Below are positions 1-62,425 of a DNA stretch of 62,425 nucleotides, piece by piece. The DNA comes from Candidatus Avelusimicrobium aviculae (lineage in GTDB: Bacteria; Elusimicrobiota; Elusimicrobia; Elusimicrobiales; Elusimicrobiaceae): positions 1 to 62,425 of the forward strand of contig CALUXF010000008.1 of assembly GCA_944324655.1 (NCBI GenBank), given 5' to 3'. Made by a program: the position numbers and the translations under genes. Positions within the stretch are counted from its first letter, which is position 1. Each line of letters begins with the position of its first letter. The notes below the pieces were generated by a model. That model was given only the letters and a program-made list of their open reading frames with translations, was not told the DNA's origin and searched no databases.

Positions 1-4
1 AAAT

Positions 5-1432
5 ATGAAGATTTGGGGATACACACTCCATCCCTCGGGCTTACGCCCGGGGTTTATTGTGAGCAGTAGTTATAAAATAGACCGTTTAACCCGCAGTTTA
101 ATGGATTTTAGCAAGATAGTAGAAGTATTAGATAAGCAAAATGCCTCGTTTGTATCTATTACCCAACATTTTAACACCACTACCAGTATGGGTAGGTTAA
201 CCCTCAATATGTTATTATCCTTTGCCCAATTCGAGCGGGAAGTGACGGGAGAGCGCATAAGGGATAAGATTAGTGCTAGCAAGAAAAAAGGTATGTGGAT
301 GGGCGGCAAACCGCCACTCGGGTATTACCGCAAAGATAAAAAGATATATCCGGATGAAGAGAAATCAGCCCTAGTGCGCTCCATTTTTGAAAAATACACT
401 GAACTCAAAAGTACAACCCTATTAAAAGAGTGGCTCAAAGAACAAGGGCGAAATATATCAGTAGGCAATTTGAATTGTATTTTACGCAATAAAGCCTATA
501 TTGGCTTAGTAGGCCATAAAGGTACTTGGTATCAGGGAGAGCACCAAGGGATAATCCCAATAGAACTATTTGAACAGGTCCAAGCAGTAATGGCAGTTAA
601 TCGTATAAACCGCCAACATTATGACCCAAAGCAAAGCCTTTTATCCGGCAAACTATATGATGATAAAGGAAATGCTATGAGCCCTAGTTGGAGTACGGGT
701 TGCAGCGGTAAAACATATCGCTATTATGTAAGCCAAGCTATTATCCGCAAAGAGCCAAGCAAATTAGGTAAAATCGGTAAAATATCCTTACCGCAACTGG
801 AAAACTTTATAGATAGTTGGTTTGAGCAATTTTTACGCGAAAAGGCCAAAATACATTCATATATCCAACATTTTGAAGTTAATAAACAAAAGCAAATCCT
901 CAAACTTTTATCTTCCTATACCATAACCCGGAGCATAGAAAAAGCATTAATTAAGCGCGTCCAATTAAACCCAAACGAAGTAGAAATAACCTTGCATGCG
1001 GAACAAATAGTAGAACTATTCAACGCTATTTATGAAAACCGAGAAATGCGGCTACTTAAACCCGAAGAATTGAAGACCGAAAATGCCTATACGGAGCCGT
1101 ACCATATCAGTACAATAGCCAACGGAGAAAAGATAATTGTAGGTCAATTTGTAGAGCCAAAGAAACGGCCTAATGCTGAACTTATCAAAATCTTAAATCA
1201 GGCCTACACATGGCACCTAGAGATCATCAATGGGGCAAGTACGCAAGATATAGCCAAACGTGATAAAGTATGCGTGCAATATGTCCGCCGAATCCTCAAT
1301 TTAAGTTTTTTATCCCCTAAGATCGTACGGGCTATCTTAAACGGCACCCAACCTGCAGATTGCACTCTTAAAAAGTTGCTCTCAATAAAATCCCCAAATT
1401 TGCAAGAACAAGAGCAACTTTTTACAAAATAA
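5..1432 (+). CDS. Large serine recombinase, N-terminally truncated
   Basis: Site-specific recombinase that would integrate or excise a mobile element. From residue about 23 the protein matches the end of the serine-resolvase catalytic domain (YKIDRLTRSL, then FEREVTGERIRDKI), followed by the Recombinase domain (KKKGMWMGGKPPLGY, about 93-200), a short linker with no zinc-ribbon cysteines, and a C-terminal helix-turn-helix-like tail (about 395-460). The first 22 residues are unrelated to the family, so the segment holding the nucleophilic serine is missing. The bases coding them include a GC-rich hairpin (CTCGGGC-TTAC-GCCCGGG). The reading frame is open to the window edge, so the true start may lie outside. 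It could be a decayed gene, a recombined gene or a contig-end artefact. AT-rich like the next three genes, and probably part of the same island. Confidence 0.8.
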   Translation: MKIWGYTLHPSGLRPGFIVSSSYKIDRLTRSLMDFSKIVEVLDKQNASFVSITQHFNTTTSMGRLTLNMLLSFAQFEREVTGERIRDKISASKKKGMWMGGKPPLGYYRKDKKIYPDEEKSALVRSIFEKYTELKSTTLLKEWLKEQGRNISVGNLNCILRNKAYIGLVGHKGTWYQGEHQGIIPIELFEQVQAVMAVNRINRQHYDPKQSLLSGKLYDDKGNAMSPSWSTGCSGKTYRYYVSQAIIRKEPSKLGKIGKISLPQLENFIDSWFEQFLREKAKIHSYIQHFEVNKQKQILKLLSSYTITRSIEKALIKRVQLNPNEVEITLHAEQIVELFNAIYENREMRLLKPEELKTENAYTEPYHISTIANGEKIIVGQFVEPKKRPNAELIKILNQAYTWHLEIINGASTQDIAKRDKVCVQYVRRILNLSFLSPKIVRAILNGTQPADCTLKKLLSIKSPNLQEQEQLFTK

Positions 1433-1464
1433 TTATATACTTCTAAATAATTATCAATTATTAG

Positions 1465-1492
1465 TTGTAAATAATTGGTTTTTAGCTATAAT
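1465..1492 (+). promoter_or_regulatory. Promoter of the ABC-3C operon, leaderless type
   Basis: A -35-like TTGTAA (1465-1470) is separated by 16 nt from a perfect TATAAT (1487-1492). Only 6 nt (ATACGT) separate the -10 box from the ATG at 1499, so transcription should begin at or next to the start codon. No Shine-Dalgarno is visible upstream of that ATG. Confidence 0.6.
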
Positions 1493-1498
1493 ATACGT

Positions 1499-2671
1499 AT
1501 GGAAAAATCAACGAATGAAAAAGTGGATTCTTTTCTTGGATATTTTGTGGAAGCTCCTAGAGCTTTGTATCACATCATATCGGACACCTCGGTTGCAAAA
1601 GTACAGATAGAACATTGGGACGATGTGTCTGTGTTTGATTACGATAATAAAATCAAAAAATTGGAGCAGATAAAATATAAATCTCCTTGTAATTTCACTG
1701 ATCATTCTAAGGATTTATGGAATGCATTATATAATTGGTTTATTGTAATCAGTAATAAAAGAGAACAATTGAGGCCTGATACTAAGTTTGTTATTTATAC
1801 ATGGAACAAATGTAATATTGGTCCTTTGGCAAATGATTTTTTAAATATTAAAAAAAATAATAATTTCAATCAAATTTGGGAAAAGCAAGAGAAGTATTTT
1901 AAAACCGAGTCTCATTCTGATGAAATCAAAAGATATTTTGAAGTTATGAATGAGGATAAGGACTTGGTTAAGTTAATTTTAACTTCTTTTTATATTGAAC
2001 AGCCTAATACTACATCTCCGGAAGATTTTGAGAAGTTGCTAGAACAACAATATGGTGAATTATTTCATCCTGTGAGAGAATTCAATACCTATATTAAAGG
2101 GAAACTTTACATTTCTTTAGAAAATCCTAAATTAAAGGCAGAAAAATTAATTGAATTTACAAGGGCAGATTTTGATTTTTATAAAGACAGATACAATCGG
2201 CCGCCAATTTATAACCTTCTAGATAGTTCAAATATAGAACGTAAAAAAATAAAAGGTTTAGAATCATCTTTGATGGTAAAACAATTGGAAGAAATAGGAC
2301 TTAAAGATTCCATCGAAAATGCAATCATAGATTATATCGCATGGGATATATTATGTCTTGATTGCTTGGCTTATGGCTATCTTGCAGAATCGGATATTAG
2401 ACAAGTATACGATGAAGCAAAAAGAGAATGGCAAGAAAACAAAACTTATTTAGCAACAAAAAATCAAGAATATGATGGGGTGGAACTGTATCGTAAATGT
2501 TGTGAGGAAAAGATTCAACCAAAATCTTTACTAATTCAAGGGTCTGAAAAAAGAGTTGCGAGAGGTGTCTATAATAAAATGGCCAATAACCCTGTAGATG
2601 ATAGACATTCAGTTGGTTGGCATCATAAATATAAGGAAAAATTTAAAGATTTTTATGAAGAAGATATATAA
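1499..2671 (+). CDS. ABC-3C effector: DUF4297-like nuclease domain plus ABC-3C C-terminal domain
   Basis: First gene of a three-gene operon. The N-terminus has the spacing of a DUF4297/Cap4-like PD-(D/E)XK nuclease: a Gly-Tyr start, E38, D41/D42, then E56-Q57-I-K59. The C-terminus (about 330-380) has the RGVYNKMANN...VGWH pattern typical of the C-terminal domain of ABC-three-component (ABC-3C) effectors. I therefore infer a DNA-cleaving effector controlled by the two downstream proteins; no enzymatic role is proven by sequence alone. I chose the ATG at 1499 because a TATAAT lies 6 nt before it; a TTG start at 1475 is also possible. AT-rich and unlike the neighbouring chromosome, consistent with horizontal transfer. 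The next gene overlaps its 3' end. Confidence 0.72.
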   Translation: MEKSTNEKVDSFLGYFVEAPRALYHIISDTSVAKVQIEHWDDVSVFDYDNKIKKLEQIKYKSPCNFTDHSKDLWNALYNWFIVISNKREQLRPDTKFVIYTWNKCNIGPLANDFLNIKKNNNFNQIWEKQEKYFKTESHSDEIKRYFEVMNEDKDLVKLILTSFYIEQPNTTSPEDFEKLLEQQYGELFHPVREFNTYIKGKLYISLENPKLKAEKLIEFTRADFDFYKDRYNRPPIYNLLDSSNIERKKIKGLESSLMVKQLEEIGLKDSIENAIIDYIAWDILCLDCLAYGYLAESDIRQVYDEAKREWQENKTYLATKNQEYDGVELYRKCCEEKIQPKSLLIQGSEKRVARGVYNKMANNPVDDRHSVGWHHKYKEKFKDFYEEDI

Positions 2672-3179
2672 AAAATATTGTAATGATATACAAAATCCTG
2701 CGTTGGGAGCTTTTCTAATATACACATTTGCAAAGCTTTTTTATCAAAGAAAAAAGAATTATTTAAATTTGCTTGATGTGCTAATATTTATCCCTTTGAT
2801 AATGGTCAAAGATACCAGGGAAATTTTGTATTGCTTAGATACTAATGGTAAATCTCATAAAATTATTAAAATCAGCAAGTTTTATGAAAAAGTTGGATAT
2901 ATTGGTAAGCGCGATAACAATCTGACTTTAGGGACTATAAATGGCGTGATACTGAGATTTCGGGAATTTATCATGGCATCAATTATCTTTGCGGTAGATA
3001 CAAAATTGGTAGAACTTACTTCGGAGGGATATATAAAGCCAAGTGATATTCATTTTCCTAATTTTGACTTAAATAAAGAACTGTCCGTTCTTGTGAGCGC
3101 TACCATTGTATTATCTAAACTTTATGCAGATGATACCGATTTTAATAAAGTTTTGAAAAATTTAGAGGTTATCTTATAA
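2655..3179 (+). CDS. ABC-3C middle component
   Basis: A 174-residue helical protein between the effector and the ATPase. Its N-terminus (NPALGAFLIYTFAKLFYQ) fits the NPxLGAxLI pattern of ABC-3C middle components, small proteins thought to bridge the ATPase and the effector. The ATG at 2655 overlaps the upstream gene by 17 nt; an in-frame ATG at 2598 would overlap by 74 nt and adds an unrelated N-terminus. Its stop overlaps the start of the ATPase gene by one base (TAATG), implying translational coupling. No catalytic motif is visible. The assignment rests on gene position and the short N-terminal pattern. Confidence 0.68.
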   Translation: MKKIYKKYCNDIQNPALGAFLIYTFAKLFYQRKKNYLNLLDVLIFIPLIMVKDTREILYCLDTNGKSHKIIKISKFYEKVGYIGKRDNNLTLGTINGVILRFREFIMASIIFAVDTKLVELTSEGYIKPSDIHFPNFDLNKELSVLVSATIVLSKLYADDTDFNKVLKNLEVIL

Positions 3180-5098
3180 TGAAAAATATACAAATAGAAA
3201 ATATTATTATTTGGGCAAAAAATCCAAATTTAAAACCTAGAATTTTGACGTTTTCAATGGGTAAAGTTAATATTATTCATGGACTGTCTCAAACGGGAAA
3301 ATCTGCAATCATTCCAATCATTGATTATTGTTTGGGGAGTACACAAAATAAAATTCCGGTTGGACATATCCGTGAATACTCTGCTTTTTTTGGAATAGTG
3401 CTAAATATTTCAGGAATTAAAGTATTATTGGCTCGAGAAAATCTTGATGAATCGAGCAAGAAGATAATTGTTTTGGAAGACATGCAGAAAATACCTGAAA
3501 ATTTAGATATTACCAAAGAGCAATCTATTGATGAATTTAAAATTAATTTTAATAAAATAATGGGCGTTCCATTCTGCGAACCTAAATATTCAATGGGAAT
3601 GAGAAATGCGCGGTTAAGTTTTAGAGATCTAGTAACATTTAATTTTCAACCACAATATATAGTTGCAAATCCGAATTGTTTGTTATATAAAATGGATGTT
3701 TCCAAATATAAGAATTTAATAATTCCTGTTTTTAATCTTATTATTGGTGCTGAAACTTTAGAAAATATTGAAAATAGGAACAAATTAGATGAGCTTAAGA
3801 AACAACTGGAGGAACTGCAAAAAAATAATGCAAATTATCAGAAAAATAAAGATAGACAATTAGAAAGGGCCACCTCAATTATTTCAAAAGCTATCAAATA
3901 CGGTCTATTGGATGCGAAATATACGAAAAATATCAAAGATGTTCGGGATTATAAAAAAATTTTACAGATTATTTCTCAAAAAACAATTAGAGATCTAGCA
4001 CCCAGTCTGGCACAAGCGGACTCAATCAGTGATTTATTAAATGACCTTAATAATGAAATTACGCCACTAAATAATAAGTTGATATCTCTTCAAACGCAAA
4101 AAGAATATATCGAAAGGCTAATACAATTATTAAAAGAACGGAATCAAAGCCAGGAAATCAGAAAAGATAGACTTGAAATCGTACAGTTTATTAGAGCATT
4201 TTGTGAAGAAAATTCTGAAGAAATTTCTTGTATAAGTGATATAGATGAATTTTGTTCCAATTTAGATAATATTACAAAGAATTTAAATCAAGCATTAAAG
4301 CCTGAGACTGCTTTATATGTTAAAAAACTAATGGACATTGACAGAGAAATATACAATATCTCTTCGCGGATAGAACAATTAAAGAATAAAATCTTAGAAA
4401 CAAGCAAAATCGAAAGAGAGAAAGATATCGTTGAAACAATATATGGAGATATAATAATAAAATCAAAATTATTGTTAGATTTAGCAAATTCCAAAGATGA
4501 GAAGTTGTTGGCTGATATCAATAAAGTACAAGCAGAGATAAATGCAATACAGGTTAACGATGTAAGAAGGCAGTATAAAGAGTGTATGGATAATATTATT
4601 AAATATGGACAAAAATATCTTCCTGATATTAAGGAATTTCATTACATTTCTCAATTTGTCAAAGACGACATGACCATAAAAGTTAAGAAAGAAGAATCGG
4701 ACGAGATGGATTTCTATTTATGGGAAACGGGGAGTGGTTCCAATTGGGTTGCGTTTCATATAGGAGTCCTTTTGGGATTCCATTTTCATTTTTTAGAGCG
4801 AGAATTGCCCATGCTTAATTTTATAATATATGACCAGCCTAGCCAGGTCTATTTTCCACAAAAACTTCTTACCAAAGATAACAATATGAATAGCGGTAAT
4901 GATGTTGAACAAGTAAAAAAAATATTTAAAACATTTGAAGATGCTACTAGAGATGCAAAGGGAAGTTTGCAGATCATTGTTTCAGATCATGCTGGGGAGT
5001 CCATATGGGGAAATATCCCTGATAAATATAAACATATTGTGGCAAATTGGAGTGATGGTGAAGCCTTGATTCCAAAATCGTGGTATGATGCCAAATAA
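3179..5098 (+). CDS. ABC-3C ATPase (DUF3732 family)
   Basis: An SMC/Rad50-like ABC ATPase of the DUF3732 type. Walker A is G35-LSQTGKS-42, directly followed by the family hallmark AIIPIIDYCLG. Long charged segments at about 190-330 and 400-480 are predicted coiled coil. The ABC signature-like GSGSNW lies near residue 515, Walker B ends at D552 (FIIYDQPSQ), and the switch region is VSDH near 602. All ATPase motifs are intact, so the protein should be active. In ABC-3C systems the ATPase is thought to sense or contact nucleic acid and to license the effector. It is the last gene of the operon and ends about 165 nt before the terminator of the tRNA-Ser gene. Confidence 0.85.
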   Translation: MKNIQIENIIIWAKNPNLKPRILTFSMGKVNIIHGLSQTGKSAIIPIIDYCLGSTQNKIPVGHIREYSAFFGIVLNISGIKVLLARENLDESSKKIIVLEDMQKIPENLDITKEQSIDEFKINFNKIMGVPFCEPKYSMGMRNARLSFRDLVTFNFQPQYIVANPNCLLYKMDVSKYKNLIIPVFNLIIGAETLENIENRNKLDELKKQLEELQKNNANYQKNKDRQLERATSIISKAIKYGLLDAKYTKNIKDVRDYKKILQIISQKTIRDLAPSLAQADSISDLLNDLNNEITPLNNKLISLQTQKEYIERLIQLLKERNQSQEIRKDRLEIVQFIRAFCEENSEEISCISDIDEFCSNLDNITKNLNQALKPETALYVKKLMDIDREIYNISSRIEQLKNKILETSKIEREKDIVETIYGDIIIKSKLLLDLANSKDEKLLADINKVQAEINAIQVNDVRRQYKECMDNIIKYGQKYLPDIKEFHYISQFVKDDMTIKVKKEESDEMDFYLWETGSGSNWVAFHIGVLLGFHFHFLERELPMLNFIIYDQPSQVYFPQKLLTKDNNMNSGNDVEQVKKIFKTFEDATRDAKGSLQIIVSDHAGESIWGNIPDKYKHIVANWSDGEALIPKSWYDAK

Positions 5099-5264
5099 AA
5101 ATTCAGTGGTTTGATTTGTAAAACATTTATTGTTAATCCTCTTAGTTAGAGCTTAGATACAAGGGACAAGGACAACTTCCTGCTTAACCTCGTCAGCATA
5201 AAAACAAAAGATTGGCCACAAATCACAAAATTCTGCAAAAAACCGCATGTTGAAAGTCGTGCAT

Positions 5265-5301
5265 AAAAAAATCCCCGTCGGGCTTTTGCCTCAACGGGGA
5301 T
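5265..5301 (-). terminator. Terminator of the tRNA-Ser gene
   Basis: The 8-bp stem ATCCCCGT/ACGGGGAT (5271-5278 with 5294-5301) contains a smaller inner stem. On the minus strand it is followed by seven T, as expected downstream of the tRNA gene. Confidence 0.75.
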
Positions 5302-5328
5302 ATATGCTTAAAATTCAAAACTAAAATA

Positions 5329-5419
5329 CGGAGAGGGAGGGATTCGAACCCTCGATACGGGAATTAACCCGTATAACGGTTTAGCAAACCGCCGCTTTCG
5401 GCCTCTCAGCCACCTCTCC
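5329..5419 (-). tRNA. tRNA-Ser (GCU anticodon)
   Basis: A 91-nt class II tRNA. The acceptor stem is GGAGAGG (5413-5419) with CCTCTCC (5330-5336) and discriminator G. The anticodon loop reads TTTGCTAAA on the minus strand, giving anticodon GCU for AGC/AGU serine codons. The long variable arm (ACGGGTT...CCCGT) and the T-loop GGTTCGAATCC are present. No CCA is encoded. Its 3' end faces the mobile island, the usual geometry for an integration target, although no second copy of the 3' end is visible in the window. Confidence 0.95.
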
Positions 5420-5478
5420 AAAATTCATTTATTTTGTTACTGTTTCTTCAGCAACAACATAAATATTATAACAAAATT

Positions 5479-6435
5479 TTAGAAACTTTTCTTAAGGCCT
5501 TCATCTAAGCTGGTGAAAGTTTGCCCGGTCAATTCCGTCCATTTTTTATTGCTGCAAATCCAATGGCCGGGGATGATAGCTTCTGTTACTTTGTCATAAT
5601 TTAAAGCGGGCTCTATACCGCTCACGCGGGCAACGCTTTCATACAAAAAAGCGGCCGCGCGCATAAGCCATACGGGGGCTTTGGGCATAAAAGGTTTATG
5701 CACGCGCATGGCCGCCGCCATACGGCTTATAAAATCCGGCCAGCTGTATACGGCGCTCTCGCACACGAAATAGGTTTGGTGTGCCGTATCCGGGCGTTTA
5801 TAGGCCGTAACCAAGGCCGAGACCAAATCGTCCACATGTACAAAGCTGAAATATCCGTTTCCGGAGGTATTCACCATTAACCCCCTTTTTACCCACGCGG
5901 CAATTTTAGATACTCCGGAATCATTTTTCCCGTATACGATGGGCGGGCGGACGACAGTCCACTTAATGCCGTTTTTTAAGGTGTGTACGGCCAGTTCCCC
6001 CCCCAGTTTGGTGCGTCCGTAATCGGAAACGGGGGCCGGGGCGTCTTCTTCCGTGCGCGGGTGTTCCAAATCCGCCGCGTAGCCGCTGGCCGCCAGGCTG
6101 GATACATGCACAAAAGTTTCCAACCCCGGGGTTTGGTTTGCCGCGGCTACTACGTTTTGGGTGGCGGTTACGTTGGCGCGCTCAAAATCGGACCGGTTGA
6201 AGCCAAAAATGGCGGCCGCCAAGTGAAACACCCCCTGACATCCTTCCATGGCTTGTTTTAAACTGTCCACATTATCATAATCTACCCGCACTATTTTTAC
6301 GGCAGGGTTAGCCGGTTGGTGTTTGGGCGCGCGGCGGGAAGTAACCCGCACGTTAAACCCTTCCAAGAGCAGCAAGTCCGTCAATTTGCGGCCTATAAAG
6401 CCGTTTCCGCCGGTAATAAGCACGGTAGGTTTCAT
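5479..6435 (-). CDS. NAD(P)-dependent epimerase/dehydratase (extended SDR)
   Basis: A 318-residue extended short-chain dehydrogenase/reductase. The N-terminal Rossmann motif is TGGNGFIGRKL (about 8-18), and the catalytic YxxxK is present as YGRTK (about 145). The family acts on nucleotide sugars or similar carbonyl substrates; the substrate cannot be told from the sequence. It is the last gene of the operon that begins with ftsK and starts 5 nt after the preceding stop, so it is likely transcribed with the envelope genes and may act on an envelope sugar. Confidence 0.85.
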   Translation of the reverse strand: MKPTVLITGGNGFIGRKLTDLLLLEGFNVRVTSRRAPKHQPANPAVKIVRVDYDNVDSLKQAMEGCQGVFHLAAAIFGFNRSDFERANVTATQNVVAAANQTPGLETFVHVSSLAASGYAADLEHPRTEEDAPAPVSDYGRTKLGGELAVHTLKNGIKWTVVRPPIVYGKNDSGVSKIAAWVKRGLMVNTSGNGYFSFVHVDDLVSALVTAYKRPDTAHQTYFVCESAVYSWPDFISRMAAAMRVHKPFMPKAPVWLMRAAAFLYESVARVSGIEPALNYDKVTEAIIPGHWICSNKKWTELTGQTFTSLDEGLKKSF

Positions 6436-6440
6436 GGTGT

Positions 6441-6956
6441 TTACTCTACCTCAATTTCCAACGTTTGCTCTATTTTTTTGGCGGCTTGTTTTTTGGCTTT
6501 TTCAGCCGCTTCTTTAATGGCTTGGTTGGTTTCATCAATCTTTTCTTTATTGTCTTCCAACTCTTGGTTAATAAAGTTTTCCGGGCGGGTGGCACGGCGG
6601 CGGACGAAATCAAAATTAAAGGTAAAACGGTTTACGCCGCGTTTAATATCCTGCATGGTGGGAAACTCTCCGTATTTTAACTTATTGATAGGGGTTACGT
6701 TATCTTTTTGCGGGAAATACCACAATAAGGAAAATAACACCGCCGCAATAAAAACAAGCGTGATAAACCGGCAAAAATTAGGGAAGTTATACAACCCCAA
6801 TATATTGTTTATGACGGCTAAAACCAAAATAACCCCCGTCCACATCATTAGGGTGATGCCGGCAAAATAAAACCCGGCTGCATCATAATCGGGGAACAAT
6901 ACCATTACCCCAAAATAACATAACAACATAAGGCCGAAACGTTGCCAACCTGTCAT
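6441..6956 (-). CDS. Membrane protein of unknown function with charged C-terminal helix
   Basis: Not recognised. The N-terminal 100 residues hold about three hydrophobic segments (roughly 7-25, 33-55 and 62-82). The C-terminal 50 residues are a highly charged Glu/Lys/Ala helix, probably a coiled coil on one face of the membrane. The gene lies between the tonB-like gene (3-nt gap) and the epimerase in the Tol operon, so a role at the envelope is plausible. No catalytic motif is visible. Confidence 0.7.
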   Translation of the reverse strand: MTGWQRFGLMLLCYFGVMVLFPDYDAAGFYFAGITLMMWTGVILVLAVINNILGLYNFPNFCRFITLVFIAAVLFSLLWYFPQKDNVTPINKLKYGEFPTMQDIKRGVNRFTFNFDFVRRRATRPENFINQELEDNKEKIDETNQAIKEAAEKAKKQAAKKIEQTLEIEVE

Positions 6957-6959
6957 AAG

Positions 6960-7679
6960 CTATTTCTCCTGTTTGAACTCTACCACCACGGTCAGTTCAT
7001 CTTTTTCATAATACATGGGCAGGGGCGCGAAGGGCCCTGCGTTAATTACTGCGGAAGTAGCCGCAAAATCAAAGGTATCATCGCCGGAAGAACGCTGTAC
7101 TTCCACGTCTTTTAATTTTCCGTCCCGCACGATGGAAAATGATACCAACGCGGAAAGTACGTTTCCGGCGGGGCGGCGTTTTTCCCATTCAATCCACATG
7201 GCGTTGCGTACTTGGGTAATATACCAAGGGTAAGGAAAATTTGCAAAATCCGTTTGAATGTTTCCGCCTTGGAATTCCCCCTCTTTGCTGGCTTGAAGGG
7301 CGTCGTCTTTTTGGGTGTTTTCCCCTTCGTCTAACACGCTGGGCGCCGCCAGCGGGGCTTGGGCTTGCTTCTTGGCGGTTTGTTTTTTTGTGGTAATCTC
7401 ACTTTTAGCCGTGTAAGCTTTTTTAGCGGGTTTGGCCGCTGGTTTTGGCTCCGCTTCTGGCTTGGCAACGGGCTGGGCTTTTACTTCCGGCGCTTTAGGG
7501 GCCTGGGTTTTCACCGGGGACTGCGCCTCCTGCCCGGTAGTGGCTACTACTTTGCCGCTGCCTATAAAATCAATCGTATACGTGGCGGAAATCTGCTTCC
7601 CGGCGGGTAACATTACCAGGAAAAGCAGTAGAAACAATAAGGCGTGCACTCCGCCGGAATACGCAAGATAGCGGTTCAT
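6960..7679 (-). CDS. TonB/TolA-type energy transducer
   Basis: A 239-residue periplasm-spanning transducer. It has one N-terminal membrane segment (about 8-28), a Pro/Lys/Ala-rich extended linker (about 50-130), and a C-terminal TonB/TolA-like domain (about 145-236) with FPYPWYITQVRNAMW, a SSGD motif and the conserved PFAPLP turn. It sits directly downstream of tolQ and tolR, with its start overlapping the tolR stop by one base, so it should be the protein energised by this proton channel. No tolB or pal is nearby, so it could serve as either TonB or TolA. Confidence 0.85.
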   Translation of the reverse strand: MNRYLAYSGGVHALLFLLLFLVMLPAGKQISATYTIDFIGSGKVVATTGQEAQSPVKTQAPKAPEVKAQPVAKPEAEPKPAAKPAKKAYTAKSEITTKKQTAKKQAQAPLAAPSVLDEGENTQKDDALQASKEGEFQGGNIQTDFANFPYPWYITQVRNAMWIEWEKRRPAGNVLSALVSFSIVRDGKLKDVEVQRSSGDDTFDFAATSAVINAGPFAPLPMYYEKDELTVVVEFKQEK

Positions 7680-8080
7680 TAGCTTTTAGATAAAACCCCA
7701 ATCCCCAATTTGGCCGCGCCTAATTTTTTAGCCACGTCAAACACGTCCACCACGTTTTGTATGGGAACTTCTTTATCCGCCTGTACCAAAATGGTTTTTT
7801 TGTTGGCTTTGCCCATACGCAAAATGAGTTCTTTTTCCAGCGCGGCGGCGGAAATTTTCTTTTCAGCCACAATAATGGCCCCGTTTTTGAGCACTTCCAC
7901 GCGGATGACATCGTCCTCCGCCGTGGTATTAATGGCTTTGGCGCGGGGCAAATCCACGCTAAGCTGCATTTGCACCAAAAGCGGGCTCATAACCATAAAA
8001 ATGATTAGCAATATCAGCGTGATATCAATAAACGGCACCATATTAATATCCGCCATGACGGTTCTTTGTTTATGAGCCAT
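7679..8080 (-). CDS. tolR: ExbD/TolR biopolymer transport protein
   Basis: A 133-residue protein with the ExbD/TolR layout: a short cytoplasmic start, one membrane helix (about 15-37) carrying the proton-relay Asp in NMVPFIDITLILLI, and a periplasmic domain ending in VDVFDVAKKLGAAKLGIG. Together with the ExbB/TolQ partner encoded upstream it forms the proton-driven motor that powers the TonB/TolA-like protein. It overlaps both neighbours by one base. The sequence cannot separate ExbD from TolR; I chose TolR because the operon is a general envelope operon. Confidence 0.88.
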   Translation of the reverse strand: MAHKQRTVMADINMVPFIDITLILLIIFMVMSPLLVQMQLSVDLPRAKAINTTAEDDVIRVEVLKNGAIIVAEKKISAAALEKELILRMGKANKKTILVQADKEVPIQNVVDVFDVAKKLGAAKLGIGVLSKS

Positions 8081-8721
8081 TATTCTTGTACCTGGTTAAA
8101 GATAATTTCGTCGGCGATATTTTCCAACTCTTTGGCAAAATAATTGGTTTTGCTTAGGAAATAGTTATACGCGATAACCGCCGGAATAGCCACAAACAGC
8201 CCGGCGGCCGTATTAATAAGGGCTTCGGCAATACCCGCCGCCACTACCGAGGCTCCCGCCGCGGCCGCGGAAGAGGACGCCAAATCTTTAAACGCGTGCA
8301 TAACCCCAATTACGGTACCAAAAAGCCCGATAAACGGAGTGATGCTTCCCAGCGTGCCCAGTACGGTTAAGCGGCTTTGCAGGCGGGTGACTTCCCAGTC
8401 AATCACGGAAGCGGCAATTTCTTTTTGTTCCGCTTTTGAGCGGGTTCTTTCCTGCAGTAAACGCAAAATTAGGTTGGAGGCAGGGGTGTCGTGGGTAATA
8501 TCCTTGCGGCAGGCGTCTTCTACTTTAGGAAAGTTATACGAGCGTAAAGGATGGCGGCAATAGGCAATTAACTTGCGGGATATGCCTATGGAACGGCGGA
8601 ATTTGACCCACCGCTCAAAAATGACGGACAAAGAGTAAATGGACAGCAAAATCAGCAAAATAAGTACCGGCCCGCCGGCGGAAAAAATCTCTCGCAGATT
8701 GGTCATATTGGAAAGTTCCAT
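8080..8721 (-). CDS. tolQ: TolQ/ExbB proton channel protein
   Basis: A 213-residue MotA/TolQ/ExbB family protein with three membrane segments: one near the N-terminus (about 15-35) and two in the conserved C-terminal block (LGTLGSITPFIGLFGTVIGV, then the helix around INTAAGLFVAIPAVIAYN). It forms the stator channel that works with TolR. The ATG at 8721 is preceded by a good Shine-Dalgarno (GAAGGAG). It lies 19 nt downstream of pgpA in the same operon. Confidence 0.9.
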   Translation of the reverse strand: MELSNMTNLREIFSAGGPVLILLILLSIYSLSVIFERWVKFRRSIGISRKLIAYCRHPLRSYNFPKVEDACRKDITHDTPASNLILRLLQERTRSKAEQKEIAASVIDWEVTRLQSRLTVLGTLGSITPFIGLFGTVIGVMHAFKDLASSSAAAAGASVVAAGIAEALINTAAGLFVAIPAVIAYNYFLSKTNYFAKELENIADEIIFNQVQE

Positions 8722-8740
8722 GTAATTTAATCTCCTTCAA

Positions 8741-9223
8741 TTAGGCTTTAACAACAAATATAATAAAAAGCTGTATTAAAATATTGGCCATCAGCCCGGC
8801 GGCCACGTCGTCAAACACCACCCCAAAAGCGTTTTCCATGCGGTCAAATGTTTTTACGGCCCAGGGTTTTAACGAGTCAAACGTTCTAAACAATACAAAC
8901 GCCGCCAACAAATACGGCCATTGGCGGGGTAAAAAAAGCACCGCCGTAAAGTAACCGGCCATTTCATCTATTACTATTTTTGGGTTATCATGCCCGGTGT
9001 ATCCCTTAAATTGTACTTTTTTACAGATATATACCGCAAATGCCCAAAAAGCCAGCAGAAAGATAAGATACAGCATATAATCCGCCGGCAGGATAAAAAC
9101 AAACGGAACAGCCACTAACGTGCCTAAAAAACCGGCGCCGGTGTTTTTCTTAAACTTAAAAACCAAAGGCGGCAGGTAGCTTATAAAAAAGCCGGTAGCC
9201 AGCATACGTATTAGCGTTTGCAT
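8741..9223 (-). CDS. pgpA: Phosphatidylglycerophosphatase A
   Basis: Removes phosphate from phosphatidylglycerophosphate to give phosphatidylglycerol in the inner membrane. Family hallmarks are present: the DNPKIVIDEMAGY block, FRTFDSLKPW and VVFDDVAAG, with three to four membrane helices. It follows pgsA, which makes its substrate, and overlaps that gene. I chose the ATG at 9223 (13-nt overlap); a TTG at 9238 would add five residues. The pairing with pgsA strengthens the call. Confidence 0.9.
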   Translation of the reverse strand: MQTLIRMLATGFFISYLPPLVFKFKKNTGAGFLGTLVAVPFVFILPADYMLYLIFLLAFWAFAVYICKKVQFKGYTGHDNPKIVIDEMAGYFTAVLFLPRQWPYLLAAFVLFRTFDSLKPWAVKTFDRMENAFGVVFDDVAAGLMANILIQLFIIFVVKA

Positions 9224-9834
9224 GCGTCCATACCCCAAGATTTTTCCAGCAGTTCCCAGTTATTTTTTAAGTAGGAAATGGCGCTTATCCACGTAATAAC
9301 GGCCGCAATGGCGGTAATGCCGTAAGGAATGGTTTTTAACGTATAAAACGTAATTTCAAACACGTAGCGTGTGGCGCCGCGGGTCATTAACATCAGGTGG
9401 TATACGTCCAGCACAAAAAAGATGGTTCCCACCGCCGTCATTTGAATAACGGTTTTGAACTTTCCCCAGCGTTCCGCCGCCATTACTTTTCCTTCCAGCG
9501 CGGCAATTACGCGCAGGGTGGAAATCATCAACTCCCTAAGCATAATAAAAAATACCGCCCAAATAGGCACATCCAATTCTTTAATGCCTACAAAAGCAAA
9601 CAAGGCCGCGCACACTAAAATTTTGTCTACAAACGGGTCCACAATGGCCCCAAACGGGGTAATGGTATTGGTCTGCCGGGCGATTTTGCCGTCCACCCAG
9701 TCCGTAGAGGCGGCTACTATAAAAATAAGGGTGGCGATAAAGCGGGCCCAATAGAAAGGCATTAAAATAAACAAAAACATCAGTATGGATAAGCCCGCTC
9801 GGCTTAACGTAATTTTATTGGCAAGGGTCATCAT
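9211..9834 (-). CDS. pgsA: CDP-diacylglycerol-glycerol-3-phosphate 3-phosphatidyltransferase
   Basis: Makes phosphatidylglycerophosphate, the committed step to acidic phospholipids. The CDP-alcohol phosphotransferase signature is complete (DWVDGKIAR, then G, then VDPFVDK) near residues 46-70, with several membrane helices. Two consecutive ATG codons (9834 and 9831) overlap the lolA-like stop in an ATGA-type coupling. pgpA, for the next step of the pathway, follows directly. Confidence 0.93.
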   Translation of the reverse strand: MMTLANKITLSRAGLSILMFLFILMPFYWARFIATLIFIVAASTDWVDGKIARQTNTITPFGAIVDPFVDKILVCAALFAFVGIKELDVPIWAVFFIMLRELMISTLRVIAALEGKVMAAERWGKFKTVIQMTAVGTIFFVLDVYHLMLMTRGATRYVFEITFYTLKTIPYGITAIAAVITWISAISYLKNNWELLEKSWGMDACKR

Positions 9835-10523
9835 TTGGCTAGAACCTCTTTAAATAAATTTTGAGAAACGGATTTGTTTTTTACCGTGTTTTTTAAATCC
9901 GCTTTGGTTTGCATCAAATCGGCCTCAATAATAATGGTTTGAGGGAAATATTCCTTTGGGTCTAACAATAAATATAATTTATAATCGCTCCCGTCTTTAG
10001 GGGTGAGAAGCAAAATAACGCGCTGTGCGCTGGAGGAAAACACCGTGGCGCGGTGCGCGTCTAACAAGGCGGAGTAATTGCCAAAATCAAACAAAGCTTT
10101 GTTGGGCTGTCCGTTCACCCAGTCCGCCCACGCGCCGGAGGTAATCACTTTGCCTTTAGCGTCCAATACTTTTAATACTTTTTTGTCTGTCACGGCGGAC
10201 TGGTCCGTCTTTTGTTCATCATCCAACGTGTCCAGCCGCAGCAGATTGCCTGCTTTTTTATAATACAGCTTGCCGCGGGAACGGCTGATAACCACTCCAT
10301 CATAGGAGGAGGTCTGCTCAAAAGCCGTTTCCAAGGTGTTTAATTTGGCGTCCCAGTCACGCAGCCGCTGTACGGGGTCTTTGGCTGTGGTCGTTTGGGC
10401 CTGGGTTTCTTTTTTGGGTGGCTGGACGGCGGGTTCTGCCGTCTTTTCTTTGGCCTGTACGCTGCAGGCCGCACATAAAACGCATATGGCCAACAGGCAG
10501 GCTTTATTTATAAACGGTTTCAT
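9831..10523 (-). CDS. LolA-like periplasmic lipoprotein carrier
   Basis: A 230-residue exported protein with a signal peptide ending near AACSVQA. The mature part has the LolA pattern: an early LNTLETAFEQTSSYDG region, a GKLYYKKAGNLLRLD strand and a long beta-rich core. LolA shuttles lipoproteins across the periplasm, but paralogues also act in polyketide or pigment pathways, so the specific role is inferred. I chose the ATG at 10523, which overlaps the end of ftsK by 20 nt and begins with a proper signal peptide. The Cys in the signal region leaves open a lipoprotein form. Confidence 0.75.
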   Translation of the reverse strand: MKPFINKACLLAICVLCAACSVQAKEKTAEPAVQPPKKETQAQTTTAKDPVQRLRDWDAKLNTLETAFEQTSSYDGVVISRSRGKLYYKKAGNLLRLDTLDDEQKTDQSAVTDKKVLKVLDAKGKVITSGAWADWVNGQPNKALFDFGNYSALLDAHRATVFSSSAQRVILLLTPKDGSDYKLYLLLDPKEYFPQTIIIEADLMQTKADLKNTVKNKSVSQNLFKEVLAK

Positions 10524-12825
10524 AGGTTTCTTCCTGGTAGTTATGGTCATAAGGCGGGTTTTTAAGCTCTTCTATACCCGCGTCTATCATTTCATAGTGT
10601 ATTTCCCAGCGGTTGGAACCTTCCGGTTTGGAAATATAGCCTTTCATTTCCAACACGCTTAAAATGTTGGTGGCGCGCGCGCTGGAGCCAAAGTTGGCTT
10701 TCAGCAAATCCTGCGATACGCGGCGGCGTTCTTTAATCAGCTCCAGCGCCTGCAAAATTTCTTCCCCGCTGGCGCCTAAACCGTCCGCTGGGCGGCCGCC
10801 GGGCTGTTGTTCCGCCACAATTTGCACCGGGTAATCCGGCGCGCCTTGGGCGCGTAAAAAGTCCGCCACGGCGTTGATTTCTTTTTCAGAAACATAGGCG
10901 CCCTGTATACGCAAGGGGGTTTTGTCTGACGTGCTTTGGTACAGCATGTCTCCCCTCCCAAGCAGGTCTTCCGCGCCGGTGCTGTCTAAAATAACTTTAG
11001 AGTCTATGGACGAAGCCACCTGTAAAGCGATGCGGGAAGGCAAGTTGGCCTTAATAACCCCCGTAATCACTTTTACGGAAGGGCGCTGGGTGCACAATAT
11101 CAGGTGTATGCCTAACGCACGGCCCATTTGGGCTAAACGTTGGACGGAATCTTCTATGGAGGCTTTGGTTTGAAGCATAAGGTCCGCCATTTCGTCAATA
11201 ATGACAAAAATGTAGAACATTTTCTCTTCGCCGTTGGCTTCGGCCCATTTATTGTAGCCTTCCATATTTTTTACTTTGGCCAGCTGCATAATTTTAAGAC
11301 GCTTTTCCATTACTTTTACCAGCATTTGCAAAGACTTAGCCGCCCCTTGCGCGTCGGTCACTACGTCTACATCATCGCAAGAGGTTTTAGGGTCGTATAA
11401 ATAGGGAATGCCCTCATACAGGGTTAATTCCACTCGTTTGGGGTCAATCATCAAGAATTTGGCCTCATCGGGGCGCAATTTATAGATGATAGACATGATA
11501 ATGGAATGCAGACAAATAGACTTACCGCTGTTGGTGGCACCGGCTATCAAAATATGGGGCCATTTTTCCGCCACGGAGCCGGCGGGTTCCCCGTCCGCGT
11601 AACGCCCTAAAGCAATGGGAATGGCGGCTTTAGAGTTGGCGTATACGGGGGACTGCAGAATTTCTTTCATGGTAACCATGACGGGGCGCTCGTTAGGGAT
11701 TTCAAACCCAACGGCGTTTTTGCCCGGTATAGGCGCCTGCACGCGGATGGCGCGGGCTTCCATACTGGCTTGTATATCCTGCGTTCGCGCGGTAATGGAG
11801 GCGATGGTGACGCCCGGGTCCGGCTTGATTTCATAACGGGTGACCACCGGCCCCGGTGATACGCCGGTTACACTGGCTTTAATATCAAAGTTTTTTAAGG
11901 TTTGTTCCAAGCGTTTAGTGGCCTGGGCGATTTCATCATCCGTAGGGCCCACAATGCCGTTGTTTACCGGGTCATTAAGCAAATCTAAAGAAGGCAAACG
12001 GAAAGTTTTAGGGTCAAATTTAGGGCGTTCCCCGTCTTGCTGGGCGGCGGGGTTTTCTTCCAAGGCGGGTTGGGAGGCGTTTTCCGCGCGCAGCTGTTCC
12101 GGCTGGGGCAGTTTAATCATTTGGGCCACCGGGCGGCGTATTTCCGGTTTGGAGCGGGGCGCCTCATCCTCTTCGGACGTTTTTCCCTCTTGCAGCAGGG
12201 CGGATTTCTTTTCTTGCTTGGCGTTTTCTTTAATGGCTTCTTTGCCGCTGGAAACTTTTTCTTTTAGTTCCGCGCGCGCGTCCATCCATTCATTAAAGTC
12301 ATAACGTATAAATTCCCCCGTTTTTTGTACAATTACGGCCCAGGGAATGGCAAACAGCATATGCAGCCCCACCAAGATGAGCGCCACAGAGAATAACCCC
12401 GCCCCAAAAGAGCCCACTATGCCTTGAAACCAATAAAAAATGCTTTGGCCCACCTGCCCGCCGGAAATTTGGGAATCCGTTAAAATGAGTTTTAATAAAG
12501 TTAAAAAGCTGGCGCAGGCGCATAAAGTAACGCAAGAGCCCAGTAAAAAGAATAAAAACGCCGCGCTTTTTTGGCGTATGCTTTGCAGCAGCCAATAGGC
12601 CAGAAACAAGGGGATTAAAGCCGCGCTTTGCCCTAATATTTGGTACAGCTCACGGGATATATTTTCCCCCACGGCGCCGCGCCCTACGTTAAACCATAAA
12701 ATACAAAACAGCCATACGCAGGCCGCCGCTCCTAAAATAAACAGGGCGGTGGGTACCCAGCGGGTAGAAGTTTTCTTTTTCGTTTTTTTCTTGGATTTTT
12801 TATACGTATAATAATATCTGGCCAT
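10504..12825 (-). CDS. ftsK: DNA translocase FtsK/SpoIIIE
   Basis: A 773-residue septal DNA pump that moves and resolves chromosomes at division. It begins with a Lys-rich tail and about four membrane helices (30-165), then a charged Pro/Gln linker, the alpha/beta motor (Walker A GATNSGKS near 428, Walker B VIIDEMADLM) and the C-terminal winged-helix gamma domain (LLKANFGSSARATNILSVLEMKGYI) that reads KOPS-type sequences. All motor motifs are intact. It is the first gene of a nine-gene envelope operon. A TAAAAT lies 8 nt before the ATG. Confidence 0.97.
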   Translation of the reverse strand: MARYYYTYKKSKKKTKKKTSTRWVPTALFILGAAACVWLFCILWFNVGRGAVGENISRELYQILGQSAALIPLFLAYWLLQSIRQKSAAFLFFLLGSCVTLCACASFLTLLKLILTDSQISGGQVGQSIFYWFQGIVGSFGAGLFSVALILVGLHMLFAIPWAVIVQKTGEFIRYDFNEWMDARAELKEKVSSGKEAIKENAKQEKKSALLQEGKTSEEDEAPRSKPEIRRPVAQMIKLPQPEQLRAENASQPALEENPAAQQDGERPKFDPKTFRLPSLDLLNDPVNNGIVGPTDDEIAQATKRLEQTLKNFDIKASVTGVSPGPVVTRYEIKPDPGVTIASITARTQDIQASMEARAIRVQAPIPGKNAVGFEIPNERPVMVTMKEILQSPVYANSKAAIPIALGRYADGEPAGSVAEKWPHILIAGATNSGKSICLHSIIMSIIYKLRPDEAKFLMIDPKRVELTLYEGIPYLYDPKTSCDDVDVVTDAQGAAKSLQMLVKVMEKRLKIMQLAKVKNMEGYNKWAEANGEEKMFYIFVIIDEMADLMLQTKASIEDSVQRLAQMGRALGIHLILCTQRPSVKVITGVIKANLPSRIALQVASSIDSKVILDSTGAEDLLGRGDMLYQSTSDKTPLRIQGAYVSEKEINAVADFLRAQGAPDYPVQIVAEQQPGGRPADGLGASGEEILQALELIKERRRVSQDLLKANFGSSARATNILSVLEMKGYISKPEGSNRWEIHYEMIDAGIEELKNPPYDHNYQEETYETVYK

Positions 12826-12902
12826 ACCTGTATATTTTACATTTTTTTAATGGGTTTGTAATTGGACGTTTACGTCTGGGTTCAACCCATTTGCGCGGGT
12901 TG

Positions 12903-12943
12903 ACAAAAAACAAAAGCCCGGCAAGGTAAATAGGCCGGGCTTT
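12903..12943 (-). terminator. Terminator after accB and the winged-helix gene
   Basis: A perfect 10-bp stem AAAGCCCGGC/GCCGGGCTTT (12913-12943), followed on the minus strand by TTTTGTTTTTTGT. Confidence 0.8.
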
Positions 12944-12960
12944 GGGTGTAAAAGTGGGCT

Positions 12961-13209
12961 TTAAGCCGCCTGCTGCCCAGGGGCTGTTTCCTGCGCCTGG
13001 GGCTGGGCTAAAGACACATTATAGTTTAGCTCGTCCGCTTCCAGCTTAATTTTGCCTTCCGCGTACAAAACGCCCAATGCCATATATAATACGGAACTGG
13101 ACAGACGGATATTGATTTTAAGCTTCCAGGAAGAAGCGGTTTTGTTTTCCGCCAAGTATTCCATAATCCGCGCCGCGGCGGTTTGAATAGTTTCTTGCAA
13201 AGGATTCAT
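12961..13209 (-). CDS. Small winged-helix protein (DUF2582-like)
   Basis: An 82-residue protein. The core (about 10-65) has a winged-helix pattern with LSSSVLYMALGVLYAEGKIKLE, resembling the DUF2582 family. The last 16 residues are a Gln/Ala/Pro tail. It starts 2 nt after accB and shares its terminator, so the two are co-transcribed. The role is unknown; a DNA-binding or protein-binding regulator linked to fatty-acid synthesis is possible but speculative. Confidence 0.7.
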   Translation of the reverse strand: MNPLQETIQTAAARIMEYLAENKTASSWKLKINIRLSSSVLYMALGVLYAEGKIKLEADELNYNVSLAQPQAQETAPGQQAA

Positions 13210-13211
13210 AA

Positions 13212-13712
13212 TTAAGCCCGCTCAATGGCAAACAAAGCGTCGCCCTGTTTAATGGGTTTGCCGTTTTCCACCAATACTTTTTTGATGACGCAGGGAAACT
13301 CTGCGCGTACTTCGTTAAATACTTTCATGGCTTCAATCAGGCAAATCACGTCGCCCTTTTCCACCTTAGCGCCTTCTTTTACAAACGGCGGCGCCGAAGG
13401 AGTGGACCCACGGAAGAAAATACCCATTAACGGGGATTTGATTACTTCTTTATATTGTTCCTGCGCGGCGGCCGGATGAGCACCGCCCTGTACAGGAGCC
13501 GCACCGCCCACATTAACGGGCACGGGCATTATAGCCGGTTTGGCTTTTACCAAGCGCAGGTACAGGCCTTTTTGGTTATATTCAATGGTATCTAAAGAAT
13601 TTTCCTGCATGAATCCGTAAAGCTGTTTCACGTCTTTTAATATAGGGGATTCTTTTACCGCCGTTTTTTTGGCAGGGGCAGAAAGCTTCTTCTTGGCTGC
13701 TGTTTTTTTCAT
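13212..13712 (-). CDS. accB: Biotin carboxyl carrier protein of acetyl-CoA carboxylase
   Basis: A 166-residue biotin carrier for acetyl-CoA carboxylase (fatty-acid synthesis). The C-terminal biotinyl domain (about 88-166) has the biotinylation site IEAMKVFNEV with its modifiable lysine; the second position is V instead of the usual M. The N-terminus carries an unusual Lys/Ala tail (MKKTAAKKKLSAPAKK) before the normal domain that begins near KDVKQLYGFM. accC does not follow as it commonly does; a winged-helix gene does instead. A Shine-Dalgarno-like GAGG lies 12 nt before the ATG. Confidence 0.92.
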   Translation of the reverse strand: MKKTAAKKKLSAPAKKTAVKESPILKDVKQLYGFMQENSLDTIEYNQKGLYLRLVKAKPAIMPVPVNVGGAAPVQGGAHPAAAQEQYKEVIKSPLMGIFFRGSTPSAPPFVKEGAKVEKGDVICLIEAMKVFNEVRAEFPCVIKKVLVENGKPIKQGDALFAIERA

Positions 13713-13757
13713 AAAGAAAATAACCTCGGTTATAAATTTACAAAAATTTGCTTCCCT

Positions 13758-15080
13758 TTATTTTACATAATTTTTAGCTTCGGGGTGTATAAAAGAGGCG
13801 TTAGAAGTGCTTTTTGGAAAAATTTCCTTTATAATTTGAGGGAAAATTTTCTCTAGTTCAAATACGCTGACCGCTTGGCTTAAAGCCGGCTGCAGCGGGC
13901 CGGTGTTTACCCCCAGTACGCTTGCGCCGTCCGCTTTTAGCAAAGGGCCCCCGGTGTGAGTGGCTACAAAAGCCGTATCCGCCAGCAGGTAGCGGGTGCC
14001 GTTTATTCGGCTTACCCCGCTTAAAATGCCTTGCGTAAGCGGGCTGGGGCCTGTTCCTAAAGAAACCACCTCTTCCCCTTTAAAGGCATGCGGGTTTTGG
14101 GTTTCCAGCGGGAGTGGGATATAATTTTCCCCCTTTACTTTTAATAAGGCAATGCCGCGGGCGGTGTTGCGCATTTGTACGTAGGCGCGCAGCGGTTTAT
14201 CCGCGGAGGCGGGCGTAATTTCGGCCCAGGGGGTGTTTTTTACCAGACTGGAAGCGGTTAATAAATAGCCGTTCTTGGTAATAAAAAAGGCGGAGCCTTC
14301 TTCTCCCCCGGCGGGATTTTTTAAACGGGCCACGCTTTGAGATAATTGACGGTATTTCCCAACCGGGGCCGGTTCTTCTTTTTCCGGTGAGTAAGCGGAG
14401 GCGTTAAAAGAGGGTTTGTCTTCTTTAATGGAAGAAATTATTTTAGCAAGCAATGTTTGCAGGGCTTGTTGCAGTTGGGAAGAGAGATTATTTCCCATCT
14501 TTTGCATTTGGATAGGGGTGAAAATTCCAAAAGTAAAAGGCGCGGCGGCGCTTAATACCCGGGAAGACAAAGAAAATTGCGGGGTAATGGGCAGGCTTTC
14601 TTCGTACTGGGCGATAGCCGCCCCGTTGGAAGCGCGGTACAAGGTTACGCGCAAGTGGGCGTCAAAAGAGGGATGCCCGGCAATTTCATGGTAACGGGAA
14701 GTTGTTTTGCAATTTTGTTCTGTGGAAAAAGTAGGAAAAAACTCCGCCCGCACCGTGTATGTATAAAAAGAATGGTTGCTTTCTTCCTGCGCTGTGGCGG
14801 CGGGAATACCAGCAGATAGAAGGCCGTCTCTCAAAGCGTGTGAAAGGGTGGGATCCAAGGCCAGCTCAAACCCCTGGTATGCCGCGCAGCATGGGGAGGC
14901 GCACGTAAAAAATAAGCGGGACGAGGCGGCGTTTAGCACCAGTAAGGAAACAGAACTGTCTTTGGGTATGGCGGAAGCGGCTGGTTGGGGAACAGATAAA
15001 GTTTTACGGTAAACGCAGCCGTTTAATAAGCCAGCCGCCAGCATAAAACATACAATAAATTTACTTATTTTTCCCCGCAT
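13758..15080 (-). CDS. Lipoprotein with degenerate trypsin-like (S1C) domain
   Basis: A 440-residue protein with a lipoprotein signal (AAGLLNGC). The middle is unassigned. The C-terminal 170 residues align with the HtrA/S1C trypsin fold: GSAFFITKNGYLLT, then ALLKVKG, then THTGGPLL and GVNTG. At the catalytic positions His is replaced by Ser (TASSLV), Asp by Gly (RGIALL) and Ser by Thr (HTGG), so it should not be an active protease. The fold may serve as a binding module in the periplasm. The ATG at 15080 has TATAAT 6 nt upstream and no Shine-Dalgarno; a TTG at 15101 is the alternative. Confidence 0.75.
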   Translation of the reverse strand: MRGKISKFIVCFMLAAGLLNGCVYRKTLSVPQPAASAIPKDSSVSLLVLNAASSRLFFTCASPCCAAYQGFELALDPTLSHALRDGLLSAGIPAATAQEESNHSFYTYTVRAEFFPTFSTEQNCKTTSRYHEIAGHPSFDAHLRVTLYRASNGAAIAQYEESLPITPQFSLSSRVLSAAAPFTFGIFTPIQMQKMGNNLSSQLQQALQTLLAKIISSIKEDKPSFNASAYSPEKEEPAPVGKYRQLSQSVARLKNPAGGEEGSAFFITKNGYLLTASSLVKNTPWAEITPASADKPLRAYVQMRNTARGIALLKVKGENYIPLPLETQNPHAFKGEEVVSLGTGPSPLTQGILSGVSRINGTRYLLADTAFVATHTGGPLLKADGASVLGVNTGPLQPALSQAVSVFELEKIFPQIIKEIFPKSTSNASFIHPEAKNYVK

Positions 15081-15086
15081 AAATAT

Positions 15087-15092
15087 ATTATA
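15087..15092 (-). promoter_or_regulatory. -10 box of the pseudo-protease gene, leaderless type
   Basis: A perfect TATAAT on the minus strand ends 6 nt before the ATG at 15080. It lies in the tail of the preceding terminator. No good -35 box and no Shine-Dalgarno are seen. Confidence 0.5.
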
Positions 15093-15124
15093 CAAAAGCA
15101 ACCCCGCTGGGTGGGCGGGGTTGC
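15091..15124 (-). terminator. Terminator of the 508-residue secreted-protein gene
   Basis: A perfect 10-bp stem GCAACCCCGC/GCGGGGTTGC (15098-15107 with 15115-15124), followed on the minus strand by TTTTGTA. Confidence 0.75.
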
Positions 15125-15141
15125 CGGTATTAGATTAGAAA

Positions 15142-16668
15142 CTAGAATCTGAGGTTTCCTTCTTTTAATATTTGGTTATATTCATTTACCAGCGGTTTGA
15201 ACCCTTCCGGAATATCTTGCGGGTAAGAATAAGTGGCCCACTGGCGGATAATATTTATTTGGTCTTTGTGCTGTTTTTCAAACGCTTGGACGCGCGCCAA
15301 GGCGGCTTTTCCCTGCGGGGTTTGCAAATATTGATAACTGTCCGTTAGCGTTTTGTAGAGCTGCGCTTTTGAGTTTAACAGAGGGTCACTGCTTTCCGCA
15401 CCGGATGTAGCCAAGGTTTCTATCATAAGCATATCTTGTTTGTTATCGCGTTTAAATTGAGTAATCATCTTCTTAGAAACAATCCAGTAGCTTTTTTGGA
15501 CAGGAGTTGCACCGTGCGGCGTGTTTGCCTCCACAGGCTGCTGGGACACGGCAACTCCTTCGTTTTGGACAGGGTTCTCAGCCTCAACCGTGGTGTTCCC
15601 CGCCCCAACAGAAACGTTTTCAACGGGGAAAGCGGGTTTATGCACAGGGGCGGCAGGGGTCATTTCATCCGGATGGAAGACTTTTTTCTGGCGCTTGCTG
15701 GGCTTGGCAGAAAAGTTTATTCTCACGGGATAAGCCTCTTGCTGCGCAAACTGTGAATTTGAGGCATTATAACCCTGGCGCAATGCTTCAAAGCGGGTTA
15801 ATATTTCTCTGTCTTTTGCGGAAAGTTCTTTCCCCTCCCGCTGTTTAAAAGCCGCTCTGTTTAAAGCCTGCGCGTTTTGGGAAATAAAAGCGTCCATTTC
15901 CTTTTTGCTTACCGTAGCCGGAGCCGTTTGCGTGGCAGCGGCGGGGATTGAAATCTTTTTCAATTTGCTTAAGGCGTTGTTTTTAGCCTGTTGGCTTAAA
16001 TAGGCGGAAGTTGCCGTTAACGAGCGCGGCTCATCGCTAAATGCGGTTATGCCTAAAATTTCTTGCAGTTGATGGGATTGGCTGTCAAAACGGGCTTGGG
16101 CTTTGCAGTCCGCATGGGCATAATGCTTTTTGCCGTTTTCATCAGAAAATGTGGCAATCGCTCCGCAGCGGCCATCTATGGGTTTGCCGCATACGGGGCA
16201 AATATGCATATCAACCGGAGAGGGATTGTTTTTAAGCTGTTTTTCACATTGCAGGCGTTTTTGGTGTTGTTGAATAAAAGACAAATCCTGTTGTTTCTTC
16301 CAGCTTAAATAATATTCTTTTGCGCAGGGTGAGGATTTTTGTATATACCAATCTCTTCCCTTGTATACGGAAATCAGACTGTCATTTTTATCTACCCATT
16401 CCCCGCAGATGGTGCGCACCTGTTCTTTTTTAGCGGGGAGCTCCGCCTGCTGTTTTTGTTTATTGGCAGAGCGAATAACGGGCAGGAAAGGGGTCTCTTT
16501 CTCCATCTTTATGGGAAATAATTCATTCAGGGACAGGTCAGACATTGCTAACGGCATTTTGGTGTTTAGCACAAAGCCTCCGCCTAACGGAATTTGCTTT
16601 TGAGGCTGCGCCTGTAATGAAGCGGCCGCTATAACCGCGGTCAACAGCGCTGTTAAAAAATGTTTCAT
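15142..16668 (-). CDS. Secreted protein of unknown function with LGGGFVLNTK motif and Cys cluster
   Basis: Not recognised. A 508-residue protein with a signal peptide (cleavage near LQAQ). Right after it comes QKQIPLGGGFVLNTK, shared almost exactly with the next gene upstream. Around residues 155-190 is a zinc-ribbon-like CPVCGKPIDGRCG...HAHADC stretch with Cys and His. The rest is polar and Gln/Lys-rich with a Pro/Val linker (about 330-400) and a helical C-terminus. It is probably periplasmic or at the cell surface. It has its own promoter (TTGTTT-17-TATACT) and a Shine-Dalgarno AAGGAG. Confidence 0.75.
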   Translation of the reverse strand: MKHFLTALLTAVIAAASLQAQPQKQIPLGGGFVLNTKMPLAMSDLSLNELFPIKMEKETPFLPVIRSANKQKQQAELPAKKEQVRTICGEWVDKNDSLISVYKGRDWYIQKSSPCAKEYYLSWKKQQDLSFIQQHQKRLQCEKQLKNNPSPVDMHICPVCGKPIDGRCGAIATFSDENGKKHYAHADCKAQARFDSQSHQLQEILGITAFSDEPRSLTATSAYLSQQAKNNALSKLKKISIPAAATQTAPATVSKKEMDAFISQNAQALNRAAFKQREGKELSAKDREILTRFEALRQGYNASNSQFAQQEAYPVRINFSAKPSKRQKKVFHPDEMTPAAPVHKPAFPVENVSVGAGNTTVEAENPVQNEGVAVSQQPVEANTPHGATPVQKSYWIVSKKMITQFKRDNKQDMLMIETLATSGAESSDPLLNSKAQLYKTLTDSYQYLQTPQGKAALARVQAFEKQHKDQINIIRQWATYSYPQDIPEGFKPLVNEYNQILKEGNLRF

Positions 16669-16765
16669 AAAAACTCCTTATAAAATATTTATTTTTAGTA
16701 TATAAGGTTACTTTGTAAAAAACAAGGTTTGTGTATAAAGACAAAGCCCTTTATATAGACAAAAC

Positions 16766-17491
16766 TTAATTTAACGTGGGGTTTATAGTTAAATTATAAT
16801 TTTGGATTTTTTGGTTTTCCAATTCTCTTTTAGGGGCTTGCGCTTCATACTGGGCGCGTTGTTCCCGATCTTTTTTAGAGAAAGACACTCCGAAGCGCCT
16901 TAAAGCGGCGCGGGGCATTCCCTTTCCCTGCCAGGCCAACTCCTCATCTTGGTGGGATACTTGGGCCCGCATTTGCTCAAATTGAAACCAAGTTGCCAAT
17001 TCTTCATTGGAAAGGTTCTGATGGCCTTTGCGTTTTTGTCTGATTTTTTTAAATGTTTTGGCGTGCCGTTTGGCAAAACGGCTTACATCTTTTAATGTCA
17101 ATTCTTTTTTACCTTTTCCCTTATATTCACTATAAAAATTTTGATTTTCCAGCGGTATGGGCTGTATATTGCCAGGGTTTAATTGCTGTAAAACTTGGCG
17201 TTTTGCATGAGAAGCCAATATGTTGGAAGCCGCAGCCCTCTCCGACGCGTTTGCCGACGGCTCGTTTCCAGCGGTTTGTTTGGGTAAAGGCTTAGGCAAA
17301 TGCAAATCTTCCACGGGCAGCAGGTTTTCTGCGGGGCGGGCAGGCGGCACCATTTTCCAATCCGAGTCTTGATATGTTTTGGTATTTAACACAAATCCAC
17401 CGCCTAAATGGATTTGTTTTTGAGATTGGGCGTGTATTATGCCAGGAACTAACATTACGGAAATAGATAATAATAATAATTTTTGATTCAT
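16766..17491 (-). CDS. Secreted protein of unknown function with LGGGFVLNTK motif
   Basis: Not recognised. A 241-residue protein with a signal peptide (cleavage near IIHAQ), then QKQIHLGGGFVLNTK, the same motif as in its neighbour. The remainder is basic and low in hydrophobics, probably extended or helical, with no cysteines after the signal. The shared N-terminus with otherwise unrelated bodies suggests a common sorting or anchoring signal. A strong Shine-Dalgarno (AAGGAGG) precedes the ATG. Confidence 0.72.
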   Translation of the reverse strand: MNQKLLLLSISVMLVPGIIHAQSQKQIHLGGGFVLNTKTYQDSDWKMVPPARPAENLLPVEDLHLPKPLPKQTAGNEPSANASERAAASNILASHAKRQVLQQLNPGNIQPIPLENQNFYSEYKGKGKKELTLKDVSRFAKRHAKTFKKIRQKRKGHQNLSNEELATWFQFEQMRAQVSHQDEELAWQGKGMPRAALRRFGVSFSKKDREQRAQYEAQAPKRELENQKIQNYNLTINPTLN

Positions 17492-17514
17492 ATATCCTCC
17501 TTGTAACTATATAT

Positions 17515-17543
17515 AGTATAGGTTTTGATATATGACGACACAA
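17515..17543 (-). promoter_or_regulatory. Promoter of the 241-residue secreted-protein gene
   Basis: On the minus strand, TTGTGT (17538-17543) is separated by 17 nt from TATACT (17515-17520). The start codon follows 23 nt later with a Shine-Dalgarno between. Confidence 0.6.
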
Positions 17544-17549
17544 GAGACT

Positions 17550-17576
17550 AAAGACCTATGCCAAGCATAGGTCTTT
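17550..17576 (-). repeat. Perfect inverted repeat, terminator and possible operator
   Basis: 12-bp arms AAAGACCTATGC/GCATAGGTCTTT with a 3-nt loop (CAA). It lies directly after the nucleotidyltransferase gene and upstream of the promoter of the next gene. As a terminator it lacks a clean T run. Each arm matches half of the CCAAAGACCC element seen before other secreted-protein genes, so it may also be a binding site. Confidence 0.5.
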
Positions 17577-17585
17577 GGATGCTTT

Positions 17586-18251
17586 TTATAGAAGAGAGGA
17601 ATCCCTTAATATGTGTCCGCTCCAGCTTAACAAGTGCTCAAACAGTTCTTGGGGATTATTTATTTCCCCCCCATTTAAACAAACTTGAATAAACCCTTGT
17701 TCTTTACTGGATAACAGCGGCAGGAGTTTTGCCTTAGTTGGAACATAAAGCCCGGTTTTTAAATAATATTGGGCCTGTAAAACAAAAAAAGCGGTTTTGC
17801 ATACGCCCGGCAGCGCTTCTTTTATATTTCCGTGTAAATAGGAATGACATAAAATATGGTATATGGCGCCAGCCCCGGTCTGCATGGCATAAAAAGCCTC
17901 TTGCCGGGTAATTTCCGGCAGGAGCGGTTCTAACTGACCATATATATCCAGCGTATCCTTTTTGAATTGGAAAAGTTCCTGCTTGGGCCAGTTTTTCAGT
18001 TCTTCCGCCCCGCTGATAAAACCGCATGCTTTGTCTTGCAGTGGCATTTGGTTTAGAATATTTTTATAAGTTTGCAAATCCTCTAATGTAAGCGCGTCCA
18101 GCACCACTACGGCGTCTATATCGCTTTGCGGGGTATGTTCCCCCCGCGCCCGGCTGCCTTGCAGGCCAACAAACAACAGCCTTTTGCCAAAGGCTTCCTG
18201 TAATTTTTGGCTTAGCTGTTTTATCCAAGAAAGATCATTTGACGAGGGCAT
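17586..18251 (-). CDS. Nucleotidyltransferase-domain protein
   Basis: A 221-residue protein with the pol-beta-type nucleotidyltransferase motif GSRARGEHTPQSDIDAVVVLD (about 32-52), holding the G-S and D-x-D metal site. The C-terminal half is helical and may be a substrate-binding or HEPN-like domain, but no RxxxxH motif is obvious. Relatives include MNT antitoxins, aminoglycoside nucleotidyltransferases and stand-alone enzymes; the substrate is unknown. No toxin partner gene is adjacent. Shine-Dalgarno AAGGAG lies before the ATG. Confidence 0.8.
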   Translation of the reverse strand: MPSSNDLSWIKQLSQKLQEAFGKRLLFVGLQGSRARGEHTPQSDIDAVVVLDALTLEDLQTYKNILNQMPLQDKACGFISGAEELKNWPKQELFQFKKDTLDIYGQLEPLLPEITRQEAFYAMQTGAGAIYHILCHSYLHGNIKEALPGVCKTAFFVLQAQYYLKTGLYVPTKAKLLPLLSSKEQGFIQVCLNGGEINNPQELFEHLLSWSGHILRDSSLL

Positions 18252-18264
18252 AAAAACTCCTTGA

Positions 18265-18303
18265 TAAAAAGAACAAAGGCCCCGCCTTTGAGGCGGAGCC
18301 TTT
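18265..18303 (-). terminator. Terminator of rpsO-pnp
   Basis: A 12-bp stem (18275-18286 with 18292-18303) that contains a G-U pair only when read as minus-strand RNA, followed by a TTTGTTCTTTTT tract. Confidence 0.75.
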
Positions 18304-18317
18304 GCAACTGTTTACGG

Positions 18318-20429
18318 CTATTTTAACAAGACTTTGCGGGACAGGCGCACTTTGCCGTTATTGTCAATTTCCACGCATTTTACTTCTACAATATCGCCAA
18401 GGTGGAGAACGTCTTCCACTTTGTTAATGCGTTTTTTGTCAATTTCGGAAATGTGCAAGAGTCCGTCTTTCCCGGGCAGGATTTCCACAAACGCCCCAAA
18501 CGGCTGTATGGAAACCACTTTGCCTTTATAGATTTTGTTGAGTTCCGGTTCGGCGGTCATCGCTTCCACTTCAGCTTTGGCTTGGTCTAAGCGGTCGCTG
18601 TTGGCGGCGGCGATGGTAACCGTACCGTCTTCTTCAATATCAATTTTGGCCTGGGTGGCGTCGGTAATGCGTTTGATGTTCTTGCCGCCGGGGCCAATTA
18701 ACGCGCCGATTTTATCCACGGGGATTTTCATCTTAAAGATGATAGGCGCAAAGCGGGAAATGCTGGGTTTGGGAGCCGCGATGGTTTTTTCCATGTGGTC
18801 CATAATGTGCATACGCCCGCGGGTGGCTTGGGCGATAGCCTGGGTTAAAACGTCCAGCGGAATACCGGTTTTAAGTTTCACGTCCATCTGGAACGCGGTA
18901 ATCCCTTTGCGCGAACCGGTAAGTTTAAAGTCCATATCGCCCAGGTGGTCTTCCAGGCCCATGATGTCGGACAGCACGACGAATTTGCCGTCCCCGCTGA
19001 TGCAGCCCATGGCAATGCCGGAGCAGGCGGCTTTCATCGGTACGCCGGCGTCAAACAAAGCCAAGGAGCCGCCGCATACGCTGGCCATGGAAGAAGAACC
19101 GTTGGATTCCATAATATCGGACACGACGCGAATCGTATACGGGAATTCTTCTTCAGACGGGATTAACGGCATTAAAGCGCGGCGGGCAAGTTCCCCGTGG
19201 CCGATTTCGCGGCGGCCCGGAGAGCGGTCCGGCTTGCATTCACCCGTGGCAAAACCCGGGAAGTTGTAATGCAGCATAAAGCGTTCATAAGTGGTGTCGT
19301 CCAACCCTTCCACCATTTGTTTATCGTCCGGCGTGCCCAGCGTGGCTACCGCTAAGGACTGGGTCTGCCCGCGGGTAAACAACGCAGAACCGTGCGCGCG
19401 GGGCAACAGCCCTACCATAGAGCTCAGCGGGCGGATTTCGTCCGGTTTGCGGCCGTCTACGCGCACCCCTTCGTGCAGTACCATGGCGCGGGATTCTTCA
19501 TACATAATGTTTTCCAGCGCAATGCCGGCATACACGGCGGCGTTATCGCCATAGTTGGCGGCCAGCTCTTCGGTAAAAGAAGCTTTTAACTGGGCAACCT
19601 GCGTGTCGCGGGTTTGCTTGTCGGAAAAAGCGTGCAGGATTTGTTTAGCCGTTTCACGGAATTTGCCGTTGGCCAAATCAGCCACTTCCTGCGGCAGCTT
19701 TTCCACTACGTATTCAAATTTCGGTTTGCCGGCCAGTTCGCGCAGTTTAAGCTGTACGGCGCACATTTTGTCAATTTCCGGCTTAGCGGCTTCCATGGCT
19801 TGGATAATGGCGCTTTCTTCCACTTCTTTGGCGCCGCCTTCCACCATCAGCAAGCCTTGGGCGGAACCGGCTATCACCAGGTCCATATCGCAGGATTCTT
19901 CTTGCTCTTTGGTGGGGTTAATGATAAATTGCCCGTCAATGCGGCCTACGCGCACAGCGGCAACAGGTTCATTGAACGGAATGGAAGAAATAACCAGCGC
20001 GGCAGAGGAAGCCAATACGGAAAGTACATCGGCGTCGTGTTTGTCGTCGCTGGAGATGACCATGGCCGTTACGTTGGTTTCACAGGCGAAACCTTCCGGG
20101 AAAATCGGACGGATGGTACGGTCAATAATACGGGAGGAAAGAGTTTCCTTTTTGCTGGCGCGGCCTTCGCGTTTAAAAAAACCGCCAGGGATTTTTCCGG
20201 CGGCATAGGTTCTTTCCTTGTAGTTGACGGTAAGGGGAGTAAAATCGGAAATACCGGGTTTTTGCTCCTTAGTGGAAACGGCGGTGGCCAATACCATGGT
20301 ATCGCCCAACGTGGCCACTACGGCCCCGTCGGACTGTTTGGCAATCAGCCCCGTTTGCAAAGTAATTTTTTGCCCGCCTACTTCCACATCTACGGTTTGG
20401 ATGTCAAAGTTATGGTTAAAATTTTGCAT
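18318..20429 (-). CDS. pnp: Polyribonucleotide nucleotidyltransferase (PNPase)
   Basis: A 703-residue 3'-5' phosphorolytic exoribonuclease of mRNA decay. It has two RNase PH domains (about 1-210 and 300-530) with the intervening helical domain, the catalytic-core motif SDIMGLEDHLGDMDFK, then KH (IGALIGPGGKNIKRI, about 555-600) and S1 (KIYKGKVVSIQPFGAFVEILPGKDGLLHISEI, about 615-690). Full length. It follows rpsO with a 6-nt gap, the classic rpsO-pnp pairing. Confidence 0.98.
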   Translation of the reverse strand: MQNFNHNFDIQTVDVEVGGQKITLQTGLIAKQSDGAVVATLGDTMVLATAVSTKEQKPGISDFTPLTVNYKERTYAAGKIPGGFFKREGRASKKETLSSRIIDRTIRPIFPEGFACETNVTAMVISSDDKHDADVLSVLASSAALVISSIPFNEPVAAVRVGRIDGQFIINPTKEQEESCDMDLVIAGSAQGLLMVEGGAKEVEESAIIQAMEAAKPEIDKMCAVQLKLRELAGKPKFEYVVEKLPQEVADLANGKFRETAKQILHAFSDKQTRDTQVAQLKASFTEELAANYGDNAAVYAGIALENIMYEESRAMVLHEGVRVDGRKPDEIRPLSSMVGLLPRAHGSALFTRGQTQSLAVATLGTPDDKQMVEGLDDTTYERFMLHYNFPGFATGECKPDRSPGRREIGHGELARRALMPLIPSEEEFPYTIRVVSDIMESNGSSSMASVCGGSLALFDAGVPMKAACSGIAMGCISGDGKFVVLSDIMGLEDHLGDMDFKLTGSRKGITAFQMDVKLKTGIPLDVLTQAIAQATRGRMHIMDHMEKTIAAPKPSISRFAPIIFKMKIPVDKIGALIGPGGKNIKRITDATQAKIDIEEDGTVTIAAANSDRLDQAKAEVEAMTAEPELNKIYKGKVVSIQPFGAFVEILPGKDGLLHISEIDKKRINKVEDVLHLGDIVEVKCVEIDNNGKVRLSRKVLLK

Positions 20430-20435
20430 AAGCGG

Positions 20436-20705
20436 TTATTTTCTCAATTTCAATTCTTTGGTGACTTGGGTGTATTTTTCAAAGTCAGTTCTTTTCAAAT
20501 AAGCCAACAAGCGTTTGCGCTGGCCTACTAATTTGTTGAGGCCTCTTTCGCCGGCAAAGTCTTTCGGGTTGGCTTTGAGGTGTTTGGAAATGTACTGAAT
20601 TCTTTCGGTAATCAACGCAATCTGGACGGCAGCGGAACCGGTGTCGTTGGCGCTGGTCTGGAATTTGCTGATGATGTCTTTTCTGTCTTGCATGGAAAGT
20701 ACCAT
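20436..20705 (-). CDS. rpsO: 30S ribosomal protein S15
   Basis: An 89-residue S15, the usual length. It carries the conserved DTGSAAVQIALITERI and HFAG-like KDFAGERGLNKLVGQRKRLLAYL blocks. I chose the ATG at 20705 (MVLSMQDRKD); upstream in-frame codons would add 12 non-conserved residues. It binds 16S rRNA in the platform and often represses its own mRNA. Operon with pnp. Confidence 0.97.
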   Translation of the reverse strand: MVLSMQDRKDIISKFQTSANDTGSAAVQIALITERIQYISKHLKANPKDFAGERGLNKLVGQRKRLLAYLKRTDFEKYTQVTKELKLRK

Positions 20706-20905
20706 AATTTTTTTACACTTAGATTGAAACCTGCCGACCAAGCATCTCTTATCCCAAGGGATACCGAGCCGGAGACCAATCTTCTCCTATTTTTTAATTT
20801 TATTTTATACTTACAAAAGTACAGTTTAATTATACCAAATAAAAAGGATAAAGAACATATGTTGTGTTCTTTATCCCGTATTCTGTTTAACAGTATAGCA
20901 AATTT

Positions 20906-21604
20906 TTAATACGGCAGCGCATCAATGCCTTCCCAGTCAATACCCTCTCCGCTTTCTAGCATATTTTGCACATTTTTGCGCTTCCATTGTTTGTATTCTT
21001 CATGGCTCATGGCGGAAGGGGGTGTATAATTTTTAAGCTGTCTCAGCTCTGTATATACCCTGTATTCTATGTTTTGTAATTCAAACGCCGGTTCTATATC
21101 CAGTTTCACCACACCGTATTTAACGGGAATGTTAGTTATTCCCTGTTTGACGGCGGCCACGTATTTGGCTACTTCCGCCCGGCCGGCAAATACAATATTT
21201 TCCCCGTTTACCAGCCATTCTTTAGAAGGTGCTGCGGTAGTTTTTTCAAAACGGAAAAAGGTGGTTTGAAACGCTTCCTTGGGAACAAAATGGCGTATTT
21301 GGTAAGCGGCGCGGTATTGGGCCTCTATATTCCAGGGAGATTTATGGAAGGAGGCTTCTTCTTCCAACAGTTGCTTGGCTGCCGGTGACGCCGCGGCCTG
21401 TGTGGTGCCGGCAGCCGCTCTTTGCTCTAGCGTTTGGGCGGCGGCTGTTTCGGCTTCTTTAATTGCCGGCGCAGATTTTTTGAACAGGGAGGCTTTTGCG
21501 TCATTTACTTTTTTAGCCAAACGCTCCAACATGGCTTTTTGCCCATAGGATGCGGGCAAACAGCAAATCATAAATAAAAATATAATGGTTAATTTTTTTA
21601 GCAT
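20906..21604 (-). CDS. Secreted protein of unknown function
   Basis: Not recognised. A 232-residue protein with a signal peptide (cleavage near SYGQ). An Ala/Lys/Glu-rich helical stretch (about 25-85) is followed by a compact domain (about 90-232) with alternating aromatic and charged residues that ends DWEGIDALPY. It has no cysteines after the signal and no catalytic motif. The AGGGTCCAAAG-type palindrome lies about 65 nt upstream of the ATG. Confidence 0.72.
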   Translation of the reverse strand: MLKKLTIIFLFMICCLPASYGQKAMLERLAKKVNDAKASLFKKSAPAIKEAETAAAQTLEQRAAAGTTQAAASPAAKQLLEEEASFHKSPWNIEAQYRAAYQIRHFVPKEAFQTTFFRFEKTTAAPSKEWLVNGENIVFAGRAEVAKYVAAVKQGITNIPVKYGVVKLDIEPAFELQNIEYRVYTELRQLKNYTPPSAMSHEEYKQWKRKNVQNMLESGEGIDWEGIDALPY

Positions 21605-21669
21605 AAAAAGCCCTGTTTGTTAAAATTTTCTGTATCTTACTAAAAAATAACAAACAAAAGAAAAATTTA

Positions 21670-21704
21670 CCAGGGTCTTTGGACCCAAAATAATTTTGGG
21701 TCCT
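21670..21704 (-). promoter_or_regulatory. CCAAAG palindromic element upstream of a secreted-protein gene
   Basis: On the minus strand: GGGTCCAAAGACCC followed by TGG (21670-21686), a perfect palindrome around CAAA. A second, weaker copy AGGACCCAAAAT is at 21693-21704, about 18 nt further upstream. Only a weak -10-like TTATTT lies at the expected distance. Confidence 0.5.
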
Positions 21705-21716
21705 CATATAATTGGG

Positions 21717-21747
21717 AAGCCCGCCGGAAGGGTTGGCCGGCGGGCTT
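21717..21747. repeat. GC-rich hairpin
   Basis: A perfect 11-bp stem AAGCCCGCCGG/CCGGCGGGCTT with a 9-nt loop. It lacks a T run on the minus strand and has only a weak one on the plus strand. It could terminate the small minus-strand ORF upstream of it. Confidence 0.5.
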
Positions 21748-21781
21748 TGGGTGTTACTTGTAGGAGGATTACTTCAAATAG

Positions 21782-22024
21782 TTAAAATTGACAGCCTAAA
21801 TGCAGGGCCGCGTATTTTTCCGCGTTATAGATTTCTATGTCAGACAAGGTATGAAAATCTCTAAACTCGCGGCTGATCCAGGCGAATTCTCTGTCTAACT
21901 TGCGTTTTTTGGTTATTTGCGTAAAAATCACGCTTTCTTTATTGGTGATCATAACTTTCACCTCTGCCTTGGGCTGTTGCTTATTACTAAGATAGTTTTT
22001 TAGACGTAAAATAAACAGGGTCAT
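21782..22024 (-). CDS. Small hypothetical protein (uncertain)
   Basis: An 80-residue basic ORF with no recognisable domain, no signal peptide and no Shine-Dalgarno at its ATG. The end (KYAALHLGCQF) resembles the last strand of an outer-membrane beta-barrel, so it may be a remnant of a larger gene. It is listed because no other gene explains this stretch and a hairpin follows it. It may not be expressed. Confidence 0.3.
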   Translation of the reverse strand: MTLFILRLKNYLSNKQQPKAEVKVMITNKESVIFTQITKKRKLDREFAWISREFRDFHTLSDIEIYNAEKYAALHLGCQF

Positions 22025-22055
22025 TGGGCCCAAAGCGGGGCCTAATTTGGGCCCA
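22025..22055. repeat. Inverted repeat of GGGCCC palindromes
   Basis: TGGGCCCAAA (22025-22034) and TTTGGGCCCA (22046-22055) form a perfect 10-bp inverted repeat with an 11-nt loop, and each arm holds its own GGGCCC palindrome. It lies between the uncertain small ORF and the coaC-like gene. It resembles the CCAAAG element found elsewhere and may be a regulatory site or a transcript hairpin. Confidence 0.45.
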
Positions 22056-22149
22056 GCTTATTCCAATGCGCGGGCCTAGTAAAAAATGGGTCTATTTTCC
22101 TATTTTTTTGCTATACTAACAATATCGGTATATTTCAAGGAGGCTTTTT

Positions 22150-22713
22150 ATGTGGGACAATGAAAAAGTTGTTTTGGGCGTATGCGGCTGTTTATACGCG
22201 TATAAAGCGGCGGATTTAGCGGCCTTGTTACTGCGGCATGGTTTTGACGTGTACCCTGTCATGACGCCCAGTGCCTCTTCAATTATTGCTCCCGCCACCT
22301 TGGAAGACATTACCAACAACCCCTGCCCGGTAGAAATGTTTAAAGAAGGCCCAAACCAGCCTTATAAAACATTGGCTACGGGCGCTAAAGTGTTGCTTAT
22401 TGCGCCGGCCAGCGCCAATATGCTGGCTAAAATAGCCCACGGCATGGCGGACGATTTAATCAGCTGTACGGCGTTAGCGTGCGACTGTATTAAACTGGCG
22501 GCCCCGTCCATGCTGCAAAATATGCATAATAACCCGGCCGTACAACAAAATTTAGCCCGTTTGCGGGAACTGGGCTATAAGATTATCCCCGCCGGGCCGG
22601 ATGGGCACATGGCTCCGCCGGAAACGGTGGTGGAGTATTTATTAAATGAACTTACTCCCCAGCCTCCCGCCGCTCCTGTTCCGCCGCCTCCCCCGCCGCC
22701 TGTTGGCTACTAA
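22150..22713 (+). CDS. CoaC-like flavoprotein decarboxylase
   Basis: A 187-residue homo-oligomeric flavin-containing Cys decarboxylase (HFCD) family protein, like the CoaC half of CoaBC. It has the N-terminal Rossmann start (VVLGVCGCLYAYKAADL), APASANMLAKIAHGMADDL for FMN binding, and a PSMLQNM segment at the position of the family's PxMNxxMW. The conserved Asn and Trp are replaced by Leu and His, so the substrate may not be phosphopantothenoyl-cysteine. No CoaB synthetase domain is attached; a Pro-rich tail (eight prolines near the end) replaces it. Strong Shine-Dalgarno AAGGAGG. hydE follows after 12 nt. Confidence 0.75.
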   Translation: MWDNEKVVLGVCGCLYAYKAADLAALLLRHGFDVYPVMTPSASSIIAPATLEDITNNPCPVEMFKEGPNQPYKTLATGAKVLLIAPASANMLAKIAHGMADDLISCTALACDCIKLAAPSMLQNMHNNPAVQQNLARLRELGYKIIPAGPDGHMAPPETVVEYLLNELTPQPPAAPVPPPPPPPVGY

Positions 22714-22725
22714 AGGGGTGCGGCC

Positions 22726-23772
22726 GTGAAGCAGCTAATTCAACGGGCCGAAGAATCCCATCAGCTGACCAAAGAAGAAATCATCCTTTTATTACAAGAT
22801 AAAGAGGCCGCTTCTTTATTGTTCCAAGCGGCGGACCGCGTACGCAAAAAATACGTGGGGGACGAAGTATATCTGCGCGCCTTAATAGAATTTTCCAGCT
22901 ATTGCAAAAATAATTGCTGTTATTGTGGTTTGCGCCGGGACAACCGCCATGCGCTCCGCTACCGCCTTACCCCGCGGCAAATCCTAAATACGGCACGCCA
23001 AGCCGCCCAAATAGGGTATAAAACCGTGGTTTTGCAATCCGGGGAAGACACATGGTTTTCCCCCGCTATCATGGCGGAAATTATCCGGGAAATAAAAAAG
23101 CTGGGCCTGGCAATTACCTTAAGCATTGGGGAAAAAAACCGCGAAGAATACGCCGCTTACCGCCAAGCGGGGGCGGACCGGTATTTGCTTCGCATAGAAA
23201 CCACCGACAAAGCCCTCTATGCCAAATGGGACCCGGGCATGAGTTGGCAAAACCGCGCCCGCTGCCTGCGGGATTTAAAAGAGTTGGGGTATGAAGTGGG
23301 TTCCGGCTCTTTAGTGGGGTTGCCGGGGCAGACGCTGGAAAGTTTGGCCGATGATTTGCTGTTTTTTAAATCCTTGCCGGTGGACATGGCGGGCATTGGT
23401 CCGTTTATCCCCCACCCGCAAACGCCTTTGGCGCAGGCTGCGGTGGAAGGACATTTTGAGTTATCCCTTAAAGTAATGGCTGTTATGCGGTTACTCTTGC
23501 CGGATATTAACATTCCCGCCACCACCGCCATGGAAAGCCTGCACCCGCAGGGGCGGCTGCTTGCCCTGCAAAGCGGAGCCAATGTAATTATGCCCAACGT
23601 AACGGATGAATTGTGCCAGGAGCGTTATGATTTATACCCCGGCAAAATGCACACCGGCCCCAACGCCGAGCAATACGTGCGGGATTTGACCCGTAAACTG
23701 GCCGCTATAGGCCGAACGGTGCGTTTTTCAACCGGGTTTCACGGGGAGTATTTAAAAAATAATCCAGCCTGA
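22726..23772 (+). CDS. hydE: [FeFe]-hydrogenase maturase HydE (radical SAM)
   Basis: A 348-residue radical SAM enzyme that helps build the dithiolate/CN/CO H-cluster of [FeFe] hydrogenase. The cluster motif C60-KNN-C64-CY-C67 sits in the HydE-typical context IEFSSYCKNNCCYCGLRRDN, followed by SLVGLPGQT and GPFIPHPQTPL. The GTG start at 22726 has a Shine-Dalgarno (AAAGGGG). HydF, HydG and the hydrogenase are not in the window. The gene implies hydrogen metabolism. It is co-transcribed with the coaC-like gene. Confidence 0.92.
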   Translation: MKQLIQRAEESHQLTKEEIILLLQDKEAASLLFQAADRVRKKYVGDEVYLRALIEFSSYCKNNCCYCGLRRDNRHALRYRLTPRQILNTARQAAQIGYKTVVLQSGEDTWFSPAIMAEIIREIKKLGLAITLSIGEKNREEYAAYRQAGADRYLLRIETTDKALYAKWDPGMSWQNRARCLRDLKELGYEVGSGSLVGLPGQTLESLADDLLFFKSLPVDMAGIGPFIPHPQTPLAQAAVEGHFELSLKVMAVMRLLLPDINIPATTAMESLHPQGRLLALQSGANVIMPNVTDELCQERYDLYPGKMHTGPNAEQYVRDLTRKLAAIGRTVRFSTGFHGEYLKNNPA

Positions 23773-23780
23773 CGCGCCAT

Positions 23781-23812
23781 AAAAAATCCGCCTGTTGCAA
23801 GGCGGATTTTTT
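23781..23812. terminator. Bidirectional terminator between hydE and the paralogue pair
   Basis: A perfect 12-bp stem AAAAAATCCGCC/GGCGGATTTTTT with an 8-nt loop. It gives a T run on both strands between convergent genes. Confidence 0.85.
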
Positions 23813-23814
23813 AT

Positions 23815-24333
23815 TTACCAGTTTTGGTATTTTTTTAAAAACGCGGCCAGGTAGCTGGGGTCCTGTTGGGAGAGGGCGGCTATTTCTTTTGTTTGGGGAT
23901 TGATAATACAGGCCGCTTGTTTTCCGCAGGTTTCTATTAACAGTTGTTTGGCGCTGTCATACTTCCAGGTAGTCATGCTGGAACGGAGTGTATAAATTTT
24001 GCGTTGATAGGCTTGCTGGTTGTCCGGTTGCCTAAGCAGGTTTCTAAAATCGGATAATAATTTGTCGTTACTGCCGTTCCAATTAATTAGAATGGCAGTT
24101 TTTTTATCGGCATACAAAGGTTTGGACCAAACATCCGGGTGGCGGGAGCTAAAGCGGTAAAATTTATCTTCTATTTTTACAGGCGGCGGGAAGGAGGCTT
24201 CTTCTTGCGGGGTTAAAGTACGCACTTTTACCGGGGCGGGCGGCAACAAATCCTGCACGCTCCACCCCGTATATTGGTTAATCAGTACGGCCAGTATCCA
24301 AATACTTATAAAAGCAATCAGTGCTTTTTTCAT
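23815..24333 (-). CDS. Membrane-anchored protein, paralogue of its upstream neighbour
   Basis: Not recognised. A 172-residue protein with one N-terminal membrane or signal helix (about 4-22) and a periplasmic domain. The last 40 residues (CGKQAACIINPQTKEI...FLKKYQNW) match the end of the next gene upstream (MGQVCIINPSTRRV...LLEKYKNW). The two are therefore paralogues, and the fold of this part may be thioredoxin-like, without a CxxC pair. It starts directly after the neighbour's stop with no gap. Confidence 0.75.
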   Translation of the reverse strand: MKKALIAFISIWILAVLINQYTGWSVQDLLPPAPVKVRTLTPQEEASFPPPVKIEDKFYRFSSRHPDVWSKPLYADKKTAILINWNGSNDKLLSDFRNLLRQPDNQQAYQRKIYTLRSSMTTWKYDSAKQLLIETCGKQAACIINPQTKEIAALSQQDPSYLAAFLKKYQNW

Positions 24334-24930
24334 TTACCAATTTTTATATTTTTCCAGCAAGGGGGCCACGTCTTCTTCGTTAATAACGAGGGCGGACACC
24401 ACGCGGCGGGTGGACGGATTAATAATGCACACCTGGCCCATGCAATAGCGCGCCAGCCATGCGCTGGGGCAGTTGAAGTAATCGCCCTTGCAGGACATGG
24501 TTTGCTCGTTTATCGGGAAATCCACAATGTTTTTAGTATACACCGCCTGCATATCCGGCGCGGCTAGGGCGGTATCTATGGCGTTGGCAATTTTTTGCAG
24601 GTAAGTGGCTTGAGAACTGGTAAGCATTAATATATGTTTTTGGTTGCCAAACAGATATTCCTGGTAATCGGGGTTTTGCGGAATGCTGTCATACACTTCC
24701 TGCGGGATAGCAATTTCTTTTTCTGTTTGTCCCAAAGCGGACGGCAACTGTGCGCCACCTTGCTCTTTCATTTGCTTGGCCATTTGGGCGGCCATCTTAT
24801 TCATATCCATACCCGGTATATTCCCCCCCATCGGAAACGGTACCGTATCCGGCAAAAAGAAAAACGCCGCAATGGCCAGCACAATTAAAAATACAAAATA
24901 TTGAAAGAAAGAAGTTCCTTTATTATTCAT
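24334..24930 (-). CDS. Membrane-anchored protein, paralogue of its downstream neighbour
   Basis: Not recognised. A 198-residue protein with an N-terminal membrane helix (FFQYFVFLIVLAIAAFFF), a short Gly/Met/Gln-rich spacer and a periplasmic domain ending in CIINPSTRRV...KYKNW like its neighbour. I chose the ATG at 24930, which has a Shine-Dalgarno-like AAGGGG; the open frame runs further upstream without support. The cysteine pair spacing (CKGDYFNC) differs from the paralogue. Confidence 0.75.
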   Translation of the reverse strand: MNNKGTSFFQYFVFLIVLAIAAFFFLPDTVPFPMGGNIPGMDMNKMAAQMAKQMKEQGGAQLPSALGQTEKEIAIPQEVYDSIPQNPDYQEYLFGNQKHILMLTSSQATYLQKIANAIDTALAAPDMQAVYTKNIVDFPINEQTMSCKGDYFNCPSAWLARYCMGQVCIINPSTRRVVSALVINEEDVAPLLEKYKNW

Positions 24931-25025
24931 ACCTGTTCCCCTTATAAAGATTGGATATATTCTAGCAAAAAAAACTTTAAATAAACATTTTAAAGAAAAA
25001 ATTTTTCTTTTTTTAGGAAATGTAA

Positions 25026-25064
25026 TACAATATAGGGGATTAAAACGGGTCCTCGCGCCCGTTT
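25026..25064 (+). promoter_or_regulatory. ppdK promoter and leader hairpin
   Basis: An extended -10 (TACAAT at 25026-25031, preceded by TGTAA) is followed by a small leader hairpin AAACGGG/CCCGTTT (25043-25064). A GGAG Shine-Dalgarno (25080-25083) precedes the ATG at 25091. Confidence 0.5.
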
Positions 25065-25090
25065 GATGATATTTTATATGGAGATACGCA

Positions 25091-27889
25091 ATGGTAAAAA
25101 AGACCGTCAAAAAAGCCGCTAAACCTGCGGCTAAAAAGACTGTAAAAAAAGCCACGAAACACGTTTACTCCTTCGGGGCTGGAAAAGCCGAAGGCAACGG
25201 CAGCATGAAAGAACTCTTGGGCGGAAAAGGCGCCAACCTGGCGGAAATGGCCGGTTTGCTTAAACTGCCCGTTCCCCCCGGATTTACGATTACCACCGAA
25301 GTCTGCACCTACTACTGGAACAACAAACGCACGTACCCCAAAACCTTAAAAGCGGACGTGGAAGCCAACCTGAAAAAAATTGAACGCGAAACAAAAAAAC
25401 AGTTCGGTTCTGAAAAAAATCCTCTTTTAGTATCCGTCCGCTCCGGCGCCCGGGCTTCCATGCCGGGTATGATGGAAACCATTTTAAACATTGGTTTAAC
25501 CGAAAAGACCATCCCCGGTATGATTGCCAAAACGGGTGACGCCCGCTTTGTGTATGACGCTTACCGCCGCTTGATTATGATGTATTCCGACGTGGTGATG
25601 GAAAAAGCCGCCGGCATTGAACCCAAAGACGGCGAAGGCATACGTAAAATTTTAGACGGCAAACTGGAAGCCTTAAAAGAAAAACTGGGCGTGAAAGACG
25701 ATACCCACATCCCGGCGGAAGAATTAAAAGCGTTATGCGCGGATTTTAAAGCCACGGTAAAAAAAGTGTTGGGGAGCGAATTTCCCGATGACCCCATGAA
25801 ACAGCTTTGGGGCGCCATTGGCGCGGTATTTGCCTCTTGGAACGGCAAACGCGCCATTGCGTACCGCAATATTGAAAACATCCCGCATGACTGGGGCACC
25901 GCCGTTAACGTGCAAACCATGGTGTTTGGCAACATGGGCGAAACCAGCGCCACCGGCGTGGCGTTTACCCGCAACCCGGGCAATGGGGATTCCCACTTCT
26001 ACGGCGAATATTTAATCAACGCCCAGGGTGAAGACGTGGTGGCCGGTATCCGCACCCCCTCCCCCATGAACAAATGGTCTGCCAATGCCCATTCCGCCCA
26101 TTTGCCCACCTTGGAAAAAGTAATGCCCAAGGTATATAAAGAATTGGACGCCATCCAGAAAAAGCTGGAAAAACATTTCCACGATATGCTGGATATTGAA
26201 TTTACCATTGAAGACCAAAAACTGTGGATGTTGCAGTGCCGCGTAGGCAAAAGAAACGGTACCGCCGCCGTGCAGATGGCGTTGGACATGGTAAAAGAAC
26301 GCTTGATTTCCAAAGAAGAAGCCGTGCTGCGCGTTACCCCGGCCCAGCTTGGGGAACTGTTGCTGCCCGCTATTGACCCCAAGGCGGAAGCCCAGTCTAA
26401 ACCCATTGCCAAAGGTTTGCCGGCCGGCCCGGGCGGCGCGTGCGGGGCGATTGTATTTAACTCCGCAGACGCTATTAAATTGCAGGAAGCCGGTAAAAAC
26501 GCTATTTTAGTGCGCGAAGAAACCAACCCGGAAGACATTGAAGGCATGCGCGCCGCCGCCGGTATTTTGACCCAACGCGGGGGCATGACCTCCCACGCGG
26601 CGCTGGTAGCGCGCGGCTGGGGCAAATGCTGCATTGTAGGCTGCGGCGAACTGGAAATAAACCTGGAAGCCAAAACCGTTTCCATGGGAAGCAAAACCTT
26701 TAAAGAGGGCGACTCCTTAACCTTAAACGGCACCAAAGGCTGGGTATATGACGGCGCTTTAAAAATGTTGGAAGCCGGCGAAGGTAACAAAAACCTGGCC
26801 AAATTCCTGGATTTGTGCGATAAAGTGCGCGTATTGAAAGTGCGCGCCAACGCCGATACGGAAGACGACGCCAAAAACGCCCGCAAATTCGGCGCGGAAG
26901 GGATTGGGTTGTTCCGTATTGAACATATGTTCTACGGCAAAAATTCCGAAAAACCGCTCTTTATCCTGCGCAAGATGATTTTGTCCGGCAGCGAGGAAGA
27001 ACGCAAGAAAGCGGTAAACGAGCTTTTCCCGTACATGAAGAAAGAAATCAAAGCCACCATGAAAGCCATGGCCGGCTTTGGGGTAACCGTCCGCTTGATG
27101 GACCCGCCCTTGCATGAATTTGTGCCCACCTTGCCTGAAAAACAGGCGGAACTGGCCAAAGCGCTGGGTATTTCTATGGACGTGTTCAAAGAACGCGCCG
27201 CCGGTTTGCATGAAGTAAACCCCATGATGGGGCACCGTGGTATCCGCTTAGGGGTAACCTATCCGGAAATTACGCTCATGCAGTCCAAGGCTATTTTTGA
27301 ATCCGCCGCCGAACTGTTAAAAGAAGGCGTAAAAGCCGCCCCGGAAGTGATGATTCCCTTAACCTGCGATGTAAACGAAATCATCACCCAAAAGAAACTC
27401 ATCCGCCAAGCCTATGACGAAGTATGCGCCGCTTTTAAAACCAAGAAGCTGCAGTTCTCCGTCGGCACGATGATTGAAATCCCCCGCGCTGCCGTATTAG
27501 CCTATGAGGTAGCCCAAGAGGCGGATTTCTTCTCCTTCGGCACGAACGACTTGACGCAGATGACCTTTGGTTTCTCCCGCGACGATATCGGTTCCTTCCT
27601 GCCCGAATATTTAAAACAGGGTATCTTGGAGGCGGACCCGTTCCAAACCTTAGACCAACGCGGCGTGGGTATGCTTATTGAGCACGCCGTAGTGGAAGGG
27701 CGCGACGCCAAACCCAACTTAAAAGTGGGTATCTGCGGTGAACACGGGGGCGACCCGGAAAGCGTGGAATTCTGCCACCGGGAAGGATTCACTTATGTTT
27801 CCTGCTCTGCCTTCCGCGTGCCGATAGCCCGCTTAGCCGCCGCCCAGGCCGCCGCTAAGGATGTATTGGCTAAAAAGAAACACAAATAA
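25091..27889 (+). CDS. ppdK: Pyruvate, phosphate dikinase
   Basis: A 932-residue enzyme interconverting phosphoenolpyruvate, AMP and PPi with pyruvate, ATP and Pi, often a glycolytic enzyme in fermenters. It has an N-terminal ATP-grasp domain (GGKGANLAEMAGL start), the phospho-histidine domain with catalytic His in GGMTSHAALVARGWGK (about 495-510), and a C-terminal PEP-utilising barrel with FGTNDLTQM and GICGEHGGDP. Domains are complete. The first 24 residues form a Lys/Ala/Pro tail (KKTVKKAAKPAAKK) not seen in typical PPDK. It stands alone with its own promoter and terminator. Confidence 0.97.
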   Translation: MVKKTVKKAAKPAAKKTVKKATKHVYSFGAGKAEGNGSMKELLGGKGANLAEMAGLLKLPVPPGFTITTEVCTYYWNNKRTYPKTLKADVEANLKKIERETKKQFGSEKNPLLVSVRSGARASMPGMMETILNIGLTEKTIPGMIAKTGDARFVYDAYRRLIMMYSDVVMEKAAGIEPKDGEGIRKILDGKLEALKEKLGVKDDTHIPAEELKALCADFKATVKKVLGSEFPDDPMKQLWGAIGAVFASWNGKRAIAYRNIENIPHDWGTAVNVQTMVFGNMGETSATGVAFTRNPGNGDSHFYGEYLINAQGEDVVAGIRTPSPMNKWSANAHSAHLPTLEKVMPKVYKELDAIQKKLEKHFHDMLDIEFTIEDQKLWMLQCRVGKRNGTAAVQMALDMVKERLISKEEAVLRVTPAQLGELLLPAIDPKAEAQSKPIAKGLPAGPGGACGAIVFNSADAIKLQEAGKNAILVREETNPEDIEGMRAAAGILTQRGGMTSHAALVARGWGKCCIVGCGELEINLEAKTVSMGSKTFKEGDSLTLNGTKGWVYDGALKMLEAGEGNKNLAKFLDLCDKVRVLKVRANADTEDDAKNARKFGAEGIGLFRIEHMFYGKNSEKPLFILRKMILSGSEEERKKAVNELFPYMKKEIKATMKAMAGFGVTVRLMDPPLHEFVPTLPEKQAELAKALGISMDVFKERAAGLHEVNPMMGHRGIRLGVTYPEITLMQSKAIFESAAELLKEGVKAAPEVMIPLTCDVNEIITQKKLIRQAYDEVCAAFKTKKLQFSVGTMIEIPRAAVLAYEVAQEADFFSFGTNDLTQMTFGFSRDDIGSFLPEYLKQGILEADPFQTLDQRGVGMLIEHAVVEGRDAKPNLKVGICGEHGGDPESVEFCHREGFTYVSCSAFRVPIARLAAAQAAAKDVLAKKKHK

Positions 27890-27915
27890 TAATTGGTTTG
27901 TAGTTTAGAAACAAT

Positions 27916-27954
27916 AATTTCCCGCATTGTATTACGCAATGTGGGAAATTTTTT
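27916..27954 (+). terminator. ppdK terminator
   Basis: A 14-bp stem AATTTCCCGCATTG/CAATGTGGGAAATT with one G-U pair and a 7-nt loop, followed by a T run. Confidence 0.85.
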
Positions 27955-28929
27955 ATAAATACCGCGCTTACCATAAAGCCTCTGTAAAAGGTAAAAGCGT
28001 GGGCTTTTCGTCCCTCCCCGCATAGGGCTAAAAGACTGGCGGCACAGGCAATTTTATATAAAATGAGCTTGTATGAAAGGCAAGGGAAGCGGTTTGCTAT
28101 GTTTCCAAACATTTATGACGGGTATTATTCCCCGGCCTCGCCAGTGGTTTTTACTGTGGGCGTAATCACACAGCCTGCATGCTCCCGCCCAAGGCGTTAA
28201 ACCCGGGGTTAAATATTTGATGTAGTTTTCATAACCCGTATTTTCTTAAAGAAGCGGGCAACGCTTGGCGGAAATAACAGGACGGCTTCCCCAAGACCCA
28301 GTGTGCTAAGGATAAGGTGCTTTCTTACTTCTATTGTTCTTATATTCTGTTTTTACGGCTTTGCCGTTTCCGGGAATTGGGTCTTTCTGTTTTAGGGATA
28401 GCCGCGCCATATTTAATATTCTTTGCAGTGTTTCATACCTTCAGGAACGCTTTTATTTGCATTTAGGGGTATATCTAATGCAGGGCAAAACGTATTTTAA
28501 GCCTTTTATAAATAGTGAAAAAGCTCTTTTTATAGTTTTTAACCTTATATCCAGTATAGATTTTTTATAGTTCCAAAAATCTTCAAACTATAATTTCAAA
28601 TACCTAAGGAACATAGCTAACCGCTTTATTTAAAATCTATTAGCCCAATAAGTACTAATTTTCTTTTTTGTCTTTTAAATTATAAAATTAAAGATAAAAA
28701 TGTTTTAATTAAAATAATATGTAATTTTAAAAATACTTATAATTTAAGTATTTTTAAAATTAGTCATAAATTAAAATTATTATGATATTATGTTGAAAAT
28801 TCTAAAAAGTATTTGTATTTTAATGACTTTTATTTTTGTATGTTATTTTATTTTTAATTTCTAGCAAAAGCAGATATATTTTATGTTAGCTGGCGGAGCA
28901 GACAAACTATAAATACGTTCTAAAATAAA
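27955..28929. other. Intergenic region of about 1 kb without a recognisable gene
   Basis: No convincing coding region is seen on either strand; the short open frames (for example 28334-28570 plus) lack conservation and Shine-Dalgarno sites. The first 600 nt have normal composition and could be a decayed gene or a structured RNA. I checked for tmRNA, RNase P RNA and SRP RNA signatures and found none. From about 28560 to 28920 the sequence becomes extremely AT-rich and contains a perfect 18-bp inverted repeat. Confidence 0.6.
28722..28762. repeat. Perfect 18-bp AT-rich inverted repeat
   Basis: The arms 28722-28739 and 28745-28762 are exact reverse complements (TAATTTTAAAAATACTTA), with a 5-nt loop TAATT. 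Only one G/C pair lies in the arm, so a stable RNA hairpin is less likely than a protein-binding or cruciform site. Confidence 0.75.
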
Positions 28930-28955
28930 AAAGCCCGGCAGTTAAGCCGGGCTTT
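28930..28955. terminator. Terminator downstream of the 28972-29670 lipoprotein gene
   Basis: A perfect 10-bp stem AAAGCCCGGC/GCCGGGCTTT. T-rich flanks lie on both strands; on the minus strand TTTATTTTA follows. Confidence 0.8.
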
Positions 28956-28971
28956 TTATGGAAAAATGAAA

Positions 28972-29670
28972 CTACCGGGCAACGGTTTCCGCTGCCGGTG
29001 TTGCTGGGGCACCAGCTTGAGCAGAAGAGGCTTCCTCCTGGGGTTGCGCGCCCGTTTCCACGGCGGCTGGTTCTTCTTCTACATAAAGAGAGGGATCTAT
29101 GGAATAATCCTGTTCATATATTTTAGGGATACGCATATCGTCTACTTTTTTCACCCATTCTTGGCGGTTTTCCAAGTAAGAGGTGGCAAAATTGCGGGCG
29201 TTTTCCAAGGCGCCGTCCCCACGGGAAGCGTACCAGCGCGCCACAAACTGCAGGGATTTCATGTTCTCCCCCTCTTTTACATATTTAAATACATTGTATT
29301 CCGCCATTGTTGCTCCTGGTGAAAATACCAAAAAATCAATAATGGCGGCATTTTTGTCTTTAGATTCATGGGTTTCGTATGAGGCCATTGAATTGCTGGA
29401 TACCATATAAGCGGAAAGCAGTTTTATAGCCTCTTGCGGGGTTTTATCTTTAAGTGTGGGGAAGGTGTAAACCCCTATCATTTTGGAATATCTTTCCAAG
29501 TCTTCTCCGGGGAGAAGGTATTCGTTAATCCGGCCGGCTGGCTCTTGGGTAGAAAAAGCCAACTGGTAGGTTTGACCGGAAAAATTAAGCTTGGGCAATC
29601 TTTCTTGCCCGCATGCGGCCGATAAAAGGCCCGCCGTTACGCATATAAATAAAAAAGTAAATCTTTTCAT
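28972..29670 (-). CDS. Lipoprotein of unknown function
   Basis: Not recognised. A 232-residue protein with a lipoprotein signal peptide (LLSAAC, Cys near residue 20), a globular domain (about 25-190) and a Glu/Ala/Pro/Gln-rich tail (about 195-232). The domain contains IIDFLVFSPGATMAEYNVFKY, reminiscent of no family I can name. I chose the ATG at 29670 because TATAAT ends 7 nt upstream; an ATG three codons earlier (29679) is possible. Probably anchored in the envelope. Confidence 0.72.
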   Translation of the reverse strand: MKRFTFLFICVTAGLLSAACGQERLPKLNFSGQTYQLAFSTQEPAGRINEYLLPGEDLERYSKMIGVYTFPTLKDKTPQEAIKLLSAYMVSSNSMASYETHESKDKNAAIIDFLVFSPGATMAEYNVFKYVKEGENMKSLQFVARWYASRGDGALENARNFATSYLENRQEWVKKVDDMRIPKIYEQDYSIDPSLYVEEEPAAVETGAQPQEEASSAQAGAPATPAAETVAR

Positions 29671-29677
29671 ATTATCC

Positions 29678-29683
29678 ATTATA
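29678..29683 (-). promoter_or_regulatory. -10 box of the lipoprotein gene, leaderless type
   Basis: A perfect TATAAT on the minus strand ends 7 nt before the ATG at 29670. No Shine-Dalgarno is present. Confidence 0.45.
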
Positions 29684-29703
29684 CATAGTTTTGGGTGGGG
29701 CCT

Positions 29704-29768
29704 AGGGCTTTTTTCCCTTTGCATATAGGCCAAAAGGCCCTGGCTTTCTTCGTTTTAAGCCTTATAAA
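29704..29768 (+). promoter_or_regulatory. Tandem CCAAAG-type elements and promoter
   Basis: A proximal palindrome AGGCCAAAAGGCCCTGG (29727-29743) is followed by a TATAAA -10 box (29763-29768) whose start is 33 nt after the CCAAAA. A weaker distal copy, AGGGCTTTTTTCCC, starts at 29704, 23 nt upstream. No -35 box is seen, as expected for an activator-dependent promoter. Transcription would run into the small ORF at 29797 and then the secreted-protein gene at 29936. Confidence 0.55.
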
Positions 29769-29796
29769 ATAAGAATATATCGGAGGAATTCTACCT

Positions 29797-29868
29797 ATGC
29801 AACTAAATGAAACCCAAACCCTTATGTTAAGCCTGGAGTTTAAAGTATTTATCCCAGTCGTAAAATAA
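29797..29868 (+). CDS. Possible 23-residue small protein or leader peptide
   Basis: A short ORF starting MQLNETQTLML and ending in IPVVK. It has a textbook Shine-Dalgarno (CGGAGGAATT) 6 to 7 nt before the ATG and sits about 28 nt downstream of a good -10 box, closer to the promoter than the next gene. It has no known homologue that I recognise. It could be a leader peptide or the start of a truncated gene. Confidence 0.4.
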   Translation: MQLNETQTLMLSLEFKVFIPVVK

Positions 29869-29935
29869 TATTGCCCCAATAACAAAAAATGTTTATAATA
29901 TAAATGAAATTTATATATTTCTATTCTATATTCTT

Positions 29936-30514
29936 ATGAAAAAATTATTTCTACTCTTAGCAGTTTTATCGTGCAGCGCTTTATTGCGGGCAGGGGTGCA
30001 GGATGCCCTGTCCCATGCGGCTCTTACCGCTAAAAGAAACCAAGTGCAGCAGCAATTCCAGCAAGCCTATGATAATGCGCTTGCCTGCCGCCAAGCCGTG
30101 CAAAGCGGCCGTTGGAACGCGGCCATACAAGCCGGGACCAAGGCTCAGCAATATCATCGGCAAGCCATCGCTTTGGCTGAGGAAAACAACATCAAAATAT
30201 ATCATGCTGTTATTGCGCCGGATAATTTGCTTACGGACCCTTTTGTCTTCTTGGCGGACGTGTATGAGAACGTTTTATTTTCACAAGTAATAAGCGGGAA
30301 AATTTCCATGCAAGAGGCTGTGCAGCAAGGTCAGCGTCTAGCTAAAAACGAGGGCCTTTTAGGCGCCATTTTAGGCGAAAACGAAAAAGTCAACGCCGCT
30401 TATATAGACATTTCTGAAGCCTTCCGTTCTTGGAAAGGCTGTCCCCGCGCCATTGAATCCTTGGGCCAACAGGCGAAAGTAAACGCTAAAGACTTTTGCC
30501 AGCCGGAATTTTAA
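29936..30514 (+). CDS. Secreted helical protein of unknown function
   Basis: Not recognised. A 192-residue protein with a signal peptide (cleavage near LLRAG), then an all-helical, Gln/Ala-rich body resembling TPR-like helices in composition. Three cysteines in the mature part (in NALACRQA, WKGCPRA and DFCQPEF) could form one disulphide. No catalytic motif. A terminator follows. Confidence 0.72.
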   Translation: MKKLFLLLAVLSCSALLRAGVQDALSHAALTAKRNQVQQQFQQAYDNALACRQAVQSGRWNAAIQAGTKAQQYHRQAIALAEENNIKIYHAVIAPDNLLTDPFVFLADVYENVLFSQVISGKISMQEAVQQGQRLAKNEGLLGAILGENEKVNAAYIDISEAFRSWKGCPRAIESLGQQAKVNAKDFCQPEF

Positions 30515-30532
30515 TCAAACCGGCTCGTTTTA

Positions 30533-30564
30533 AAAAGCCCGGTCTTATGTGCGGCCGGGCTTTT
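30533..30564 (+). terminator. Terminator of the secreted helical protein gene
   Basis: A 10-bp stem AAAAGCCCGG/CCGGGCTTTT with a 12-nt loop. Confidence 0.8.
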
Positions 30565-30632
30565 GCATCAAACCGGAATTTGCTTAAATAGTTTCAAGCC
30601 GTACCACCCAGCGTGCCCCACGGAGGCCACAT

Positions 30633-31286
30633 ATGAAACGCAAAAAACTGTTTGCCGTCTATGAAAGCATATGGGAGAGGATTTTCCTTTTCTATTCCGG
30701 TTGCTGCGTTGTTTTATTGGCTCTGGGTACCGCCCTCTGGCTGGGGGCAAGCACCAATTTATTGCAATTCTATGTAGTGGCGGCGTTATGTTTGGCGGTT
30801 TTATGTTGGGTGGGGCATTACGCTTTTAAAGCGCGGGTTGTTATTTATACCGATGGTATACAGGTTATAGGCTATCCGTTTTTTGAATGGAGGCATTTGC
30901 GGCAGGCCCGGTTTGTATTTTTGTCTTCCGCCAGGGCGGCTTTATCGCCGGACGAAGAACTGGAAATAGTGCCCGTCAAAAAATTTAAATGGCGGGTTTT
31001 CTGGTGGCGGCGCTGGTTTTTAAAGGAAGATTTTTGCAAGCGCATAATTGTGCCCTTTTGGTCTTTGCCAGAGCCGGCGCGCACAAAGCTTTTGCAAGAA
31101 TTGGGAAACTATATGCCCGTGCATCAGGCTCCCACCCTGCGCGCGGATGAACACACACGCCTGTTTTTGCGCCGTTTATTTTTTATGATTGTAGACGCAA
31201 TGGGTTTAATTATTCTTGTTTTAATAGGCTATTTTGTCTTTTTATGTTTTGGGGACGCGCTTTACCTGGCAGGCAATATTTACTAA
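30633..31286 (+). CDS. Membrane protein with PH-like cytoplasmic domain
   Basis: Not firmly recognised. A 217-residue protein with two membrane helices near the N-terminus (about 17-38 and 44-64), a soluble domain with a bacterial PH-like beta pattern (VVIYTDGIQVIGYPFFEWRHL), and a third helix near the C-terminus (about 188-208). Shine-Dalgarno GGAGG lies before the ATG. It lies 9 nt upstream of gmk, but gmk appears to have its own -10 box. Confidence 0.7.
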   Translation: MKRKKLFAVYESIWERIFLFYSGCCVVLLALGTALWLGASTNLLQFYVVAALCLAVLCWVGHYAFKARVVIYTDGIQVIGYPFFEWRHLRQARFVFLSSARAALSPDEELEIVPVKKFKWRVFWWRRWFLKEDFCKRIIVPFWSLPEPARTKLLQELGNYMPVHQAPTLRADEHTRLFLRRLFFMIVDAMGLIILVLIGYFVFLCFGDALYLAGNIY

Positions 31287-31289
31287 AAT
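31261..31289 (+). promoter_or_regulatory. gmk promoter, leaderless type
   Basis: TTTACC (31261-31266) is separated by 17 nt from TAAAAT (31284-31289), which ends 6 nt before the gmk ATG. It overlaps the end of the preceding gene. No Shine-Dalgarno. Confidence 0.5.
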
Positions 31290-31295
31290 ATAACA

Positions 31296-31889
31296 ATGAA
31301 AGCTTTCCCTATTATCGTATCTTCCCCGTCGGGTGCGGGCAAAACCACTATTGTAGACGCGGTGCTTAAGCGCAATAAAACCGTGTCGCGCGTGGTTACT
31401 GCCACCACCCGTGCCCCGCGCACAGGGGAGAAAAACGGTGTAGATTACCATTTTTGGACTATCAAACAATTTGAGCAAGCCATTAAAAAAGGCCAAATGT
31501 TGGAGTGGGCGCAAGTGCACACCCATTATTACGGTATTCCAAAAAAATCGGTGGAAGATTTACTGAAAAAAGGGATTTGCCCCATTTTGGTAATTGACGT
31601 ACAAGGCGCACGCACCATGTTAAAAGAATACCCGGACGCCGCCACCGTGTTTATTGTTCCCCCCAGCTTAAAAGAATTAAAAAAGCGCATTTTGGGGCGC
31701 AACGATAACACCCAGGATATAGAAATCCGCTTGGAAACGGCCAAGAAAGAAATGTTGGAGCTGGAACATTACAACTACGCTTTGTTAAATGATGATTTGG
31801 ACGAAGCCGTGGATAAAATGGCCGGTATTATAGCGGCGGAACAATGCCGCGTTAGCCGCCAGGATACCAAAATTACAGATTTGAAGTAA
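31296..31889 (+). CDS. gmk: Guanylate kinase
   Basis: A 197-residue enzyme phosphorylating GMP to GDP. The P-loop is SSPSGAGKTT (about 9-18). The GMP-binding region holds TTRAPRTGEKNGVDYHFW and the family turn EWAQVHTHYYGIP. Full length. It starts the gmk-rpoZ-udg-priA operon, an arrangement close to gmk-rpoZ-coaBC-priA in many bacteria. Confidence 0.96.
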   Translation: MKAFPIIVSSPSGAGKTTIVDAVLKRNKTVSRVVTATTRAPRTGEKNGVDYHFWTIKQFEQAIKKGQMLEWAQVHTHYYGIPKKSVEDLLKKGICPILVIDVQGARTMLKEYPDAATVFIVPPSLKELKKRILGRNDNTQDIEIRLETAKKEMLELEHYNYALLNDDLDEAVDKMAGIIAAEQCRVSRQDTKITDLK

Positions 31890-31907
31890 TGTTAAGGGAG
31901 TGAACAA

Positions 31908-32204
31908 ATGTCTATAAAACAAGATAAGGAATTTGACGCTAAACTGATGAACTTTGACGGGGACCGCTATGACGTGGTGGTTTTGGCGTCTATCTGGGCC
32001 AAAGAATTAAAAAAGAAAGACGAATATAAAAACCAGCCCAACGCCGTGGTGATTAAAGTGGCGTTGGATGACATCATTTCCGGGAAAGTTTCCAAAGAAG
32101 AAGTGCTTAAAATCAGCAAAGAAAATTTAGAAGCTGAATTAAGAGCGCAGGAAGAAGCCCGCAGAGAGGCCGAACGCAAAGCCAAAGAGCCGATGAAGTT
32201 ATAA
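31908..32204 (+). CDS. rpoZ: RNA polymerase omega subunit
   Basis: A 98-residue protein in the normal rpoZ position after gmk. The core has RYDVVVLASIWAKEL and NAVVIKVALDDIISGKV, matching the omega pattern (fExVxxAxxRARQL...KPxxxAxxEIaxGKI) in a divergent form. The C-terminus is a charged Glu/Arg/Lys helix. Omega helps assemble and stabilise the beta-prime subunit. Shine-Dalgarno AGGGAG precedes the ATG. Confidence 0.82.
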   Translation: MSIKQDKEFDAKLMNFDGDRYDVVVLASIWAKELKKKDEYKNQPNAVVIKVALDDIISGKVSKEEVLKISKENLEAELRAQEEARREAERKAKEPMKL

Positions 32205-32212
32205 ACCGCATT

Positions 32213-33223
32213 ATGGCAGATAAATCCGTACGCGTTTTAGCGGCTGAATTAAAAAATTTTCTTTCAGCCCATGAAGAGGAAGACTTTGTATCGGCGGCCG
32301 CCCAACCAGCGGCCGCCGGGTTTTCGCGCGTAACGGGGCAGGAAGATAATACCCCTGCACAGTCCCAAACATCCCCTGCCGCTCCGGTTTTACATCAGGA
32401 AGTTTCTCCCTCCCCCAAACGGCCTTCCCGGCAAATGGGTGAGGTTTCCCAGCCGCCGCAAGACACGTTAACTGTGTTTTTTGGTCAGGCGGCGCCGCAG
32501 CATCCGCAGCCCATCACGGTGGAAAAACCCCAGCCGGTTGTTTCCGCCCCGGTTTGCCCACCGGCCCAAGCCCCTGTTGGAGGAGTCATGACAACGGAAG
32601 AAAAAACCGCCGCGCTGGCTGAACTGGCCGACACCATTAAAAATTGTTCCCGCTGCCCCCTTGGGGATACGCGCTTAAACGCCGTACCCGGGGAAGGCAA
32701 TGTAAACGCCCGTTTAATGTTTGTGGGGGAAGGCCCGGGATATGACGAAGACCGCCAAGGCCGCCCGTTTGTGGGCCGTGCCGGGCAGCTGTTGGATAAA
32801 ATGATTGCCGCCATGGGTTTAAAACGGGAAGAAGTTTTTATAGCCAATATTGCCAAATGCCACCCTATGGTAGACCCCCAACACCCGGAAAAACACGGCA
32901 ATGACCGCGCCCCCAACGCGCAGGAAATCGCCTGCTGCCGCAAATATCTGGAAAAACAGATTTCCATCATCATGCCGGAAATAGTGGTGGCTTTGGGAGG
33001 CGTATCGGCCAAAGCGTTGATTGCGGACGCCAAATCTTTAGGGGCGTTGCGCGGGAAATTTTATACATTAAGCTTGGACAATGTTTCTCTTCCCCGCCCC
33101 GTTAAAATATTGGCCACTTTCCACCCCGCCGCTTTGCTTCGTAACCCGGGTTGGAAAAAAGACGCCTGGGCCGATTTGCAAATGGTCATGGCGCATATGG
33201 GCTTAAAAGCCCCTTCCAAATAA
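32213..33223 (+). CDS. Uracil-DNA glycosylase family 4 (iron-sulphur) with disordered N-terminus
   Basis: A 336-residue protein. The C-terminal 200 residues are a family 4/5 uracil-DNA glycosylase that starts base excision repair. It has cysteines for a 4Fe-4S cluster (CSRC near 144-147, KCHP near 216, ACC near 240), the active-site region FVGEGPGYDEDRQGRPFVGRAG and the C-terminal TFHPAALLRNP. The first 125 residues are Pro/Gln/Ala-rich and probably disordered. Similar tails occur in relatives, but their role is unknown. It occupies the slot where coaBC often lies between rpoZ and priA. Confidence 0.88.
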   Translation: MADKSVRVLAAELKNFLSAHEEEDFVSAAAQPAAAGFSRVTGQEDNTPAQSQTSPAAPVLHQEVSPSPKRPSRQMGEVSQPPQDTLTVFFGQAAPQHPQPITVEKPQPVVSAPVCPPAQAPVGGVMTTEEKTAALAELADTIKNCSRCPLGDTRLNAVPGEGNVNARLMFVGEGPGYDEDRQGRPFVGRAGQLLDKMIAAMGLKREEVFIANIAKCHPMVDPQHPEKHGNDRAPNAQEIACCRKYLEKQISIIMPEIVVALGGVSAKALIADAKSLGALRGKFYTLSLDNVSLPRPVKILATFHPAALLRNPGWKKDAWADLQMVMAHMGLKAPSK

Positions 33224-33232
33224 GGTCCTTTT

Positions 33233-35203
33233 ATGTTTTGCAAGGTTGTGTTTGACGTTCCGCTGGACCGTGACTTTGACTACCATATCCCCCCTGAACT
33301 GGAACCTTTGGTTAGGCCGGGCGTGCGTGTTACGGCTCCGTTCGGCCCGCGGCTTACGGCGGGGTTGGTGTTGCAGGTTACTCCTTGCTGTGAATTAAAT
33401 AATATTAAAATTAAAGACATCGCCTGCGTGGTGGACAGCCGCCCCGTATTTGGCAGTGATTTGTTTGAGCTGGCCTCTTTTATGAAGAAAACCTGGGGCG
33501 GGGCCATTGGCCAAATCTTATTTTCTTTGGTTCCTCCCCAGCCTTATTTTAAATTGCAGGAAAGTGCCGCCCCGGCGCCGTTTGTCCCCCAATCGGCATG
33601 CGTCTTGCACACTCCCCAACAGCAGACGGTGTTTCAGGAGCTTGCCTCTTCCCCGGCCTATGAGTATTACCCGGTTTTACTAAGCGGACCGGCAGGAACC
33701 GGCAAAACTGCGCTTTGTTTGAAATTGGCCGAAAAAGCCCTGCAAAATTTTGGGCAGACGCTTATTACCGTGCCTGACATTGTGGCCGCCAAAGATTTTA
33801 TTTCCCTCGCCAAAAAACAATTTGGGGAAGAATACGTTTTTTGCTGGCACAGCAAAACCCCACTGGCTCAAAAGAAAAAATACTTTTCCGCCGTGGCAAA
33901 CGGAGTGCCGTGTGTGGTAATTGCCATGCGCTCGGGCATATTGCTTCCTTTTAAAAACCTGCGTTTGGCTGTGGTTTTGCAGGAAGAAGATGAAAACTAT
34001 AAGCAGGAAGAAAACAAACCGTACTATCACGTGCGGGATTTAGCCCTTTTTCGCGGGCAAATGCACTCCGCTATGGTGGCGTTTGTTTCCCAAACACCCA
34101 GTTTGGAGATGATGCGTCTTGTGCAAGAAGGGCGGGTGAGCCATTACCAATTAAGCCAAAAACTACCCGGAACGGACTATTCCCCCCAAGTAAAAATTAC
34201 ACAAAAACGCGGGGAACATTCCAAATATATTTCTGATTTTTTAGCGCAGGAAATACGCCAAAATTTAACCCGCAAAGAACCGGTTTTATTATTGCTTAAC
34301 CGCCGGGGTTATTCTAACGCCTATTATTGCTTAAACTGCGGGGAATACGCCCGGTGTAAAAAATGCGGGGCCATTCTCTCGCGCGAAAACACGCCCGAAC
34401 ACGGGGATTTTTTATTATGCAAAAAATGCGGCGCGCATGAACCGTTGGAGCAAAAATGCCCCAAATGCGCCAATTTGATTTTTAAATCCCGCGGCGGCGG
34501 AACGCAAAAAATAGTAACGGAAGTGCAAAAGCTCTTTCCGCAGGCGCGCATTTTGCGTTTGGATTCGGACACGTTAAAAACCAAATCCGGCCAAGGGCAT
34601 GAGGCCGCCCAAGCCATTTCCAGCGGGCAGGCGGATATTTTAATAGGCACCCGCCTGGCCGCCAGCGCCGCAAATGGGCGCAAAATTACGCTTTTTGGCG
34701 TATTGGACGCGGATTTGGAACTGGACAGCCCGGACTTCCGCGCCAGTGAAAAATTCGGCCAGCTTTTGTTTCATTTGCGTTACTGCGCCGGCTGTACAGC
34801 GGGCGGCAGGCTGGTTGTGCAGGCTTCCGGGCCGGATATTTATCCTTTTGCGTTTGTGGAAAACGGGGATTGGGAAGCCTCTTTCCAACAAGAACTGGCT
34901 TTGCGGGAAGCTTTTCAATATCCCCCCTTTGTGCGTTTGGTGCGCGTTACGCTAAAAAATAAAGAATATAAAGAGCTGGAAAAGCAATCCGCCCGTTTAA
35001 AAGCCTTGTTTAAGGGCTGCGCGCTGGAGGTTGCCGGCCCCGTTTCCTGCGGCAAAAAAACGGATAAATTAAAAAAGCAATACCTGTTGTTTAAATTAAC
35101 GCAGGAGCAATACTTCCCCGCCGTGGCGGCGTTGGACCGTTTGTCCGCTCAAGAGAAAAAGTATCCGTTTAAACTTTCGGCAGACCCGTATGACTTTTAC
35201 TAA
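33233..35203 (+). CDS. priA: PriA-like primosomal protein with degenerate helicase motifs
   Basis: A 656-residue replication-restart protein. The N-terminal DNA-binding domain (VVFDVPLDRDFDYHIP) and both zinc-binding clusters (CLNCGEYARCKKC and CKKCG...CPKC) are intact, as is Walker A (GPAGTGKT, about 150). Helicase motif II, DEEH in active PriA, reads LQEE (about 248-251). Motif III GSATPSLE reads VSQTPSLE, and motif VI QVxGRAGR reads HLRYCAGC (about 513-520). It probably keeps fork binding and loader recruitment without unwinding. A helicase-dead PriA is known from Deinococcus. The gene is the last of the gmk operon. Confidence 0.88.
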   Translation: MFCKVVFDVPLDRDFDYHIPPELEPLVRPGVRVTAPFGPRLTAGLVLQVTPCCELNNIKIKDIACVVDSRPVFGSDLFELASFMKKTWGGAIGQILFSLVPPQPYFKLQESAAPAPFVPQSACVLHTPQQQTVFQELASSPAYEYYPVLLSGPAGTGKTALCLKLAEKALQNFGQTLITVPDIVAAKDFISLAKKQFGEEYVFCWHSKTPLAQKKKYFSAVANGVPCVVIAMRSGILLPFKNLRLAVVLQEEDENYKQEENKPYYHVRDLALFRGQMHSAMVAFVSQTPSLEMMRLVQEGRVSHYQLSQKLPGTDYSPQVKITQKRGEHSKYISDFLAQEIRQNLTRKEPVLLLLNRRGYSNAYYCLNCGEYARCKKCGAILSRENTPEHGDFLLCKKCGAHEPLEQKCPKCANLIFKSRGGGTQKIVTEVQKLFPQARILRLDSDTLKTKSGQGHEAAQAISSGQADILIGTRLAASAANGRKITLFGVLDADLELDSPDFRASEKFGQLLFHLRYCAGCTAGGRLVVQASGPDIYPFAFVENGDWEASFQQELALREAFQYPPFVRLVRVTLKNKEYKELEKQSARLKALFKGCALEVAGPVSCGKKTDKLKKQYLLFKLTQEQYFPAVAALDRLSAQEKKYPFKLSADPYDFY

Positions 35204-35252
35204 TTCACGTATTTTTTGTACCATAAACTAAATAGAGTAGACAGGGGGTTTT

Positions 35253-35582
35253 ATGTTTCCTTTGCAAGGACGTTTAAACAGAAAAGAATTTATTGTACGC
35301 ATGCTGATTGCTTTGGTGATTTACGCTGCGGGGTCTTTGTTTGTCAGCTTGGCCCATTTTAGAGGTGGGTTGGATTTGCTTTTAGTGCCTTTTATGTTTA
35401 TTGGCAGCGGGCTTTTGCTGTTGTTTTTGTTATACTCCTGCAGCGCCATTGTACGCCGCTTGCATGATATTAATTTTTGCGCCTGGTGGACCATACTGGT
35501 TTATCTGCTGCCCATTTGCATATTGATATTGTGTTTTTGGCCGGGCACGCCCGGTTCCAACCGGTACGGATACGCAAAATAA
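35253..35582 (+). CDS. DUF805 family membrane protein
   Basis: A 109-residue inner-membrane protein with about three membrane helices. It shows the DUF805 pattern: GRLNRKEF at the N-terminus, the RRLHDINFCAWW block in the middle and a PGTPGSNRYG end. Function unknown in the family. Shine-Dalgarno AGGGGG lies before the ATG. It has its own terminator. Confidence 0.88.
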   Translation: MFPLQGRLNRKEFIVRMLIALVIYAAGSLFVSLAHFRGGLDLLLVPFMFIGSGLLLLFLLYSCSAIVRRLHDINFCAWWTILVYLLPICILILCFWPGTPGSNRYGYAK

Positions 35583-35592
35583 ACATTTTTAC

Positions 35593-35621
35593 CGCCTGCC
35601 AAAGCAGGCGGTTTTAGTTTG
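35593..35621 (+). terminator. Terminator of the DUF805 gene
   Basis: A perfect 8-bp stem CCGCCTGC/GCAGGCGG with a 4-nt loop, followed by TTTTAGTTT. Confidence 0.85.
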
Positions 35622-35665
35622 TATATGGTAAAATATTAGTAATACCCGTTTTGGAGATTATTTAA

Positions 35666-36826
35666 ATGACTATTGACGAACAAATTAATTTTTTAACGCG
35701 CGGCTGCGTGGATGTCGTATCCAAGGCTGATCTAGCCAAAAAATTGGAAAGCGGCAAAACCTTAACCATTAAACTGGGCTGTGATCCCACCAGTGCGGAC
35801 CTGCACCTAGGCCACAGCGTAGTGCTTTCTTTACTGCGCCGTTTTCAGGATTTAGGGCATAAAGCCGTTTTGGTGATAGGTGACTTTACGGCCGCCGTGG
35901 GGGACCCGTCCGGCCGCGATTCCACCCGCCCCGTCCTTCCCCGTGAGAAAATTTTAGAAAACGCCAAAACCTATACGGACCAAGCTTTTAAAGTTTTGGA
36001 TCCTGCCAAAACCGAAGTGCGCTTTAACAGCGAATGGCTGGACCCGTTTGTTTCCGGCAAAAGCCTGATGCAAACCTTGCAAAAAGTAACCGTGGCGCAG
36101 GTATTGGAGCGCGAAGATTTCAAAAAACGCATGGCGGACGGAAACCCCATCAGCCTGTTGGAAGTGCTTTACAGCTTGTTCCAAGGGCAGGATTCCGTAG
36201 CCTTAAAGGCGGACGTGGAACTGGGCGGAACGGACCAAATATTTAACTTGTTGGTAGGCCGCCAGCTGCAAAAAAACAACGGACAGGAACCCCAGGTGGC
36301 CATTACGGTGCCGTTACTGGTGGGTATAGACGGAGTGAAAAAAATGTCCAAATCTTACGGCAATTATGTAGGGTTGAACGACCAGCCTAACGATATGTTT
36401 GGCAAAATTATGTCTATATCCGACGAATTGATGATTTCTTATTACGAGCTGTTAACCTCCGCCGATATGGCCCAAGTAAAAGCCATGCACCCCATGGAAG
36501 CCAAAAAACAGCTGGCGGGGTTGCTTACCAGCCGTTTCCACGGGGAAGAAGCCGCCCAATCCGCCCGGGCCAATTTTGAGCAGGTCTTCTCCAAGAAGCA
36601 AAACCCGGACGAAATGCCTGAATTTAAACCGCAGGAAGGGGCTCTGTTGTCTGCCGTTATTTTTGCCGCGGGAGCGGCCCAGAGCAAAAACAAAGCCCGC
36701 GCGTTAATTGAACAGGGCGCTGTGCGTTTAAACGGGGTAAAGGCGGAGCAAGACGCCCCCCTCTCGTTTGAAAACGGGGCCGTGCTGCAAATTGGGCGGC
36801 GTACTTTCTTAAAATTGGTGAAATAG
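35666..36826 (+). CDS. tyrS: Tyrosyl-tRNA synthetase
   Basis: A 386-residue class I synthetase. The HIGH-type motif is HLGHSVVL (about 47-54), the KMSKS loop is KKMSKS (about 229), and a C-terminal S4 RNA-binding domain (ARALIEQGAVRLNGVKA) is present. Length and motifs fit the TyrZ-like subgroup better than the E. coli TyrS. No T-box leader is seen. Shine-Dalgarno GGAG at about 12 nt. mltG follows after 4 nt. Confidence 0.96.
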   Translation: MTIDEQINFLTRGCVDVVSKADLAKKLESGKTLTIKLGCDPTSADLHLGHSVVLSLLRRFQDLGHKAVLVIGDFTAAVGDPSGRDSTRPVLPREKILENAKTYTDQAFKVLDPAKTEVRFNSEWLDPFVSGKSLMQTLQKVTVAQVLEREDFKKRMADGNPISLLEVLYSLFQGQDSVALKADVELGGTDQIFNLLVGRQLQKNNGQEPQVAITVPLLVGIDGVKKMSKSYGNYVGLNDQPNDMFGKIMSISDELMISYYELLTSADMAQVKAMHPMEAKKQLAGLLTSRFHGEEAAQSARANFEQVFSKKQNPDEMPEFKPQEGALLSAVIFAAGAAQSKNKARALIEQGAVRLNGVKAEQDAPLSFENGAVLQIGRRTFLKLVK

Positions 36827-36830
36827 ACGG

Positions 36831-37799
36831 ATGAAACGGCTTCTTATATTCTTTTTAATCTGCTTTCTTTTTCTGATAAGCGTGCTGTGGCTGGTAAAGA
36901 TGTTCTCTTGGGATAAAGGAGAACTGATTACGTTTACCATACACCCCGGGCAGAGCGGGGCGGAGGTCGCGCAGGAGTTAAAAGAAGCCGGAATAATTAA
37001 AAACCCGCTGGCTTTTAGAATATTGCTGCGCCTTACTTCTTCCGCCAAAGATTTAAAGGCCGGCAAGTTTGACCTGCGCAAAAACACCCCCAGCTTTGAA
37101 GTAATCAACTGCATTAAAAGCGGGCGTTGCACCCACTATGAACGCCTGACCGTGCTGGAAGGCTGGCGGAGCGAAGAAATTGCCGAAGCCCTTTCCGAAA
37201 AAGGCATAACGGACGGAAACGAGTTCTTATCCATTGTGCGGGAACGGAATTTGGAAGGCAAATTATATCCTTCCACCTATTTATTTTCAGAAGACACCCC
37301 CGCGCAAAAAGTGGTGGCGGAAATGACCGCCCAGTATGAACAGCGCATTTTGCCGTTGTTTTTGAAGTATCCGTCTAAACTTTCGGAAAAAGAAATACTC
37401 ACCCTGGCTTCTATTGTGGAGCGGGAAGCCATCCACCATGACGAGCGCCCCAAAATCGCCGCCGTGTATTTAAACCGTTTGAAAATAGGCAAACGCTTGG
37501 AGGCGGACCCTACCGTCCAGTACGCACTGGGTTTTAACACCAAAGAAAACCGCTACTGGAAAAAAGCCCTTACGTATAAGGATTTAAAAACCAAATCCCC
37601 TTATAACACATACCGCAATGCGGGGCTTCCTCCCGGGCCTATTTGCAACCCCAGTTATGAGTCTATTTTGGGGGTGCTAAACCCGGAACCTAATTTTGAC
37701 AACCTGTATTTTGTGGCGGATAATACCGGCCGGCATGTTTTCAGCCCCACCTTTGACCAGCACAAACGCAATATACGCCGCATACGCGGGCTGGAATAG
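36831..37799 (+). CDS. mltG: Endolytic murein transglycosylase MltG
   Basis: A 322-residue inner-membrane enzyme that cuts nascent glycan strands and sets their length. It has one N-terminal membrane helix (about 3-22), a LysM-like segment and the YceG domain with catalytic Glu in LASIVEREA (about 187-195), then YNTYRNAGLPPGPICNPSYESI and the C-terminal YFVADNTGRHVFSPTFDQH. Full length and intact. It is co-transcribed with tyrS. Confidence 0.95.
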   Translation: MKRLLIFFLICFLFLISVLWLVKMFSWDKGELITFTIHPGQSGAEVAQELKEAGIIKNPLAFRILLRLTSSAKDLKAGKFDLRKNTPSFEVINCIKSGRCTHYERLTVLEGWRSEEIAEALSEKGITDGNEFLSIVRERNLEGKLYPSTYLFSEDTPAQKVVAEMTAQYEQRILPLFLKYPSKLSEKEILTLASIVEREAIHHDERPKIAAVYLNRLKIGKRLEADPTVQYALGFNTKENRYWKKALTYKDLKTKSPYNTYRNAGLPPGPICNPSYESILGVLNPEPNFDNLYFVADNTGRHVFSPTFDQHKRNIRRIRGLE

Positions 37800-37818
37800 A
37801 ACGCTGCGTTTTACACAC

Positions 37819-37850
37819 ATACCCGGAGTAAATGAACCCCGGGTATTTTA
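37819..37850 (+). terminator. Terminator of tyrS-mltG
   Basis: An 8-bp stem ATACCCGG/CCGGGTAT, followed by TTTATTT. Confidence 0.75.
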
Positions 37851-37873
37851 TTTAAACGGGATCGGTTCAATAT

Positions 37874-37938
37874 AGGACTAAAAAATAACAGATTTAGGAC
37901 CAAAGACCCATGCCCGCCCAAAAACAGATTTATATAAT
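37874..37938 (+). promoter_or_regulatory. Tandem CCAAAG-type elements and promoter
   Basis: The proximal element AGGACCAAAGACCCATG (37896-37912) lies 33 nt (CCAAAG start to -10 start) before a perfect TATAAT (37933-37938). A half-conserved AGGACTAAA at 37874 lies 22 nt further upstream. No -35 box is seen. Confidence 0.6.
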
Positions 37939-37962
37939 AAACGTATTCTAGGATAATTTACT

Positions 37963-38517
37963 ATGCATAAAATATATTTAATTGTAGGTTTGGTTTTCCT
38001 GTCTTTTTCACTTCAGGCGCAAGGACTGGCAAGAAAAGCGGTCAAAGCAGTTCAGGGCAGTGGGAGCAAAATAGAGCTTTTCAACACGCTGTTAAATAGC
38101 AAAAAGTATTCCAAATTACTAAAAACTTTAAATAGAAAAACGGCTAACGCTTTTTTAAATCAACAAGCCCAAGGGTTGTTTTTGGAAAATAATATTCTAA
38201 AATTAGCGCTTCCTAGCCAAATAAATGAAACTCAGCTTTATCCGTTGGCAGCAGCGGCGGCCAAGTTGCTAAACCCCAAAGACAAATTCGCCCGGGCCTT
38301 GACGGAAAAATGGTTAAAAAAGAATGCCTGCTACGCCCAAAGATATGCCCAAAAAATAAACGGCACCCCCAATGATATGACCTCTTACTATGTGGCTTGG
38401 CTGTACGCGAACTGCCTGCTGCATAAAGCCTCTTCCCCGTCTTACCAGTGCTTGGAAAAAACGCTGGAAACCAAATACGGTTTTTTAAACTATAAAGAGT
38501 TATATCACCTGCTGTAA
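37963..38517 (+). CDS. Secreted protein of unknown function
   Basis: Not recognised. A 184-residue basic protein with a signal peptide (cleavage near LQAQG), followed by GLARKAVKAVQGSGSKIELFNTLL and a helical body. Three cysteines lie in the last third. The N-terminus after the signal resembles that of the next gene (both begin QG plus basic residues). No enzyme motif. Confidence 0.7.
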   Translation: MHKIYLIVGLVFLSFSLQAQGLARKAVKAVQGSGSKIELFNTLLNSKKYSKLLKTLNRKTANAFLNQQAQGLFLENNILKLALPSQINETQLYPLAAAAAKLLNPKDKFARALTEKWLKKNACYAQRYAQKINGTPNDMTSYYVAWLYANCLLHKASSPSYQCLEKTLETKYGFLNYKELYHLL

Positions 38518-38548
38518 CAGATAAATCCGCGTATTTATCTATTTTTAT

Positions 38549-38580
38549 TCCCCGGCTGCCGCTTGGCCGGGGATGTTTTA
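38549..38580 (+). terminator. Terminator of the 184-residue secreted-protein gene
   Basis: A perfect 8-bp stem TCCCCGGC/GCCGGGGA followed by TGTTTTA. Confidence 0.75.
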
Positions 38581-38581
38581 T

Positions 38582-38646
38582 AGGTCTAAAGCCCTATCCT
38601 AAAAGGGGCCAAAGAACCCATGTATTCTTATAAATCTTCTTATAAA
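38582..38646 (+). promoter_or_regulatory. Tandem CCAAAG-type elements and promoter
   Basis: The proximal element AGGGGCCAAAGAACCCATG (38604-38622) lies 32 nt (CCAAAG start to -10 start) before TATAAA (38641-38646). A distal copy AGGTCTAAAGCCCT begins at 38582, 22 nt upstream. Confidence 0.6.
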
Positions 38647-38679
38647 ATATACATAGACATCATGCTTTAAGGGGGAGTT

Positions 38680-39618
38680 ATGTTCTACCGTAAATTACAA
38701 GCTTGCTTGGTTTGTGTATGCATTAGCCTGCCTTTGGGACTTTGCCACGCGCAAGGAATTATAAAAAGAGGCGGGCAAAAGATTATCCCCTCTTTGCCGG
38801 AATCTTCGGCTAAAGTTTCCATTTTGCAAAAAAAACTTTTAATACGTTTGGAACGGGTTTCCCGCCCCCAGCAAAAAGTTTTGTCTTTAATTTCCAAAGA
38901 ACAATTAAATTTTAAGCCTGTTACGGCAGGAGGGAAACAATATTTTGTTTCTCCGGCGGGTATCAAATTATCTTCCCAGAGTGATGTTTCCGCCTTTATT
39001 TACGCCGTTAAAAACAATTATTACAGCGTGGTGGTTAAGTCTTTTAGCGTGCATGGTTTTTGCCCGGTAAAAGACGTTTGTTTAAAATCTCTTTGGCAGG
39101 CGCAGGAATATGTGCAGGCGGCAAAACAAGGTTATCAGGTAGAAATTAAACAAGGCTGTATAACGGGTATTTCCCCCAAAGAGGGGGTATGGTTAAAAAC
39201 AATGTCCTCCGCCGATATGTACGCACAAGCCAGCAAGGAAGGTTTAAACCCTCAGGTAAAAGATGGAAAAATTGTTTCTTATGTTCCAGATCTTGAAGTA
39301 CAATTTCATTCCGTTATTGCCGCCAGGGATTATTGCCGTGCCCGCCGGTTAGGTTACAAGGTGCGTATCCAAGAAAATAAAATGACCGGCTTTTCCCCCG
39401 CGCCGGATATGTGGTTCTATCATTTATCGGACGCTAAAGCCTATGCTTTGGCTCTTAAAGAAAATCCGCTCCAACAAGCAGAAAACGGCATTTTGACGGT
39501 AAGAAGCTCTAAACCGCTTTACTTCCGTTTTGAGCCCAAACATAACGCATACTTTTTGTTTGACCCGCAGTATAACTCCCCCTCTCGGCCTTTTATTATT
39601 GACTGGCCCCGTTTATAA
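38680..39618 (+). CDS. Secreted protein with five 37-residue tandem repeats
   Basis: Not recognised. A 312-residue protein with a signal peptide (cleavage near CHAQ), a basic helical segment (about 27-75), then five tandem repeats of exactly 37 residues (97-133, 134-170, 171-207, 208-244, 245-281). The pattern is roughly WLKSxxxAxxYxxAxKxGYxVxIKxGxIxGxSPxxDV: a short strand, a helix, then a hairpin. A 31-residue C-terminal cap rich in aromatics follows. Each repeat may be a binding module. Strong Shine-Dalgarno AGGGGGAG. Confidence 0.75.
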   Translation: MFYRKLQACLVCVCISLPLGLCHAQGIIKRGGQKIIPSLPESSAKVSILQKKLLIRLERVSRPQQKVLSLISKEQLNFKPVTAGGKQYFVSPAGIKLSSQSDVSAFIYAVKNNYYSVVVKSFSVHGFCPVKDVCLKSLWQAQEYVQAAKQGYQVEIKQGCITGISPKEGVWLKTMSSADMYAQASKEGLNPQVKDGKIVSYVPDLEVQFHSVIAARDYCRARRLGYKVRIQENKMTGFSPAPDMWFYHLSDAKAYALALKENPLQQAENGILTVRSSKPLYFRFEPKHNAYFLFDPQYNSPSRPFIIDWPRL

Positions 39619-39627
39619 GCCTGTATT

Positions 39628-39656
39628 CCCCGCTTAACGGCGGGGTTTTATTTTAT
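39628..39656 (+). terminator. Terminator of the repeat-protein gene
   Basis: A 6-bp stem CCCCGC/GCGGGG with a 6-nt loop, followed by TTTTATTTTAT. Confidence 0.7.
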
Positions 39657-41575
39657 ACGCGCGGTTTGTATTTCAACGGCCTAAATGAATTTAAAACGGC
39701 GGCTACCGATACCCCCACATCGGCAAATACGGCTTCCCACAAATTAGCATGCCCGGTCAGCCCCAGTAACAAAATCACCGTTTTAATTCCCAGGGCTATC
39801 CAAATATTTTGCCTGACGACATGTAAAGTAAACCGGGCGCAAGCAACAGCTTGGGGAATTTTGATGGGCTCATCGCTCATTAACACCACGTCGGCGGCTT
39901 CCACGGCGGCGTCGCTTCCCAAGGCGCCCATGGCAATTCCCACGTCCGCCCGGGCTAAAACGGGGGCGTCATTAATTCCGTCCCCCGCAAAAGCTAAGGT
40001 CTTTTGGGGCGGCAAAGCCTCTTTAAGCTTTTCTACCAGCCTTACTTTATCCGCGGGAAGCAATTCCGCGTAAAAAGAATCCAGCCCTGTTTCCTGGGCC
40101 GTTTTTTGGGCTGATAAGAAATTATCCCCAGTTAACATCACTATTTGGGTTAAGCCTTGCTTTTTTAAAGCAAAAACAGCCTGCTTCGCTCCGTTTTTTA
40201 ATTTGTCCTCTATGGTTATGGAGCCTGCCAAGCGGCCGTTTATGGCGCAATATAGCGCGTTTGGAGCTGAAATTACGTTCTGCACCCCATGGGATTGTAA
40301 AAAAGAAAGTTTTCCAATGAGCACGTTTTGCCCGTCCACTTGGGCGCTGATTCCCAACCCCGCCGTTTCTTGTATACGGCTCACGCGGGAAACATCTAAT
40401 TCTTTTCCCCAGGCGCACAGCAACGCTTTGGCAACAGGGTGGGAAGAGGCGTGTTCCGCCAGCGCGCAGATTTCCAGCAATTTTTCTTGCGGCAAACCGT
40501 TTGTTTTAACGGAAGACACTTCAAACACGCCTTGGGTAAGCGTACCGGTTTTATCGGTGGCCAACACCCCTAAGCGCGATAATGCTTCCACATAGTTTCC
40601 CCCTTTTACCAATATGCCGTTTTTTGCCATACCGCCAATCCCGCCGAAAAACCCTAAAGGAACCGACAAGACCAACGCGCATGGGCAGGAAATCACCAAA
40701 AATACCAAGGCCCGGTATAACCACACTTTGTATTGCGCCTCCTGCAAAAATAAAGGAGGAAGCAACGCCACCGCCAAAGCCGCCCCCACCACCAAAGGCG
40801 TGTACCAGCGGGCAAAGCGGGATATAAAATTTTCCGTCTTGGCTTTTTTAGAAGCGGCGTGTTCTACCAGTTGAAGTATTTTCGCGCCGGCGCTTTCGTT
40901 GTAAGGCCGCAGAACTTGTATAATCAGTTTTCCGTCTTTGCAAATAAACCCTCCTAAAGCATGCCTGCCCGCACACAAACGGCGGGGGACGGGTTCTCCC
41001 GTCAGGGCGGAGGTATCAACGTAGGCTTCCCCCTCTATGACCGTGCCGTCCAGCGGGATTTTTTCCCCGCTGTAAACGGCTATTAAACTGCCGGGAAGCA
41101 CTTTTTTCGGGTTTACTTTATGCCATTTTCCTCCTTGCTGAATCCGGGCAAAAGGAGGACGCATGTCTAAAAGGGCTTTAATGGAACGGCGGGCGCTGCT
41201 GGAGGCGTATTCTTGAAACGTTTCCCCCACTTGGTAAAAAATCATTACGGCGGCCGCTTCCGGGTATTGCCCCAAAACAAAAGCACCTATTGTTGCGATA
41301 GCCATTAAAAAATTTTCATCTAAAACTTTCCCTTTTTTTAAATTTGCGCCCGCATGTAAAATAACTTCTTTCCCGGCCAAAACCCAAGCTGAAAAACACA
41401 AGGCAAATTGTACGGTTTTTATTTCATTAAAAAAGAAGGAAACAACAAACAGCACGGCGGCCGCCAGCAAAGGGTATTTTTCAGCCGCCAGCTGTCTAAA
41501 ATGATAATTTTTCGGCATTGCACACGGGGCGCCCGCCGTGCAGCAACCGCAGTCGTATTGATGAGAATGGCTCAT
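39653..41575 (-). CDS. Zn/Cd/Pb-transporting P-type ATPase
   Basis: A 640-residue P1B-type heavy-metal efflux pump. It has the metal-site motif CPC (VISCPCALVL, near 295), phosphorylation motif DKTGT (near 339), the HP motif in ASSHPVAK, and GDGINDAP (near 530). There is no folded heavy-metal-associated domain; instead the N-terminus is a short His/Cys stretch (HSHQYDCGCC). The CPC helix and the lack of HMA fit the ZntA/CadA group. It overlaps the ArsR-type repressor gene by 4 nt (ATGA), so the two are translated together. Confidence 0.93.
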   Translation of the reverse strand: MSHSHQYDCGCCTAGAPCAMPKNYHFRQLAAEKYPLLAAAVLFVVSFFFNEIKTVQFALCFSAWVLAGKEVILHAGANLKKGKVLDENFLMAIATIGAFVLGQYPEAAAVMIFYQVGETFQEYASSSARRSIKALLDMRPPFARIQQGGKWHKVNPKKVLPGSLIAVYSGEKIPLDGTVIEGEAYVDTSALTGEPVPRRLCAGRHALGGFICKDGKLIIQVLRPYNESAGAKILQLVEHAASKKAKTENFISRFARWYTPLVVGAALAVALLPPLFLQEAQYKVWLYRALVFLVISCPCALVLSVPLGFFGGIGGMAKNGILVKGGNYVEALSRLGVLATDKTGTLTQGVFEVSSVKTNGLPQEKLLEICALAEHASSHPVAKALLCAWGKELDVSRVSRIQETAGLGISAQVDGQNVLIGKLSFLQSHGVQNVISAPNALYCAINGRLAGSITIEDKLKNGAKQAVFALKKQGLTQIVMLTGDNFLSAQKTAQETGLDSFYAELLPADKVRLVEKLKEALPPQKTLAFAGDGINDAPVLARADVGIAMGALGSDAAVEAADVVLMSDEPIKIPQAVACARFTLHVVRQNIWIALGIKTVILLLGLTGHANLWEAVFADVGVSVAAVLNSFRPLKYKPRV

Positions 41576-41946
41576 TTTTCCCTCACGTGTTCCAAACCCA
41601 GGGTAAACACTTTTTTAACGTGTTCATCCGCTAGACAATAAATTATGCTTTGGCCTTGGCGGCTGCTTTTAACCAGTCTGCTTTGTTTTAGCAGGCGCAG
41701 TTGGTGGGATACGGCGGACTGGGTCATTTTTAACGCGTCTGCCAAATCGCACACGCAAAATTCCGAAGCGCTAAGCGCCCATAAAATTTTAATTCTGGAA
41801 GAATCCGCAAAAGCTTTAAACAAGTCCGCCAGGTCGTACAGTTCTTCTTCCTGCGGAGGATTTTTTTTAAGGGCGTTGGCCGCCGTTTTATGCGCCTGCG
41901 GCTTGGCGCAGACGGCAAAACCCGCCTGTTTTTTAAGATTTGCCAT
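41572..41946 (-). CDS. ArsR/SmtB-family metal-sensing repressor
   Basis: A 124-residue winged-helix repressor. The recognition-helix region is MTQSAVSHQLRLLKQSRLVKS. The a3 metal site ELCVCD appears as EFCVCDLADAL, typical of Cd/Pb/Zn sensors such as CadC, and extra Cys/His residues lie in the N-terminal arm (CAKPQAH). Metal binding should release it from the palindrome just upstream and switch on the efflux pump encoded downstream. I chose the ATG at 41946. Confidence 0.92.
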   Translation of the reverse strand: MANLKKQAGFAVCAKPQAHKTAANALKKNPPQEEELYDLADLFKAFADSSRIKILWALSASEFCVCDLADALKMTQSAVSHQLRLLKQSRLVKSSRQGQSIIYCLADEHVKKVFTLGLEHVREK

Positions 41947-41960
41947 AACAAATAACCTCA

Positions 41961-41986
41961 AATATATGAATATATGTTCATATATT
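41961..41986. promoter_or_regulatory. Operator of the ArsR-type repressor
   Basis: A 26-bp palindrome, AATATATGAA-TATATG-TTCATATATT, with perfect 10-bp arms, 14 nt upstream of the repressor ATG. It matches the 12-2-12-type ArsR/SmtB operator form. Autoregulation is inferred. Confidence 0.8.
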
Positions 41987-42099
41987 ATTATATCTTTTTT
42001 TATAGGTTTGTCAATAATATTTTTGGGCTTGCCTTGTTAAAGCTTTTTATTATACTATACAGTGTAAGCTGATTTTTATATATAGTAAGGAGATTTGCC

Positions 42100-42570
42100 A
42101 TGCAAAACACAAAAGGTTTTACCTTAATTGAATTGTTGGTGGTGGTATTGATTATCGGCATTTTGTCTTCTGTGGCTCTTCCGCAGTATACCATTTCGGT
42201 GGAAAAAGCCCGCTTAACGGAAGGTTTTTTAAATGCCAAAGCCATGACGGACTCTATCCAGCGTTACCGCCAGGCTAACCCCACATTGGGCTGCCCCACG
42301 GACAATACGGCTTTAGACGCGGACTTGCAGGGCGGCCGCTGGGATAACCCTAACGGCGGAACGGTATTTTCCACCAAAAATTTTACATTTACCTTAAGAA
42401 ATAACTGCACGGTGGATGTTTGCAGAAGAGATGAAGGCACCGCTACTTGCATTGTCAGTTGGACGCAAATTATCCCGGACCAGGACAGCAGCTCCAACTA
42501 CCGTATTAATATTACAAGCGACGGTACTACCGACGGACAAAAACTGGCAGAGTTTGTAGGAGCTTTATAA
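42100..42570 (+). CDS. Type IV pilin-like protein (pseudopilin)
   Basis: A 156-residue prepilin. The leader is short (MQNTKG) with the peptidase cleavage site G-FTLIELLVVVLIIGIL and Glu at +5. The globular domain holds five cysteines (in LGCP, NNCT, DVCRR and ATCIV). It would be assembled into a pilus or type II secretion pseudopilus by machinery not in this window. It has a Shine-Dalgarno (AAGGAG), a -10-like TATACT upstream and its own terminator, so it is a single-gene unit. Confidence 0.93.
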   Translation: MQNTKGFTLIELLVVVLIIGILSSVALPQYTISVEKARLTEGFLNAKAMTDSIQRYRQANPTLGCPTDNTALDADLQGGRWDNPNGGTVFSTKNFTFTLRNNCTVDVCRRDEGTATCIVSWTQIIPDQDSSSNYRINITSDGTTDGQKLAEFVGAL

Positions 42571-42588
42571 GACGGACTGTTCTTTTTA

Positions 42589-42615
42589 AAACCCCGTTTC
42601 AAACGGGGTTTTTTT
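42589..42615 (+). terminator. Pseudopilin gene terminator
   Basis: The stem AACCCCGTTT/AAACGGGGTT followed by seven T. Confidence 0.85.
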
Positions 42616-42690
42616 ATGTGTAATATATGCTTCCGTGAAAGCGCAAAATATCCGCTTTTATTAGTGCCGTCTTTTGGTTTCAAGCAAATG

Positions 42691-42717
42691 AAAACAGCCT
42701 TGATTTCTCAAGGCTGT
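42691..42717 (-). terminator. Terminator of the mnmE-murG operon
   Basis: A perfect 10-bp stem ACAGCCTTGA/TCAAGGCTGT with a 4-nt loop, followed on the minus strand by TTTT. It lies just after murG. Confidence 0.75.
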
Positions 42718-42740
42718 TACACGAAAACTAACGCCACGCT

Positions 42741-43835
42741 CTAGATCTTTTTTAAAATCTCGGCTATATTATCCGCCGCGTGCAAGGGGTTGGGTATATC
42801 CAGCTTGGCGTAATTTTCCGCCATGGTACGAAGCATGGCGTCATTTTGCACAAGAAGCGCGCGGTTTAAAAACTGGTAAATTTCCTGTTCCAACCGTTCC
42901 CCCTCCAACGCAATCACAGCACAGCCGACGGATTGCAATATTTTGGCGTTATAATATTGGTGGTTGGCGGCGGCGTACGGATAGGGCACCAAAAGCGCCG
43001 GTTTGCGGCAATAAATCAGCTCCGCCAGCGTGCTGGCGCCGCTGCGGCATATAGCCAAATCACACGCTTGCAAAAGCTCATAAATCTCATTGGAATATGG
43101 CAGCACGCATACATTAAGCGTGCGCCCGTATTGGTTTTTTATGGTTTGGTACCAGCGTTCCCCGCTGATATGGATAAAGTGGACATCTTGGTTTTCCGCC
43201 ACAACGCGTTTTACCGCTTGAATGACCGCCGCGTTTAAGCCTTTGGCTCCTTGGCTGCCGCCAAAGATAAGGACGGTTTTTTGTTGGGGGTTTAGCTCCA
43301 GCTCTTTTAATATTTTTTTGCGGTCCACGGGAATAGCAAATTCACTGCGAATAGGGGTGCTGGTTAAAACGGTGTTTTTTATTTTTTCATTGGTAGGAAG
43401 CCCCAATAAGAATAAATCCGCAAAGCGAGCGCAAACTTTGTTGGCCAGGCCGATTTTTGTGTTAGAGTCATGCACCGCCGTTTTTATACCCATGCGGTGG
43501 GCCTGAAAAATAAGCGGGAAAGAAATATACCCCCCTGTTCCCAGGCAGACGTCTGGTTTAAAATCTTGGATTACCTGCCTCATTTGGAGCAAAGCTACCC
43601 ACAGTTTAGCGATAAATTTAAAATAGGGCAGCGGATTAATCCCCCGGGAAAAACCCATAAAGTCCACTTCGCGGAATTTTAACTTATTATCCTGCAAGAT
43701 TTGGATAGCCGGGTCATTCTTGCGCACCACAAACAGTACGCTCATGCCTTGGCTGTTTAATAATCTGCCCAAAGCGAAACCGGGGTAAAAATGCCCGCCC
43801 GTTCCGCCGGAAGCGATAATAAAACGTTTATTCAT
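42741..43835 (-). CDS. murG: Lipid I N-acetylglucosaminyltransferase MurG
   Basis: A 364-residue peripheral membrane GT-B glycosyltransferase that adds GlcNAc to lipid I to form lipid II. It has the N-terminal glycine loop SGGTGGHFYPG (about 9-19) and the C-domain motifs FGGSQGAKGLN and CRSGASTLAE. Full length. It starts directly after ftsW and is the last gene of the operon. Confidence 0.96.
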   Translation of the reverse strand: MNKRFIIASGGTGGHFYPGFALGRLLNSQGMSVLFVVRKNDPAIQILQDNKLKFREVDFMGFSRGINPLPYFKFIAKLWVALLQMRQVIQDFKPDVCLGTGGYISFPLIFQAHRMGIKTAVHDSNTKIGLANKVCARFADLFLLGLPTNEKIKNTVLTSTPIRSEFAIPVDRKKILKELELNPQQKTVLIFGGSQGAKGLNAAVIQAVKRVVAENQDVHFIHISGERWYQTIKNQYGRTLNVCVLPYSNEIYELLQACDLAICRSGASTLAELIYCRKPALLVPYPYAAANHQYYNAKILQSVGCAVIALEGERLEQEIYQFLNRALLVQNDAMLRTMAENYAKLDIPNPLHAADNIAEILKKI

Positions 43836-45068
43836 TTATCTGTTCCTCGTTTTATAGTGAGTAAAGTCTTCCCGCAAAGGGGTTTTAGGGGCCGAGTCCG
43901 ACGCGGCCATATTAAGTAAAATTCCCATCATTACCAGCGTCATAATCACCGAAGATCCCCCATAAGAAAAAAACGGCAGGGCAATCCCTTTAGTGGGCAT
44001 AAGGCCTATGGCCATAGCCATATTGATAAACGCTTGGACGCAAATGGTAATAGTCAACCCAAAAATAAGCAGGCTGTTAAAGTTATTGCGCGCTACCCTC
44101 GCCAAACTGATCCCCCGCACTAACAGCCAGCAAAAAAACGCCAATAATACAGCCGCCCCCAAAAGGCCCACTTCTTCACACATAATAGAAAAAATAAAAT
44201 CCGTATGGGCGGCCGGCAAATATTCCAATTTTAATTCGCTGTTTCCTAACCCTTTTCCAAACCAACCGCCCGACCCCACCGCCATAAAAGATTGGGTTAG
44301 TTGATAGCCAATGCCTCCGGGGTCCGCCTCCGGGTTTAAAAAGGAAAATAAACGTTCCCGGCGGTAAGGTACAAACAACAGTTGTTGTACGGCTACCGGT
44401 AAGGCAATTAATACCGGCACCGCCAAATGTTTTATTTTTGCGCCCGCCGCAAACAACATAGCGCCTATCACTACCGTCATTAAGGCGGGGGTTCCAAAGT
44501 CCCGCGCGATTAAAATAAGCCCCAGCGTAATGGCTGTTACCACTAGGGGTTTTATCATCAGCATCCAATTTTTAGACAGCTTTCCCTGCACCGTGCTTAA
44601 GTAATCCGCCACATAGATAACCAGCGTTACTTTGGCGATTTCGGAAGGTTGCAAATTAAACACCCCTAAATCAATCCAGCGGTGCACATTGGCAATGGGT
44701 TTGGTAAAAAGCACTATCGTAAGCAACAGCCAAGTCACATACATTAAATGGATGGGTTTAAAAATCCACAGTTTTTGCAATTTATCGTAAAATTGCCATA
44801 AAAATAAGGCGGAGGCTATGCCCAGTATGTCAAACAAGACTTGCCGCTGAAAGTAAGAGATAGAATCAAACGCGCTGGAAGAATAGGTAAAAATCAGCCC
44901 AAACAGCACAAAAGCGAAAGTGATAAAAGCCAACGGTTTATCCATTGGCAATGGGCACCATGTTCCCTGTACCGGCAAAGGGTTATGCACCGCTCCCCAC
45001 GGGCGGGGCTGTGGCTTTTTTTTAATAAAATTATTTTTTTTGCCGGAACGGGTGAACAATTTTGGCAT
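43836..45068 (-). CDS. ftsW: Septal glycosyltransferase FtsW
   Basis: A 410-residue SEDS-family polymerase of septal peptidoglycan with about ten membrane helices. Hallmarks include RWIDLGVFNLQPSEIAK, GLGNSELKLEYLPAAHTDFIFSIMCEE and the C-terminal LPFFSYGGSS. The first 45 residues are a basic Pro-rich cytoplasmic tail. It lies between mraY and murG and acts with the FtsI-type transpeptidase of the same operon. Confidence 0.96.
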   Translation of the reverse strand: MPKLFTRSGKKNNFIKKKPQPRPWGAVHNPLPVQGTWCPLPMDKPLAFITFAFVLFGLIFTYSSSAFDSISYFQRQVLFDILGIASALFLWQFYDKLQKLWIFKPIHLMYVTWLLLTIVLFTKPIANVHRWIDLGVFNLQPSEIAKVTLVIYVADYLSTVQGKLSKNWMLMIKPLVVTAITLGLILIARDFGTPALMTVVIGAMLFAAGAKIKHLAVPVLIALPVAVQQLLFVPYRRERLFSFLNPEADPGGIGYQLTQSFMAVGSGGWFGKGLGNSELKLEYLPAAHTDFIFSIMCEEVGLLGAAVLLAFFCWLLVRGISLARVARNNFNSLLIFGLTITICVQAFINMAMAIGLMPTKGIALPFFSYGGSSVIMTLVMMGILLNMAASDSAPKTPLREDFTHYKTRNR

Positions 45069-45074
45069 AATAGA

Positions 45075-46160
45075 TTACCTTATTTTAAGTGAGGCCAGCG
45101 CCAGCAACATCAGCATGGCGCCCACAATCCAAAAGCGCACAATTACTTTTGGTTCGGCTATACCCATTAGTTCAAAATGGTGGTGTATAGGAGTCATTTT
45201 AAAAAGGCGTTTGCCGTGGGTTAATTTAAAATACCCCATTTGAAGCATAACAGACAGCGTTTCCAATACAAAAATACCGCCCGCGATGGGAAGCAGCAGC
45301 TCTTGCTTTACACACAATGCCGCCGTACCGATAACCCCCCCTAAAAAGAGCGAGCTGGTATCTCCCATAAACACCTGGGCCGGGTAGGCGTTAAACCATA
45401 AAAACCCTATGCATGCCCCTGCCAACGCCCCCATAAAAACGGTTATTTCCCCCGCGCCGGGAACGTAAATAATTTTTAAATAATCGGCAAAGTGTATATT
45501 CCCCGCTAGGTAGGCCACCACCCCGTAAGCGGCCGCCGTAAATACCATGCATCCGGCGGCTAAACCGTCCAGCCCGTCCGTCAGATTGGTGGCGTTGGAG
45601 GAGCCCACTATCACCAGCATGGAAAAAGCAAAATAGAAAACGGATAAATCCACAAACATTTTGCTCATATACGGTATCATCACCGAGGTAGCGTAATTGC
45701 CGTTGGGCGGATTGGCCCCCAAGTATCCCACCACTACCAAAGCGGTAAAAAGCTGTATGGCAAATTTGACGGAAGATTTCATTCCTTCCGGGTTCTTTTT
45801 AACCAGCTTGGTGTAATCGTCCATAATCCCGGCGCTGGCCAGGGCTACGGTGGTAAAAATCATCAGCCAAATATACGGGTTGTCCAAACGGGCCCATAAC
45901 AGCACGCTGGCTAATAAACTGACTAAAATCAGCAGCCCGCCCATCGTAGGCGTACCGCTTTTGGACAGATGGGACGCCGGCCCGTATTCCCTTTCTATTT
46001 GCTGTATTTTATAGGAGCGCAGCTTGGCCACCACCGCCGGCCCAATAAGCAAGCTGATGAAAAAAGACGTAAACACCGCCGCGCCGGTGCGAAAGGTAAT
46101 GTAATTGAAAATATTAAGGAAAGTAAATTCATCCTTAAATTGGGTAAGATAATATAACAC
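45075..46160 (-). CDS. mraY: Phospho-N-acetylmuramoyl-pentapeptide transferase
   Basis: A 361-residue integral membrane enzyme that makes lipid I. It has ten predicted helices, the conserved DDYTKLVKKNPEGM and NATNLTDGLDGLA blocks and a C-terminal TPIHHHFELMG. The start is GTG at 46160, supported by a Shine-Dalgarno (AAGGAG) inside the end of murF. The murF stop is immediately adjacent. Confidence 0.97.
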   Translation of the reverse strand: MLYYLTQFKDEFTFLNIFNYITFRTGAAVFTSFFISLLIGPAVVAKLRSYKIQQIEREYGPASHLSKSGTPTMGGLLILVSLLASVLLWARLDNPYIWLMIFTTVALASAGIMDDYTKLVKKNPEGMKSSVKFAIQLFTALVVVGYLGANPPNGNYATSVMIPYMSKMFVDLSVFYFAFSMLVIVGSSNATNLTDGLDGLAAGCMVFTAAAYGVVAYLAGNIHFADYLKIIYVPGAGEITVFMGALAGACIGFLWFNAYPAQVFMGDTSSLFLGGVIGTAALCVKQELLLPIAGGIFVLETLSVMLQMGYFKLTHGKRLFKMTPIHHHFELMGIAEPKVIVRFWIVGAMLMLLALASLKIR

Positions 46161-47513
46161 TTAAATCTCCTTAAAAATATTTTCAAAATTCATGGAGCGC
46201 GAAGCTTTTACCAAGCAGGTGCCGCTCTTCTTTTTTAACAATTTTTTAAGCTCGCCTGTCCAGTCCGCCGGGGTTTTGCCGTAAATGGCGTGAACACCGC
46301 CGGATTTTCGCAACACTTCATAGGCGTAGTGCATTTGTTCCCCAGCCAGGAAGGCATAATCCACCTGGTTATCTAAAAGCTGGCGGGCTATCAAGCGGTG
46401 ATAATCTTTGGAGGAAGGCCCCAGTTCTTTCATATCCCCCAGCACGGCAATGCGCGGGGTGGAGACTTCTTTGCCTAAAATATCCAGGGCGGCTTTCATG
46501 CTGGCCGGGTTGGCGTTGTAGCAATCCAAAATAAAATGCACCCCGTTCTTTTCCACCCGTTCCAAACGCATGGGCATGGGCGTAAAAGCCAAAAGGCCTT
46601 TTTTAATTTCGTCCATATATATCCCCAGCGCGATAGCGGCCGCGGCGGCCGCCGCGGCGTTGTATTTGTCATGCGGGTGCAGGTTAATATCCAGCACATA
46701 AGCTTCCCCTTTGTAGGTGAAAGAGAATTTATCCTGCGTGTCCAAAATACGCAAGGCGGCGGAAGGGCTGTATCCAAAAGGAATGGCTTTGCCTTTAAAT
46801 TCCGTCTGCAAGCGCGAGAGCATGGGATCATCGGTATTATAAACCAGGGTTCCGCCAAAATTTAAATGTTTGGCAATTTCCGTTTTGGTTTTATAGACGG
46901 TTTCCAAATCTTTAAAATATTCCAAATGGGCGGCTGAAATATTGGTGATAACGGCCACGTCCGGCACGGCGATGGCGGCCAGCTCGTCAATGTCGCCGGG
47001 GTGGGAGGCGCCCAGTTCAAAAATGCCGTATTTATGTTTGGGCTGTATTTCCAACAAAGAAAAAGGCGTGCCAAACTGATTGTTGAAATTGCCCATATTG
47101 GCTACCGTTTCGCCTGCTTGTTCACAAATGGCTTTAAGCATTTGCTTGGTGGTGCTTTTACCGTTGGAGCCGGTAACCGCCGCCACTTTTAAGGTGCTGT
47201 TTAAACGGTGGTATTTGGCTAAATCCTGCAAGGCCCGTAATGTGTTTTTTACATAAATAAAGGAAACGTTTTCATCGGTTATTTTAGGGCAGTTGGCTTT
47301 TTCAGCCACGATTAAAGAAGCCCCTTTTTTGATTACCTGGCTGATAAATTGGTGCGCGTCATGTTTTAACCCTTTTAACGCGATAAAAGCGTCCCCCTTG
47401 GTTACTACGCGGCTGTCCGTAATAAAACTGGTAATCTTGGCGGAAGGCGTATTGCTTTTAAGCTCTCCTTTCATGATTTCCGCGGTTTTAGCAAACGTCA
47501 AGTTTAATTTCAT
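46161..47513 (-). CDS. murF: UDP-MurNAc-tripeptide-D-Ala-D-Ala ligase
   Basis: A 450-residue Mur ligase that adds D-Ala-D-Ala to the UDP-MurNAc tripeptide. It has the ATP loop GSNGKSTTKQM (about 114-124), the middle-domain NMGNFNNQFGTPFSLLE typical of MurF, and a C-terminal domain with LDCYNANPASMKAAL. Shine-Dalgarno AAGGAG. murE, which usually precedes murF, is absent here. Confidence 0.96.
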   Translation of the reverse strand: MKLNLTFAKTAEIMKGELKSNTPSAKITSFITDSRVVTKGDAFIALKGLKHDAHQFISQVIKKGASLIVAEKANCPKITDENVSFIYVKNTLRALQDLAKYHRLNSTLKVAAVTGSNGKSTTKQMLKAICEQAGETVANMGNFNNQFGTPFSLLEIQPKHKYGIFELGASHPGDIDELAAIAVPDVAVITNISAAHLEYFKDLETVYKTKTEIAKHLNFGGTLVYNTDDPMLSRLQTEFKGKAIPFGYSPSAALRILDTQDKFSFTYKGEAYVLDINLHPHDKYNAAAAAAAAIALGIYMDEIKKGLLAFTPMPMRLERVEKNGVHFILDCYNANPASMKAALDILGKEVSTPRIAVLGDMKELGPSSKDYHRLIARQLLDNQVDYAFLAGEQMHYAYEVLRKSGGVHAIYGKTPADWTGELKKLLKKKSGTCLVKASRSMNFENIFKEI

Positions 47514-47522
47514 AGAGTCTCC

Positions 47523-49217
47523 TTAATTAATAAAATCCACTTGGTCAGGCGCTATGCCTTTTAAAGTAAGTAAATTTTCGGCAATTTGTTTAAAGGCCGG
47601 GGCGGCCGCCGTTCCGCCAAAGGTGTATTTGGATGGGTTATCCAACACTACCAAAATGGTAAACTGCGGGTTGCTTGCCGGCACAAACCCGCAAAAGGAA
47701 ACGATGTGGTTCCTTTTCCCATATCCCCCCTCTTTGCTTAATTTCTCCGCCGTACCCGTTTTACCCGCTACGGTATAACCTTTTATTTGGGCGCGTTTGC
47801 CGCTGCCCGCTTCCACCACGCTTTGAAGCACTTTTGTCATAATTTTAGCGGTTTCTGGTTTTATGACCCGGCGGATTTTGACCGGTTTGGATTTTTTATC
47901 CACGCGTCCGTCCGCATATTCTATGCGGTCCACCAAATGCGGCTGCATCAGCGTGCCGCCGTTGGCGATGGCGGAATAGGCGTTAATAAGCTGTATAGGC
48001 GTAAGAGAAATACCGTAACCATAGCCTTTGGTGGCCAAGTCCACCTTGGTCCATTTGTTATAAGGGGGCACATTGCCTTTGGCTTCCCCGTTAAAATTGA
48101 TGTCCGTCTTGGTGCCAAACCCAAACGCCTTTAAATAATAAAATAAGTTTTTGGCTCCCAGATCCACCGCTATTTTCCCGGCGCCGATATTGGAAGAAAG
48201 CTGCATAATCTCCGGTATAGAAAGGAAGTCTTTGTCATGCTGGTTGTCCCGTATGGTAAAGCCGCGGGCCACTTCCCATTTGCGTCCGTCCATGTCAATA
48301 GAATCCGTAACCGTAACGGTGCCCGCGTCCAACGCCGAAGAAATGGCAATGGTTTTAAATGTGGACCCCGGCTCATACGTAAATTGAAAACCTAAAGACT
48401 GCCCGTCTTTTACCGGGTAAGAAGCCGCCGCCAATATTTTACCGGTGGACGGTTCCTGCACCAGCGCAATACCGTGTTCCGCCCCGTATTCTTCCACAGA
48501 TTTTTTAAGCGCTTCCTCGGCAAAGAACTGGGCTTGCAAATCTATGGTTAAATACACGTCTCCCACGGAGCGGTGCTCCTTTAAATTGCGGTCATAAATC
48601 ACTTCCCCCCTCCGGGCGCGTTTTGCGCGTTTTTTGCTGATGTCCTGGCTTAGTTCCCGGTTGTACATTTGCTCTATGCCGGACAGACCGTAATTTTTGG
48701 AGTTGGACGCCCCTAATAAGTCAATGGCCGTTTCCCCATACGGATGGATGCGCTCGTATTCCGGCGTTAAATCCAGCCCCTGCCCCAAAGAGGTGCGCAG
48801 CGTAGGCACAATTTGCATGTATACGTCCGGCTTTATTTTTTTGGCTACAAAGAAGAAGTTGCGGTTTCTTCTCCATTTTTCCAAAATACGCTCTTTGGGT
48901 ATGCCCAAGGTCTTGGCTAAAAAAGAAATGGTTTTGTTTCTGTCTTTTACGTAGCGCTTGGATATGCCGCAGGAATGGGTGCGCACGGACTGGGCCAAAA
49001 AATTACCGTTGACGTCCAAAATTTTCCCTCTTAAGCGGTCTTCCGCCAAATAGTTATAAATGGCGCGTTCCGCTTTGGTGGTAAATTTATCATGCTGGAA
49101 AGTTTGCATATAAAACAAACGCAGCGCAATAGCCAGCGGCGCGATTAAACACAAAAGCCCGCATATTTTCATGCGGTTTTTAACGTCATAAATAAACGGG
49201 CTGGAGCGTTTAAACAT
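47523..49217 (-). CDS. ftsI: Penicillin-binding protein, FtsI type
   Basis: A 564-residue class B transpeptidase of the division septum. It has one N-terminal membrane helix, a dimerisation domain, then the transpeptidase domain with STFK (active Ser near 284), SSN (near 340) and KTGTAEK (near 485). There are no PASTA repeats. It lies between ftsL and murF in the division cluster, which supports FtsI over sporulation-type paralogues. Confidence 0.94.
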   Translation of the reverse strand: MFKRSSPFIYDVKNRMKICGLLCLIAPLAIALRLFYMQTFQHDKFTTKAERAIYNYLAEDRLRGKILDVNGNFLAQSVRTHSCGISKRYVKDRNKTISFLAKTLGIPKERILEKWRRNRNFFFVAKKIKPDVYMQIVPTLRTSLGQGLDLTPEYERIHPYGETAIDLLGASNSKNYGLSGIEQMYNRELSQDISKKRAKRARRGEVIYDRNLKEHRSVGDVYLTIDLQAQFFAEEALKKSVEEYGAEHGIALVQEPSTGKILAAASYPVKDGQSLGFQFTYEPGSTFKTIAISSALDAGTVTVTDSIDMDGRKWEVARGFTIRDNQHDKDFLSIPEIMQLSSNIGAGKIAVDLGAKNLFYYLKAFGFGTKTDINFNGEAKGNVPPYNKWTKVDLATKGYGYGISLTPIQLINAYSAIANGGTLMQPHLVDRIEYADGRVDKKSKPVKIRRVIKPETAKIMTKVLQSVVEAGSGKRAQIKGYTVAGKTGTAEKLSKEGGYGKRNHIVSFCGFVPASNPQFTILVVLDNPSKYTFGGTAAAPAFKQIAENLLTLKGIAPDQVDFIN

Positions 49218-49219
49218 AG

Positions 49220-49474
49220 TTAATCTTCCAATACCACCACATTATGCGGTTTGGTAAATTGCATGCCTAATTTTTCCTGCGCCAGCGCGGAAACATGTGC
49301 CGGGCTTTCCAGGCGGGCAATTTCCAGCTGCACATATTGGTTGCGCGCTTCCTGCACTTCCACATGGTTTTGCAGTTTGCTTATTTCCCGGCCGGAGCGG
49401 TTAATTTCCATACGCATAACCACTACGCCCATGGCAAAAACGCTGATTAAAAATAAAACGGCGAATATTTTCAT
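49220..49474 (-). CDS. ftsL: FtsL-like small division protein
   Basis: An 84-residue bitopic protein with a membrane helix at about 3-20 and a periplasmic coiled coil (EISKLQNHVEVQEARNQYVQ). Sequence alone is weak, but its place between rsmH and ftsI and its size match FtsL. It overlaps the end of rsmH by 4 nt. Confidence 0.82.
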   Translation of the reverse strand: MKIFAVLFLISVFAMGVVVMRMEINRSGREISKLQNHVEVQEARNQYVQLEIARLESPAHVSALAQEKLGMQFTKPHNVVVLED

Positions 49475-50349
49475 AGTCTTTCAATCACTCTCAATTTGGC
49501 GCTGCGCGCCCGGCGGTTTTGGCAAATTTCCCGGTAAGAAGGAACTATCACTTTTTTATTTACCAATTTCCATTCCCCTTGTGCCGCCAGCTCTTTAAAG
49601 CGGTTCTTTACCAAACGGTCTTCCAGCGAATGAAACGTAAGCACCGCCGCCCGCCCGCCCCGCGCGATAATTTGGGGCAAAGAGGCCAGCAGGGCTTCCA
49701 CGGAGCCCAGCTCATCGTTTACCGCAATACGCAAAGCTTGAAAAGTTTGCGTGGCAGGGTGCGTTTTGCCTCTGAAACCGTAAACGCGTTCTACAATTTG
49801 TTTTAAATCTTCGGTGGTTTGAATAGGCGCGCTTCTACGCGCGTTTAATATAGCCAAAGCGATTTGGGAAGCCTTTCGCTCTTCCCCGTAATTGGTCAGA
49901 ATACGCGTTAAATCGTCCAGCCCCCATGTGTTTACAATGACCTGCGCCGTTAACGGGGAGGCCAAATCAAACCGCATATCTAAAGGGCCGTTATTTATTA
50001 TACTAAACCCGCGGGCGGGGTTATCCAACTGATAAGAGCTTAACCCCAAATCAAACAAAGCGCCTTTTACCCCCGGTATTTGCAGTTTTTCCAGCTCTTG
50101 CGGCAAACAGACGTAACTTTCATTAAAAGTGATTAAACGCGGGTCATTTACGCGTTCTTTGGCCATTTGCAAAGCTTGGGCGTCTTTATCAAAACCCAAA
50201 ATACGCGCCTTAGGGGATAAACGCCCCAAAAACAGCGCCGTATGGCCGCCCAGCCCCAAGGTGCCGTCAGCATATACGCCGTCCGGGTCCGTTAACAGCA
50301 GGTCGGCAATTTCAGCGGCTAATATGGGGATATGGGTCCATTGGCTCAT
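49471..50349 (-). CDS. rsmH: 16S rRNA (cytosine1402-N4)-methyltransferase
   Basis: A 292-residue SAM methyltransferase (formerly MraW). It has the SAM site DGTLGLGGHTALFL, FDLGLSSYQLDNPARGFS and the C-terminal LTFHSLEDRLVKNRFKEL. I chose the ATG at 50349 because upstream in-frame codons add non-conserved residues. No mraZ precedes it; a metalloprotease gene does. Confidence 0.95.
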   Translation of the reverse strand: MSQWTHIPILAAEIADLLLTDPDGVYADGTLGLGGHTALFLGRLSPKARILGFDKDAQALQMAKERVNDPRLITFNESYVCLPQELEKLQIPGVKGALFDLGLSSYQLDNPARGFSIINNGPLDMRFDLASPLTAQVIVNTWGLDDLTRILTNYGEERKASQIALAILNARRSAPIQTTEDLKQIVERVYGFRGKTHPATQTFQALRIAVNDELGSVEALLASLPQIIARGGRAAVLTFHSLEDRLVKNRFKELAAQGEWKLVNKKVIVPSYREICQNRRARSAKLRVIERL

Positions 50350-50363
50350 AAAATGTAAAGCTC

Positions 50364-51560
50364 CTATTGTTTTTTGGCGGGAGGCAAGGTCCCCGCCGCT
50401 TTGCGTATATCGTGCAGCCAAACGTTTTCCAATACGGACACCTTGGTAAAAGGCATGCCGTACGCTTTATATAACGCTTGGTGCAAAGGCGTTTTTTGTT
50501 TTAACTCATTGCACAGCTGGTAAAACTCGTCGCGCGTGCGCTGGTTAAGCAAATAATCCACCAAGCTGTATGCCTGCGTGTACCACAGTTCCGCCTCTTT
50601 GGTGGACAGATCGCTTAGGTCTTCCGTCTCGGTCATTTTTTCAAGCGGGATAATATCTCCCTTTAAAATGCGTTTCATGGCAGGTTCCACCCACGAGGGT
50701 TTTTGCTTGCTGGCGTGTATCTGCATATACACCGCCATTCCTTCCGAAAGCCACAGCGGGGAAATAACCGGCAAAAAATAACCGTCAAAATACAAATGGG
50801 TCAACTCGTGCACGGAAAGCGGATAAAAACCGTTGCCTTCCTGCACGTACATGGTATCGGCCTTTAAGTCTGACGACGCGCCGGACCACGGCGGCCGCTT
50901 GGTAAAATTCATATAACTGTTTTTGTTTCCAAACAACATCACCAAAATGCGGTTGGGTTTAATCACCAGCGTAAAAGGGGATAAATCCAACATTAAATTG
51001 CCGTGTATGGTGTCTAGCACGGTGGAAATGCTTTGAGTAACCGGGTGGGTTTCCCGGTATATTAAATAGTTGAATGTTTCCGCCGTCATAAACCCCGGTG
51101 GCGGCGGCACCCAGCGGGACTTTTCCTGCGAGTTTTTCGGCCTGTACGCCTGCGTGGAAAAACCGGGAATGCTGGTAGTGGGCAAATCGGAAGCGATGGA
51201 TCCAATCTCTTCCAGCCCGGCTATCATTTCTTTAAACTCTTTTTCTTCCCGGGTGCTGTAATCCACCGGCTCGCTGGAAGCGGGGGCAGGTTCTTCCTCA
51301 ACGGCGTTACGCGCGGAAGCGTCCGCAAATAAATTGCTTATTTCTTTTTCGTCTATTTCTTTATGCTGGGGCTGCGGCTGGGCTTCTTTTTTCGTTTGCT
51401 GCTCAGCCCAGCCCGTTTCCAAATTTTCAGCAAAGTTTTCCGCTTCCTGCTGCAGTTGTTTTAAAGCGGCGGACGGCTCATAACCGAAATGTTTCATTAT
51501 CGGTCCGGCCAACAGCACAAACGCCGCAACAAGCAGCAGAAATTGGATAAACCTTGTCAT
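50364..51560 (-). CDS. Membrane-anchored gluzincin metalloprotease (MA-like)
   Basis: A 398-residue protein with an N-terminal membrane helix (about 5-22), a Glu/Gln/Pro-rich linker (30-150), then a peptidase MA-like domain. Zinc motif HELTH is followed about 20 residues later by PLWLSEGMAVY, whose Glu is the third ligand (gluzincin). The site looks intact. The substrate is unknown. Its place between rsmG and rsmH, translationally coupled to rsmG by a 4-nt overlap, puts it in the division/cell-wall operon, so a role in envelope remodelling is possible. Confidence 0.8.
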   Translation of the reverse strand: MTRFIQFLLLVAAFVLLAGPIMKHFGYEPSAALKQLQQEAENFAENLETGWAEQQTKKEAQPQPQHKEIDEKEISNLFADASARNAVEEEPAPASSEPVDYSTREEKEFKEMIAGLEEIGSIASDLPTTSIPGFSTQAYRPKNSQEKSRWVPPPPGFMTAETFNYLIYRETHPVTQSISTVLDTIHGNLMLDLSPFTLVIKPNRILVMLFGNKNSYMNFTKRPPWSGASSDLKADTMYVQEGNGFYPLSVHELTHLYFDGYFLPVISPLWLSEGMAVYMQIHASKQKPSWVEPAMKRILKGDIIPLEKMTETEDLSDLSTKEAELWYTQAYSLVDYLLNQRTRDEFYQLCNELKQKTPLHQALYKAYGMPFTKVSVLENVWLHDIRKAAGTLPPAKKQ

Positions 51561-52198
51561 TTATTTTCCTTTTTGAATACAGCCAAAAAACGTTTCTTAC
51601 CGTCCCCTAAACTGTAAGGGGTTAAAGGCAAAGCCTGCAGCGCGCATTTTTCAAGCATAGCCACTGGGACTTCATCCGGCTGTTCCCCCTGGTATGCAAT
51701 AAACAAGCCGCCCGGCGCCACCGCCGGCGCGCAGAGAGGCAGAATATCGGCTAATTTACCCATGGCGCGCTCGGTCAAGAAATCAAAAGAGAAGTTTCCC
51801 CCCTGCCCCAGCCTTTTGTTTGCCACTTTTACGTTTTTTAACCCTAACATCATAACGGCCCAATTTAAAAACGCGCAGCGGCGCTGTAAACTTTCCACCA
51901 GGGTAACCGTACAACCCGGCAAAGCCACGGCGCAGGTAATACCAATATAGCCGGCCCCGCTGCCTGCGTCCGCCACTTGGGCCGGGGTATTGCCTGTACG
52001 GGCGTATATATAGGCCGCGGCTTGGAGCCCGTCGCAAATATGGCGGGTGAAAATTTCCCGCATGTCGGCCACGCTGGTTAAATTAAGCGTTTCTTTCTTT
52101 TGCCACACCAACCCGGCGTAGCGTTCCAGCAAGTCTATTTGCCGGGCGCAAAGCGGCAGGTGCAAATTTTCCGCGCAGGCGCTAATTATTGGGTTCAC
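51557..52198 (-). CDS. rsmG: 16S rRNA (guanine527-N7)-methyltransferase
   Basis: A 213-residue SAM methyltransferase (GidB). It has the N-terminal NLTSVADMREIFTRHICDGLQ, SAM motif VADAGSGAGYIGITCA, VESLQRRCAFL and RAMGKL. The start is GTG at 52198 with a GGAGG Shine-Dalgarno inside mnmG, giving a 17-nt overlap. The mnmG-rsmG pairing is classic. Confidence 0.95.
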   Translation of the reverse strand: MNPIISACAENLHLPLCARQIDLLERYAGLVWQKKETLNLTSVADMREIFTRHICDGLQAAAYIYARTGNTPAQVADAGSGAGYIGITCAVALPGCTVTLVESLQRRCAFLNWAVMMLGLKNVKVANKRLGQGGNFSFDFLTERAMGKLADILPLCAPAVAPGGLFIAYQGEQPDEVPVAMLEKCALQALPLTPYSLGDGKKRFLAVFKKENK

Positions 52199-53963
52199 GG
52201 TGCAACCTCCGGTAGCGCTCTATGTGTACGGCCAAAAGCTGTATATCCGCCGGAGTAACCCCCGGTATGCGGGAAGCCTGCCCCAGCGTAAGCGGTTTAA
52301 CGGATTTTAATTTTTGGCTGCTTTCAAACAACAGCCCCCGCACGGAAGACGGGTCAAACCCGGCGGGAATTTTAATGCTGTCCGCCTGGGCCAGTTTTTC
52401 GGCGTCTTTTTTGTTGCGCTCGTAATACCCGGCGTATTTTTGGTGTATGTCGGCGTGGGTGAGCACTTTTTCAGGCGTCCAAGGATACAAATCCGTATCG
52501 TCCACCGGGCAGCCGGGGTGCCGGAGCTGTTTTTGCACTTCTTCTTGGTAACGCTCAAACGGGCGGCGGTATTTTTCTTCTATGGTGCCGTATTTAAAAG
52601 CGTAGGGCATAAGGCGCAGGTCCGCATTATCGTTGCGAAGCAAAATGCGGTATTCCGCGCGGGAAGTAAACATGCGGTACGGCTCGTTAACGCCTTTGTT
52701 TACCAAATCGTCAATCAGTACGCCTATATACGCTTCATCGCGCCGAAGGATCAGCGGCTCTTTGCCCTGTACTTTCATAGAGGCGTTTATCCCCGCCACC
52801 AAGCCTTGCCCGCCGGCTTCTTCGTAACCGGTGGTGCCGTTTATCTGCCCGGCGCAAAAAAGACCGGGTATTAATTTGCTTTCCAAAGTGGGGTAGAGGT
52901 CTTTCGGGTCAGAAAAATCATACTCCACCGCGTAGCCCGCGCGCGTAATGGGAGTATTTTCCAGCCCGGGCACGGTTTTTAACAAAGCGCGCTGTACGTC
53001 TTCGGGCATACTGGTGGAAAAACCCTGTATATAATATTCCTCCGTATTAAAACCTTCCGGCTCCAAAAAAAGCGGGTGGCTGGTAATTTCCGGAAATTTT
53101 TTAATTTTGTCTTCTACCGACGGACAATACCGCGGCCCCATGCCGTGGATACTGCCGCTGTACATGGCGGAGCGGTGGGCGTTGGCGCGCAGGATTTTAT
53201 CCGTTTCCAAATTGGTGCGGGTAATGTAGCACTGCAAGAATTTGCGTTTGGATTGTTCCCGCGCGTCCGTAAAGTGGGAAATGGGCTGCAGCGGGTTATC
53301 GGACGGCTGCAGGCGGAATTTGCTCACGTCCATTTGCCGCGCGTTAATGCGCATGGGCGTACCGGTTTTAAAACGCAGGGTATGCAGGCCGATTTCTTTT
53401 AAATTTTTAGCCAGCAAGTTGCTGGGCATGTCGTTATAACGCCCGCCGGGATAATTGACCGTGCCAATGTGTATGGTGCCCGCCAAAAACGTGCCCGTGG
53501 TTAAAATGACGGTTTTGGCGCGGTAGAACGTATCGCGCAGGGTAAGCACGCCGGTAATTTTGTTGTCATCCGTCGTTAATTGGACGGCTTCATCCTGCAT
53601 AATATCTAAACCCGGTTGCAGTTCCAGCAAGTGCTTAAAAGTAAACTGATAGGTTTTTTTATCACACTGTACGCGCGGGGAGTGTACGGCCGGGCCTTTG
53701 CCGGTGTTAAGCATATGGTAGTGCAGGGCGGAAGCGTCCGTCACTTTGCCCATGGCGCCGCCCAGGGCGTCAATTTCGCGCACAATTTGCCCTTTGGCAA
53801 TCCCGCCTATAGACGGGTTGCAAGACATTTGGGCAATGGTATCCAAACTTTGCGTAAGCAGCAGGGTTTTGGCGCCGGTTTTGGCGGCTATTAAGGCGGC
53901 CTCGCACCCGGCGTGCCCGCCGCCGATTACTGCCACATCATACACTTCATCACACGTAAACAT
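52182..53963 (-). CDS. mnmG: tRNA uridine-34 carboxymethylaminomethyl enzyme MnmG
   Basis: A 593-residue FAD enzyme (GidA) that works with MnmE on wobble uridines. It has the FAD motif VIGGGHAGCEAALIAAKTGA (about 10-29), SCNPSIGGIAKG, the signature block GLFCAGQINGTTGYEEAGGQG and the C-terminal SRIPGVTPADIQLLAVHIER. It is somewhat shorter than the usual 620-630 residues but complete in motifs. It starts right after the mnmE stop. Confidence 0.97.
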   Translation of the reverse strand: MFTCDEVYDVAVIGGGHAGCEAALIAAKTGAKTLLLTQSLDTIAQMSCNPSIGGIAKGQIVREIDALGGAMGKVTDASALHYHMLNTGKGPAVHSPRVQCDKKTYQFTFKHLLELQPGLDIMQDEAVQLTTDDNKITGVLTLRDTFYRAKTVILTTGTFLAGTIHIGTVNYPGGRYNDMPSNLLAKNLKEIGLHTLRFKTGTPMRINARQMDVSKFRLQPSDNPLQPISHFTDAREQSKRKFLQCYITRTNLETDKILRANAHRSAMYSGSIHGMGPRYCPSVEDKIKKFPEITSHPLFLEPEGFNTEEYYIQGFSTSMPEDVQRALLKTVPGLENTPITRAGYAVEYDFSDPKDLYPTLESKLIPGLFCAGQINGTTGYEEAGGQGLVAGINASMKVQGKEPLILRRDEAYIGVLIDDLVNKGVNEPYRMFTSRAEYRILLRNDNADLRLMPYAFKYGTIEEKYRRPFERYQEEVQKQLRHPGCPVDDTDLYPWTPEKVLTHADIHQKYAGYYERNKKDAEKLAQADSIKIPAGFDPSSVRGLLFESSQKLKSVKPLTLGQASRIPGVTPADIQLLAVHIERYRRLHREPNN

Positions 53964-55319
53964 TTATTTCCCCATACAAAAAGTGGAGAATATAACGTCC
54001 AGCACATCGTCTGGCGTTACTTCCCCGATTAAATCTTTTAAACTAAGCAAAGCCGCGCGGATATGTTCGGCATAAATTTCACCGCCGGCCCCATGCGTTA
54101 CACGGCGTGCGGCCATTTCCAGTTCCGTCTGCGCCCTTAATACGGCTTCATACTGGCGCAGGTTGGAAAGCATCACCCCGTCCTGCGCGGCGGAGGCAGT
54201 TAAATCCCGCGTGAGGGTTTGTTTTAACTCTTCCACGCCCTCCCCCGTTTTGCAGGAAAGACGCACCAGGGCGTAATCCCCTTCCCCGGGGTTCCAAGTA
54301 AAATCTTTTTGGCGGGCGTCTTGCTTGTTTAAAGCCAAAAGGGTGCGTTTCTTTTCCGCCAGCACGTCTTGCCATAAGGCTCGTTCCTGCGGGGTGGGCT
54401 CGCGTGAAGCGTCCATCACCATAATCACCGCGTCCGCGGCTTTTAACGCTTTTAAACTGCGTTTCATGCCTTCTTGCTCGGCCGGGTCCAGGGCGTGGTC
54501 CCGTATGCCGGCGGTGTCGGTCAAAATAATTTTGCGGCCGTTAACGTCCAGCGTTTCTTCTATCGTGTCGCGCGTGGTACCGCTGGCTGCGGACACAATA
54601 GCCCGGTCAAACCCCACCAACGCGTTTAACAGGCTGCTCTTGCCGGCGTTTGGCGCGCCCACTATGGCTACTTTCAGCCCTTCTTTAATAAATTTACCCA
54701 CGGAGAACGTATCCGCCAGTTTAGCAAGCGTATCTATGGCCTGGGTGAGCGGGGCGGAAATTTGTTCGTCAGAAAGCGGGGCCATTTCTTCGTCCACGTC
54801 GTCCAGCCGCACTTCTATTTGGGCGAGCAAATCCGTAAGGCTTTTTTTAATTCCTTCCAGACGGGAGGAAAGCCGCCCGTCCAAAGAGCTCATGGCAATG
54901 GTATGCGCCTCTTTATTGCCGGCGGAAATTAAATCGCACAAGCCTTGGGCCTCCAGCAAATCCATCTTGTTGTTTAAAAAAGCCCGGTAAGAAAATTCCC
55001 CCCGCCGCGCGGGTACTGCCCCCAAGCGGCATAAAATTTCCAACAACCGCCCGCGGATATAGGGCGAGCCGTGCACAGAAAATTCCACCACGTCTTCCCC
55101 GGTAAAACTGTTAGGCGCCTGGAAATACGTAACCAAAGCTTTGTCCAATACGGTTTGCCCGTCCATTAACGCGCAAAAAACCTGCTTCCTTGGCGGAAAC
55201 TCTACCCCTGAAGCGGTTATTTTACGCGTCAAAGCCAAGGCTTCCGGGCCGGAAAGGCGTATCACGGAAACGGCGCATTTTCCTTCCCCTGTTACGGGGG
55301 CGCAGATAGTGGTTTGCAT
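53964..55319 (-). CDS. mnmE: tRNA modification GTPase MnmE
   Basis: A 451-residue protein with an N-terminal folate-binding domain, a helical domain and an inserted G domain: P-loop GAPNAGKSSLL (about 220), DTAG in LTDTAGIR, and NKQD. It ends in the catalytic CMGK, the CxGK tail needed for modification. It is the first gene of the eleven-gene operon. A TATATC lies 5 nt before the ATG, which may make the mRNA leaderless; no Shine-Dalgarno is seen. Confidence 0.97.
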   Translation of the reverse strand: MQTTICAPVTGEGKCAVSVIRLSGPEALALTRKITASGVEFPPRKQVFCALMDGQTVLDKALVTYFQAPNSFTGEDVVEFSVHGSPYIRGRLLEILCRLGAVPARRGEFSYRAFLNNKMDLLEAQGLCDLISAGNKEAHTIAMSSLDGRLSSRLEGIKKSLTDLLAQIEVRLDDVDEEMAPLSDEQISAPLTQAIDTLAKLADTFSVGKFIKEGLKVAIVGAPNAGKSSLLNALVGFDRAIVSAASGTTRDTIEETLDVNGRKIILTDTAGIRDHALDPAEQEGMKRSLKALKAADAVIMVMDASREPTPQERALWQDVLAEKKRTLLALNKQDARQKDFTWNPGEGDYALVRLSCKTGEGVEELKQTLTRDLTASAAQDGVMLSNLRQYEAVLRAQTELEMAARRVTHGAGGEIYAEHIRAALLSLKDLIGEVTPDDVLDVIFSTFCMGK

Positions 55320-55364
55320 AATTAGATATATTTTATCAATTTTTGGGGTATTTATGAGGCTTAT

Positions 55365-55393
55365 TTGCCGTACGCGCGCGAAAAAGCTATACT
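55365..55393 (+). promoter_or_regulatory. Promoter of the thioredoxin-like gene, leaderless type
   Basis: TTGCCG (55365-55370) is separated by 17 nt from TATACT (55388-55393), which ends 6 nt before the ATG at 55400. No Shine-Dalgarno. Confidence 0.6.
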
Positions 55394-55399
55394 GGCTTT

Positions 55400-55936
55400 A
55401 TGAAAAAGATACTTTTAGTGACACTTTGTGTATTAGCGGGCTTAAACGCCCAGGCTAAACCCGCCGCCAAGGCCAAAAGTCCGGCGGCTAAACCTGCCCA
55501 GCCGGTATTAAGTTTTTCTCTTCCGCAAGTAAAAACGGACAGGCTGCTTACGTCTGAAAGTCTTTCCGGCACGCCCGTATTGATTGCGGTGGTAAGTTCC
55601 GGCTGCGGATATTGCCAGCGCACGCTGCCCCAGTTGGAAGCCGCGCGCCGCGCCTTGCCGGACGTGCAAATCATAGCCGCGTTTGTAGACTCAACCCCTA
55701 AACGCCCTTTAGCTTTATTAAACAAAAACAATTTGCGCTTGGACGCGGTATACAATGCCATGCCCTTGGCCAAAAGTTTAAAAGTAGACGGCGTACCCAT
55801 GCTGTTTTTATTTGACGCCCAACACAAATTAATAAAAACTTTTGACGGGTATGACGAAAACCGCACTGAAGAAATAAAACAGGCCGCCAAAGGCTTGGAA
55901 AAAGAAGTGCGTATGATTTCTGTGGAGGCAAAATGA
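55400..55936 (+). CDS. Secreted thioredoxin-like (TlpA/AhpC-type) protein
   Basis: A 178-residue exported protein with a signal peptide (cleavage near LNAQA), an Ala/Pro/Lys linker, and a thioredoxin fold with redox pair CGYC in SSGCGYCQRTLPQLEAARR, then DGVPMLFLFD with the cis-Pro. It should act as a periplasmic disulphide reductase or oxidoreductase. It overlaps the next gene by 4 nt, linking it to a flavoprotein oxidoreductase. Confidence 0.88.
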   Translation: MKKILLVTLCVLAGLNAQAKPAAKAKSPAAKPAQPVLSFSLPQVKTDRLLTSESLSGTPVLIAVVSSGCGYCQRTLPQLEAARRALPDVQIIAAFVDSTPKRPLALLNKNNLRLDAVYNAMPLAKSLKVDGVPMLFLFDAQHKLIKTFDGYDENRTEEIKQAAKGLEKEVRMISVEAK

Positions 55937-56484
55937 AAAATATTCTGGTAATTACCGGCAGTCCCCGGCAGTTGGGAAACACGGCCATTTTGGCGGACTC
56001 TTTTATCCAAGGAGCCAAAGCCGCCGGGCATAAAACGGAAATTTTTGATACGCCTTTCCACCCGGTACAGCCCTGTTTGGCCTGCAACCAGTGCTGGGAA
56101 AAAGACTCCCCCTGCGTATTTAAAGACGGCTTAGAGCTGCTTGCCCCTAAATTGGAAAATGCCGACGTATTGGTTTTATGCACGCCGCTTTACTGGTTTA
56201 ATATGTCCGCCCAGTTAAAGGCGGTGGTGGATAAATTATATGCGTATATGTCACCCAAAGCCAAACACAAATTAAAAATTAAAGAGGCTGTACTTTTAGC
56301 CTGCGCCGAAGGGAAAGAAGAAGACGGTGATTACGACGGATTAAAAGCCACCTATAAAAGCATTTGCGATTATCTGGGCTGGCAAGACCGCGGCCGTTTA
56401 TTGGCCGGGAGCTGCGGGGAAAAGGGCTCTATTATTAACACCCCCTACCTAAAACAAGCCGTAGAGTTGGGAAAATCAATATAA
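55933..56484 (+). CDS. NADPH-dependent FMN reductase family flavoprotein
   Basis: A 183-residue flavodoxin-like protein. It has the FMN phosphate loop ITGSPRQLGNTAILADSF (about 7-24), a Cys cluster CLACNQCWEKDSPC (about 50-63) typical of iron-sulphur flavoprotein-like reductases, and TPLYWFNMSAQLKAVVDK. The reaction is unknown, probably quinone, nitro or disulphide reduction. Translationally coupled to the thioredoxin-like gene. Confidence 0.85.
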   Translation: MKNILVITGSPRQLGNTAILADSFIQGAKAAGHKTEIFDTPFHPVQPCLACNQCWEKDSPCVFKDGLELLAPKLENADVLVLCTPLYWFNMSAQLKAVVDKLYAYMSPKAKHKLKIKEAVLLACAEGKEEDGDYDGLKATYKSICDYLGWQDRGRLLAGSCGEKGSIINTPYLKQAVELGKSI

Positions 56485-56502
56485 AAAATTTCCCCGCTTT
56501 TT

Positions 56503-56528
56503 ACCCCGCTTTTGGGCGGGGTTTTTTA
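56503..56528 (+). terminator. Terminator of the flavoprotein gene
   Basis: A 7-bp stem ACCCCGC/GCGGGGT followed by TTTTTTATTT. Confidence 0.8.
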
Positions 56529-56780
56529 TTTCTTAAAACAAAAGAAAGGCCGGGGGCTTTCTCCCCCAACAGAAGCGCTGGGATAAAGCTTTTTAAGCTT
56601 TTCCACCCTTCCAAACATACATTTTCCGCTATACCCGGAAAGGTTTTTATACCTCGGATTAAGCATGTACAAACTTAAGACAATATGGAAAACAAACATC
56701 GGTTTAAATCCCAATCTTTTATATCCTTAGCCTACGCAAGATAGAAAAGCGAATGTTTTATAAACCGTGTTCGTAAAAAG
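56529..56780. other. Intergenic region without a supported gene
   Basis: A stretch of about 250 nt between two terminators. A 62-codon minus-strand frame (56526-56714) runs into the flavoprotein terminator and has no Shine-Dalgarno and no recognisable domain; I do not call it. I see no structured RNA or repeat with a known signature. Confidence 0.5.
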
Positions 56781-56806
56781 AAAAACCCCGGTTTCCCGGG
56801 GTTTTA
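56781..56806 (-). terminator. Terminator of the rpmH-jag cluster
   Basis: A perfect 10-bp stem AAAACCCCGG/CCGGGGTTTT, followed on the minus strand by CTTTTT. Confidence 0.8.
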
Positions 56807-56824
56807 ATAGGGTTAAAACAGCTT

Positions 56825-58168
56825 TTATTTAGGCTGTTCTTCTTCAGACGGGGCCGCGGCAAACAGCGGGCCGCAGGAAGAATCCGCCTTTTCCTGGGCG
56901 GGTTGCTGAGGCTGTTCAGCCGCAGATTGAGACAGTTCTTCTCTTACGCAAGCGGCAGCGGGCTGGGCCGCGTCTTGCTTGGAGGGTACTTCAGCAGAGG
57001 CTGGCTCCGTAGATACTTGCAGCGTTGTCTGCGTATACGTAACCGTTTGCACCACGGCTTGTTCCGCGCAAACGGGCTGTTCAGCCTGATAAGGCTGCTG
57101 GGCAGAGGCCGCTTGCTGGGGTTGGGCGCAGCAGCAATCCTGCCCGCAGGAGCAGGAAGATTCTTCCCCCGCGCAGCAAGAGGAACTTTCCGCGTAAGAC
57201 TGTAAATTTTGTTCTTCTTGGGCTTCTTGTAAGGTTTGCGCTGCCGCCGCAGAAGACGCCGCCGCTTGGGACGCTTCTTCCTGCGTTTTGCGGCGCAAAG
57301 TTACTTTACGCCATTTGCCTTCCCCTTCCGAAGAGGTAGCCACCGTGGCGTGCCCTTCCAGCGCGCGGTGTATATAGCGGCGCAGTTGGGCGTTCATGGG
57401 ACGGAAGCGGTAAATGGAGTTGCCCGCCTCTATAAACCCAATGCCGCGTTCAATTTCCGCATTGATTTTGTCTTCGGCCTTTCTCCAATAATTTTGCGTA
57501 TCGGTAATAACGGAGATAGGCTTATCAAAATGGCGGCTTAAAGAAAGCGTGCAAAGGTATTGTATGGCTTCCAAGGTTTTGCCTTCTTTGCCAATGACGA
57601 TGGCCGGGTGGTCGCAGTCAAACGTTAACAAAATGCGTTGTTGCTGTTCATCCCACCATACGTTTAAGTTTTCAGCCGTAACGCCCATGTGGGTAAGAAT
57701 GTCATTTAAATATTGTTTGGCTTCCTGCATGGGGGCTTTTAAATTTTCCGGTATTACGGCGTTTTGAATGCGTTCACAAGGGAGGAGCTGGGGCTCGTTG
57801 GCTTTGGGGGTTTTCTCCCTAAATTCAGCCTGGGAAGCACGCTCAAACTTGCGGCCGCGGCGTCTTGAGTCTCTGCGTTCGGAAGAGGCGTAAGCGTCTC
57901 TTTCGCGCCGTTTGCCGCCGCTGCGCCCGCGTCCGCCGCGTTTTTTGCGCGGTACGTCCATATAAATTTGGGCGTCCAATTCACTGGCGCTCCAGCGTTT
58001 TTGGCGTATTTCCACCAACGCCGGTTTGGCGCCTATACCCAAAAAACCCTTTTTGGGGTGTTCCAGTACGGTTACTTCCACTTGGTCACGTCTTAACCCT
58101 AAATCTTTCAACCCCTTCGCAATGGCGGAGGATACATCTTTTGCTTGTATTTTTACTTTAGTAGGCAT
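56825..58168 (-). CDS. jag: RNA-binding protein Jag/KhpB with long Cys- and Gln-rich tail
   Basis: A 447-residue protein, about twice the usual length. It has a Jag N-terminal domain (1-54, HPKKGFLGIG), a basic Arg/Gly linker (70-110), KH domain (about 150-225, IVIGKEGKTLEAI) and R3H domain (about 230-295, RRYIH at 263-267). Residues 296-447 form an Ala/Gln/Glu tail containing a cysteine cluster (C331, C332, C339, C341, C345-C347). Jag/KhpB binds small and messenger RNA and is linked to cell elongation. Its place after yidC is standard. Shine-Dalgarno GAGGAG. Confidence 0.92.
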   Translation of the reverse strand: MPTKVKIQAKDVSSAIAKGLKDLGLRRDQVEVTVLEHPKKGFLGIGAKPALVEIRQKRWSASELDAQIYMDVPRKKRGGRGRSGGKRRERDAYASSERRDSRRRGRKFERASQAEFREKTPKANEPQLLPCERIQNAVIPENLKAPMQEAKQYLNDILTHMGVTAENLNVWWDEQQQRILLTFDCDHPAIVIGKEGKTLEAIQYLCTLSLSRHFDKPISVITDTQNYWRKAEDKINAEIERGIGFIEAGNSIYRFRPMNAQLRRYIHRALEGHATVATSSEGEGKWRKVTLRRKTQEEASQAAASSAAAAQTLQEAQEEQNLQSYAESSSCCAGEESSCSCGQDCCCAQPQQAASAQQPYQAEQPVCAEQAVVQTVTYTQTTLQVSTEPASAEVPSKQDAAQPAAACVREELSQSAAEQPQQPAQEKADSSCGPLFAAAPSEEEQPK

Positions 58169-58182
58169 ATCAATAAACTCCT

Positions 58183-59832
58183 CTAATTTTGCTTGGCTAC
58201 TTGTTTATTAACAACGGTTTGGATACCAAAGCTGATTAAACTGTTGGTTAACCAATACAACACCAAACCGGACGGAAAATTCATAAACAGCAGGGTGAAT
58301 ATAAGCGGCATATACTTAAACATGGCCGCCTGGGCAGGATCCGTACCGGGGGGCATGTTCCCTTTTTGCTGAAAGAACATCACCACACCCATTAAAATAG
58401 GCAGTACATAGTACGGGTCTTTGGAAGACAGGTCCGTAATCCAGCCCACAAACCCGGCCCCGTGCAGCGCCCATGAAGTGCGAAGCGCATTGAACAAAGC
58501 CAAAAAGATAGGCAGCTGTATCAGCATGGGCAGACAGCCGGAAAGCGGGTTTACATTATACTTGCGGTATAAGTTTAACATCTCCCGGTTTAAGGCTTCC
58601 TGATTACCTTTGTATTTTTCCTGCAGGCGTTTCATCTCCGGCGCGATTTTGCGCATCTGCGCCGTGGATTTAAGAGACATCATCGTCAGAGGAAACATCA
58701 GCGCCTGTACACACACGGTAAGCAGAATAATGGCCACGCCGTAGTTACCGGTCCAGCCGTAGAACGTTTCCAATACTTTACGGGCAATTTTACCCAAAGA
58801 ACCAAAAAAGCCGAATTCTATGCTGCGGTCCAAATGATACGGCAGAGCCAAAAACTCTTGGTAATCTTTGGGGCCAAAGTAAAAGTCGGAATTATATTCT
58901 TTGGAAGAGTTGGCCTCCACGGTAACGGAAGGCATTTGAACCGTCATCTGCGGGCCTTTTTCATCAGCTTGGCCAAAAAGCCCCCACATGCGGTCCTTTT
59001 TTCCCACAACGCTGGCCGTGGCTTCCAACACGCCGGGCGTCCAATCCTGCGGGATAATGACGCTTAAAAAGTAGCGGTTTTGCACGCCGGCCCAAATCCA
59101 GTTAAATTCGTCTTCATCGGTGGATTTTTCTTCTTCACGCTCGGCGGCGGGGTTATATACTCCGGCGTTGTCCCCTTTGGGTTTTAAGGTTTCCAAAGTG
59201 GCTTTTTTGCGGCCTTCGTACTGTACCAAATAAACGGCTTTGGACTCGCGCTCGTTGTCTTTTTCTTCACTCTTTACCGTACCCAACCCGGGGCCAAAGT
59301 TAAAGGTCCACGGTTCCAGGGTGATATCATGGGCGGTATTGTTAACGAAAGATACTTTCAGCGCGTTCAGGCCGTTTTCGGCAAAGGTGTAGGTTTTGCA
59401 CACTTCAAAACCGGGTAAAATATCCCCGGTGAAAGTAATGGAATTTTGGGTGCGGGAAAATTCTCTAAAATCCAACTCCGGCAGGGTGGCAAAAAAACCT
59501 TTGGTGTCAAAAGGCGTAAGGTTTACGTCTTCCACCACGTCTTTATAAATGTATTTTTTAATGCCGGCCCCTTTGGAAGAGAACGTTACGTCCGCGTCCT
59601 GATAGTCAAAAGAAATCAACTCTTCCGGCTGGGAAGAAGCGGCCGCGGCGGCAACGCTTGTTCCTCCCTCGGCAGTGGCCAGCACGGCAGGGGTTTGTTC
59701 TTTAACGGCTTGTTTTAATTTTTCTTCCGCGGCGGCTTTTTCGGCGCGTGCCCGGGGAAGCGCTACAAACTGGTTATAGCCGGTAATGACCAAGAGAAAC
59801 AGCATCAAGGTCGTTAAAAACTGTCTGTTCAT
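58183..59832 (-). CDS. yidC: Membrane protein insertase YidC
   Basis: A 549-residue insertase of the Gram-negative type, with an N-terminal membrane helix, a large periplasmic domain (about 70-330) and the C-terminal five-helix core with PLTMMSLKSTAQMRKIAPEMKRLQ and GCLPMLIQLPIFLALFNALR. The large periplasmic domain supports a diderm host. Shine-Dalgarno AAGGAG. It lies between yidD and jag. Confidence 0.97.
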   Translation of the reverse strand: MNRQFLTTLMLFLLVITGYNQFVALPRARAEKAAAEEKLKQAVKEQTPAVLATAEGGTSVAAAAASSQPEELISFDYQDADVTFSSKGAGIKKYIYKDVVEDVNLTPFDTKGFFATLPELDFREFSRTQNSITFTGDILPGFEVCKTYTFAENGLNALKVSFVNNTAHDITLEPWTFNFGPGLGTVKSEEKDNERESKAVYLVQYEGRKKATLETLKPKGDNAGVYNPAAEREEEKSTDEDEFNWIWAGVQNRYFLSVIIPQDWTPGVLEATASVVGKKDRMWGLFGQADEKGPQMTVQMPSVTVEANSSKEYNSDFYFGPKDYQEFLALPYHLDRSIEFGFFGSLGKIARKVLETFYGWTGNYGVAIILLTVCVQALMFPLTMMSLKSTAQMRKIAPEMKRLQEKYKGNQEALNREMLNLYRKYNVNPLSGCLPMLIQLPIFLALFNALRTSWALHGAGFVGWITDLSSKDPYYVLPILMGVVMFFQQKGNMPPGTDPAQAAMFKYMPLIFTLLFMNFPSGLVLYWLTNSLISFGIQTVVNKQVAKQN

Positions 59833-59911
59833 AAGACTCCTTTCAAATCCTTCCCGGTTTTAGCGGGACGGCTTTTAAAAGAGCGCTAAACACTAACAGA
59901 AAAATGATGTA

Positions 59912-60148
59912 TTACGGCACCGGATCGTATCCGCCCGGGTGCCACGGGTGGCATTTTAAAAGCCGCTTAACGGCCAGCCACCCCCCTTTAAAAACGCCGT
60001 GTTTTATGATTGCTTCCCGCGCGTATTGGCTGCAAGTGGGGCGGAAACGGCACACCCCGCGGGGCCCCAGCAAGGGGCGTATTAACAACATAAACGCGCT
60101 AAGCAAAAACAGCGCTGTTTTTTTGAACAAATGCGAAAATTTGTGCAT
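59912..60148 (-). CDS. yidD: Membrane protein insertion efficiency factor YidD
   Basis: A 78-residue protein with one hydrophobic stretch and the family core [15 protein letters not shown]...[29 protein letters not shown]. It assists YidC. It lies in the standard rpmH-rnpA-yidD-yidC order. Confidence 0.95.
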
Positions 60149-60163
60149 CAGCCCTTCAATAAT

Positions 60164-60532
60164 TTACAAATTGTCTGAAGAGTGTAATATACCGGCTTTC
60201 CCGCAAAGCGCCAATAATGCGCGCTGGGCGGAATGTACATCCGCTAAGATTTCGCTGGAACGCGGGCTGACTATTAAGTCAGTGCCGGGTTTTAGTTTTT
60301 CCCTGTTAAGTCTAAAACTTTCTCTTAAAAGCCTTTTGACGCGGTTGCGTACCACCGCGCCGCCCAACTTACGGCTTACTACTATTCCCAGGCGGGTACG
60401 CGCGCCCGGATAAGAAGACGGCCTCCACCAAATTACCATTCCTTCACCCTGCAAGCGGTAAGCGTTGCGGATAATTGCCTCAAAATCTTTCTTTAAGTGC
60501 AAGCGGAACGGTTTGGGAAGGCCGTAAAGCAT
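60164..60532 (-). CDS. rnpA: Ribonuclease P protein component
   Basis: A 122-residue basic protein that helps RNase P RNA process tRNA 5' ends. The RNR motif is present as VVRNRVKRLLRESFR (about 60-74), plus RLGIVVSRKLGGA. It follows rpmH with only 4 nt between. Confidence 0.95.
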   Translation of the reverse strand: MLYGLPKPFRLHLKKDFEAIIRNAYRLQGEGMVIWWRPSSYPGARTRLGIVVSRKLGGAVVRNRVKRLLRESFRLNREKLKPGTDLIVSPRSSEILADVHSAQRALLALCGKAGILHSSDNL

Positions 60533-60536
60533 AAAA

Positions 60537-60674
60537 CTAGGCTCTGATAAGTTCGTGGCGGCCTTTGGCGCGGCGCGCGCTTAAAACTTTGCGGCCGCCG
60601 GCGGTGGCCATTCTGGCTCTGAAACCGATGTGTTTAGCTCTTCTTCTTTTATTAGGTCTATAGGTAGGTAACAT
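60537..60674 (-). CDS. rpmH: 50S ribosomal protein L34
   Basis: A 45-residue protein read directly from the minus strand: it starts [18 protein letters not shown], followed by [22 protein letters not shown], the L34 signature. Length is usual for L34. It is the first gene of the rpmH-rnpA-yidD-yidC-jag cluster. dnaA, often next to rpmH, is not on its other side here. Confidence 0.96.
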
Positions 60675-60907
60675 ACTCACATTTATACGTAATTTCTGGC
60701 ACCGCTAAGGAACTGGAAAAAACGTATCTCCCATTAATTAATTTAAAATCGTTTCTGCTTGAAACTTACAGATATTATATCTTTTCTGGCGTTTCTTTGC
60801 AAAACTTTTAGACGCTAAAACCACGTCTTTCTTTATTATCCCAAATATGAAGAAAAACGGCAAGTTTTTATTTAGGGGCATATATAAACACGGGGCTAAA
60901 ATTTTGC

Positions 60908-60913
60908 TATATT
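60908..60913 (+). promoter_or_regulatory. -10 box of recO, leaderless type
   Basis: TATATT ends 6 nt before the recO ATG. A poor -35 (TAAACA, 60885-60890) lies 17 nt upstream. No Shine-Dalgarno. Confidence 0.5.
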
Positions 60914-60919
60914 TATTAT

Positions 60920-61639
60920 ATGGTTTTTACAGATGAAGGCATTGTGCTTTTCCGCCAGCCTTTCCGCGAAGCGGACCGCGTGGCCTGCCTTTACACCCGC
61001 CGGCACGGACGGGTGAACGTGCGTTTCCCCAGCGTGGCAAAACCGCTTGGCAAATTAAAAGCCTTAAGCGAGCCTTTTTCTTACGCGGATTACCGCGTAT
61101 ACGTGCGCCGCGGCGGCGTAATGGGCACGGTAACCGGCGGGAAAACGCTCAACGTGTTTAGCCGCGTGCGGGCGGATTTAAAACGCCTGTCTTTAGCCAT
61201 GCACTTTTGCGAACTGGTTTTGCGCCTAACCCCCCAGCACCAGCCCAGCGAAGAGAAATTTGAGCTTTTGCTAAAAAGCCTGACGGAGCTGGAATATGGG
61301 GAACCTAACCCGGCTTTTGCCGCGGCGTTTACATTGCGCTTAATGCGCGCGGCCGGTTTTGGTTTGGAACGCCCTGTTTTAAAAATTTCCCCCCGGTTTT
61401 GGAAGCGCATCCACGAGGACAGCCTGTCTTCTTTAACGTTTAACGAGCCGGAAGACCTGCTTTCCTTATCCAAATGCAACAGCGTCTGCCGACGTTTTTT
61501 AAGCCAATATTTGGCGTATCCGCTTAACACGCTTAAAAATTTCACACTGGAAGAAGCGGAGCTGCTGCCCGAAAACGCCACCTATACCCTGCAAGAAGAA
61601 ATAGTTTTTCCCCAACCAACGCTTTCCAATGTGCGTTAG
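60920..61639 (+). CDS. recO: DNA repair protein RecO
   Basis: A 239-residue recombination mediator. It has an N-terminal OB fold (GIVLFRQPFREADRVACLYTRRHGRV), a central helical domain, and a C-terminal part that lacks the four-cysteine zinc site of some RecO proteins, with only C in SKCNSVC. RecO loads RecA with RecR. Single-gene unit as far as can be seen. Confidence 0.9.
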   Translation: MVFTDEGIVLFRQPFREADRVACLYTRRHGRVNVRFPSVAKPLGKLKALSEPFSYADYRVYVRRGGVMGTVTGGKTLNVFSRVRADLKRLSLAMHFCELVLRLTPQHQPSEEKFELLLKSLTELEYGEPNPAFAAAFTLRLMRAAGFGLERPVLKISPRFWKRIHEDSLSSLTFNEPEDLLSLSKCNSVCRRFLSQYLAYPLNTLKNFTLEEAELLPENATYTLQEEIVFPQPTLSNVR

Positions 61640-61642
61640 CCC

Positions 61643-61701
61643 CGGTCCTAGAATCATTTAGGCCCAAAGAGCCTTGTAAAACAGAAACTTTTTCTGATAC
61701 T
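61643..61701 (+). promoter_or_regulatory. CCAAAG-type element and promoter
   Basis: The element AGGCCCAAAGAGCCTTG (61660-61676) lies 32 nt (CCAAAG start to -10 start) before GATACT (61696-61701). TTGTAA (61674-61679) could act as a -35 at 16 nt. A degenerate GGTCCTAGAATC lies about 19 nt upstream. Confidence 0.5.
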
Positions 61702-61734
61702 AATATTGATTAGTATATTTTTTGGGAGGATAGC

Positions 61735-62355
61735 ATGAATTATAAATTATGGGCGGGAGTATTGTTCGCGCTGGCTGCCTGCGTATACCCGGCGGCACTG
61801 CGTGCAGAGCAGCAGGATGCCCCAAAACTGTTTTTTTGGCAACGGGTTTTGGAAAAGGAAAACCAAAATGTAAACAGCAGGGTCTCTTCCTCGGTACTGG
61901 GCACGTCGGCTAATGCCAATATACGCCTAATCAGCGCGCAGGCGCAAGCCGCCAAAGTAATGGAAAATTTATTTGCCTCTTTACTGAAAAAACAGCGCAA
62001 GTCAGAAAGTGAAATTCAAAAGTGCAAAGCCAATTATCAAGATTTGCAAAAAAGCGCAAATACCAATAAATTATTTAAAGGCTACGTGCTAACAGCCATA
62101 GTCCCTAGTGATTTTTGTCTGCTTTCCAACGAAGAAAAAGCCTTTTTAAAACGCTTTTTTAACAACATAGAAACCCCGCAGGAGGCCCGCCAGTATAAAG
62201 GGGCGCTGCTGCTTAGCCTAAATTATCAGCATGCGGACATGTGGCTGGTCATTAAACCGAAGGAAAAACTGATTATCTTTAATTATAATGACCCGGCGGA
62301 TTTGAAATCCATCAAAGAATTAAACGGCAAATCAATCGTTCTTTCCGTCAAATAA
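61735..62355 (+). CDS. Secreted protein of unknown function
   Basis: Not recognised. A 206-residue protein with a signal peptide (cleavage near LRAEQ). The mature part starts with a helical region rich in Ser/Asn/Gln (about 30-110) followed by a domain that ends in alternating strands (LLLSLNYQHADMWLVIKPKEKLII). Two cysteines (KCKANY and DFCLL). Strong Shine-Dalgarno GGGAGGAT. Confidence 0.72.
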   Translation: MNYKLWAGVLFALAACVYPAALRAEQQDAPKLFFWQRVLEKENQNVNSRVSSSVLGTSANANIRLISAQAQAAKVMENLFASLLKKQRKSESEIQKCKANYQDLQKSANTNKLFKGYVLTAIVPSDFCLLSNEEKAFLKRFFNNIETPQEARQYKGALLLSLNYQHADMWLVIKPKEKLIIFNYNDPADLKSIKELNGKSIVLSVK

Positions 62356-62359
62356 ATAT

Positions 62360-62383
62360 CCCCCGGCGTAGCCGGGGGTTTTG
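62360..62383 (+). terminator. Terminator of the last secreted-protein gene
   Basis: A perfect 8-bp stem CCCCCGGC/GCCGGGGG with a 3-nt loop, followed by TTTTGC. Confidence 0.8.
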
Positions 62384-62425
62384 CATTTGCGGGCATAGCC
62401 CTTCTTTACCAGCTCCTACAAATGT

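Follow-up and report, generated by a model that had tools for sequence, protein, structure and literature searches.

The window, a stretch of 62,425 nucleotides of Candidatus Avelusimicrobium aviculae DNA, carries on its forward strand (33233..35203) a gene for a protein of 656 residues, which profile matches and an AlphaFold model identify as priA and which is predicted to encode a pseudohelicase. The translated open reading frame (ORF) scores 335 bits against profile TIGR00595 (cut-off 230) and 73 bits against PF17764, the 3' DNA-binding domain (3'BD; cut-off 22.7), and solved PriA chains resemble it, with 4nl4 at E 4.8e-71. The narrower PRK models of NCBIfam are also matched, each below its own cut-off. 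Among them PRK05580 reaches 401 bits and the PRK14873 models at most 176 bits, which sets the protein apart from actinobacterial PriA, the type covered by PRK14873, which is described as lacking the helicase motifs and as probably not a helicase. The preliminary description of this DNA had proposed looking for a second PriA; a profile search of the source genome (G000; 1.62 Mb, 53 contigs, 95% complete) found the window gene as the sole one. Four weaker TIGR00595 matches, all below the cut-off, were rejected as further copies because they fall in three other SF2 genes (L002, L003/L005, and L004), taken by size and motifs to be Mfd, RecG, and UvrB.

On the same strand, priA is preceded by a gene for a uracil-DNA glycosylase (UDG) superfamily protein (32213..33223; PF03167) and followed by a putative tyrosyl-tRNA synthetase gene (35666..36826), named from a reading of its sequence. 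Families of the phylum are designated here by codes, of which we infer f1 to be Elusimicrobiaceae and f1 plus f2 to be Elusimicrobiales. A UDG gene lies inside the fetched stretch at 33 of 34 f1 loci, 18 of 21 f2 loci, and 39 of 55 loci of families with intact motifs, the stretches differing in length, and this proximity fits PriA orthology. A small ORF of 98 residues (31908-32201) between the guanylate kinase and UDG genes has no Pfam match at 1e-3; its position and look, and the usual gene order, suggest that it may encode RNA polymerase omega.

The protein is composed of the 3'BD (33242..33535, residues 4-101), two helicase lobes, a zinc region with eight cysteines (34328..34468, residues 366-412), and a C-terminal domain that is PriA-like in the model (34838..35200, residues 536-656), all of which are shared with E. 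coli PriA (6dcr, 6dgd, and 8fak). The AlphaFold model (pLDDT 86.7) has its best PDB match in a winged-helix deletion of E. coli PriA (Z 35.5, rmsd 3.3, 521 aligned), and the top five entries are all PriA (Z 31.9-35.5), the next entry having Z 23.8. The window protein is thus predicted to fold like PriA. At the place of the E. coli winged-helix domain, which not every PriA has, the window protein contains a fast-changing linker (33545..33637, residues 105-135) that forms a loop in the model, with dN/dS of 0.33 and 0.56 in two more distant pairs and 0.09 in the closest. The linker has a median of 53 residues in f1 versus 125 residues in E. coli, and medians range from about 33 to 63 across the families of the phylum (setting aside f10, whose value of 0 stems from sequence trimming). 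Because the model of a motif-intact relative (L155) also shows a loop here, the short stretch is not tied to loss of the motor. Motif-intact PriAs of the same class and phylum have both the short linker and the zinc region in common with the window protein, and resemble each other more in the lobes than in the 3'BD.

All eight zinc cysteines are aligned in 33 of 34 f1 rows and in 21 of 21 f2 rows. In the 3'BD, positions F16, Y18, and K61 are mostly retained, and the position of E. coli D17, which varies in the intact families too, holds Y, H, or C in f2. The earlier statement that Walker A, the zinc clusters, and the DNA-binding domain are conserved therefore holds for Walker A, the eight cysteines, and the 3'BD, but not for the winged-helix stretch, which is a short loop.

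Helicase motifs of the window protein

Motif I (Walker A) is intact as SGPAGTGKT (33683..33709, residues 151-159), and the alignment shows two further kept segments, motif IV (LLLNRRG, 34289..34309) and the stretch YYHVRDLA (34022..34045), which we take to be the aromatic-rich loop. The Walker B position (motif II) is occupied by LQEE (33977..33988, residues 249-252) and the motif VI position by HLRYCAGC (34772..34795, residues 514-521), as the preliminary description had noted for both (in place of DEEH and QVxGRAGR), and both motifs are lost. The loss extends to the genus, where the 22 sequences fetched have GK[ST] in 22, DE in none, and motif VI in none. To the motifs listed earlier we add a broken motif V, GTRLAASAANG (34646..34678) versus GTQMLAKGHHF in E. 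coli, recognized from the alignment and from genus conservation, and the altered motifs Ia (VPDIVAAKD, 33770..33796) and Ic (IAMRSGI, 33920..33940). Motif III does read VSQTPSLE (34085..34108, residues 285-292) instead of GSATPSLE; calling it lost was an overstatement, since only G and A are gone, S, T, and P being retained, and S286 is conserved in 21 of 22 genus sequences and T288, P289, S290, and E292 in all 22. The loss of helicase motifs in 33233-35203 is confirmed. Compared with an active SF2 helicase, the protein has the GK[ST] of Walker A and is devoid of the DExH of Walker B, motif V, and the arginine finger of motif VI.

Many genus members show LDEGD or LDEQD at motif II, which would suit an active helicase with shifted or replaced motifs, with DEGD or DEQD one residue on acting as Walker B and the finger supplied by a different arginine. 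The details make such a helicase very improbable. Position 249 is L in 21 of 22 genus sequences and F in the other, and at the shifted position 250 only 14 of 22 have D; the others have N, G, Q, or K, and the window protein has Q. In the model of the window protein the Walker B strand spans residues 243-249 and ends at L249; in that of the intact relative (L155, pLDDT 89.1) it spans 249-255 and ends at D255, so that L249 takes the place of the Walker B Asp. Moreover, nothing constant has taken over from motif VI, and the Lys-Gly of motif V is missing. A shifted Walker B, which the preliminary description had named as grounds for abandoning its claim, was rejected on the variability of position 250 and the predicted strand end, and the predicted structures indicate that the Asp is replaced rather than moved.

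The P-loop residues G152, P153, G157, K158, and T159 are identical in all 22 genus sequences, encoded by 4, 4, 4, 2, and 4 different codons, respectively. On this sequence evidence, the P-loop is still under selection in the window's genus. The ratio of lobe identity to 3'BD identity, which carries no correction for depth, is 1.00 in the genus, 0.86 in f2, and 1.09 in f14/f16, versus 1.38 in intact PriAs of the same class (153 of 190 pairs usable) and 1.33 in f13. The extra constraint on the lobes appears to be gone in the genus, yet the lobes are still conserved.

Motor loss and selection across the phylum

PriA matches were obtained in 90 of 90 genomes by a family search at E 1e-3 and in 230 of 244 at E 1e-30. 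The 119 fetched, a subset of these (f1, n = 34; f2, n = 21), were aligned with E. coli PriA (NC_000913.3). Genes split on broken contigs (e.g., in G001, G014, G039, G040, G046, G070, and G080) were left out, and 25 named loci that overlap with genomes already counted were kept out of the counts. Motifs I, II, and VI occur together in 53 of 55 sequences of the motif-intact families (f3-f11, f13-f17, f19, and f23-f25). One of the two misses has a trimmed start and shows GVTASGKT and QVAGRAGR in its full ORF (L064), and the other is interrupted by X (L148).

In Elusimicrobiales, motif VI is found in 0 of 34 f1 and 0 of 21 f2 sequences (0 of 55 in the order), the DE of motif II in 1 of 34 and 7 of 21, and GK[ST] in 30 of 34 and 3 of 21, being lost in f1g2, f1g6, and 18 of 21 f2 sequences. 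In motif V, the Q/K is changed to R in 23 of 34 f1 and 16 of 21 f2 sequences, versus none of the 56 motif-intact sequences, E. coli PriA among them, a further mark of a single origin of the loss in the order. Parsimony places the loss of motif VI first, on the stem of Elusimicrobiales, and the other motifs probably decayed separately by lineage. The alignment across the phylum that the preliminary description had called for places the loss, by parsimony, on the stem of the order. This order of decay is readable because Elusimicrobiota, unlike the Deinococcus case discussed below, include close motif-intact relatives.

Outside the order, nine sequences from f18, f20, f21, and f22 are also without GK[ST] and motif VI. 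Family f20 mirrors the window's genus, with DE in 4 of 4 and GK[ST] in 0 of 4 sequences. Its members L102, L106, L110, and L111 are strongly decayed, and for four of the eight zinc cysteines just two of these sequences have the residue aligned.

In an rpoB tree (single gene, midpoint root), to which 26 of 30 genomes queried contributed, f1 and f2 form one clade (100/99) whose sister is the motif-intact f7, and f18 groups with the motif-intact f13 and f17 (100/99). At E 1e-100 rpoB was not matched in G087, G177, G200, and G219, assemblies that are 89-96% complete, probably due to contig breaks. The starred branches of the tree force three state changes. Regain of a lost motor is unlikely, and the three forced changes would therefore represent at least three losses in the phylum, a count that rests on this single-gene tree and would rise to four if f20 and f21/f22 are not one clade (midpoint root). 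A tree of PriA itself (52 rows, motif columns excluded) shows three label changes, of which its starred branches force one only; long branches meet in it and it is poorly resolved.

Extreme decay of PriA is seen in the f8-type genera of f2, in f18, and in f20, and 6 of 28 genomes queried at E 1e-17 gave no PriA match (G119, G192, G193, G195, G261, and G262), which may stem from assembly gaps or divergence. Both observations would suit neutral decay of an unneeded gene heading for loss, an explanation to which we give very little credence for the window gene. Its dN/dS is 0.09 and 0.096 against relatives with 96% and 85% protein identity (dS about 1 in the second pair), the helicase lobes have values of 0.06 to 0.12, and the open frame and zinc cysteines are retained throughout the order. 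The window priA is under purifying selection. An assembly error or pseudogene was ruled out by the same dN/dS values, by the genus-wide loss, and by the intact motifs of the three other SF2 genes of the source genome.

Restart partners and a proposed role at forks

Among the candidate partners, the loader DciA is matched in 220 of 244 genomes of the phylum, including the source genome (30.5 bits, cut-off 24); the 24 of 244 genomes with no match belong to both motif-broken and motif-intact families. PriC, another gene that had been suggested for checking, is found in 0 of 92 genomes of the order, and DnaB_2/DnaD in 0 of 21. No PriB match exceeds the cut-off in 21 genomes, and the sub-threshold matches in 5 of them are all at SSB genes. 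The absence of detectable PriB and PriC distinguishes the window's system from that of E. coli, as does the lack of the winged helix, Walker B, and motifs V and VI in PriA. The DnaC/IstB profile is matched in 21 of 21 genomes, mostly partially and in other AAA+ ORFs. In addition, the source genome has RecG, three UvrD-like genes, and an SSB ending in EDDVPF, an intact tip of a kind present in an ORF at 24 of 29 SSB loci.

The best reading of the window PriA is that unwinding has been lost and the P-loop, 3'BD, and zinc region kept, the lack of activity being deduced from its motifs. We consider it likely that PriA serves as a pseudohelicase, marking forks and bringing in DnaB/DciA with no unwinding of its own. 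Through the 3'BD, the zinc region, and helicase lobes that are dead as a motor, PriA would recognize branched DNA where a fork has stopped, and once bound it would form a platform for reloading DnaB with DciA. To our knowledge, no contact between PriA and DciA has been described in any species. PriA would neither hydrolyze ATP nor strip the nascent lagging strand; forks would therefore need a ready single-stranded lagging template or opening by another helicase, for which the UvrD-like genes and RecG are candidates. In evolutionary terms, the motor would have been lost once on the Elusimicrobiales stem, and the remaining motifs would then have decayed differently in each lineage.

This proposal has precedents. 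PriA of D. radiodurans has no ATPase or unwinding activity and binds ssDNA, forks, and DnaB, and its genome is without a clear PriB or DnaT (PMC4504706). E. coli PriA assembles primosomes even when its ATPase is dead (PMC4504706), a finding that has made the purpose of the PriA motor puzzling. DciA acting with PriA has been suggested for Caulobacter (PMC9825169). Like the D. radiodurans pseudohelicase, the window gene is a PriA ortholog with broken catalytic motifs that is maintained by selection. The parallel with Deinococcus drawn in the preliminary description is thus real but not exact. In Deinococcus-Thermus the Walker A lysine is changed to arginine and in D. radiodurans motif II is a poor match (PMC4504706), whereas in the window's genus motifs II, V, and VI are gone and Walker A is whole, with GKT in the window and K158 in 22 of 22 sequences. 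In family f2, the residue aligned to the Walker A lysine is Arg in 12 of 21 sequences.

The P-loop kept in 22 of 22 sequences through synonymous codon change and the S/T of motif III, as read from the alignments, are hard to reconcile with an ATP site that is entirely idle and count against the pseudohelicase reading. Since the window's genus keeps the P-loop, unlike D. radiodurans PriA, non-hydrolytic ATP binding may still matter. ATP bound at the P-loop and left unhydrolyzed could close the lobes on DNA and time the handover to DnaB, a gated clamp that we regard as possible but unlikely. Such a clamp would account for P-loop residues that stay invariant in the genus despite varied codons, for GK[ST] in 30 of 34 f1 sequences, and for the retained motif III S/T; against it, neither the Walker B Asp nor the arginine-finger motif VI remains, and f1g2, f1g6, and 18 of 21 f2 sequences have lost GK[ST], so that ATP binding would be dispensable across the order, and a structural role may explain the retention of the P-loop. 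The wider proposition, that the motor was lost recurrently (at least three times in the phylum) and that the genus's dead motor is now a nucleotide-gated clamp timing fork handover to DnaB/DciA, is likewise doubtful. If the clamp is true, a dead motor has turned into a switch, and it is switching rather than unwinding that sets when the fork is handed over to DnaB and DciA.

A pseudohelicase PriA is already known as a kind from Deinococcus-Thermus. As far as our searches show, what is new is the phylum, the recurrence of the loss inside it, a decay whose order can be read, and a P-loop outlasting the rest of the motor; these searches, which were sensitive to wording and left most subscription papers outside their coverage, found no account of PriA in Elusimicrobiota. 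The motif-intact families and the motif-broken groups, at least three in number and at different stages of decay, form a natural series within one phylum, in which one can ask when unwinding is dispensable, which residue is lost first, and what role the lobes have after the death of the motor. Five sequences from f14 and f16 (L135, L136, L144, L145, and L146) have HxxGRxGR as motif VI and DEED as motif II with the rest intact, and their lobe to 3'BD ratio is 1.09; this state is perhaps an early stage of decay.

What the first reader, a model, noticed from the sequence alone, without database searches (positions are those of the whole stretch)
37874..37938. Recurrent palindromic CCAAAG element at a fixed distance from the -10 box of secreted-protein genes
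AGGnCCAAAGnCCCnTG (an inverted repeat GGnC-CAAA-GnCC) occurs at 37896, 38604, 61660 and 29727 on the plus strand and at 21670-21686 on the minus strand. A related inverted repeat is at 17550-17576. In four cases the CCAAAG starts 32-33 nt before TATAAT, TATAAA, GATACT or TATAAA, so it would be centred near -41, the place of a class II activator. Three of the four promoters lack a -35 box, and three have a second weaker copy 22-23 nt upstream. All lie before genes for small exported proteins of unknown function. This suggests one dimeric activator and a regulon of surface proteins. I know of no named regulator with this site.
Basis: partly seen in the sequence, partly recalled or inferred. Interest (0 to 1): 0.75.

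Follow-up and report, generated by a model that had tools for sequence, protein, structure and literature searches.

The report
Response-regulator regulon of exported proteins
The repeated DNA motif is a real promoter switch found before dozens of genes for exported proteins in gut Elusimicrobia bacteria, and comparative evidence points to one particular two-component response regulator, encoded in a pilus-type gene cluster, as the protein that binds it.

Summary
The finding is real and larger than the window. The motif is a class-II operator, T[A/G]GGNC[C/T][A/T]A[A/T]G[A/G]CC, centred at about -42.5. It is followed by C-TTG (the -35 trinucleotide), 20 nt and TANNNT; a second copy lies about 24 bp upstream. 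A promoter profile finds 30 sites in the host genome (E<1e-3). Across related genomes, 112 of 118 non-redundant sites with a readable gene precede a signal-peptide gene (86) or a conserved 54-aa gene (26). In 84,980 genomes the exact promoter is almost confined to Elusimicrobiota. The best candidate regulator is "RR-B", a NarL/FixJ-type response regulator in a Tad-like locus beside two histidine kinases. Its recognition helix carries the DosR base-contact residues, and the site resembles the DosR box. Of 150 genomes, all 56 with sites have RR-B; none of the 84 without it has sites. Most telling is genome G137: it alone (of 66 helices read) has Lys->Asn at the DosR-K179 position, and it has no canonical sites but 41 GTACTAAAGTAC sites before the same kind of genes. 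The genus's other NarL-type regulator is unchanged there. Binding and activation are inferred, not shown experimentally.

The parts
37895..37912 (+). Proximal operator TAGGACCAAAGACCCATG (ATG in the place of the -35 TTG)
   Evidence: R1 E 2.2e-8 in the window; training site of R1
37875..37882 (+). Distal half-copy GGACTAAA, 22 bp upstream (usual spacing elsewhere 24-25 bp)
   Evidence: sequence; spacing statistics
37933..37938 (+). -10 TATAAT; inferred start of transcription about 37945
   Evidence: offset 20 after the 16-mer, as in 89 of 114 core matches
37963..38517 (+). Target gene: 184-aa protein with signal peptide, no Pfam match
38605..38622 (+). Degenerate proximal operator GGGGCCAAAGAACCCATG; distal copy GGTCTAAAGCCC 38583-38594
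   Evidence: R1 38583-38655, E 1.2e-4
38643..38648 (+). -10 TAAAAT
   Evidence: offset 20 after the operator
38680..39618 (+). Target gene: 312-aa protein with signal peptide, no Pfam match
61659..61676 (+). Proximal operator TAGGCCCAAAGAGCCTTG; distal right half GGTCCTA 61644-61650
   Evidence: R1 E 3.5e-6
61735..62355 (+). Target gene: 206-aa protein with signal peptide
29726..29743 (+). Operator TAGGCCAAAAGGCCCTGG; -10 TAAAAT 29765-29770
   Evidence: R1 29718-29779, E 1.2e-5
29936..30514 (+). Probable target: 192-aa protein with signal peptide, about 160 nt downstream
21670..21687 (-). Proximal operator TGGGTCCAAAGACCCTGG; -10 TATTTT 21644-21649; partial distal copy upstream
   Evidence: R1 21635-21704, E 3.2e-11; training site of R1
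20906..21604 (-). Target gene: 232-aa protein with signal peptide
22015..22032 (-).
   Evidence: R1 21979-22036, E 1.1e-6
17541..17558 (-).
   Evidence: sequence in register; R1 17511-17578 weak, E 0.17
16766..17491 (-). Probable target gene: 241-aa protein with signal peptide

Best explanation
The element is the operator of a two-component regulon of exported proteins in Elusimicrobiota. A NarL/FixJ-type response regulator (RR-B, G000 contig C4:51166-51843) binds as a dimer to the palindrome RGGNCYW-WWGRCCY centred at about -42.5, and a second dimer binds a weaker copy about 24 bp upstream. Bound there, it would contact RNA polymerase at a sigma70-type promoter with only a rudimentary -35 (TTG) and a -10 TANNNT (class II activation), switching on dozens of genes for Sec-exported proteins, some of them leaderless. 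RR-B would be phosphorylated by the dCache-HAMP histidine kinase and the receiver-kinase protein encoded just upstream of it in a Tad-like locus. Shown by sequence: the promoter architecture, its conservation, its link to exported-protein genes, the co-occurrence with RR-B, and the matching change of RR-B and its sites in G137. Inferred: physical binding, activation rather than repression, the kinase pairing, the signal.
For: (1) Fixed architecture: TANNNT at offset 20 in 89 of 114 core matches, TTG at +13 in 77 of 114, upstream copy. (2) Targets: 86 signal-peptide genes and 26 genes of one 54-aa family out of 118 sites with a readable gene. (3) Phylum survey: 56 of 150 genomes have sites at E<=1e-3, all 56 have an RR-B ortholog; 0 of 84 without RR-B have sites (Fisher 3e-31, not corrected for phylogeny). 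(4) The genus has exactly two full GerE-domain response regulators. RR-A orthologs are confined to family f1, yet f7 genomes without it have sites. (5) The RR-B helix KTIKN aligns with DevR/DosR KTVKN, whose K179, K182 and N183 contact bases (PMC4082495, PMC5861037), and the site has the layout of the DosR consensus TTSGGGACTWWAGTCCCSAA (PMC2275270). (6) Natural swap: G137 alone (1 of 66 helices read) has Lys->Asn at the K179 position in a syntenic RR-B. G137 has 0 canonical sites and 41 GTACTAAAGTACCTTG sites (0 in the reversed control), again before signal-peptide genes; no other of 90 family genomes has such a set. (7) RR-B lies in a two-component, Tad-like locus.
Against: No binding, expression or start-site data. 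Co-occurrence is phylogenetically confounded, and the specificity swap is a single evolutionary event; G137 RR-B is also more diverged overall (64% identity against 76-84% in the other genera of its family). No convincing site was found before the RR-B operon. RR-B's neighbours are HisKA-type kinases, whereas NarL-type regulators usually pair with HisKA_3 kinases (my knowledge). The position at -42.5 fits activation but repression is not excluded. Several RR-B genomes (f8, some f2 and f7) have no significant sites.
Confidence: 0.8

Rival explanations
1. The operator is bound by RR-A, the other NarL-type response regulator of the genus (G000 C2:15311-15955, next to a HisKA_3 kinase).
For: RR-A is present in all genus genomes examined and in family f1, where the sites are most numerous.
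Against: Family f7 genomes have sites without an RR-A ortholog. The RR-A helix (NTVHVH) does not match the DosR residues and is identical in G137 and in G051, which has canonical sites.
Confidence: 0.05
2. The operator is bound by a regulator of another family that is also conserved in these genomes.
For: Only GerE-domain proteins were compared systematically; other DNA-binding families were not surveyed.
Against: The half-site, the DosR-like helix, the co-occurrence with RR-B and the G137 double change all point to RR-B.
Confidence: 0.1
3. RR-B binds but represses: the operator overlaps the -35 element and would block polymerase.
For: The palindrome abuts the TTG; the TTG to TANNNT spacing is that of an ordinary promoter.
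Against: The -35 is weak (only TTG is conserved, often ATG or TGG), the distance to -10 is rigid, and tandem upstream copies are common, all more typical of activation. Repressor sites usually vary more in position (my knowledge).
Confidence: 0.2
4. The whole element is the -35 region of an alternative sigma factor rather than an operator.
For: Fixed spacing to -10 and a conserved CCCTTG.
Against: In G137 the palindrome is rewritten while TTG and -10 are kept. Where the TTG moves by one base (CCATTG) the -10 moves too (L339, L340). Copies occur upstream without a promoter.
Confidence: 0.04
5. Chance similarity or a dispersed repeat family.
For: In the window alone the consensus is not above expectation.
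Against: Genome-wide excess over reversed controls in nearly every genus genome, fixed promoter context, and near-restriction to one phylum in 84,980 genomes. The flanks are not conserved.
Confidence: 0.01

Closest known systems
DosR/DevR regulon of Mycobacterium tuberculosis (DosR box TTSGGGACTWWAGTCCCSAA)
   Same: NarL/FixJ-type response regulator; K179/K182/N183 equivalents conserved; palindrome of the same length and layout (G-rich half-sites, AT centre)
   Different: Neighbouring kinases are dCache/HisKA and receiver/HisKA rather than haem sensors; targets are exported proteins rather than dormancy genes; one position per half-site differs; the gene lies in a Tad-like locus of another phylum
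VraR/LiaR cell-envelope response regulators
   Same: Closest solved full-length sequences (VraR, E 1e-38)
   Different: Third contact residue is Thr instead of Asn (KTVKTH); different phylum and targets; their exact binding sites were not compared here
GerE of Bacillus (half-site TRGGYNNYY, from memory)
   Same: Same HTH family; the half-site TRGGYCY fits that remembered consensus
   Different: GerE has no receiver domain and acts in sporulation; the consensus was not verified in the library

Membership tests
NarL/FixJ-type response regulator (proposed binder RR-B) | Receiver domain PF00072 plus C-terminal GerE/LuxR HTH PF00196 | tested here: met
   E 2.3e-29 and 1e-17
NarL/FixJ-type response regulator (proposed binder RR-B) | Histidine kinase encoded next to it | tested here: met
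   dCache-HAMP-HisKA-HATPase and receiver-HisKA-HATPase proteins directly upstream; phosphotransfer itself not tested
DosR/DevR system | Recognition helix with K179, K182, N183 | tested here: met
   alignment to 3c3w; Lys at the K179 position in 65 of 66 helix reads
DosR/DevR system | GGGACTWWAGTCCC palindrome | tested here: not met
   same layout, but the fourth half-site position is mostly T or C instead of A
DosR/DevR system | GAF haem sensor kinases DosS/DosT | tested here: not met
   neighbouring kinases are dCache/HisKA and receiver/HisKA
Class II activator site | Operator centred near -41.5, abutting the -35 element, fixed distance to -10 | tested here: met
   centre -42.5 from the inferred +1; TANNNT at one offset in 89 of 114; +1 is inferred, 17 start codons lie exactly on it
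Class II activator site | Activation of transcription by the bound protein | not testable with these tools
   needs expression data

The most novel reading that the evidence does not exclude
A regulator of dozens of exported-protein genes changed its DNA specificity in one lineage (G137): Lys->Asn in the recognition helix of RR-B went together with rewriting of some 40 operators from GGNCC..GNCC to GTAC..GTAC, a natural case of a whole regulon following its regulator.
Probability: 0.65. Interest if true: 0.78.

Novelty: new member of a known kind. Interest (0 to 1): 0.66.

Why it matters
Regulation in Elusimicrobiota is almost unstudied; the paper searches found no described promoter or regulon there. 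This gives a testable regulator, operator and target list for a large set of lineage-specific exported proteins in common animal-gut bacteria, predicts start sites to the base, and offers a natural regulator-operator specificity switch that can be tested by gel shift.

Tried and rejected
In-window consensus statistics (not significant alone). RR-A as binder (rejected on distribution and unchanged helix). Two GTAC-like hits in G114 look like isolated chance matches without a -10 in register. About ten hits outside Elusimicrobiota were treated as chance (about 7 expected by my own calculation). A weak match before RR-B in one locus (L256) was not counted as autoregulation. The single R1 hit in G076 (family f5) was not relied on, because the consensus there does not exceed its reversed control (17 against 16). 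Pfam gives no function for most of the targets scanned. A first version of the target script had a spacing error and was discarded (corrected). Structure prediction was not run, as it would not decide binding.

Full report
Observation. The window is contig C8 of a 1.62-Mb draft genome (G000). Genome-wide it is: with at most one mismatch 13 matches against 1 in the reversed-pattern control, and similar excesses in most genomes of the genus (up to 22 against 0; one of 13, G004, shows none), while other families of the order show little.

Architecture. Aligning 28 sites and then 114 non-redundant core matches gives T[A/G]GGNC[C/T][A/T]A[A/T/G]G[A/G]CCC-TTG, 20 nt, TANNNT. TANNNT falls at exactly that distance in 89 of 114; most other offsets have 0 to 7, with smaller peaks of 13 at +22 and 22 at +25 in the AT-rich stretch around the start. 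TTG stands at the -35 position in 77 of 114. A second copy of the palindrome, with its right half best kept, lies 24-25 bp upstream, and a few promoters have a third. If +1 is at the usual distance after -10, the proximal operator is centred at about -42.5. An independent check supports that +1: in the 118 sites with a readable gene, 17 start codons lie exactly on it, suggesting leaderless messages.

Extent and targets. A sequence-only profile (R1, built from 23 of these sites) finds 30 sites at E<1e-3 in the host genome. About 27 of those 30 precede a gene with a signal peptide, against 14 of 52 other window genes by a lax heuristic. Over all loci, 86 of 118 are signal-peptide genes and 26 belong to one 54-aa cytoplasmic family, followed in examined loci by an exported HEAT-repeat protein. 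The targets fall into about 54 sequence clusters. The ten scanned with Pfam include a SpoIID domain, a trypsin-like protease and HEAT repeats; half of them match nothing. A scan of 84,980 genomes for the exact promoter gave 76 loci, nearly all from Elusimicrobiota, chiefly gut Elusimicrobiaceae including Candidatus Avelusimicrobium.

Regulator. The operator resembles the DosR box (TTSGGGACTWWAGTCCCSAA, PMC2275270), which suggested a NarL/FixJ-type regulator. Each genus genome searched holds exactly two such full response regulators. RR-B has the DosR base-contact residues in its recognition helix (KTIKN against KTVKN; contacts PMC4082495, PMC5861037). It sits behind a dCache histidine kinase and a receiver-kinase protein and before TadE-like genes. 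In 150 genomes of the phylum, all 56 with sites have an RR-B ortholog (E<1e-60) and none of 84 without it has sites. RR-A orthologs are confined to family f1, yet f7 genomes have sites with the full architecture before signal-peptide genes, and the consensus there exceeds its reversed control (40 against 12, 18 against 9, 62 against 7). In four class genomes without an RR-B ortholog it does not clearly exceed it (2 against 6, 6 against 5, 2 against 7, 5 against 15).

Natural experiment. In one genome, G137, the sites read TAGTACTAAAGTACCTTG, changed in both arms and in the upstream copies: 41 against 0 in the control, 23 of 26 readable ones before signal-peptide genes. Canonical sites are absent there (0), and the GTAC form is absent from the other 89 family genomes apart from two isolated matches. 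G137 RR-B, in the same gene order, is the only one of 66 helices read to carry Asn in place of the Lys equivalent to DosR K179, while its RR-A helix is unchanged. A single event cannot prove cause, but it is what a regulator-operator pair would show. It also argues against a sigma-factor explanation, since TTG and -10 are kept while the palindrome changes.

Limits. R1 was trained on sites from the same genus it later scanned, so counts there are not independent; the f7 and G137 sites were not in training. Co-occurrence is not corrected for phylogeny. The signal-peptide calls are a hydrophobicity heuristic. Other regulator families were not surveyed. No transcript, binding or phenotype data exist here. 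Activation is inferred from geometry.

Verdict. A real regulon in a little-studied phylum, most likely controlled by RR-B. The regulator is of a known kind; the regulon, its operator and the specificity swap appear undescribed in the papers searched.

Noticed in passing
L062 (G000 C9, 404-aa target) and a similar protein in L080: A target with a signal peptide ends in a response-regulator receiver domain (PF00072, E 3.6e-11); a receiver in an exported protein is unusual.
   Followed up: partly
L063, L117, L126 and many other loci, first gene behind the strongest sites: A conserved 50-55-aa cytoplasmic protein (NLRFLLALGNxKVVVLK...) without Pfam match, followed in examined loci by an exported protein (HEAT repeats in L063).
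   Followed up: partly
L139 and L192 (free-living Elusimicrobia), L141, L183: Exact promoter matches outside the gut clade; two stand before the same conserved 132-aa gene, the others before signal-peptide genes.
   Followed up: no
G108 (family f7), R1 hits: Many matches to the operator part alone (model positions 3-39) without a promoter; the pattern occurs 62 times against 7 in the control.
   Followed up: no
L293 (G051), G051 C1:661802-661876: A site lies before a type IV pilin-like gene. G051 is one contig of 1,643,562 bases, which I remember as the size of the Elusimicrobium minutum chromosome; not verified.
   Followed up: partly
window 42100-42570: Type IV pilin-like gene (MQNTKGFTLIELLVV...) without a detected operator.
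   Followed up: no
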